Virus record (IMG/VR): IMGVR_UViG_3300030329_003377
Location: 1-27,812 of that record
Length of the DNA stretch: 27,812 nucleotides
Strand: one strand, 5' to 3'
Origin: a virus
Shown: one piece after another, positions 1-27,812 of the stretch
Numbering within the stretch: position 1 is the first letter of the stretch
How the letters are laid out: each line of letters starts with the position of its first letter
Notes under the pieces: model-generated
What the model was told of the DNA's origin: nothing
Seen by the model: only the letters and a program-made list of their open reading frames with translations
The model's database searches: none
Position numbers and translations under genes: made by a program

Positions 1-399
1 GAACAATGTGTAAATTTAAAAGAAAGAGGTTATACGTATCATCCAGTGGGGAAATACATGAAGATTGGGAAACTAGCTCTATATCATGGACACCATTTTG
101 CTGGAATAAATCATACAAGAAATCATTTAATGAGGCTAGGGAAGTCCATTATGTATGGGCATCACCACGACATACAGCAATCGTCTGTAACCCATCTGGA
201 TGGAGTGAAGTCAGCGTGGAGTATAGGATGTCTGAAGGACATGACATCGAACAAGAATGAATTCTTACAACATAGAATGCACAATTGGTCTCATGCTTTT
301 GCTATTGTAGACTTTTTTGACAAAGGCTTTTTCACTGTGCATGTAATACAAATAATAAATGGCAAGACCTCCTTATGGGGTGAGCTAATTACAGGATAA
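1..399 (+). CDS. Metallophosphoesterase, C-terminal part (truncated at window edge)
   Basis: The reading frame is open from base 1, so the start lies outside the window; the GTG at 46 is internal. The 132 visible residues are rich in His/Asp/Asn motifs typical of the second half of calcineurin-like phosphoesterases: a YHGHHFAGINHTRNH stretch, then a MYGHHHD motif (metal-binding GH-x-H type), and near the C-terminus a hydrophobic strand region. These enzymes use two metal ions to cleave phosphomono- or diesters; the phage substrate is unknown. It lies 3 bases upstream of the muralytic enzyme gene and reads in the same direction, so it belongs to the late block. The family call is good; the role in infection is not evident. 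Confidence 0.75.
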   Translation, partial: EQCVNLKERGYTYHPVGKYMKIGKLALYHGHHFAGINHTRNHLMRLGKSIMYGHHHDIQQSSVTHLDGVKSAWSIGCLKDMTSNKNEFLQHRMHNWSHAFAIVDFFDKGFFTVHVIQIINGKTSLWGELITG

Positions 400-402
400 A
401 AT

Positions 403-1230
403 ATGAAAGAAGAAAAATCAATAGTAGAAGTATTTGGAGAAAAGTCAAAAGATGCTGATGAGTTGAAGGCTAGTGTTTTAGATATAGTGAGATTACTTGA
501 AGGTGTTGGTGGTCAAGGTGAGACTAAGGATTGGGATTTTGGTAGTTTCTTATCATCTCCAATGACTCCACATCAAGAGGTTTCAAAAGAAGATCAAATT
601 GAAAATTTAAAAAATGTAATCCTTGAACGTGAGTCATATGAAAATGGTGGTAGAGTGGGAAGTGATTATTACAAGACATTGGAATCTGTTGCCAAAGAGA
701 AAGATTTTGATTTAAATAAATTGACAGATATGTTTGTAATAGAATCTAGTGCTAATCCTGAAGCTGTTAATCCATTGGGATATACAGGAGGATTTCAGTT
801 TGGTGAAAAAGCAGGGAGAGAATATGGTTTAATTGGTGAGGGTTTTGACTATAGGAAAGATTTAGGTAAAAGTGCTGGAGCAGCAATAGATATGTATAGA
901 GCTAATTTAAGGGATAAAGTTCAGTCAGGTAGTGGAAAAGAGTGGAGTTTAAGTGAAAAATATGGAGATATGGGTATATCTGAAGGTTTAGCTGGATATT
1001 TAGCTCATCAACAAGGGCGATTTGGCTTAATAGATATGCTTACTGGAGCTGAATCAGGTAAGATTAGTGGTAAGACTAGAGAGGCAATGTTGGCAAATGT
1101 AGGTGATGAGGACTTTTCTTCACTTGGAGATAAAGATTTAGTAAATGAATTTTTAGGATTTTGGAAAGGTCGACATAAAAAGAAATTAACTGAAGCTGAA
1201 AATTGGAGAAAGGAGAATCGTCCAACATAA
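403..1230 (+). CDS. Lytic-transglycosylase-like muralytic enzyme (candidate endolysin)
   Basis: This is a 275-residue protein. Residues 111-133 read FVIESSANPEAVNPLGYTGG followed by FQF, the goose-type/SLT lysozyme-fold signature, with E114 as the likely catalytic acid; AHQQG at 201-205 is also seen in phage members of this fold. The N-terminal ~100 residues are charged and resemble no domain I recognise. It should cleave the MurNAc-GlcNAc bond of peptidoglycan. Its neighbour immediately downstream is a holin-like gene (start overlapping the stop by one base), which favours a role as endolysin. A virion-associated muralytic role in DNA entry is the alternative, because the ejection proteins downstream show no visible muralytic domain. 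The ATG follows AGGAT that overlaps the previous stop. Confidence 0.8.
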   Translation: MKEEKSIVEVFGEKSKDADELKASVLDIVRLLEGVGGQGETKDWDFGSFLSSPMTPHQEVSKEDQIENLKNVILERESYENGGRVGSDYYKTLESVAKEKDFDLNKLTDMFVIESSANPEAVNPLGYTGGFQFGEKAGREYGLIGEGFDYRKDLGKSAGAAIDMYRANLRDKVQSGSGKEWSLSEKYGDMGISEGLAGYLAHQQGRFGLIDMLTGAESGKISGKTREAMLANVGDEDFSSLGDKDLVNEFLGFWKGRHKKKLTEAENWRKENRPT

Positions 1231-1385
1231 TGGAAGGAGCTGTAGATACAATTAAAACAACAACGTATGGTCTTGGAGGTTTTTGGTTATCATTATGGGA
1301 TTGGTTGCCAGAATTTGTAAGTCTCCTCGTAGGTATTGCAACTTTATGCTATTTGGTGCTTAAAATAAGAAAAGAATTAAAATAA
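1230..1385 (+). CDS. Class-II-type holin (one or two membrane helices)
   Basis: This 51-residue protein starts at the ATG overlapping the stop of the muralytic gene (TAATG). An AAAGGAG lies at 1209-1215. An in-frame TTG at 1203 is possible but sits upstream of that ribosome binding site. The pattern is that of T7-like class II holins: a polar N-terminus, an amphipathic GGFWLSLWDWLPEF segment, a hydrophobic helix of about 16 residues (28-44), and a short basic tail (KIRKELK). It would form inner-membrane lesions that time lysis and release or activate the endolysin. The family call rests on the pattern and position, not on strong sequence identity. Confidence 0.68.
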   Translation: MEGAVDTIKTTTYGLGGFWLSLWDWLPEFVSLLVGIATLCYLVLKIRKELK

Positions 1386-1400
1386 TGTTAGGAGGTATAG

Positions 1401-1655
1401 TTGGACATATTTGCTATAGTAGAAACGCTGGGGATTCCAGTCGCAGTGGCGATAGGTTTGGGCTATGCACTTATGTATTTGATAAAATTCATAACACGAG
1501 AGGTAAAGTCTGACATAAAAAATTTGTATGACATTACTGTTAAACTTATTGATAGTAATCGTCAAGCAAAGGATGAGACAAAAAAAACAATGACAGCAGT
1601 AAACACAATAAAAGATATCGTAATTAAACTTTTTAAACAAGGAGAAAATAAATGA
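1401..1655 (+). CDS. Small membrane protein with coiled-coil tail (holin-like or antiholin candidate)
   Basis: This 84-residue protein starts at TTG, chosen because GGAGG at 1391-1395 stands 5 bases upstream and no in-frame ATG fits. Residues 2-30 form one hydrophobic helix (IVETLGIPVAVAIGLGYALM). The rest is a charged helix with heptad spacing and a basic C-terminus. The architecture resembles the short YvrJ-like phage proteins that sit next to holins. The TGA overlaps the next ATG (ATGA), which suggests translational coupling. Exact role unknown: antiholin, second holin or spanin-like are all possible. Confidence 0.6.
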   Translation: MDIFAIVETLGIPVAVAIGLGYALMYLIKFITREVKSDIKNLYDITVKLIDSNRQAKDETKKTMTAVNTIKDIVIKLFKQGENK

Positions 1656-1795
1656 GTTTTTTAGTTAACAATTGGGAGTATGTATTAATCTGTCTATTGG
1701 CAGTTGATAAGTTAGTAGCTCTTAGTCCAAGTCAATGGGATGATTTAATTTGGACTTCAATTAAAAAAGCAATTTATAAAGTAGCAGGTAAGTAA
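1652..1795 (+). CDS. Tiny single-helix membrane protein (47 aa)
   Basis: The ATG at 1652 overlaps the previous stop (ATGA) and lies 7 bases after AAGGAG. The product has a short polar N-terminus with Trp, one hydrophobic segment (about residues 9-24, EYVLICLLAVDKLVAL), then SPSQWDD and a basic amphipathic helix. It is too short for most gene callers, but the overlap at both ends and the membrane pattern fit the lysis cluster. I do not know a named family. Confidence 0.6.
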   Translation: MSFLVNNWEYVLICLLAVDKLVALSPSQWDDLIWTSIKKAIYKVAGK

Positions 1796-1947
1796 TGTTA
1801 AATATAGTAATAGGAAGATTAATAAAAAAGCATGGTATGCTTAGGCTCTTAATCATAGTTGGAGACATAGCTGTTAAAGCAACTAAGACTAAAAAAGATG
1901 ATAAAGCTTGGGCTAAAATCAAAAAAGTAATTAAAGGGTTGTTATAA
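1795..1947 (+). CDS. Tiny basic membrane-associated protein (50 aa)
   Basis: The frame starts at the ATG that overlaps the preceding stop by one base and ends with a stop that overlaps the next ATG by one base (TAATG at both ends). The product has a hydrophobic stretch (residues 15-28, MLRLLIIVGDIAVK) between Lys-rich ends, with 13 Lys in 50 residues. It is probably membrane-bound or amphipathic. Function unknown. The exact coupling on both sides is the main argument that it is expressed. Confidence 0.5.
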   Translation: MLNIVIGRLIKKHGMLRLLIIVGDIAVKATKTKKDDKAWAKIKKVIKGLL

Positions 1948-4514
1948 TGCCACATAAGCCTGGACATCCAGAGGAAAATCCTAATTTATGGAAAGAGATT
2001 AGCCAAGATATAGGTAGTTTTAGTGGTTTTGGAAATATGTCTGGAATAAATATAGGGTCACAGTATAGTTCTATTATAGGTGAAGGTGGCAATATAATGC
2101 AGGCTCATGGCAATTTAAATGCTCCTAATACTGTAGATGCATTACCCTCTATACCTGCCATGTCAAATGTTGGAGCTAATTCTTTTACTGGTATTGTTAA
2201 TTGGAATTCAATACCTGGTGGATTTCAACCATTGCCACAGACAGCTGGTAGGAGTAAAAAACTATATCAAATATCTCAGTTCCATGGAGGCATTAATCAA
2301 AAGTCATCTCCAAGAGATATATCTGACAATGAATGTCAAGAGGCTACAAATGTGACAGTTTCAAATATTGGAAGAATAAAAATTCTTGGCGATCTACATA
2401 CTGAAACAAGTACAGGGCTTACAGCAACAGCTCTTAAAGATTCAGACAATCCAAGTGCTGGATATGGTTGGTTTGTATTTAAAAGTGGATATTCTCTAGC
2501 TTCAACTCCAGTTGCTGGAGATTTCACAATAAATGTTACACAAGATGGTGATGATGTGCAACTTGCTGACAATGGTTCTCCTTCAACACTTGCATTAGAT
2601 ATTGCAGATGCTGATACTTTTGTTGCTCCTGTATATTATGCTGCTGGTAATGGGTTTTATGCATGTGATGCTAATTTTGCACATGGTGAGGAAAGGAAAT
2701 CTGCAATACTGGTAAACAGAGAAGATCAAAATGAAACTGTTAGTGGTTGGGTTGCAGGTATTCCTCTAATTAATTCTCCTACTACTGATAATGAGGCTGC
2801 AACGCCTGCTGGCGAGGTTGGCATTCAAGATGCAGATGTAGCTGCTTCAACGCATGGGGCACTAGAGGTCTGTATAGTTCCTGGAGGATTAGTAGGGGCA
2901 GATTCTGGAGGTACTGGCACTTGGGATGGAGAATATTTTTTCTATGTTTCTTGGCTATTTGATGGAGGTGTTGAAACTGGTCTTACTGCTATTGGAACTG
3001 ACACATTTTCAAATGGAACATTACGCCTTAATCCTAGCCTATGCCATACAAACGCAGCTCCACTTGGTGGAGATAAGAGAATTGAAGGTGCAAGAATATA
3101 TTTTAAAGCATCTGGAGGTACAGAAAGATATTTACTTGCAGAACTCAGTCTAGCTGATGGTGTTAAAGGTGCTCTTGATTCTACTTTTACTCCTTGGACT
3201 ATAAATACAAATGTTGGAAGCGATGCAAATGAAGATGTTCATGATTTAGATGATCCTGTTAGATTGGTATTTGAAAATCCTCCAGAAGTATATACATATG
3301 CTTCTTTAAATGGCTATTATGCAAATGAAGCTTATAGTAAATCTCCAGATTTAGATCAAGATGATACAACAGGTGGGACTCAAACTGCTGGCCCAACAGC
3401 ACATGATGTTAGATATAAAACAGCAACAGTTGGGGCACAAGGAGTTGTATTTATTGGGAATGTTAAGTTTAGGGGTGAGCATAAGCCAGACTTGATGATG
3501 TATTCAATGCCTGGTAAACCTGGAGTATTCCCTAAGTTTAACTTTTTTGATTCACCTTCTTCTGATGGTATGCCAATTACAGCACTTGTATCTTTTCAAG
3601 ATACAATATTGCAGTTTAAAGAAAATGCAATGTATGCAATTAATATTTCAAATCCAGCACAGTTTTATGCTGAAGCAGCATTTAGAGATTGTGGAGTATC
3701 TAATCCTTGTCAAGTATTTACAACTGCATTTGGTGTAATATTTGCAAATAAGAATGGATGTTTTATATATGATGGTCAAAAGGTAATATCACTTACAGGT
3801 GGTAAATTCAATATTGCTGACTGGGGATTGTCTGAAACTTCTTCAATAGCTGCTGATGGTACTGGTGTTCCTTGTGTTGGATATGATCCACGTTCACAAA
3901 GTATCATTGTACTTAAAGATATTGGTCACGAATCTGTTGATGATGGTGCTTGGGTATATAGTATGTTAACACAATCTTGGACAGAAGGAATTGATTTTAT
4001 TGAAAATGCAGATGATGATACTCATTCTAATTTTCAAATATCTCCAAATGGATATTTAAGTATAATTCAATATGATTCAAGTGATCCACCAGAAGCTCCA
4101 TTTACTTACAATATTGGAGAAGCAGCTAGTAATGTTCAAACAATTACATATTGGACTAAAGATTTTGACCTTGGGTTACCATCTCAAACTAAAAAGTTAT
4201 TTAAAATTTACATAACATATAAAGGTAAAGCAGATGCACTTACTGTGGCATATGGTGTTGATGGAGAAACTGACACAAGTGATGTTTATCATTTTGCTAC
4301 AGATGCCTATGGAGGGACTACTGATACTACGCCTTTATTAGATAAAAGTAGTGCTGCAAATTTAGAAAGTTGGCATGTAGCAACGCTATACCCTGATGAT
4401 TCTGCTGAAGGAAAAGATTGGAAAAGTATATCATTATATTTTAATGGGGCAGTTAGTGAAAGCTTTGAAATAAATGATATCTCAATATTATATAGAGTGA
4501 GACCAATTAAATAA
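1947..4514 (+). CDS. Large tail / head-tail stabilisation protein, beta-propeller type
   Basis: This 855-residue protein is acidic and rich in Gly, Asn, Thr and Asp. Residues 1-100 are a low-complexity Gly/Asn arm. At 105-150 comes KKLYQISQFHGGINQKSSPR, then a segment of the type DNE-x-x-x-ATNV and IGRIKILGD. That opening is typical of podoviral tail or stabilisation proteins of the P22 gp10 / T7 tail-tube-B kind: a basic start, a GGIN turn, a conserved Asn-Val strand and a Gly turn. The remainder has many repeated short strand-turn motifs, as in a beta-propeller. It would sit in the tail below the portal. It is followed without gap by the tail fibre gene (start overlaps stop). Function is from pattern and position; no catalytic motif is seen. 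Confidence 0.6.
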   Translation: MPHKPGHPEENPNLWKEISQDIGSFSGFGNMSGINIGSQYSSIIGEGGNIMQAHGNLNAPNTVDALPSIPAMSNVGANSFTGIVNWNSIPGGFQPLPQTAGRSKKLYQISQFHGGINQKSSPRDISDNECQEATNVTVSNIGRIKILGDLHTETSTGLTATALKDSDNPSAGYGWFVFKSGYSLASTPVAGDFTINVTQDGDDVQLADNGSPSTLALDIADADTFVAPVYYAAGNGFYACDANFAHGEERKSAILVNREDQNETVSGWVAGIPLINSPTTDNEAATPAGEVGIQDADVAASTHGALEVCIVPGGLVGADSGGTGTWDGEYFFYVSWLFDGGVETGLTAIGTDTFSNGTLRLNPSLCHTNAAPLGGDKRIEGARIYFKASGGTERYLLAELSLADGVKGALDSTFTPWTINTNVGSDANEDVHDLDDPVRLVFENPPEVYTYASLNGYYANEAYSKSPDLDQDDTTGGTQTAGPTAHDVRYKTATVGAQGVVFIGNVKFRGEHKPDLMMYSMPGKPGVFPKFNFFDSPSSDGMPITALVSFQDTILQFKENAMYAINISNPAQFYAEAAFRDCGVSNPCQVFTTAFGVIFANKNGCFIYDGQKVISLTGGKFNIADWGLSETSSIAADGTGVPCVGYDPRSQSIIVLKDIGHESVDDGAWVYSMLTQSWTEGIDFIENADDDTHSNFQISPNGYLSIIQYDSSDPPEAPFTYNIGEAASNVQTITYWTKDFDLGLPSQTKKLFKIYITYKGKADALTVAYGVDGETDTSDVYHFATDAYGGTTDTTPLLDKSSAANLESWHVATLYPDDSAEGKDWKSISLYFNGAVSESFEINDISILYRVRPIK

Positions 4515-5785
4515 TGGCAAATAAAACAAAAAATTTGCAATGGGGAAGTGCTAATAGACCAAAGGTTAGTAATAAGCTTGGTGCTCCTGATCCCAGAGAA
4601 GGTGGAGATGGTGACATACAGATAAGACAATCAGTTTTAGGTGCTAAGTTATTTGGAAGGATTGGATCAGACTGGTATGAAACTCCTCTTGGTATAAATG
4701 GTAAAACAAAGTTTGGTACAAGCATATCTAATTATCTTTCAATAGATCATAATTCTGTTGATATTTTTGCAAATAATACTAAGGTAGCTTCATTTGGTGC
4801 AACTACTACTGTAGGTAATTTAAATTCGTCAGCAGGTGGAGATATCACTGTTGACAATATTTCTCTTAATGGAAGGATAACTCTTAATTCTAGTACTGGT
4901 ACTACAACTCTTGGTGCTAGCAATATAATGATTGGAACAGATGCTCTTACAAATCCAAGTGGGACTGCGAGTCAATGTGAACAAAATATAGCTATTGGGC
5001 ATACAGCATTAGAAGATTTAACTGGGGGGGCTGGTGCTGGTGCTTCTATTTCTAATATTGGAATTGGTGTTGGTACAGCTAAAGATTTAAGTACTGGCTC
5101 TAGTAATAATATTGCAATTGGTACAAATGCCATGAGAGATACTGCTACAGCAGTAGGGAATATAGCTATTGGTACTTTTGCTCTTGGTGCTGGAGCTAGC
5201 ACTCCTGATTACAACGTAGCTATTGGTTATAGTGCAGGAAACAACGTAACAAGTGGAGATAACAATATTTTTATAGGTAAAGATGCAGGAAAAACAGGTT
5301 CTCCTGGGGGGCAAATAACAACAGCTAGTAATAAGATGGTTCTTGGAGATGAGAATATTGATGAATCTCATATACAAACTGATTGGACTGTTGCATCTGA
5401 TAAAAGAGATAAAACTGATATTTCAAATCTTTCTTTAGGATTAGAATTTATTAATAAACTTACTCCAGTTACTTATAAGTGGGATAAGAGAGTTAAATAT
5501 ATTGACAAAGATGATTCTTCCATTGATTTAAATTCAGTGAGTACAGATGGTACTCATAAAGAGGATTGGCTTGATGTTGGTTTTTTAGCTCAAGATATTG
5601 AGGTTGTTGAAAATTCATATAATCATAAAGTTTCTGATAAAACTAATTTAACTTTTTCTGTTAGTGAAGATGGAAAGCAATATGGATCTAAATATACAAA
5701 GTTCATACCAATATTAACAAAAGCAGTACAAGAATTATCAGCACAAGTTGATGCAATGCAGATAGAAATAAATAATTTAAAGTAA
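4514..5785 (+). CDS. Tail fibre/spike with YadA-like head repeats and S74 self-cleaving chaperone domain
   Basis: This 423-residue protein has three parts. Residues 1-70 (with a GRIGSDWYETPLG segment) are probably the virion-binding end. Residues 130-260 hold about seven repeats of the type N-I-A-I-G-x-x-A-L, the left-handed beta-roll repeat of trimeric adhesin heads. Residues 290-423 are a peptidase S74 intramolecular chaperone: SDKRDKTDI with S295 and K300 as the expected Ser-Lys dyad, GLEFINKLTPVTYKWD at 309-324, GFLAQDIE at 356-363, and a C-terminal trimeric coiled coil (ALTKAVQEL type). By analogy with endosialidase and long-tail-fibre S74 domains, the chaperone trimerises the fibre and then cleaves itself off just before S295, leaving a mature fibre of about 294 residues. 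The beta-roll would contact the host receptor. The S74 call is strong. Confidence 0.9.
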   Translation: MANKTKNLQWGSANRPKVSNKLGAPDPREGGDGDIQIRQSVLGAKLFGRIGSDWYETPLGINGKTKFGTSISNYLSIDHNSVDIFANNTKVASFGATTTVGNLNSSAGGDITVDNISLNGRITLNSSTGTTTLGASNIMIGTDALTNPSGTASQCEQNIAIGHTALEDLTGGAGAGASISNIGIGVGTAKDLSTGSSNNIAIGTNAMRDTATAVGNIAIGTFALGAGASTPDYNVAIGYSAGNNVTSGDNNIFIGKDAGKTGSPGGQITTASNKMVLGDENIDESHIQTDWTVASDKRDKTDISNLSLGLEFINKLTPVTYKWDKRVKYIDKDDSSIDLNSVSTDGTHKEDWLDVGFLAQDIEVVENSYNHKVSDKTNLTFSVSEDGKQYGSKYTKFIPILTKAVQELSAQVDAMQIEINNLK

Positions 5786-5796
5786 AGGAATAGGCT

Positions 5797-6996
5797 ATGG
5801 CAATAAGCGTAGGTGCAGTAAGAAGAGCAAGTGCTCAAAATAAAACAATGAGAGATCTTGCTGACAAGATTGAGAAAGAAAAACGTAAAGAGGGTAAGCT
5901 TGGTGGTCTTCTTGGTGCTCTTAGTCCTCTTGCTGCTAAAGCTTCTACTTGGCTTGTTGGTGGCTTAGGTGGGCCTTTACTTGCTCCTTTATTAAAGGGA
6001 GTTACAACTTCACTTTTAAAGAAATGGACAGAGGAAGGACTTAGATCTTCTGGTATGGGTATGAAAGAATCCAATATTAAATCTGATAGCAAATATGGTT
6101 ATGGTGTACAAGCTGCTGAAGATACAAGAAAAATGCTAAGAGAAGGTAGAAAGGATCGTGGTTGGTCTCCTGAAAGCTTAGGTGTAGATGTTGGTTTATC
6201 TTATCTTAGTGCATTAACTCCAGAAGTATCTTTTGATGAAAAAGGAAATCCAATAATAAAAGGTGGAGAAATGTCAAGAGATTTAAAAGATCCTAGTAAA
6301 GTGAAAAAAGGTTGGTTGCAAAGAGCTTCAAAGGGTGACTTTAGTTTAATGGGTAAAGATCCAGTAGATCCTGTCAAATTAAAAGCTCCTGCTCAACCTG
6401 ATATACCACCACCTGATGTACCAGAGTATTATCCAACTGATGATTTTTCACCAGACCTAACTGGAGGGTATGACCCTGCAAAGGTACACGATTCTGTATA
6501 TTCAAAAACTGGTGTAACAGATGTATTGCCAGATCCCATTATTGGTCAATCTGATGAAGTACCTTCAATAAGTGATGCATTCACAGCAACAACTGATGCA
6601 GTTGATGACAGAGTATCTCCAATTTTTACAGGTAATGAATCATCGTCTTTTGCATATCCTACTGAGAAGCAACCTGTCCCTCTCCAAAACAGAAAAGATG
6701 TGAGTCTTTTAGAAAGATGGCAAGGTATAAGAAGTAAATTTCCAGGAGCTGGAGGTACATATGGTATTCCAGAGGGAGAAACTCAAAAGTCATGGGCTAA
6801 GTCTTATTTAAAGGCACTTAAAGGGGATAAAGAGCTTTATAAAATACTAAAAAGAGATCAGCCTGATTATCTGGAAAAATTTAAATTTGAAGAAGGTGGT
6901 CAAGTTCCAACAGTAGCTGAATATCTTGACATGCAAGGAAAGACTCTTGGTGGTAATAATAAAAAATCATTAGCTGAAATGTTGGGGAGGAAATAA
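5797..6996 (+). CDS. Putative internal virion / ejection protein A
   Basis: This 399-residue protein has no recognisable enzyme motif. The first 33 residues are basic; 34-75 form a Gly/Ala/Leu-rich hydrophobic segment (GGLLGALSPLAAKA, then WLVGGLGGPLLAPLL) able to insert in or span a membrane. The middle (about 188-222) is Pro/Asp-rich and probably disordered. The C-terminal 100 residues are basic and helical. It is the first of four consecutive long genes between tail fibre and the strand switch, the same place and style as ejection-protein sets in P22-like and T7-like phages. It would be packaged inside the head and released to help DNA cross the envelope. Assignment by architecture and position only. 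Confidence 0.5.
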   Translation: MAISVGAVRRASAQNKTMRDLADKIEKEKRKEGKLGGLLGALSPLAAKASTWLVGGLGGPLLAPLLKGVTTSLLKKWTEEGLRSSGMGMKESNIKSDSKYGYGVQAAEDTRKMLREGRKDRGWSPESLGVDVGLSYLSALTPEVSFDEKGNPIIKGGEMSRDLKDPSKVKKGWLQRASKGDFSLMGKDPVDPVKLKAPAQPDIPPPDVPEYYPTDDFSPDLTGGYDPAKVHDSVYSKTGVTDVLPDPIIGQSDEVPSISDAFTATTDAVDDRVSPIFTGNESSSFAYPTEKQPVPLQNRKDVSLLERWQGIRSKFPGAGGTYGIPEGETQKSWAKSYLKALKGDKELYKILKRDQPDYLEKFKFEEGGQVPTVAEYLDMQGKTLGGNNKKSLAEMLGRK

Positions 6997-6997
6997 T

Positions 6998-8071
6998 ATG
7001 GCAGTAATATATAAAGAGGGTGATAAAATTGTAACTGGGCCAGCAAGAGTAAAAACCCACTGGGAAAGACTTCCTTGGGTTAGTGGAGACTCAGGTGGTT
7101 CGACCTTCAAGGCAAGTGAAGTTCCAAAAAATAGAACAGGTTATACACCAATTAATTTTGAGTATGAAGCATATTATAATACATATGAATGGAAGCCAGA
7201 TGGTCAAGGCTCTGGAGCTTGGAGTGCTATAGAACAAGTACAAGGGCCTTTGAATTCTAATAGACAAATAGCAAGGACGCAGGGTGTTCAGGCTGCATTA
7301 TCATCCATAGGAGATTCAAAGGTGGGAGATGGATTTTTTGAATCACTTGATGATGTTCCTTCGCATTTGTCAGAAGATACTACAGATTATGGTGCACCAA
7401 ATTTAGGTAAGGATGATTTTTTTCAGGCAAGTGGAGAAAGAAAAGGTATAGGCGATATAATGACTTTATTGCAAGATACTTTTCCAGATTCAGAGCTAAC
7501 AAAGGATAGAACTAAACTTCAAAAGTTAATTGAAGATCAAATGCCTTCACTTGGCGATATTGATCAAAAAGAAAGTCAATTTCTTGCAGAACAATATGGA
7601 GGTACATATCAGCAAGAAGTCAGCTTTGATTTTAATAACGATGGAAAAGTTGATTCAATTGATATTGCTGCTGCACCAGCAGGATTTAAAGATCAAATAA
7701 CGCAGTCAGTACTTGGAGGTACTGGTGCTACATCAGGAATGCAGGATGTTGATATATCTTTTGCTGATAGTCTTGCTGGTCAAAAAGCTGGTCAAACTTT
7801 AGATGCATCTATGTCACAAGTTCAGCAGGGTGCTCAGTCTTTAGGGCAACAAATGCAAGGTGTATATGGTGGTGGTGGTGCTTCAATGAGAAGTCAAATA
7901 AGTGGAGCTGAGGCTGTATCTGAAGCATTTGAGTCAGCTCAAGATCAATATGGTCTTTCTCAGCAAGAGGCTAGTTTACAAGCTAGAAAAGGGATGTATG
8001 GTTTAGAAAAAGAAAGATTTGATGAAGGTGCATTTAGTGATTTTATAGCACAGTTTGCTGATGCAGGTTAA
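6998..8071 (+). CDS. Putative internal virion / ejection protein B with an EF-hand-like calcium loop
   Basis: This 357-residue protein has a strong GGGAGG site before the ATG. Residues 1-80 include several Trp/Tyr and look globular. Residues 211-222 read DFNNDGKVDSID, matching a canonical calcium-binding loop (D211, N213, D215, backbone 217, D219, D222) as in type I dockerins and EF-hands; only one loop is seen. The last 90 residues are Gln/Ala/Ser-rich and helical with a GGGG hinge at 291-294, a common feature of proteins threaded through a portal. Position among the ejection-type genes suggests a virion protein. Calcium binding is inferred from the loop alone. Confidence 0.5.
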   Translation: MAVIYKEGDKIVTGPARVKTHWERLPWVSGDSGGSTFKASEVPKNRTGYTPINFEYEAYYNTYEWKPDGQGSGAWSAIEQVQGPLNSNRQIARTQGVQAALSSIGDSKVGDGFFESLDDVPSHLSEDTTDYGAPNLGKDDFFQASGERKGIGDIMTLLQDTFPDSELTKDRTKLQKLIEDQMPSLGDIDQKESQFLAEQYGGTYQQEVSFDFNNDGKVDSIDIAAAPAGFKDQITQSVLGGTGATSGMQDVDISFADSLAGQKAGQTLDASMSQVQQGAQSLGQQMQGVYGGGGASMRSQISGAEAVSEAFESAQDQYGLSQQEASLQARKGMYGLEKERFDEGAFSDFIAQFADAG

Positions 8072-8090
8072 AAATAATTAGGAGATATTA

Positions 8091-9737
8091 ATGGCATATG
8101 ACATGATGAAACAATTAGAAATGGAAATCGCTAAACGTGAGCGAGGTAGAAATGTTGATAAGCCTTGGTGGGCTGATGTGGCAATGGAATCCATACGTCA
8201 GATTCCTGAACAGCAAGAACGTGCTGCAAAATGGCAAGAGATGAAGAATGACAAGACTAGAAATCTCATGGCTATGCGTGCTGGTGATTATCAAGAAAAT
8301 TATAGTATTTCTGATTTAGATAAAAGGATTGAAAGGTTTGAAAGTGTAATGAAAGAAAATCAAGGCACTTTTGATGATTATACCACAGAATGGAGTCAAG
8401 TAGTTCTTCAAAACATGAAGGATCAAAGAGAAAGAAATGTATCTTTTGAAGCAATGTCTGGTCAGATTGAGACTGAAAGTCAAAAAATGATAGATACTAT
8501 TGATAGTATTGATAGAGCTGGGATAATTGGTCAAGAACAGATTGATAAGATTAGAAATAGTAATGAAGGGTATCTTAAATTTAAGAGTGAATTTTTTGCC
8601 ATGCATGGTGATCGCCTTGAAAAGACAGCTTTTAAATCAATAGCAGATTTATTAAATCAAGGTGAGATTATGAATACGCATTTATTGGTTCAAGCAAAAG
8701 ATCAAAATATGCTTACAGATGAAGAGTTTGACTCATGGAAAACTGCTTGGGAATCAAGAAGTTTAACACCAATGCACCAATATCAAAATAAAGAAGCACA
8801 AAGAACTGATGACACTAGAAAATCATTGGTGGCTTTCATGGACGCTAATGCTCCTCAGTATACAATGCTTGATAATTTTATAAAGGGAAAAGGTGCTTAT
8901 ACTGATGAGGCTGGGAATACATATGATCAAGGAGACTTTGCTACGCTTGCAGGCAGTAGTAATCCAGAAGATTTAAATTTTGTAGCACAACTGCAATCAA
9001 CATGGAAACAATTGGAAGCAAACTTAAAAACTTCTAATAAGAATTATGCAAGTCTTATGGATGGTGTTGGACATTTAGATGGTAAGCCAGGAATGGAGAA
9101 AGTTGCAATACAGCCTACTCCTCCTAAAACTGATTCTACTGATCCTGCTGATCCTACTGATCCTGCTACTCCTAAAACTGATCCTAAGTCAGGTTTCCAA
9201 ACTATTGATATTCCAAAAGAAGATATATCTAAACTAAAGGTAGTTTTAGATAGAGATTATGGAAATAAAGCACATGATTTTAAAATAAAAAAAGAATTTA
9301 AAAAAGCTAAAAATCGTGATGCTAATATAACAATTGAAGATTTTATGACTAATCGTCCAGACCTTTATATTGCATGGAAAGATAAGGAAGATGTTGTAGT
9401 TGAGCAAGACAAAGAAAGACTTAAAGCTGGAAAGTTTAGTCCAAAAGAATTAAAAGCTATTAGGAGTGATATTGCTAAAGTGAAAAATAAAAGATTAAGG
9501 AGAAGTCTTTTTGAGGGGAAAGGTTCTGCACCAGCTGTGCAAGCAAAACTTGGTGGAGAAACAGTTCAATTTGCTTTTGGAAGGAATGAAAAAGGTAGGC
9601 TTATAGTAGAAAAGCAAATGATGAATCCATATACTGGCAAATGGGGCGAGTTTGTAGAATCTTCTATAGATGAATTTAATAGCTCAACAGACCAATCTAC
9701 GAAAGGTTGGAGTCCTCTTAGATTTGGTTCTGCATAA
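8091..9737 (+). CDS. Putative internal virion / ejection protein C
   Basis: This 548-residue, mostly helical protein has two blocks joined by a Pro/Asp/Thr linker at 341-366 (repeated DPADPTDPATPKTD type). The N-terminal block (1-330) is rich in Met, Gln and charged residues with heptad-like spacing; the C-terminal block (370-548) is Lys-rich, including a run of KIKKEFKKAK type. No catalytic motif is visible. The linker would let the two halves move independently, as expected for proteins that pass through a narrow channel. It sits between ejection candidates B and D in one operon, 19 bases after B. Function by context. Confidence 0.5.
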   Translation: MAYDMMKQLEMEIAKRERGRNVDKPWWADVAMESIRQIPEQQERAAKWQEMKNDKTRNLMAMRAGDYQENYSISDLDKRIERFESVMKENQGTFDDYTTEWSQVVLQNMKDQRERNVSFEAMSGQIETESQKMIDTIDSIDRAGIIGQEQIDKIRNSNEGYLKFKSEFFAMHGDRLEKTAFKSIADLLNQGEIMNTHLLVQAKDQNMLTDEEFDSWKTAWESRSLTPMHQYQNKEAQRTDDTRKSLVAFMDANAPQYTMLDNFIKGKGAYTDEAGNTYDQGDFATLAGSSNPEDLNFVAQLQSTWKQLEANLKTSNKNYASLMDGVGHLDGKPGMEKVAIQPTPPKTDSTDPADPTDPATPKTDPKSGFQTIDIPKEDISKLKVVLDRDYGNKAHDFKIKKEFKKAKNRDANITIEDFMTNRPDLYIAWKDKEDVVVEQDKERLKAGKFSPKELKAIRSDIAKVKNKRLRRSLFEGKGSAPAVQAKLGGETVQFAFGRNEKGRLIVEKQMMNPYTGKWGEFVESSIDEFNSSTDQSTKGWSPLRFGSA

Positions 9738-9765
9738 TTTTAATTTAACAGAAGGATAGTAGTTT

Positions 9766-12700
9766 ATGGCAATGCCAACAGAAGTAAAGCTAGAAATTGA
9801 TAGACTAAGAAGAGATCCAGATCTAAAAGATCAGTCTGATGATATATTGTATAGAATGGCAAAAATAGAGAATCCATCTCTGTCTTGGGGAGATATAGAC
9901 AAAGGCGTAACGTCTTCATCAGTTAATAGTTCCCCATCTTTTTTAAATACATTTTCAGAATGGTTTGATTATGGTATTGATGAAGGCTCTGCTGATTGGA
10001 TGAAGTCAGCTTATAACAATTCTCTTAGTGGTCTTACTGAACAGCTTGTTACTGGCAAGGCAAGATACGATTTAAAAGATTATGATCCAAACATATTACA
10101 AGACATAGGCTCAATGGCTCTTTCATTTTTAATGCCACTTGATTTACTTTCAATGGGTATTGGTGGCAAAATAGGTAAAGGATTATCTGGCATTGCACTA
10201 GAAGGAATGAAGAAGCGTGCTGGAGTTCAATTTGGTAAACGTGGATTAGATTATGCTATTCCAGCTGCCATTAATCAAGCTGCTAGCTTAGGTGCATATG
10301 AAGGTGCAATGGGAGGCATAAATGCAGCTCTTAATGATGAAAATGTATTTGCTGGTATTGCTGGTGGTGTAATGCATGGTGGTATTCTTGGTGGTATTAC
10401 TGGTGGTATAGGTGGTGGAATGTCTTTTAAGCATGCTGAAGCTTTAAATGCTTTTAGTAATAAAGTTAAAACAATTAAAGATAAGGCTGGTCTTGCAATG
10501 TATGGAATGCCTGGACAGATAGCTACTGAATCTGGAGTATTTACAGCTGCTGACATTACTGAGCGTGCTGCACATGGAGAAGATATTAGATTTAAAGACA
10601 TTATAACATCTTATGGTACAAATATTGGATTATTTAGTGTGATGAAGGGTCAAGGAAAACTCTTGGGTACTGGTAAAAAACAAATTGACATGTTAAAGGC
10701 AAAGATAAAAGGTGAAAGTAAAACTAATGAATCTAAATCTTTTGCTAATGTTCATGATGAGCTAATGAAGCAAGCTGAGGAATTACGCAATCAAGGTGAT
10801 AAGCTTGGTGCTGATAATCTTATTAAGACAGCTCAAGAGGTTATGGGTAAAGCAGGTGAAGTTGATAAAGGTTATTTTAATAGAATAAAAGAACTTGATA
10901 ATTTAAAAACTCAAATTGATAAAGTTGAAAGTGGTAAGCTAGAGGCTACTCCTGAGAACATGACAAGAATATTTGAAGTATTAAATGGTATGGTTGGGAC
11001 GACAGAGGCTCTTATAAAGACTGCTAAAGATCCATTAGGTTTATATAAAGGTTCTTTAGGAGAGTTCAAACAAACTCAGAAGCAGGCAATGGATCTATTA
11101 AAGATTACTGAAGGCATAACTACTGGAAAACCTGCAAAAGAAGCTGCTATCAAAGCTGCGAAAAAAGCTGGAAAGATTGATACTAAAAGTATTAGAGAAA
11201 TGCAAATGGTTCAACGCTTACAAGCTACTGACAAAGCAAGTTTGGCTGAGGCAATGAAGAAGAAAGATCTTCCTAAGATTCAACAATTAAAAAGTAATTT
11301 AAAAGGTTATGAGATGAGAATAAATAACCTTATGAAAACAATGCCAGATTGGATGGGTTTGAGTGGTCAGAAAAAACAAATTCATGATATTGGTATTGGT
11401 CGCAAGCTTCAAACAAGTGGTGTTGGTAAAAGCAATTTACAAAAATACATAAAAACAATTGAAGGTGATATTGGTACATTTTACAAAGAGTCTGCCAAGA
11501 AGGAAATATTTGGGAAGTCTGAATACTATAAAGATGCGACAATTGCTGACATGGAAATTTATAGAGACTTTCTTTTAAGTAGGCAAAAGAAACCTTCATT
11601 TGTAAATGTAGATAAAGTTAATAGAAAATATAAAATTAGCAAGGAAATAAGTACTGAATATTTAAAGACTCTTGGAGTAAAAGAGGGTAAAGTTGAGAAC
11701 GCTAGTCCTGAAACTTTAAAACAATATGAATCAGCTGTCAGGTTAAGCAGAGAAGCAAATCCTCTTGCTGATAATCAAAAATCTTTTATACAAAACATAG
11801 CAGATAAGCAGTTTGCTCCAATATTAGAAAGAGCAATTTCAGCTGGACATAGAGTCGCTGAAAAATTTGGTGCAAAAGATATGGCTAATAAAATGTTAAA
11901 TCATGAGGTAGTAGAGCATTCCATATTTAGAGGTAGAGGCGAATCATATCTTCATTCAGTAAGAAAAACTCTTGTTGATGGCTATGGGCAGATAAAGGGA
12001 AGACAGAAGAAGAAATTTGAATATTTATTTGATGAGCCTAGAGCTCAAAGGAGGTCTAAGTTAGCTGAAAAAGATGGAGGATTTTCAAAGGGTGAAAAAG
12101 AATTTTATGATAATATGTATAAAAAAGGTACTCCAGAATATAATGCTAGAATGCAGTACAAGGAAATGACAGATTATTTTTACAAGCAAATCGAGACAGA
12201 AGTAAATAGACATGGTTTATCAGAAAAGAATGCTAAGGCTCTTAAAGAAGAATTAAAAGATAAATATATTAATGGATATATGTATAGAAGAGTTTCAAAG
12301 CAAGCTCTTAAACATCTACAAATAGATAGTGCTCCATTAAAAGATATTGTTCAAAAGGGTTTAAAAGATTCAGCAATGTCTGAAGCAAGAAGAAAACATA
12401 AAGGAAAATCTGAATCTGCAATTAAAAAAGAAGCTGAAAAATTACTTAGTGATCCTGAATTTGAATTAAAAGTTAGAACACAACTTTTTGAATCATTGAA
12501 ATATGGTTTTCAAATGGCTGACACTCCTCATTTAATCAAAAGGCTTCCTCTCTTGGAAGAATTTATGCAGATTAGAGATAAACATGGAGATCTTAAACGT
12601 GTAAAAACATATGAAGATTCTGCATCTCTTTCAAATGCATACGTTGCAAATATGTCAAAGTATTTGGCTACACTTAGATATTTTCCTGAATTTAGTAAAC

Positions 12701-14412
12701 TTGGAAGTCAGTATATTAAAGGTGGAAAAACAAAAAGTGATTTATTAAAACAACTGGAAAAGCCTGGTGGTTCTGAACAAGGACAATATTTGGCTAAACT
12801 TATCAAAAGACAGCTTGGAATAGATAGAAATGAACTTGTTGCATTAAATGAACCTGCGTATAGATTGGCTTCAAATGTTACAAGTGTATCTGCTGCTGTT
12901 GGACTTTCTTCTCCACTTTCTGGTATTAAGAATTTATTAATTGGAATGCCAAGGACGATGGGGAACATGGGATATATTAATACTTTTCGTTCAATGGGAA
13001 ATCTTTTTAGCTCTTCAGCATGGAAAGAGGCTAGAGCTAAAGGGCAATTAAACTATGGAGCTTCTACTTTAGATCTTCAAAGTAAAGGTTATAAAGCTTT
13101 GTCAATGAGTAATTTATTTAAATATATAAATTTAATGACTCCAACTGAGGCTATAAATAGGGTTGTATCTTCTCAAGCTGGTCAATTATATTTTTCTCAA
13201 ACAGTTTCTAAACTTCGTGGCAATAAGAATTTATTTGGGATGAAGACCAATAAAGGAAGAATGCGTCAGCTAATGAAAGATTTATGGAAACTTAGTGATG
13301 ATGAAATTAGTTTCTTAGAAAAGACAGAAAGCTTTGATGCTTCATCAGCAAAGAGTAAATACTCACATATAATAGACAAGGTAGGACACTTTTCTCATGT
13401 TTCCACACAGGGGGGTACATCTGCAATACTACTTCCACTTTGGATGTCTTCTAAGGAAGCAAAGCCCTATACATTATTTCAAAGAATAGCTACATCTACT
13501 ACAATTGATAGTTATAATAATTATGTGAAACCATTAAAGCAGTATGGTAATCCTGCTCCACTTGCTCGTGCTGCAATGGCTCATGCTTTTAGTGGTGCTG
13601 CTTTATACTGGATGTATGATGAACTTCTTGGTAAAGAAAAGCCTGTAGGAGCTAAGGCTGGTCAAGATGATAAGTTAGATAGCGTTTTGATGAATGTATG
13701 GCGTTCAGAATTTCTTGGGGTATTTGGAGAGATAATGAATCCATATGAGCAAAAGCTTGTAGCTCCAGTATCAGAGCCAATAATATTAAGACACGTACAA
13801 GATGCTGCTGAACAATTTCAACAGCTGTATGGTGGTGGTAAAACTCTTAGTCAAGCCTCATCAGATTTTGCACGTAATGCTGTAGTGGCTTGGAATCAAT
13901 TGGAGACAGGATACAAGATAAGAAAGTCTCCATATTATGAAAAGATGAAAAGACTTCGTACAATGACACGTAAATTTAAAAATGAGCGTGGAATGGCTAT
14001 GCATAGTCCAGAGGGAATGATAAGCAGAAGATCTCCTTATTACAGAAAATTAAAGGATGCTTTGATATTTGGTAGTGAAAAAGAAATTGCACAAAAATAT
14101 TGGGCTGCTTATGACTTTATTGTCAGCGATCTTGAGAAAGAAGATCCATTCTTAACTCCAGCAAAAAGAAGTAAAGATGCCAAGCGTGCAATTAAAAGTG
14201 TCATATCACATTTTGATCCATTAAATCTTTCAGATGACCCAAAGGGTACTAAGAGAACTTTAAAGAAACAATTCTATGATTGGTTAACACCAGAGAATTC
14301 AAAGATGGCAAGAGCGATGGAAAAAGAATATCAGTTTAAGTTGAGACAATTTAATAAAGCTATTTCTAAAGGTACTTACAAAAGAAAATATTCAGTATAT
14401 CCTCATCTGTAA
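9766..14412 (+). CDS. Giant internal virion / ejection protein D (1548 aa)
   Basis: This is the longest gene of the window and the last of the late block. Residues ~113-148 and ~178-225 are Gly/Ala/Met-rich hydrophobic segments (the second has GGVMHGGILGGITGGIGGG), and two further hydrophobic patches lie near 1035-1080 and 1265-1290. The rest is Lys/Glu-rich helix. Size, order and membrane-active segments recall T7 gp16 and related giant ejection proteins, which build a channel across the envelope. Unlike T7 gp16 I see no transglycosylase motif at its N-terminus. It ends 2 bases before the stop of the convergent nuclease gene. Function by analogy only. Confidence 0.55.
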   Translation: MAMPTEVKLEIDRLRRDPDLKDQSDDILYRMAKIENPSLSWGDIDKGVTSSSVNSSPSFLNTFSEWFDYGIDEGSADWMKSAYNNSLSGLTEQLVTGKARYDLKDYDPNILQDIGSMALSFLMPLDLLSMGIGGKIGKGLSGIALEGMKKRAGVQFGKRGLDYAIPAAINQAASLGAYEGAMGGINAALNDENVFAGIAGGVMHGGILGGITGGIGGGMSFKHAEALNAFSNKVKTIKDKAGLAMYGMPGQIATESGVFTAADITERAAHGEDIRFKDIITSYGTNIGLFSVMKGQGKLLGTGKKQIDMLKAKIKGESKTNESKSFANVHDELMKQAEELRNQGDKLGADNLIKTAQEVMGKAGEVDKGYFNRIKELDNLKTQIDKVESGKLEATPENMTRIFEVLNGMVGTTEALIKTAKDPLGLYKGSLGEFKQTQKQAMDLLKITEGITTGKPAKEAAIKAAKKAGKIDTKSIREMQMVQRLQATDKASLAEAMKKKDLPKIQQLKSNLKGYEMRINNLMKTMPDWMGLSGQKKQIHDIGIGRKLQTSGVGKSNLQKYIKTIEGDIGTFYKESAKKEIFGKSEYYKDATIADMEIYRDFLLSRQKKPSFVNVDKVNRKYKISKEISTEYLKTLGVKEGKVENASPETLKQYESAVRLSREANPLADNQKSFIQNIADKQFAPILERAISAGHRVAEKFGAKDMANKMLNHEVVEHSIFRGRGESYLHSVRKTLVDGYGQIKGRQKKKFEYLFDEPRAQRRSKLAEKDGGFSKGEKEFYDNMYKKGTPEYNARMQYKEMTDYFYKQIETEVNRHGLSEKNAKALKEELKDKYINGYMYRRVSKQALKHLQIDSAPLKDIVQKGLKDSAMSEARRKHKGKSESAIKKEAEKLLSDPEFELKVRTQLFESLKYGFQMADTPHLIKRLPLLEEFMQIRDKHGDLKRVKTYEDSASLSNAYVANMSKYLATLRYFPEFSKLGSQYIKGGKTKSDLLKQLEKPGGSEQGQYLAKLIKRQLGIDRNELVALNEPAYRLASNVTSVSAAVGLSSPLSGIKNLLIGMPRTMGNMGYINTFRSMGNLFSSSAWKEARAKGQLNYGASTLDLQSKGYKALSMSNLFKYINLMTPTEAINRVVSSQAGQLYFSQTVSKLRGNKNLFGMKTNKGRMRQLMKDLWKLSDDEISFLEKTESFDASSAKSKYSHIIDKVGHFSHVSTQGGTSAILLPLWMSSKEAKPYTLFQRIATSTTIDSYNNYVKPLKQYGNPAPLARAAMAHAFSGAALYWMYDELLGKEKPVGAKAGQDDKLDSVLMNVWRSEFLGVFGEIMNPYEQKLVAPVSEPIILRHVQDAAEQFQQLYGGGKTLSQASSDFARNAVVAWNQLETGYKIRKSPYYEKMKRLRTMTRKFKNERGMAMHSPEGMISRRSPYYRKLKDALIFGSEKEIAQKYWAAYDFIVSDLEKEDPFLTPAKRSKDAKRAIKSVISHFDPLNLSDDPKGTKRTLKKQFYDWLTPENSKMARAMEKEYQFKLRQFNKAISKGTYKRKYSVYPHL

Positions 14413-14414
14413 AA

Positions 14415-14882
14415 CTAAATAGGTTCAAAGTCGAACCACTCTGGTGGCATTTCATAGTATGTATTCTTTCGACTTTCAGGATAATGTTTAATCTCAGGCT
14501 TTTTCATTTGAATTACATTGCATACCTTATCAATACTAGCCAGACATCTAGTATCATCCTTGAGATTGTACATGAATAACCATACTGGATGCTGATCTTT
14601 CCATTGAATGTAGCTCCTAAGATCTTTTGGTTTTAATTTAATATGATCTGCAAAACCTTTTACTTCAACAAATATTGGTTTTTTTATTTCATTGAATACC
14701 AAATAGTCTGGCTGACATCTGACAAAATCAGTAACATATCTCAAGCCTGGAAGATTCCTTTCAATGGCATCAATGCCACATTTAACATATTCAATTCCTT
14801 TAAGATCTAAATAGTTTTCAAATATGCCTTCAGCCTGATTGTTTTTCTTTCTATTTGCCCATTTCTTATCATATCCATCCAC
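14415..14882 (-). CDS. PD-(D/E)XK-type nuclease
   Basis: This 155-residue protein starts at GTG, supported by AAAGGAG 6 bases upstream. The core reads QPDYLVFNEIKKPIFVEVKG: a PD followed by a strand and E-x-K, which is the metal-binding catalytic pattern of the restriction-enzyme-like fold (D, then E-V-K). The size is like that of T7 endonuclease I and other phage junction or flap nucleases. It is the last gene of the leftward operon, directly after the RuvC-like gene, so a role in debranching DNA before packaging is likely. A VRR-NUC or homing-type nuclease is the alternative. Confidence 0.7.
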   Translation of the reverse strand: MDGYDKKWANRKKNNQAEGIFENYLDLKGIEYVKCGIDAIERNLPGLRYVTDFVRCQPDYLVFNEIKKPIFVEVKGFADHIKLKPKDLRSYIQWKDQHPVWLFMYNLKDDTRCLASIDKVCNVIQMKKPEIKHYPESRKNTYYEMPPEWFDFEPI

Positions 14883-14923
14883 TATACTCTCCTTTTTGTA
14901 ATTTTAAGCTCCAAATCGCTCAT

Positions 14924-15442
14924 TTAAGAGGACTTCTCAAGTTTTATGGGTTGAACCCAAGGTAGCTCCCTTTTATAGCTTAAATGCGTTTCAAGCCCCC
15001 AAATCGCTATCATAAGAGCATCACAAGTTTTTAAAGTTATCCTTTTAATATCAGGACATCTATCAATTGCCATTTGTTTTAAAGCTTTTTTTCTTACATT
15101 TTTTGGGAGTCCTTTTTTTATTTCAAAATGTGACTGCCATTCTTTTGGAGTTACAAGAGTTGGTTTTAATTCATGTGCTGCCAATATTCCTTGCCATTGT
15201 CCATAGTTGCAACCAAATGAGAATGAGCCAGCCCTACCATCTGTAGGAAATGCCCATACTTTTTCCAAGAATACTTGTGTTCTGTATGATGAGACATCGC
15301 TGAGACACATACCTATTAATATTGCCATTTCATCCACATCACGTGGACAAGGAAATATATTGACTGTCTCATCAGTAATAACAGCAATCCCACCTCCTTT
15401 TCCAGGGTCTATTCCTATTACTTTTTTAAAAGGGGATTTCAT
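14924..15442 (-). CDS. RuvC-like Holliday junction resolvase
   Basis: This 172-residue protein has the RNase-H fold signature of RuvC: VIGIDPGKGGGIAVI at 9-22 with D12, FLEKV with E60 on the second strand, and KTCDALMIA at 138-146 with D141. These three acids match the RuvC active site (D7, E66, D138/D141 in E. coli). A VTPKEWQSHF segment in between is typical of phage RuvC relatives. It would cut Holliday junctions or other branched intermediates. The start overlaps the helicase 3' end by 17 bases, with AAAGGA before the ATG. Confidence 0.85.
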   Translation of the reverse strand: MKSPFKKVIGIDPGKGGGIAVITDETVNIFPCPRDVDEMAILIGMCLSDVSSYRTQVFLEKVWAFPTDGRAGSFSFGCNYGQWQGILAAHELKPTLVTPKEWQSHFEIKKGLPKNVRKKALKQMAIDRCPDIKRITLKTCDALMIAIWGLETHLSYKRELPWVQPIKLEKSS

Positions 15443-16763
15443 CTTGTTCCTTTCTTATTGGTGGTGTAAACATTTCTTCTTCATCATTATACATTGTACA
15501 TTTATCTCCTTCGTAAGCCATTTGTACTGATCCAGTTTCTCCATATCTAACTTTGGCTGCTACCAATGTTATTTGATTTTTATTCTCAGGTTTCTGATCA
15601 ACCTTATATGAGTAATATACGAAGAAAACATTCTCTGCAACTTGTTCTATTGCTCCACTTTCTGCAAGATCTGAAAGTCTTGGTACTGGATTACCTCTTG
15701 TTTCTATGGATCTATTAAGCTGAGAAGCTAATACTACAACACAATTATATTCTTTTGAGATCCACTTATAATCATTTACTATTTTCTCAAGTTGTAATCT
15801 ACGCTCATCTTCTCTTCCTGGTGTTATTAGTTGTAGATAATCATCAAAAACAATATCAGGTTTAAACTTTTTTATTTCTGTTGCAGAAGAAGCAAAATCA
15901 CGAATCTTATCATGCATTCTAAATTTATCAGGACTATATTTTTTAGCTAAAATCTGACGTGTTCTATCAAGCTCTTGCAGTTGGCTCATTTCATATATCC
16001 CTTGACGTATCATTCCATATGATAATTTTCCAGACTCAATTGCAATTAACTTTTTAAGAACTTCTACATTGGTAAGTTCCCTATTGAATAGCATTACTTT
16101 ATTATCTTTCTGTATAACCTTACTTACCATATTTAGCATCATTGTTGATTTTCCATGTCCTGGTCTACCACCAACGATGGTAATTTCACCCCTAGTAAGT
16201 CCACCAGAAAATCTATCTACATTTTCAAATCCAGTTTTTATTAAAAGCTTATCTGTATTACGAATTGATTCAATAGCTTGACTAAGTTCTTCATCAATGT
16301 TAAATATACTATCAGGTCGTAAACTTATAAGCTCACCAATTGCAGTATGAGCTGACACAAGAGTATCTAAAGCATGAACTTTATTATCCATTGCTTCTTT
16401 TGAAATATTTTTAGCATAGCTTATTACTAAGCGTAGAAGATATTTTTCATATATCTTTTTGGCATACACTTCTATTGTCGTAAGTGTTCCAGCCATATTG
16501 GTGCAATCTACTACAAATACACTATCAATGCCATTTATGTAGTCCACTTCATTTAGCATTGAGCTAACAGTCATTAGATCAACATGCTCTTTTCTTCTTA
16601 CCATGCCACTTATGATATCCCATAATTTTCTACATTTAGGGTCATACCATACATGGTCAGCAACGATATACTTGGCTATGTCATTATATTTTTGGGGATA
16701 GCTTATTATAGAACCAATTAAGGACTGTTCTATGGAAGTATCATTTGGAAGCTGTGTAGAAAT
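15426..16763 (-). CDS. DnaB-type replicative helicase, starting at an AUU codon
   Basis: This is a hexameric 5'-3' replicative helicase. Counting from the AUU start (445 residues), Walker A GGRPGHGKST is at 198-207, Walker B IVFDDYLQL at 304-312, and the H3 region VVLASQLNR near 342-351. The first ATG (16604) would give a 392-residue protein lacking the beginning of the DnaB N-terminal domain. The frame stays open upstream and encodes LPNDTSIEQSLIGSIISYP, the standard DnaB opening (LPxxxEAEQSVLGSLL type), so translation must begin earlier. No ATG, GTG or TTG exists there before an in-frame stop. An AUU lies 5 bases after AAAAGGAG and gives a protein beginning STQLPND. A CTG directly after the stop is a weaker choice. 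It acts in the phage replisome. Confidence 0.9.
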   Translation of the reverse strand: MSTQLPNDTSIEQSLIGSIISYPQKYNDIAKYIVADHVWYDPKCRKLWDIISGMVRRKEHVDLMTVSSMLNEVDYINGIDSVFVVDCTNMAGTLTTIEVYAKKIYEKYLLRLVISYAKNISKEAMDNKVHALDTLVSAHTAIGELISLRPDSIFNIDEELSQAIESIRNTDKLLIKTGFENVDRFSGGLTRGEITIVGGRPGHGKSTMMLNMVSKVIQKDNKVMLFNRELTNVEVLKKLIAIESGKLSYGMIRQGIYEMSQLQELDRTRQILAKKYSPDKFRMHDKIRDFASSATEIKKFKPDIVFDDYLQLITPGREDERRLQLEKIVNDYKWISKEYNCVVVLASQLNRSIETRGNPVPRLSDLAESGAIEQVAENVFFVYYSYKVDQKPENKNQITLVAAKVRYGETGSVQMAYEGDKCTMYNDEEEMFTPPIRKEQDEIPF

Positions 16764-16768
16764 ATTAT

Positions 16769-16776
16769 CTCCTTTT
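16769..16776 (-). promoter_or_regulatory. Ribosome binding site deciding the AUU start of the helicase
   Basis: Minus-strand AAAAGGAG, followed by ATAAT and then the ATT codon at 16763. It is the only strong Shine-Dalgarno near the conserved helicase N-terminus, and its spacing (5 bases) is optimal for that codon. Confidence 0.7.
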
Positions 16777-16806
16777 ATTTCAAAGCTAAATGAAACTACC
16801 AGCTAT

Positions 16807-16998
16807 TTAGGCATTACTATCTAAAAGCTCTTGATATCTCTTCATGGTAGTCTTAATTAGCCTTGATGTTATCTTTGTTTTATGTTTAGTAACACCACCA
16901 ATATTATCGAGAAAATATTGTAACTGATCTCGATAAAAAGATATTATCCAGTCTCTGAGTTCTTCCTCTGATCTGAATTTGTCTGCGAATGCTCCCAA
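16807..16998 (-). CDS. Small helical protein of unknown function (63 aa)
   Basis: TTG start preceded by AAAGGAG (spacing about 5). The product is charged and largely helical, with an acidic N-terminal half (SEEELRDWIISFYRDQ) and a basic C-terminal half. It overlaps the 3' end of the upstream gene by 55 bases. It lies directly upstream of the helicase, so a replication accessory (helicase loader-like or regulator) is conceivable, but no motif supports that. The strong ribosome binding site is the main evidence for the gene. Confidence 0.6.
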   Translation of the reverse strand: MGAFADKFRSEEELRDWIISFYRDQLQYFLDNIGGVTKHKTKITSRLIKTTMKRYQELLDSNA

Positions 16999-17330
16999 GA
17001 TTCTCCTTTCGTTAACGCCTCATTAATTCTATCTTCAATTTCAGAATCGTCAACCTGGTTTACCTTGTAAAGTGAATCTCCACCTTGTAGTTCTAAAGGC
17101 TGTATTGGTTGGTTCTTATAAAAGATTCCCCAATTTTCACTTCTAAGCACTTGCATCACTAACTTGATTATATCCATGTTATTTTCTTTTCTTTTATTCT
17201 TTAGTTCAATGCCTATCTGAAGTTGTGATTCAGCATATATGGCATCCATGTATTTAAGAAACTTTCTACCATCAGTTGTTACATAGACAGTATCAAGCTC
17301 TTTTTTTATTAGTTTTTTTGCTTGGCTCAA
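16944..17330 (-). CDS. Hypothetical protein (128 aa), replication region
   Basis: TTG start with AAGGA 5 bases upstream. The N-terminal segment (KKLIKKELDTVYVTTDGRKF) looks globular with a basic helix followed by a strand. The middle is helical, and the C-terminus is acidic, Ser/Asn-rich and probably disordered; that tail is encoded in the overlap with the next gene. A small phage replication or helicase-loading accessory would fit the position, but no family is recognised. Confidence 0.6.
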   Translation of the reverse strand: MSQAKKLIKKELDTVYVTTDGRKFLKYMDAIYAESQLQIGIELKNKRKENNMDIIKLVMQVLRSENWGIFYKNQPIQPLELQGGDSLYKVNQVDDSEIEDRINEALTKGESWEHSQTNSDQRKNSETG

Positions 17331-17583
17331 CTTTTTCCTTATTCTTACTTAACTCTTCATTGACGAACTTATTAAAATCTTCAAGATTAAAATGTTCTTT
17401 TTTCATCTTATCTTGATACATAAAATATAAGTTAAGTAGCGAATTTATTTGAAAAGCTATTTGATCAATTTTGATGACTCTATCATTAAGTATTTGATCA
17501 TTTCCACTGAGTCCATGCAACACTGCATCAATCTCATTAAGCTTAGCTGTTATTTCTTTATTTGTTAATTTCCTCTTGCTCAA
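17293..17583 (-). CDS. Hypothetical coiled-coil protein (96 aa)
   Basis: TTG start with AAGGA about 8 bases upstream. The product is a long helix with heptad-like hydrophobics (residues 10-60), a Tyr/Phe-rich patch (LLNLYFMYQD) and a very Lys-rich tail (KKTNKKRA) encoded in the overlap with the next gene. It overlaps its upstream neighbour by 26 bases. Likely a small adaptor or DNA-associated protein. Function unknown. Confidence 0.58.
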   Translation of the reverse strand: MSKRKLTNKEITAKLNEIDAVLHGLSGNDQILNDRVIKIDQIAFQINSLLNLYFMYQDKMKKEHFNLEDFNKFVNEELSKNKEKVEPSKKTNKKRA

Positions 17584-17743
17584 GTTTATTTTCCTTTTTT
17601 GCTTTTACTACGTTTTTAGTTCCAAATGATTCTTTATAAGCACAATCTCTACATATTATAAAATCATTATCATCTTCAAACCAGCTTTTCCATATGAATT
17701 TATTTTTTCTTGAGAAATCTTTGCACCTTTGACATTGGTACAT
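17558..17743 (-). CDS. Small zinc-ribbon protein
   Basis: From the ATG at 17743 the product has 61 residues, with C4-x-x-C7 and C31-x-x-C34 (YQCQRC and IICRDC), a plain four-Cys zinc ribbon, and a Lys/Glu-rich tail. An in-frame ATG at 17788 would add 15 residues but overlap the previous gene by 89 bases and has no ribosome binding site, so the internal ATG next to the knuckle is preferred. Neither start has a strong Shine-Dalgarno, so translation is probably coupled to the upstream gene. Probably binds nucleic acid or protein. Confidence 0.55.
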   Translation of the reverse strand: MYQCQRCKDFSRKNKFIWKSWFEDDNDFIICRDCAYKESFGTKNVVKAKKENKLEQEEINK

Positions 17744-17837
17744 CTTCAGTGGCTTTTTCTCTAATAAATATATCTTGCTTGATACCATATTTTTTTCTAA
17801 AATAATCTCTTATTCTTTGTGCTGCAGTCTTACGCAC
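17700..17837 (-). CDS. Tiny basic protein (45 aa)
   Basis: The GTG at 17837 overlaps the stop of the upstream gene (GTGCGTAA). The frame is also open further upstream to a start at 17903, inside that gene. The product reads RKTAAQRIRDYFRKKYGIKQ at its start: strongly basic, helical, and natural in composition, unlike the Lys-only upstream extension. It could be a small DNA- or RNA-binding protein. No ribosome binding site is visible, so reinitiation is assumed. Moderate confidence that it is expressed. Confidence 0.45.
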   Translation of the reverse strand: MRKTAAQRIRDYFRKKYGIKQDIFIREKATEDVPMSKVQRFLKKK

Positions 17838-18207
17838 TTGCTGGTTCTTTTTTAGCTTTCTTAGCTTTCTTTGGAGTTTCAATAACTTCTTTTGTACTCT
17901 CATGTAAATCTATGTGTTGTACAGTTGTACTAATCATACTATCAATTTTCATTACTGCATCTTCTACTTTTTTCAATCTCATTTCAAACTCATCTTGCTT
18001 TCTTTCCATATCTAATGCTCTTCCCATTTCTTTCTCCTTTTCTTTTATTTCAATTAATTTAGCTGATATATATACAGCTAAGTCTAATGATTCTTCTAAC
18101 GCTTCCTGAACAAAGTCTCTACCATTAGAGATGACATTTTCATTTCCATATTTTTTTTCTCCAACAAGAAGTCGTTCTTCTATTAGTTTTAAAATTTTAT
18201 TATTCAT
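17830..18207 (-). CDS. MazG-like helical protein (possible nucleotide pyrophosphohydrolase)
   Basis: This 125-residue protein has a GEKKYGNE segment at 16-23 and EALEESLDLAVYI at 35-47, matching the helical E-x-x-E-E-x-x-D metal-binding pattern of the all-alpha NTP pyrophosphatase (MazG) superfamily (E35, E38/E39, D42). The second half is coiled coil with a Lys/Ala-rich tail and lacks the second acidic pair of true MazG, so activity is uncertain. Such phage proteins may trim nucleotide pools or lower the starvation signal ppGpp. Its ATG overlaps the upstream stop by 8 bases. Confidence 0.5.
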   Translation of the reverse strand: MNNKILKLIEERLLVGEKKYGNENVISNGRDFVQEALEESLDLAVYISAKLIEIKEKEKEMGRALDMERKQDEFEMRLKKVEDAVMKIDSMISTTVQHIDLHESTKEVIETPKKAKKAKKEPASA

Positions 18208-18436
18208 TACATTGTATGCATGTTAATGATTTAAGCTTGTATTTTGGAAAAGACTCATAGTAATTAGTGGCATGTGAAGATCCAGTATAATACATCTCAT
18301 GTACTCTATTGCAATTTGGACATAGTCTGACGTTGAAGACTGAAATACCTCTACTTCTCTTTTCCTTCTCTCTTCTGTTTTGTGATCTATCATATGGGTC
18401 TAGTTGTATTATCCAGCTATTTGGAGTCTCTTTCAC
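18200..18436 (-). CDS. Small zinc-ribbon protein (78 aa)
   Basis: GTG start with AAAGGA 6 bases upstream, inside the end of the preceding gene. Two Cys pairs, C39-P-N-C42 and C73-I-Q-C76, form a zinc ribbon; between them are basic and aromatic residues (RVHEMYYTGSS). The first 35 residues are highly charged (RREKEKRSRG). The likely activity is nucleic-acid binding or protein contact. No named family. Confidence 0.6.
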   Translation of the reverse strand: MKETPNSWIIQLDPYDRSQNRREKEKRSRGISVFNVRLCPNCNRVHEMYYTGSSHATNYYESFPKYKLKSLTCIQCNE

Positions 18437-18614
18437 TTATTTTCCTTTCAAGATATTCTATTCTCTTTGTGTTAGCATAGATTATCTCCTCCCAGTCAAC
18501 TGGTGCATGACTGTCTTCCTCAAGAATTTCTATTCTCTCTTGTACATCTGCAATAGAATTTATTAATTCTTCTATTGTTTTAATTAACTCTAATATTAGC
18601 CTTGTACTATTCAA
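18417..18614 (-). CDS. Small coiled-coil protein (65 aa)
   Basis: The TTG start overlaps the stop of the upstream small gene as TTGA. There is no Shine-Dalgarno, so it should depend on translation of the upstream gene. The product is an amphipathic helix with heptads (LILELIKTIEELINSIADVQ) and a second helix at the end. The reading frame ends 20 bases inside the next gene. Function unknown; oligomerisation is likely. Confidence 0.5.
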   Translation of the reverse strand: MNSTRLILELIKTIEELINSIADVQERIEILEEDSHAPVDWEEIIYANTKRIEYLERKISERDSK

Positions 18615-18739
18615 TTTTTTGAGCAGGCAGCTTGTTTATTGTACTCGTAATGAGCGTAATCATCAAGGCTAATATGACTAATAGCATACCTGCTCAATTT
18701 TTTAAATATTGGGGAGCGATGCCTCACACCCCTCCCCAT
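18611..18739 (-). CDS. Tiny basic protein (42 aa), unreported-size gene
   Basis: ATG at 18739, stop overlapping the next TTG by TTGA. The translation is of natural composition and not low-complexity: a basic start (GRGVRHRSPIFKKLSRY) followed by a Tyr/His/Asp-rich part (SHISLDDYAHYEY) and CSKN at the end. The ribosome binding site is weak (AAGG directly before the ATG). The gene fills an otherwise empty interval and joins the chain by an exact stop/start overlap, which supports it. It could be a small regulator. Two inverted repeats seen here fall inside its codons. Confidence 0.5.
   Translation of the reverse strand: MGRGVRHRSPIFKKLSRYAISHISLDDYAHYEYNKQAACSKN
18619..18697 (-). repeat. Inverted repeat enclosing a 61-base interval
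   Basis: On the minus strand TTGAGCAGG (18697-18689) pairs perfectly with CCTGCTCAA (18627-18619), and between them GCTA/TAGC and CTC/GAG can form minor stems. The second arm ends 4 bases before the TTG start of the next gene. On the plus strand the last arm is followed by six T. It may be an mRNA structure controlling the downstream start, or chance. Confidence 0.4.
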
Positions 18740-18779
18740 CCTTGATATATGGAGTTTTTATACTGCAACTTCCAGCCAG

Positions 18780-18821
18780 TTAATCATTCGTCTTTAGCAT
18801 AGCAAGATTAGCAATGATCAT
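18780..18821 (-). CDS. 13-codon micro-ORF with a full-length Shine-Dalgarno
   Basis: Encodes MIIANLAMLKTND. What supports it is not the peptide but the GGAGGTGATC 7 bases upstream, the strongest ribosome binding site of the window. The frame lies between the HTH gene and the 42-residue gene, with stops at both sides. It may be a leader peptide that controls the genes downstream, or simply a ribosome loading site. Expression is uncertain. Confidence 0.35.
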   Translation of the reverse strand: MIIANLAMLKTND

Positions 18822-18823
18822 CA

Positions 18824-18833
18824 GATCACCTCC
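18824..18833 (-). promoter_or_regulatory. Extended Shine-Dalgarno (10-base match to the 16S rRNA 3' end)
   Basis: Minus-strand GGAGGTGATC complements the conserved bacterial 16S 3' end over ten bases; the other sites in the window match over five to seven. It precedes only a 13-codon ORF, so it may act as a ribosome standby or loading site. Confidence 0.6.
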
Positions 18834-18838
18834 ATGCA

Positions 18839-18976
18839 TTACGAATTCTGTATGTATCTGTAAACTGTAGCTCTACTTTTACCAAGTAATTTTGCAACAG
18901 TTTCAGGTCTGAAGTGAAGTACTCTTACAAGAAATCTTGCAATTTTTTTCTTGTAATTAAAATGGTAAGTCATCAT
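18839..18976 (-). CDS. Small helix-turn-helix DNA-binding protein (45 aa)
   Basis: Starts at a double ATG (18976) inside the end of the SSB gene, overlapping it by 20 bases. The C-terminal half reads RPETVAKLLGKSRATVYRYI, a classic HTH: helix 2 ETVAKLLG, turn GKS, recognition helix RATVYRYIQ, as in the resolvase/Hin-type and transcription-factor HTHs. The N-terminal part is basic and aromatic (MMTYHFNYKKKIARF). With 45 residues it is probably a dimeric regulator or a small DNA-binding accessory. No strong ribosome binding site is seen, so it is probably coupled to SSB translation. It may regulate the downstream chain of genes. Confidence 0.72.
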   Translation of the reverse strand: MMTYHFNYKKKIARFLVRVLHFRPETVAKLLGKSRATVYRYIQNS

Positions 18977-19601
18977 TACCAGTAGTTAATTTAGTACCAT
19001 TTTCCCATACTTGTACCCATCTTATTTTATAGTCAGGTCGCATATTTCCTTCACTATCCATCCAGTCTTCTTTCTCACGTCCAACTATAGCTGTTACTGG
19101 AAGACCTTCAATGTCTTTTTCAGTAAGTGTTGGCATTACTTGAACATTAACTGTCTTACCATCTACTTCACGTTCAGAGGTTGTAGCATCTATTTTTAAA
19201 GCTTGACAGAAACGCATGTATCTATCATTAGCAGTAGCATTAGATACAAAGGTATCACCTTTAGTAGTATCAGGCTCTAAGAATCTAAATATACCCTTAG
19301 ATACAACTTCCCATCCAACATAAGGTTCTCCATCAGTCGTATGTTTAACGCCATTACGTGAGTAAGTAAAAGATTTCTCTTTATTTTCAGGTGCTACACG
19401 AACTTTAAAGTTATAAATACAAGCTTTAAAGTTTTGTCCACTTGTTTTATCTGTCCATTCTCTTGTAGTTGTACGTGCACTTACTATGTGCCCAAGGTAT
19501 TCACCTTCAGCTTTTGGGATAAACTTTGGCTTATCAGTAGCAGTATCATCACCAGGAATAAACAAAGTTTCATCATTTAAGGTGTCAGTAATTGTTGACA
19601 T
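18957..19601 (-). CDS. ssb: Single-stranded DNA-binding protein with DDLPF tail
   Basis: This 214-residue protein ends in GNDDLPF, the acidic tip (DDxPF) that bacterial SSBs use to contact partner proteins. The body is beta-rich: FIPKAEGEYLGHIVSARTTT and KACIYNFKVRV look like OB-fold strands, and there is a Thr/Asp-rich N-terminal arm. It differs in sequence from E. coli SSB and may belong to a phage OB-fold family. It would coat ssDNA during replication and recombination; the neighbouring annealing protein and nuclease fit. A strong AAGGAG precedes the ATG. Confidence 0.8.
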   Translation of the reverse strand: MSTITDTLNDETLFIPGDDTATDKPKFIPKAEGEYLGHIVSARTTTREWTDKTSGQNFKACIYNFKVRVAPENKEKSFTYSRNGVKHTTDGEPYVGWEVVSKGIFRFLEPDTTKGDTFVSNATANDRYMRFCQALKIDATTSEREVDGKTVNVQVMPTLTEKDIEGLPVTAIVGREKEDWMDSEGNMRPDYKIRWVQVWENGTKLTTGNDDLPF

Positions 19602-19610
19602 TTTCTCTCC

Positions 19611-20156
19611 TTATTGTTTAGAGTAATGATCCATTGCATTTTGGAAATTACCCTTGTTTATTGTTTCATTACTTATTTGACCCATTACCTGAGTAATTAC
19701 TTCTTTCCCTAAGTCTTTTTCTGAAAGTAAGTTAAGTAATTTTTTTTGTTCTTCTGCATCAAGTGGTGTGCTTTGAGGAAGATCCTCTCCAGCAAATATG
19801 TGTATGCCAAGACCATGTAATGCTATGGCTTTAGCTAAACATCTTTGAATGCTAGTATTTATATGAAATGCATTAGGTTCATCTAAAGGTCTATTTGCAT
19901 TGTCAAGCACTGGATGAACTTGAGTCATCTCAATACCTTCAACATTAACAGTAACCTTTACAAAATAACCACATTCAGTTTTAATAAATGGTACACCTTC
20001 CCATTCATGTATTGTCCAAGTAGCAGTTGGATGTTTAGTCTTTAATTCTCTAACTGCATATACCCAGCTAAGATAATTAAATCTACCTTTCTTTTCGATA
20101 TGCTTAGTGACATCAATCCTATCAAGCTCCTGGAAGTAGTTTTTTTTATTTGTCAT
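19611..20156 (-). CDS. Single-strand annealing protein, DUF1071 / Rad52-like (Sak-type)
   Basis: This 181-residue protein has the DUF1071 pattern: FNYLSWVYAVRELKTKHPTA near 26-45 (NYLSW with a following helix), strands in the middle (CGYFVKVTVNVEG), and TSIQRCLAKAIALHGLGIHI at about 101-120, the conserved helix-strand that precedes GEDLP. Members of this family pair complementary single strands in phage recombination. The 3' part (125-181) is helical and less conserved. It sits between SSB and a membrane protein and is in the same operon as the Cas4/RecB-like nuclease, the usual exonuclease/annealase/SSB trio. Confidence 0.8.
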   Translation of the reverse strand: MTNKKNYFQELDRIDVTKHIEKKGRFNYLSWVYAVRELKTKHPTATWTIHEWEGVPFIKTECGYFVKVTVNVEGIEMTQVHPVLDNANRPLDEPNAFHINTSIQRCLAKAIALHGLGIHIFAGEDLPQSTPLDAEEQKKLLNLLSEKDLGKEVITQVMGQISNETINKGNFQNAMDHYSKQ

Positions 20157-20168
20157 TATTCTCTCCTA

Positions 20169-20420
20169 TTAGAATATTTTAAATGGAAGTAATAGCCATA
20201 GCCAAGAAGCAACAAAACCAAATACACCACCAAGAACAGTGGCTAATACATCTTCTTTACTAAAAAGACCATAATCCTGATAATCATAAATCTCTTTACC
20301 TACAGCTACGATTGCTAACATTAACCAACTGTTAGTGATAGCCATTACACATGCACCACCTGCAAAGTGCATGAACTTATCAGCTCCAAACTGTAACATA
20401 AAATCATTTAATTTACTCAT
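20169..20420 (-). CDS. Two-helix membrane protein with DKFMHFAGG motif (83 aa)
   Basis: Residues 14-21 read DKFMHFAG, followed by a hydrophobic helix (about 20-40), a polar loop with KEIYDYQDYG, and a second helix (about 58-80). The DK-x-x-H-x-x-G, KE-x-x-D pattern is shared with YfiM/DUF2279-like small membrane proteins of phages and bacteria, whose role is unclear. It lies inside the recombination operon, with AAGGAG before the ATG. A role in tethering the DNA to the membrane or in host takeover is speculation. Confidence 0.62.
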   Translation of the reverse strand: MSKLNDFMLQFGADKFMHFAGGACVMAITNSWLMLAIVAVGKEIYDYQDYGLFSKEDVLATVLGGVFGFVASWLWLLLPFKIF

Positions 20421-20429
20421 TTTCTCTCC

Positions 20430-21188
20430 TTATATTGATGGTGGGTTACAATGTTTCTTAAACTGACAATAATTGCATACCCATTTATGAACTGGCGATG
20501 TGCCATGTTTAAACATTGGAAGTCCTTTGGCATGTTCCTGATTGATAGAATGCCAATAGCGTCTAGCTTCATCCAAATACATTAGTGGAACTACTGATTC
20601 TCTCATCACTGAAGTATCTTTGTTATAGTATATTAAACTCATTGAATTTAAGTTCCCATACTTTTCTTTCAGTGCAAGACCATATGTTCCAAGCTGTAGA
20701 TAATGATGACCACTCTCAACTGGTTTTGTTTTACTAAATCTTACAGACCAGGCGAAACCACCAATGGTTTTTATGTCATAAAGTCTAATCATGGGCTCAT
20801 CATAAGTATGATCCAGTGCAACTACATCGTAAAATCCTCTAACATTCAAAGATGGAACAGTTATTTCACCTTCTATCTTAAATTCCAAATTTTTCTTTTT
20901 GTAAGAAGATATTTCTTCTTTTTCTTTTTTATTATAATATATATTATTATAATATATTAATGCGTTCTGAATGTCCTCGTGAACCAATGTACCAAGTCCC
21001 ATTATTCGCATGCTCTTTTTGTTTGGTGGGTTAGTAGGCTCAATTTTTTCGACTGATTCGTAGTATAATTTACGAGAGCAAAGACCAGCACCACTTGCAT
21101 GATACCAGCCTTCATTACCCTCGTACCTTGCCTCCCTATTCTCCTCATTCTTATGAAGAAGATATTCGTTATATATCTCCTCAAACAT
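20430..21188 (-). CDS. Cas4/RecB-like nuclease with iron-sulfur cysteines (PD-(D/E)XK)
   Basis: This 252-residue protein shows the RecB/Cas4 pattern: C37 in LCSRK, G65/H70 in LGTLVHEDI, D121 in RGFYDVV, the catalytic D138-I-K140 in RLYDIKT, Q165 in LQLGTYG, and a C-terminal C238-N-Y-C241, C247 cluster. The four cysteines match the 4Fe-4S binding of Cas4/AddB-type nucleases. It would act as a DNA exonuclease that makes 3' single strands for the annealing protein next to it; phage Cas4 relatives are also known without CRISPR. No CRISPR array or cas gene is nearby. The start overlaps the stop of the RHH gene (TAATG). Confidence 0.85.
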   Translation of the reverse strand: MFEEIYNEYLLHKNEENREARYEGNEGWYHASGAGLCSRKLYYESVEKIEPTNPPNKKSMRIMGLGTLVHEDIQNALIYYNNIYYNKKEKEEISSYKKKNLEFKIEGEITVPSLNVRGFYDVVALDHTYDEPMIRLYDIKTIGGFAWSVRFSKTKPVESGHHYLQLGTYGLALKEKYGNLNSMSLIYYNKDTSVMRESVVPLMYLDEARRYWHSINQEHAKGLPMFKHGTSPVHKWVCNYCQFKKHCNPPSI

Positions 21189-21340
21189 TAACTTCTAACA
21201 TCCTTCCTGATTAGATCTACAAGTGCCTCTGCACAAGATTTGTCAGCAGTAATTGTTTTAATCTTAAATTGTTTCCACAATTCGTGAGGTATTTTGAACT
21301 GATAGGTAGCAAACTCTTTTGCTGTATGTTCTTTATTCAT
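21188..21340 (-). CDS. Ribbon-helix-helix protein (50 aa), first gene of the recombination operon
   Basis: ATG with AGGAA 6-7 bases upstream. FATYQFKIPHELWKQFKIKT is a short strand followed by a helix, and ADKSCAEALVDLIRKDV a second helix: the ribbon-helix-helix arrangement of Arc/MetJ- and ParG-type proteins. RHH proteins bind DNA as dimers. It is the first gene after a good promoter, so autoregulation is likely. It had not been captured by length-limited ORF calling. Its stop overlaps the next ATG by one base. Confidence 0.72.
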   Translation of the reverse strand: MNKEHTAKEFATYQFKIPHELWKQFKIKTITADKSCAEALVDLIRKDVRS

Positions 21341-21420
21341 GTAATATTCCTATTCTCTTTAGTTAAGCTATTTTAAATTATTATACTTTGTATTTTATAT
21401 CCTAAACATTTAATATATTC

Positions 21421-21448
21421 ATTATAAATAAATTAAATATCTTCTCAA
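21421..21448 (-). promoter_or_regulatory. Sigma70-type promoter driving the recombination operon leftwards
   Basis: Minus strand: TTGAGA at 21448-21443, a 16-base spacer, and TATAAT at 21426-21421 (5/6 and 6/6 to consensus). Expected start near 21414, which leaves a leader of about 75 bases before the RHH gene. A second TATAAT at 21385-21380 has no good -35 box. The interval 21341-21453 is AT-rich and non-coding. Confidence 0.6.
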
Positions 21449-21453
21449 TAGTC

Positions 21454-21648
21454 TCACAAAGTCTCAATGCTCTCTCTTACTTTAGATCTTACAACTAACA
21501 TTGCAGAAGCTTGTTCATAGCTAAATTCAGCTCTTTCGATACAGTCTTCTTTATGCATTGTTATTCCTTGATCTATTTCATCTTTTATTATTCCTGATAA
21601 TGTGCAAGCTGCAAACATATCAAGAAGCTCTAGGTCTTTATCATTCAT
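21454..21648 (-). CDS. Hypothetical small protein (64 aa)
   Basis: ATG preceded by AAAGGAGAGAA. The N-terminal part is acidic (MNDKDLELLDMFAACTLSGI); the C-terminal half reads CIERAEFSYEQASAMLVVRS, a pattern seen in small conserved phage proteins with a Tyr-x-x-Ala-x-x-Met helix. No catalytic motif. It overlaps the upstream zinc-knuckle gene by 8 bases and is followed by the promoter of the recombination operon. Confidence 0.65.
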   Translation of the reverse strand: MNDKDLELLDMFAACTLSGIIKDEIDQGITMHKEDCIERAEFSYEQASAMLVVRSKVRESIETL

Positions 21649-22045
21649 TTCTCTCCTTTCTTTTTATTGCTCTTAATTCTCTTTTTAATTGTAAACTAAT
21701 TCTGTGCATATTTACTAATCTTTGTGATATATCTTTAGGTTTTAATGTTTTAGATTTTTTAGTCATTAATGATCTTATATACATGTCAGACATAATATCA
21801 CGATGTCTCTGAGAATTTTTTTTACTTAATTTTCTATGTGTACTTCCTGGGCCTTGACGTTTCTTCTCATTAGCCCAGCCACCAGCCTTTCTTCTTTCCA
21901 GTGTAGCTTTATGTTCACAGGGCTTACATATATATCGCCATCCATAATATATTTTACCATTTCTGCTTGGTCTCTTTTGGGTATAAAAATATTCTTTGGT
22001 TAAAGGTTTGATTTGTTTGCATTTGTTACACTGTTTAGTTTCCAT
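21641..22045 (-). CDS. Zinc-knuckle protein, HNH/endonuclease-VII-like N-terminus
   Basis: From the ATG at 22045 (GGAG 9 bases upstream) it has 134 residues; a TTG at 22060 is in frame but lies on the ribosome binding site itself. C6-x-x-C9 and C40-x-x-C43 (CNKC and CKPC) flank KEYFYTQKRPSRNGKIYYGW, the pattern that opens many phage HNH or endonuclease-VII proteins. After the knuckle it is very basic, with a GPGSTHRKLSKKNSQRHRD stretch. I see no H-N-H triad, so nuclease activity is doubtful; a DNA-binding role is likelier. Confidence 0.65.
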   Translation of the reverse strand: METKQCNKCKQIKPLTKEYFYTQKRPSRNGKIYYGWRYICKPCEHKATLERRKAGGWANEKKRQGPGSTHRKLSKKNSQRHRDIMSDMYIRSLMTKKSKTLKPKDISQRLVNMHRISLQLKRELRAIKRKERNE

Positions 22046-22065
22046 TTGATAAATCTCCAAATTAT

Positions 22066-22090
22066 AGAGGGGGAGTCGAGCCCCCCCTCT
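22066..22090 (-). other. GC-rich hairpin between two leftward genes
   Basis: Minus strand AGAGGGGG, a 9-base loop, CCCCCTCT: eight perfect pairs, striking in such AT-rich DNA. It lies in the 64-base gap between the 93-residue gene and the zinc-knuckle gene, followed by ATAATTT rather than a clean T run. It may be a weak or partial terminator or an RNA-stability element. Confidence 0.5.
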
Positions 22091-22109
22091 TTATTTCTCA
22101 CACTATTAA

Positions 22110-22391
22110 TTACTGATTTAAACGCAAGATTTCTTCTGACGAGGTTTTATTGGTTTTATTTGTCAGTTTATGAACCTCAATCAAAAGCTTTGTTCTTGTT
22201 AATTCAGCATTATAGATTTTACTAATAACAGAAGCTTCTTGAGTACTATATTGTCCATCTTTGTTGATAATTGCTTTTAGTACTCCTCTTACGTCATTAG
22301 CCATATCCCCAAGTGAGTCATATGCAATATTACTGCTATGATTGTTAGCTTGAGTTTCTGTTGCTCTTTGTGTTGTTTTTGTTTTTTTCAT
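22110..22391 (-). CDS. Hypothetical protein (93 aa)
   Basis: AAGGAGAG before the ATG. The first 25 residues are Thr/Gln/Asn-rich and disordered-looking; the remainder is helical (DMANDVRGVLKAIINKDG, then EASVISKIYNAELTRTKLLI), resembling helical small DNA-binding or adaptor proteins of phages. The start overlaps the upstream stop as ATGA. No family recognised. Confidence 0.6.
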   Translation of the reverse strand: MKKTKTTQRATETQANNHSSNIAYDSLGDMANDVRGVLKAIINKDGQYSTQEASVISKIYNAELTRTKLLIEVHKLTNKTNKTSSEEILRLNQ

Positions 22392-22681
22392 TTTCTCTCC
22401 TTGTTTTGTGTTATTGTGTATTCTACGCCTTGTATTTTAAGGCTCTCTAGTGTTTCTAGATTTATAAACCTATGTTGATCCTTCTGAAGATCAAAAACTC
22501 CTATTAAACCACGTTCACTTGGCTCAAATTTACGTCCTACACCTTTGACATACTTCTTTACTTTCAATCTGCAATTCATTAGTCTTCTTTCACCATCTTT
22601 TTTAGTGAATACAGCTGAAAATATTTTACCATTAGTTTCATAGATGTATTTCTTTGCAGTTTCTTTAGTTATTGTCTTCAT
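22388..22681 (-). CDS. SH3-like small phage protein, WYL_2/DUF2693-like (97 aa)
   Basis: The core reads NGKIFSAVFTKKDGERRLMN followed by CRLKVKKYVKG, then RGLIGVFDLQKDQHRFINLE: short strands with conserved Lys-Lys-Asp-Gly and Arg-x-x-Asn-Cys-Arg, which resembles the Sm-like SH3 barrel named WYL_2 (former DUF2693). These small proteins are common in phages of many hosts; function unknown, with ligand or RNA binding suspected. Starts overlap stops at both ends (ATGA type). Confidence 0.6.
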   Translation of the reverse strand: MKTITKETAKKYIYETNGKIFSAVFTKKDGERRLMNCRLKVKKYVKGVGRKFEPSERGLIGVFDLQKDQHRFINLETLESLKIQGVEYTITQNKERK

Positions 22682-23010
22682 TTGTCATTTCTCCAGGAAA
22701 AACTTGGATCTTCACCATCAGGAAACATTTCTATTTCCTTACTATCTAAATCATATAGTTCATTAGAATGATCTACGTCATCAAATGGTGGTCTATCCAT
22801 GAATTGTTTATGTTCATCCCAATGCATTAATACTTGTCTCACCATTGAGATAGTTAACTCTTTAGTGAAGAAGATTTTATCTCCACCAGTACTTCTGTCT
22901 TTTCCTGAGCTTATGTATGCTACTCTTACAAGTTCTTTGATATCTCCCATTTCATATGGAAGTCTAACATCCCATCTGTTTAGATTTTTATCAAATTCAA
23001 AGTTAACCAT
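22678..23010 (-). CDS. Hypothetical acidic protein (110 aa)
   Basis: The ATG at 23010 is chosen because AAAGGAGG stands 5 bases upstream; the longer frame from 23082 would lie inside the lipoprotein gene. It contains NFEFDKNLNRWDVRLPYEMG at the start and an acidic end (FDDVDHSNELYDLDSKEIEM), with several Trp. It overlaps the lipoprotein stop by 8 bases. Not recognised. Confidence 0.62.
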   Translation of the reverse strand: MVNFEFDKNLNRWDVRLPYEMGDIKELVRVAYISSGKDRSTGGDKIFFTKELTISMVRQVLMHWDEHKQFMDRPPFDDVDHSNELYDLDSKEIEMFPDGEDPSFSWRNDK

Positions 23011-23425
23011 TAGAGCCTCCTTTAAGATTAGTTGTGTATTGTTGTCCACGCCACCAAAAAGTACGACCTTCACCTTTAACACGATGTTGTAATGAGAATG
23101 CGTGTTTAAAGCTTAATTCATCTAACTCTATTTGCACTGGATCGTGACCATAGGCTTTAAAAAGATCATCATGCTTACTTTTCTTTTTAGGTGGAGTTTT
23201 TTCTTCAAGTACTTCTTCTTCTTTTTCTACTGGTTTATAACCATTCTCAGGTCTAGTATTAGCTTTTTTCCATAGCTTTCTATATCTAGCATAGTCAGGT
23301 GCTTCAGTGTTAGGCACAACTACATATCCTGGTATTTCAGCAACTAAAGCTGAAGTGAACTCTTTTTCTTCTTCTTTACAAGCTGTTAAAAGTGAAACAG
23401 CCATTATTGTTATTATTACTTTCAT
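23003..23425 (-). CDS. Predicted lipoprotein (140 aa)
   Basis: The first 16 residues are a short lipoprotein signal: MK, a hydrophobic VIITIMAVS core, and the lipobox LLTAC with C16. The mature part is charged: KEEEKEF after the lipid anchor, a Lys/Glu/Pro-rich spacer (about 65-85), then a globular-looking C-terminus with SLQHRVKGEGRTFWWRGQQY. The last stretch (aromatic W-R-G-x-x-Y) is seen in several phage proteins of unknown role. It would be anchored in a membrane facing the periplasm. Candidates are superinfection exclusion or an outer spanin, although its position away from the lysis genes favours the former. Confidence 0.68.
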   Translation of the reverse strand: MKVIITIMAVSLLTACKEEEKEFTSALVAEIPGYVVVPNTEAPDYARYRKLWKKANTRPENGYKPVEKEEEVLEEKTPPKKKSKHDDLFKAYGHDPVQIELDELSFKHAFSLQHRVKGEGRTFWWRGQQYTTNLKGGSNG

Positions 23426-23445
23426 TTTCTCTCCTTTGTTATTGT

Positions 23446-23520
23446 TTATTTGTCAATCAGTATTAGGTTTAATATTATTAATCCAAATATTATACAACCT
23501 ATTATATCTGTTATCATCAT
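23446..23520 (-). CDS. 24-residue membrane peptide
   Basis: ATG (double) with AAAGGAG exactly 5 bases upstream. The peptide MMITDIIGCIIFGLIILNLI is a single hydrophobic helix ending in LIDK. Its perfect ribosome binding site and position directly upstream of the lipoprotein gene argue for expression, and it could be a membrane partner of the lipoprotein. Too short for most gene callers. Confidence 0.55.
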   Translation of the reverse strand: MMITDIIGCIIFGLIILNLILIDK

Positions 23521-23557
23521 CTTAACTCCTTTATCTATTATAAATCTATCATTACTA

Positions 23558-24670
23558 TTAAATATAAGTCAATAGTTTTTCTGCTATTGCTTGTACGACT
23601 GGTACTGATACTGCATTACCCATCTGTTTATACCTTTGTGTATCAGAATTGCCTTCTGTCCATCCATCAGGGAATCCCTGGAGTCTTTCACATTCAAGTG
23701 GAGTAAGCCTTCTTATTGTTGATTCTATTCTTACCATACTATCTTTTTGAGCACTATTTATTGCATTAGCCATATTATCATCTCTTTCTTCAATTGTAGC
23801 CTCTTGTCCTCTATATTTCCTGGTTCTATATGCTACACCTTTAACATCATATAAACCAGTTTTAGCACCCATACCACCACCATCTTTAATAGTCCTAGCA
23901 TTACCACTTGGATCATATACTCTTGTAGCCTCTGCATCTTTACCAATTACGCCTATTTGTTTTAAGCCAATGTAACTCATGTGTTTTGCAGTTCCATGAG
24001 CATGAGCAGTTGTTATTGTTCGTGTATAGTCACTGACTTGTGATGTCTTTTGAGTTTGGCTACTGCTTTCGATGAGAGGAAATATTTTGGGTCTACGCTC
24101 TCCTCTAATATGTCCCACAAAGTATACTCGCTCTCTATTTTGTGGGATAAACCACCTTGTATTAAGTAGTTCCCATTGACCATCATACCCAATGTCGGCA
24201 ATCTCTTTAAGGCAGATTTTGAAGTCTTGCCCACCACCACTTGAGAGGAGTCCTTTGACATTTTCAAAGATAATATATTTGGGTTTTTTAGCCCTAATGA
24301 TTCTAATTGCTTCAAAAAATAATCCACTTCGTGAACCTTTAAGTCCTTTTCGCTTTCCAGCTTGTGAAAGATCTTGACAAGGGAATCCAAAAGTGACGAG
24401 ATCGAGGTTTGGGAGTTCATCTTCATTGATATCTGTAATTGATCCAAGTTCTTTTGCATCTTTAAATCTCCTTTTATATGTTTGTGTTGAGTATTTATCT
24501 ATTTCACTGAAGGCATGGTAGTCAAACTTAAACCCTGCATTTAAGAGTCCAAGAGTGAACCCACCTACACCACTAAATAAATCAAGATAGTTTATTTTCA
24601 TTTGTTCGCAATCACAATGTTGTGGTAATACTCCATTACCATCACCACAATTACAATTATTATTTTTCAT
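23558..24670 (-). CDS. DNA (cytosine-5) methyltransferase, orphan
   Basis: The 370-residue protein has all main C5-MTase motifs: I LDLFSGVGGFTLG at 29-41, IV GFPCQDLS at 95-102 with catalytic C98, VI ENVKG at 136-140, VIII QNRERVYFVG at 177-186, IX RRLTPLECERLQGFPDGW, and X QMGNAVSVPVVQ near the end. The target-recognition region lies between VIII and IX; target not predictable. The N-terminal 23 residues, CNCGDGNGVLPQHCDCEQ in the middle, are an extra Cys-rich arm; the AAAGGAG before the first ATG supports including it. No restriction enzyme is seen, so it probably protects phage DNA from host restriction. A second ORF lies inside it in the +1 frame. Confidence 0.93.
   Translation of the reverse strand: MKNNNCNCGDGNGVLPQHCDCEQMKINYLDLFSGVGGFTLGLLNAGFKFDYHAFSEIDKYSTQTYKRRFKDAKELGSITDINEDELPNLDLVTFGFPCQDLSQAGKRKGLKGSRSGLFFEAIRIIRAKKPKYIIFENVKGLLSSGGGQDFKICLKEIADIGYDGQWELLNTRWFIPQNRERVYFVGHIRGERRPKIFPLIESSSQTQKTSQVSDYTRTITTAHAHGTAKHMSYIGLKQIGVIGKDAEATRVYDPSGNARTIKDGGGMGAKTGLYDVKGVAYRTRKYRGQEATIEERDDNMANAINSAQKDSMVRIESTIRRLTPLECERLQGFPDGWTEGNSDTQRYKQMGNAVSVPVVQAIAEKLLTYI
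24013..24459 (-). CDS. Internal overlapping ORF within the methyltransferase gene (+1 frame)
   Basis: 148 codons on the same strand as the methyltransferase, shifted by +1. It starts at an ATG preceded by AAAAGGAG with 8 bases between, a full ribosome binding site. The second half reads NGNYLIQGGLSHK, then ESEYTLWDILEESVDPKYFL and SSKAVAKLKR. From memory this matches the pattern S-L-x-D-I-L-E-x-x-V-x-x-K-Y-F-L-S-x-K-A-x-x-x-L of standalone proteins next to or after cytosine methyltransferases in phages and prophages. The host frame here encodes motifs IV-VIII, so both frames look constrained. It may be an overprinted gene or a chance frame that mirrors the methyltransferase coding pattern. 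Confidence 0.45.
   Translation of the reverse strand: MQKNLDQLQISMKMNSQTSISSLLDSLVKIFHKLESEKDLKVHEVDYFLKQLESLGLKNPNILSLKMSKDSSQVVVGKTSKSALKRLPTLGMMVNGNYLIQGGLSHKIESEYTLWDILEESVDPKYFLSSKAVAKLKRHHKSVTIHEQ
24468..24475 (-). promoter_or_regulatory. Shine-Dalgarno inside the methyltransferase gene
   Basis: Minus-strand AAAAGGAG within the codons for YKRRFKD, 8 bases before the out-of-frame ATG of the internal 148-codon ORF. In the main frame it has no role. It is what makes internal initiation believable. Confidence 0.5.
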
Positions 24671-24684
24671 TCATTCTCCTTTAT

Positions 24685-24903
24685 TTAATAATTTTCAATT
24701 TCTTTAGATGTTGTACAATAACCACAAGATGCTTTATTTTTTATGTACCATATTTCTTCCATAGGTTCTATAGTATCCTTACATCTGTGACATGGTTCAC
24801 TTTCAAATTCTGCATGATCCATACATTCAGAGCAGAAACCAAAATCATCATGTATTATATCTCTATATGGTAAGGCATTACAACAATTACTAAATTTCAT
24901 CAT
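24685..24903 (-). CDS. Small Cys-rich zinc protein, two ribbons (72 aa)
   Basis: Cys at 7/8, 24/27, 38/41 and 60/63: FSNCCNA, GFCSEC, PCHRC and SCGYC. The opening CCNA-x-x-P-Y-R is a common start of short phage zinc proteins. Four Cys pairs allow two zinc sites. Starts at a double ATG with AAAGGAG upstream, within the end of the previous gene (14-base overlap). Probably a nucleic-acid or protein contact protein. Confidence 0.65.
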   Translation of the reverse strand: MMKFSNCCNALPYRDIIHDDFGFCSECMDHAEFESEPCHRCKDTIEPMEEIWYIKNKASCGYCTTSKEIENY

Positions 24904-25546
24904 TATTCTCCTTTATTATTCGTTCTATGTCCTCATTTATTTCAGTTTTCTTTTTTTCTTCCATCTTTCTATACATCTCATCATGCCATTTTGATTCAAT
25001 GTTTGCGACCTCGTCTAAATCACCTATGTCCCAATGCATTTCATTTTTAACATTCATTAATGATTTGATGATTTCTATTTTACTTTCATCGCCATCCAGG
25101 GCTATCTGTAACTCTTCAATATATCCTCTATATCCCTTTAGCATTTGATTTAATCTCAAATCTAAATACCTATCAAGCAATTTATCGTACTTTTCTTGCA
25201 TCTCAATTTCCATATCTAATCTTGCACTTTCAGATCTTCTTGTTTCTTCTATTTCTCTCTCTCTTTTATGGTGTTGACGTTCCCAAACACGCTCTTGATG
25301 TTTTTTAGTGGTGTCTAGGTATACTGAAAAATATCTTGCATCTTCTTGTCTGCATCCACCACCTGCATACCATCCTTTAGAGTCTGGTTTAACTGATTTT
25401 GGTAATGGTCTTCTATACTTGATCTTAAACCTATGTATAGATTGAGATTTTTTAGCCATTTTATTTAGTTCTTTAATTTTATCTCTATTTTCCTTTGTGT
25501 TAGGTATTTCTCTTACTATATGATTAAACTCTTGATCTTTTTTCAT
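24890..25546 (-). CDS. Coiled-coil protein of unknown function (218 aa)
   Basis: The N-terminal 90 residues are basic with a Gly/Cys turn (KGWYAGGGCRQEDARYFSVY) that looks globular; 90-218 is nearly continuous charged helix with heptads (EREIEETRRSESARLDMEIE and more), ending in Glu/Lys/Asn. The final codons KENN contain the ribosome binding site of the next gene. It could be a scaffold or structural adaptor of the early region. No family recognised. Confidence 0.62.
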   Translation of the reverse strand: MKKDQEFNHIVREIPNTKENRDKIKELNKMAKKSQSIHRFKIKYRRPLPKSVKPDSKGWYAGGGCRQEDARYFSVYLDTTKKHQERVWERQHHKREREIEETRRSESARLDMEIEMQEKYDKLLDRYLDLRLNQMLKGYRGYIEELQIALDGDESKIEIIKSLMNVKNEMHWDIGDLDEVANIESKWHDEMYRKMEEKKKTEINEDIERIIKENNDEI

Positions 25547-25824
25547 TATTTATTCTCCTCATCTAAGCAATCAAAATTTGACATACCACTTTCAAGTATG
25601 CGATTATGATTGTCTATTTGTTTTCTACTTAACTTGTTATCAGTAAGTTTGGTATCTTCGTCATCAATGTAAAATTGATTGTCAGTAGTTTTATCTATAC
25701 AAGTTATTGTAAAAACTTCACCATCAAACAATTCTTCACTCATTGATCTTGTTACTTGTTCTATCTGTTCATCACTCATTCTGTATCCATCTTTTGAATT
25801 AACATCTAATATAAATCTAGCCAT
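25546..25824 (-). CDS. Small acidic protein (92 aa)
   Basis: An opening strand (MARFILDVNSKDGYRMSDEQ), a strand pair with FTITCIDKTTDN, and a highly acidic middle (YIDDEDTKLTD). It ends in DEENK, codons that also form GAGGAG for the next gene. Stops and starts overlap by one base at both ends. Function unknown; acidic small early proteins of phages often mimic nucleic acid or inhibit host enzymes, but no evidence here favours that. Confidence 0.6.
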   Translation of the reverse strand: MARFILDVNSKDGYRMSDEQIEQVTRSMSEELFDGEVFTITCIDKTTDNQFYIDDEDTKLTDNKLSRKQIDNHNRILESGMSNFDCLDEENK

Positions 25825-25970
25825 TATTCATTCTCCTTAATTAATTTAATTGTACGATTAGTTTGTTTTTCAGTATAGCTAACAAAATCATCTTCTCCAT
25901 ATTCTATTAATTTGTCTTTAAATTCATCTGCTAACATTTTTTGTTTTAACCATTCATTTTTATAATTCAT
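25824..25970 (-). CDS. Tiny helical protein (48 aa)
   Basis: ATG overlapping the preceding stop (TAATG) after AAAGGAG; stop overlapping the next ATG. The product is charged helix (MNYKNEWLKQKMLADEFKDK, then FVSYTEKQTNRT) and ends KENE. It was missed by length cut-offs, but its exact fit between two genes of the same junction type makes it convincing. Function unknown. Confidence 0.65.
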   Translation of the reverse strand: MNYKNEWLKQKMLADEFKDKLIEYGEDDFVSYTEKQTNRTIKLIKENE

Positions 25971-25985
25971 TATTCATTCTCCTTT
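25968..25985 (-). repeat. Recurrent stop/RBS/start junction cassette (one of several copies)
   Basis: Minus strand AAAGGAGAATGAATAATG. Near-identical copies stand at 25822-25838, 26192-26206 (ending TGAATG overlap) and 26386-26402, with variants at 25544-25560 and 24901-24916. In each, AAGGAGAATGAA encodes K-E-N-E (or E-E-N-E, E-E-N-K, K-E-N-N), the ribosome binding site and the stop of one gene, and overlaps the start of the next. Confidence 0.75.
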
Positions 25986-26194
25986 AATTTTTCTATTCTA
26001 TCTACAGATGCAAAAATATGTTCTTCAAACCCATCTATAATACTTTGAACAGATTCTAATATGTCATTTTCTCTTTCAACTCCCATATCAAGAATACCAT
26101 TTAAATCAGCCCATTCATCTCTTAAATCAGATACTATATCGTGGTATCCATTTATATCTTGTCTTATTTTTTCTATTTTATCATTGATATTCAT
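25970..26194 (-). CDS. Small acidic coiled-coil protein (74 aa)
   Basis: Helical with heptad hydrophobics (NDKIEKIRQDINGYHDIVSD, then ILESVQSIIDGFEEHI), strongly acidic overall, ending in KLKENE. Start overlaps the upstream stop by ATGA. It probably forms a dimer or binds a helical partner. Not recognised. Confidence 0.62.
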   Translation of the reverse strand: MNINDKIEKIRQDINGYHDIVSDLRDEWADLNGILDMGVERENDILESVQSIIDGFEEHIFASVDRIEKLKENE

Positions 26195-26388
26195 TCATTC
26201 TCCTTATTATAAAATAATACATTTATTTCCTCTACTTTAAAATCATCCATTTTTTCAACACCATTACCATCTACAATCCTTTGTTTGTTGTGTTTTTCTA
26301 ACCATTTTATAGGATTGTCTGTGGTACATTCGTAACTTGGATCATCTCCATAAGTATTATCTTCATAATATATATTATATAATTTCAT
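26191..26388 (-). CDS. Small acidic protein (65 aa)
   Basis: MKLYNIYYEDNTYGDDPSYE at the start is rich in Tyr, Asp and Asn, followed by a segment with DNPIKWLEKHNKQ and a strand (DFKVEEINVLFY). It ends NKENE, whose codons supply the ribosome binding site of the next gene. Compact one-domain protein, unknown function. Confidence 0.6.
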   Translation of the reverse strand: MKLYNIYYEDNTYGDDPSYECTTDNPIKWLEKHNKQRIVDGNGVEKMDDFKVEEINVLFYNKENE

Positions 26389-26636
26389 TATTCATTCTCC
26401 TCTTCATAATCAGTTTCATCTAATACATCACATTTAATGCAAAATTGATATGCATGTATATTTGTATCTTCCTCTCTTGGCTGATACTCCCAAACATGTT
26501 TGCATTCTTTTTCAAATGTGATGTTGTTTTCTTCTTCTTTTACTTTAAATCCTTTGTCTTTTATTTTCTTTATGTTTTCTTTATGTGTTTGTTCTATGTC
26601 ATTTAACATAAAATCCATCCATTTTTTAGTGTCCAT
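26388..26636 (-). CDS. Small zinc-ribbon protein (82 aa)
   Basis: The ATG at 26636 is preferred to the TTG at 26645, because AAAGGAGG ends one base before the TTG. The product has a basic helical first half (ENIKKIKDKGFKVKEEENNI) and a ribbon with C45-x-H47 and C66-x-x-C69 (ECKHVWEY and FCIKCD), followed by an acidic end EEENE. The C-x-H...C-x-x-C arrangement is a typical short phage zinc ribbon. Function unknown. Confidence 0.65.
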   Translation of the reverse strand: MDTKKWMDFMLNDIEQTHKENIKKIKDKGFKVKEEENNITFEKECKHVWEYQPREEDTNIHAYQFCIKCDVLDETDYEEENE

Positions 26637-26803
26637 TATATACAACCCTCCTTTATTTCATTAGCATATTTACAAGCATCATTATATAATTTCTTATCCC
26701 AACTTTGAATGGCTTTAATAAAATTATCATTCCATTCTAATTTCTGTGTTATTTGTTTTTTTAATTTTTCATTTGTTTTATAAATGTATTCTTTTTTATT
26801 CAT
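26636..26803 (-). CDS. Tiny basic helical protein (55 aa)
   Basis: ATG after AAGGAT with an 8-base gap; stop TAA overlaps the next ATG by one base. The product is a Lys-rich helix (KEYIYKTNEKLKKQITQKLE) with a central Trp/Phe patch (WNDNFIKAIQSWDKKLYND). Its 3' codons carry AAAGGAGG for the next gene. No family recognised; the frame is too short for standard calling. Confidence 0.6.
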   Translation of the reverse strand: MNKKEYIYKTNEKLKKQITQKLEWNDNFIKAIQSWDKKLYNDACKYANEIKEGCI

Positions 26804-26807
26804 TTTA

Positions 26808-26972
26808 TTATCCTTTCATTAAGTGTACGATTATTGGAATTAACAGAAGATTAACACCTACAGAAATTAATATGCACATGAAAAGTGCTGGTATAAATCC
26901 TATAGGCGCTCTTTCATCTTCATCAAATAGCCAACAATATAATCTAGTTAATAGTGGTGTTTTATTATTCAT
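26808..26972 (-). CDS. Small membrane protein (54 aa)
   Basis: Starts at ATG after AAGGAT. The first 24 residues are polar with CWLFDEDERAP; then one long or two short hydrophobic helices: IGFIPALFMCILISVGVNLL and IPIIVHL, ending MKG. An inner-membrane protein of unknown role, possibly superinfection exclusion or a modulator of host membrane functions. Confidence 0.62.
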   Translation of the reverse strand: MNNKTPLLTRLYCWLFDEDERAPIGFIPALFMCILISVGVNLLLIPIIVHLMKG

Positions 26973-26973
26973 T

Positions 26974-26996
26974 TTTATTTATCCTTTATTTTATTA
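26974..26996 (-). repeat. 23-base leader repeat, copy 1
   Basis: An identical 23-base string with AAAGGATAAATAAA occurs at 27768-27790, each copy directly in front of a start codon (26972 and 27766). It contains the ribosome binding site AAAGGA. Identity over 23 bases in otherwise unrelated AT-rich leaders suggests duplication or a shared regulatory element. Confidence 0.7.
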
Positions 26997-26998
26997 AT

Positions 26999-27766
26999 TT
27001 AGTAAGTTAATGAAGGATTATTTTTACTTATTGCAAAGCCTTCAATTAATGCGTTATTTAATTTCTTTTTAGATCCTTTAAATTTTAATCCTACGACTAC
27101 AGATTTATTGCCTATTTTTTCATCTATTCGTAAGTCTGTTTCATCTCCATTTATTACGATATACTCAATTCCTTTGATATTGATTGTTTTAGGCAATTTC
27201 TCAAATACTATGGCTACATTCATGCCATTTAATAAAGCCTCACTTGTATCCTCAAAATTAGCCTTATGATGTGAATAAGTTAATTGATAGTTCCCTGGAA
27301 CTTTTCTATTTGACAACTTGGAATAGTCATAAAATGTAATATTAGGGAAAAGCTCAAATATGTTTTTTCCATCTGTTATTATGTCATTTTCCCATCTAAT
27401 ATCTGAATATGCATTAAGTCTAAAAGTTGGTTTTAAGCCTTTCTTTTTAGCTAGTTTTACAGCGTTATTTATTTCAATTACTAATCTTTCAAGAAATGCT
27501 TGTTTATCTAGAAAATAACTTAAAGTTTTATTAATTCTACTTTCAATAACACTTGAATGAATTTGAGCAAAGCCATTATAACCAACACAGCATGAAGAGC
27601 AATTTGATTTATTTTTATTATCTTCATTTTCTGTTAATTTGTTAGCCATTGGACATACATTGAACCCACTTAAATCGCTATGTGCTAGATTTAAGCTTGA
27701 TGTGTAATACCCTAATTTACTATTCTTTTTTAATTTATGATTTATTTCACCCTTTGATAATAACAT
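26999..27766 (-). CDS. GP88-like Cys-rich phage protein (255 aa)
   Basis: Similar in pattern to the phage GP88 family: an opening with NHKLKKNSKLGYYTSSLNLA, Cys at 38 (NVCPMAN) and a cluster C56-S-S-C59-C60 (NCSSCCVGYNG), RLNAYSDIRWEN at 116-127, PNITFYDYSKLSNR at 141-154, and a C-terminal strand-rich part (VVVGLKFKGSKKK). The Cys cluster with the following R-x-N-x-x-S-D and FYDYSK segments suggests a metal or iron-sulfur site in an alpha/beta fold. Function of the family is unknown to me. Start at ATG with AAAGGAT in the repeated leader. Confidence 0.6.
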   Translation of the reverse strand: MLLSKGEINHKLKKNSKLGYYTSSLNLAHSDLSGFNVCPMANKLTENEDNKNKSNCSSCCVGYNGFAQIHSSVIESRINKTLSYFLDKQAFLERLVIEINNAVKLAKKKGLKPTFRLNAYSDIRWENDIITDGKNIFELFPNITFYDYSKLSNRKVPGNYQLTYSHHKANFEDTSEALLNGMNVAIVFEKLPKTINIKGIEYIVINGDETDLRIDEKIGNKSVVVGLKFKGSKKKLNNALIEGFAISKNNPSLTY

Positions 27767-27767
27767 G

Positions 27768-27790
27768 TTTATTTATCCTTTATTTTATTA
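27768..27790 (-). repeat. 23-base leader repeat, copy 2
   Basis: Identical to 26974-26996. Precedes the start of the GP88-like gene and includes its ribosome binding site AAAGGA. The rest of the sequence up to the window edge is AT-only and non-coding. Confidence 0.7.
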
Positions 27791-27812
27791 TTTATTTTAT
27801 TAATTAATCAAA

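Follow-up and report, generated by a model that had tools for sequence, protein, structure and literature searches.

The window analysed here is a 27,812-nt viral contig (IMG/VR record IMGVR_UViG_3300030329_003377), with matches to a DnaB-like helicase, a Sak single-strand annealing protein, a Cas4-like exonuclease and a tail spike. On its minus strand, a gene for a 370-aa C5-cytosine methyltransferase (MTase; hereafter alpha) contains a second, 148-codon open reading frame (ORF; its product, beta) in the +1 frame relative to the MTase gene. The features of the locus are the following:

23558 to 24670, minus strand: C5-cytosine MTase gene (alpha, 370 aa; PF00145, E=1e-78), with motifs I to X in the main frame, including IV (PCQ) and VI (ENV), but without the DILE..KYFLS segment of the small domain
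24013 to 24459, minus strand: overlapping +1-frame gene (beta, 148 aa, ATG start; phrog_16143, E=3e-16)
24468 to 24475, minus strand: AAAAGGAG, Shine-Dalgarno-like site 8 nt before the beta ATG
24034 to 24120, minus strand: part of beta homologous to the start of the small domain of single-chain MTases (LWDILEESVDPKYFLSSKAVAKLKRHHKS)
24110 to 24145, minus strand: motif VIII of alpha (PQNRERVYFVGH), partly the same DNA as the beta segment
23669 to 23713, minus strand: motif IX of alpha (RRLTPLECERLQGFP), kept in the main frame

The inner ORF lies at an offset of 211 nt (1 mod 3) and overlaps MTase codons 71 to 219, which encode motifs IV to VIII, and the bases immediately upstream of its ATG read CATATAAAAGGAGATTTAAAG. 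An earlier note, made from the sequence alone, had described this ORF and its ribosome binding site, and that observation is confirmed here. Its interpretation is only partly supported: overprinting is borne out, whereas a stand-alone phage family with the pattern DILE..V..KYFLS.KA, whose origin the note proposed to explain as a frame-shifted copy of MTase coding sequence, is not supported.

To evaluate whether the ORF could be an accident of MTase codon usage and conserved motifs, we compared it with synonymous-codon shuffles of the same gene. The real stop-free +1 stretch covers 161 codons against a mean of 54 in the shuffles, with 0 of 1000 as long, while the +2 frame is unremarkable (p=0.66); the +1 frame is also open beyond synonymous shuffles in most homologs. 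Among 221 distinct MTases, mostly viral, the 178 that carry the conserved segment in +1 have 0.11 stops between motifs IV and VIII against 4.11 expected, compared with 6.15 against 6.70 in the +2 frame. To remove the retrieval bias, the count was repeated only with loci fetched by MTase-frame queries, of which 92 of 93 have no stop (0.01 against 3.87 expected).

Divergence at fourfold-degenerate sites of the MTase frame was then measured upstream of, inside and downstream of the ORF in four codon-aligned groups. The values were 0.57/0.24/0.58 in the window class (13 sequences), 0.43/0.12/0.45 in a metagenomic class named after its locus L029 (64 sequences), 0.63/0.32/0.62 in the Streptococcus phage MM1 class (46 sequences) and 0.45/0.21/0.52 in the phage P1 dmt class (6 sequences). 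In contrast, a control class of 24 MTases without the ORF showed no dip (0.48/0.52/0.56). In the L029 class, first positions of MTase codons over the ORF, which are third positions of the +1 frame, vary more than third positions (0.186 against 0.158), the mark of a strongly constrained +1 frame. Furthermore, the +1 peptides of all 12 relatives in the window class resemble that of the window far more than synonymous shuffles allow (z 5.9 to 8.9), with 0 or 1 stops against 4 to 8. The dip starts near the internal start and ends near the +1 stop. An AGGAG-type site 8 nt before the ATG is kept in most of the window class, and the MM1 class has its own AGGAG and ATG. One exception to the open frame is locus L001 (541 to 1035), whose +1 ORF has a single in-frame stop although the peptide is otherwise conserved, owing to either a sequencing error or early decay.

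It is important to consider that conserved MTase motifs alone give some +1 similarity, as shuffled genes keep about 41 to 57 identical +1 residues, and that the tblastn hits of the ORF carry MTase annotation. Nevertheless, the shuffle tests, the dips in four groups, their absence from the control and the homology of +1 products to main-frame proteins (below) contradict a shadow ORF, which we consider very improbable. The conditions that had been named beforehand as refuting overprinting, namely homologs that break the +1 frame or lack the ribosome binding site and database hits arising only from mis-called frames, were examined and did not hold. Synonymous-site constraint by itself cannot tell coding from constraint on DNA or RNA structure or binding sites. 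However, stops are avoided in +1 and not in +2, and the +1 peptide is homologous to protein sequence elsewhere, so that this alternative is also contradicted and is the least probable of those considered.

The +1 products match phrog_16143, a 139-aa family labelled "DNA methyltransferase", in 19 of 19 relatives, the window product covering positions 5 to 134 of 139. Streptococcus phage MM1 has the same arrangement, as its ORF14 lies in the +1 frame of the MTase ORF13 and matches phrog_16143 at 1e-83; these entries are labelled only "putative methyltransferase" or "DNA methyltransferase", and no overlap or subunit role is described in the records that we read. Pfam and NCBIfam gave no match to the +1 product of the window, and its profile found none among PDB sequences. 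A stand-alone family with the conserved C-terminal pattern LSDILEENVDQKYFLSEKA was not found by tblastn in phages and plasmids, by two scans of viral contigs and one of genome contigs with +1 products, or by phrog_16143 in 200 genomes, where only weak hits with stops were obtained. All nine annotated hit records that we opened lie at offset 1 mod 3 within an MTase gene. The pattern instead has two sources: the few overlapping ORFs that were annotated (MM1 ORF14, phrog_16143), and the homologous segment that single-chain MTases carry in their own main frame. Thus, it is a piece of the MTase small domain and not an independent family shown to be born as a frame-shifted copy. A tree of 63 rows needs two changes of the segment's frame and does not settle which frame came first, the sampled single-frame MTases being mostly one clade.

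In single-chain MTases of viral contigs (loci L014, L018, L032 and relatives), the segment lies in the main frame after motif VIII, and it aligns with M.HhaI from about residue 194 on. The small target-recognition domain of M.HhaI begins in this region. A profile built only from these main-frame segments hits the +1 frame of the window at E=1.5e-8 and that of locus L002 at 4.7e-16, and 100 of 215 +1 frames at E<1e-3, against 0 of 645 shuffled peptides and 0 of 214 +2 frames. This search is the independent check on the classification of the 221 MTases, for which the segment profile was built from both kinds of sequence. In that classification, the segment is in +1 in 178, in the main frame in 36, in both in none and in neither in 7; in 214 of 221, therefore, it is in exactly one of the two frames.

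More of the recognition domain can be carried in the second frame at other MTase loci. In L277 and L008, the +1 product continues into small-domain sequence (69% over 54 aa and 52% over 65 aa, respectively), and in L022 it runs through motifs IX-X while alpha stops after motif VIII. In L021 (2492 to 3523) and L012 (787 to 2250), an N-terminal extension of the +1 product is homologous to a module that lies in the main frame, after motif VIII, in the single-chain MTases L257 and L255 (L021: 60% identity over 118 aa), and frame 0 of alpha at that place looks like filler. In the L029 group (L029 and L061 to L140), apparent three-piece MTases are found, in which alpha ends before motif IX, the +1 ORF is nested and motifs IX-X sit in a further downstream ORF, mostly in the +1 frame.

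These results suggest, as the most likely explanation, that beta is translated by internal initiation, from its own Shine-Dalgarno site and ATG, on the MTase mRNA, and that it folds onto alpha and supplies in trans the opening of the small, DNA-recognizing domain that alpha lacks. The active enzyme would then be an alpha-beta complex made from one stretch of DNA read twice. The sequence analysis itself establishes the conservation and coding selection of the +1 frame, the homology of its C-terminal part to main-frame small-domain sequence and the mutual exclusivity of the two arrangements in this sample, whereas the production of the protein, its binding to alpha and the dependence of methylation on it are inferred. 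Alpha of the window has all ten motifs and might work alone, and M.HhaI-type small domains tolerate variation, so the segment might be dispensable. AlphaFold2 predictions agree with the model without proving it. The catalytic domain of alpha is predicted with confidence and is M.HhaI-like (Z 29.5), while most of residues 202 to 317, in the small domain, score below 50, although this may only reflect a shallow, variable alignment in a prediction made without a single-chain control. Beta alone is confident mainly in the shared segment.

A separate role for beta, for example, in regulating the MTase or acting against host defense, with the small-domain resemblance reflecting only ancestry, is possible but unlikely. 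The N-terminal two-thirds of beta resemble nothing else known and alpha keeps motifs I to X in the window, which would fit such a role. However, every relative examined lies inside an MTase gene, the segment occupies a single frame in nearly all of the MTases classified, and other betas carry recognition modules or motifs IX-X. Ribosomal frameshifting that joins the +1 segment to alpha appears still less likely. The run of the L022 +1 frame into motifs IX-X could favor it, but the segment overlaps motif VIII in the DNA, so that a fusion would lose this motif, and the constraint begins near an internal ATG with a Shine-Dalgarno-like site.

C5-MTases made of two polypeptides are already known, namely M.AquI and M.EcoHK31I (YGGCCR) (PMC3404938). 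M.AquI also has the recognition part on a second polypeptide, but it is cut in the variable region into I-VIII and IX-X parts (PMC3404938), whereas here the second gene is nested in the first. In M.EcoHK31I, the small chain has motif IX and alpha has motifs I-VIII, X and the TRD (PMC3404938), while in the window alpha keeps motif IX (RRLTPLECERLQGFP) and beta has the start of the small domain. The smaller chain of M.EcoHK31I is encoded in another frame within the gene of the larger one, an arrangement also seen in the window. Compared with M.HhaI-type single-chain enzymes, alpha has the same predicted catalytic fold, but the segment that they carry in line is here in a second frame. A phage family with the pattern WPTPTA.D led us to phrog_1008, whose hit in L290 (minus strand) is another +1 ORF, of 347 aa, overlapping an MTase-like ORF over 1034 nt, with no stops against 4.0 expected (p=0.014). 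L290 fits the published EcoHK31I division, as its MTase-like chain ends in a motif X-like GYGDAI and its +1 ORF has a motif IX-like sequence (motifs assigned by eye). A second phrog_1008 hit, L289, looks like the two frames joined by a frameshift. Literature searches for overlapping MTase genes in phages found nothing on point.

The hidden gene occurs in many phages. A tblastn search with the window product found 181 phage records, 143 of them Streptococcus phages. Phage P1 dmt (AF234172; L053, considered together with the P1-like plasmids L282 to L287) carries a 163-codon +1 ORF (2728 to 3216) with the KYFLSSKACAGILRR segment, with a synonymous-site dip strongest at codons 160 to 260; this ORF is not annotated as a gene in the P1 record. 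The P1 +1 ORF has matches in 531 plasmid records. On the contrary, fourteen well-known genomes contain no phrog_16143 match although ten have C5-MTases, so that, with bacterial chromosomes sampled only thinly, this looks like a feature of mobile-element MTases. A broader reading, which we consider likely, is that a large class of phage C5-MTases, including P1 Dmt, annotated as one polypeptide, is encoded by two reading frames over the same DNA, one giving the catalytic chain and the other a nested subunit with part of the DNA-recognition domain, and that recognition modules can sit in either frame.

Overlapping genes in double-stranded DNA phages are rarely demonstrated, and this one occurs in phages of very different hosts, with two products that seem to be parts of one enzyme. 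Annotation usually drops the second gene, so enzymes cloned as alpha alone with altered codons could wrongly be called inactive. The finding also bears on how recognition domains are exchanged, since in L012 and L021 a recognition module that single-chain enzymes carry in line is written in the second frame. In Mycobacterium phage Schatzie (L057, 1908 to 3431), a gene is annotated as "DNA methylase; coding region not determined; unable to determine intron boundaries", a difficulty that the family of overlapping and split MTases, plus inserted HNH genes, may explain. Elsewhere in the window, positions 26999 to 27766 (minus strand) encode a 255-aa protein matching PF17338 (Gene product 88, function unknown) at 7.6e-31.
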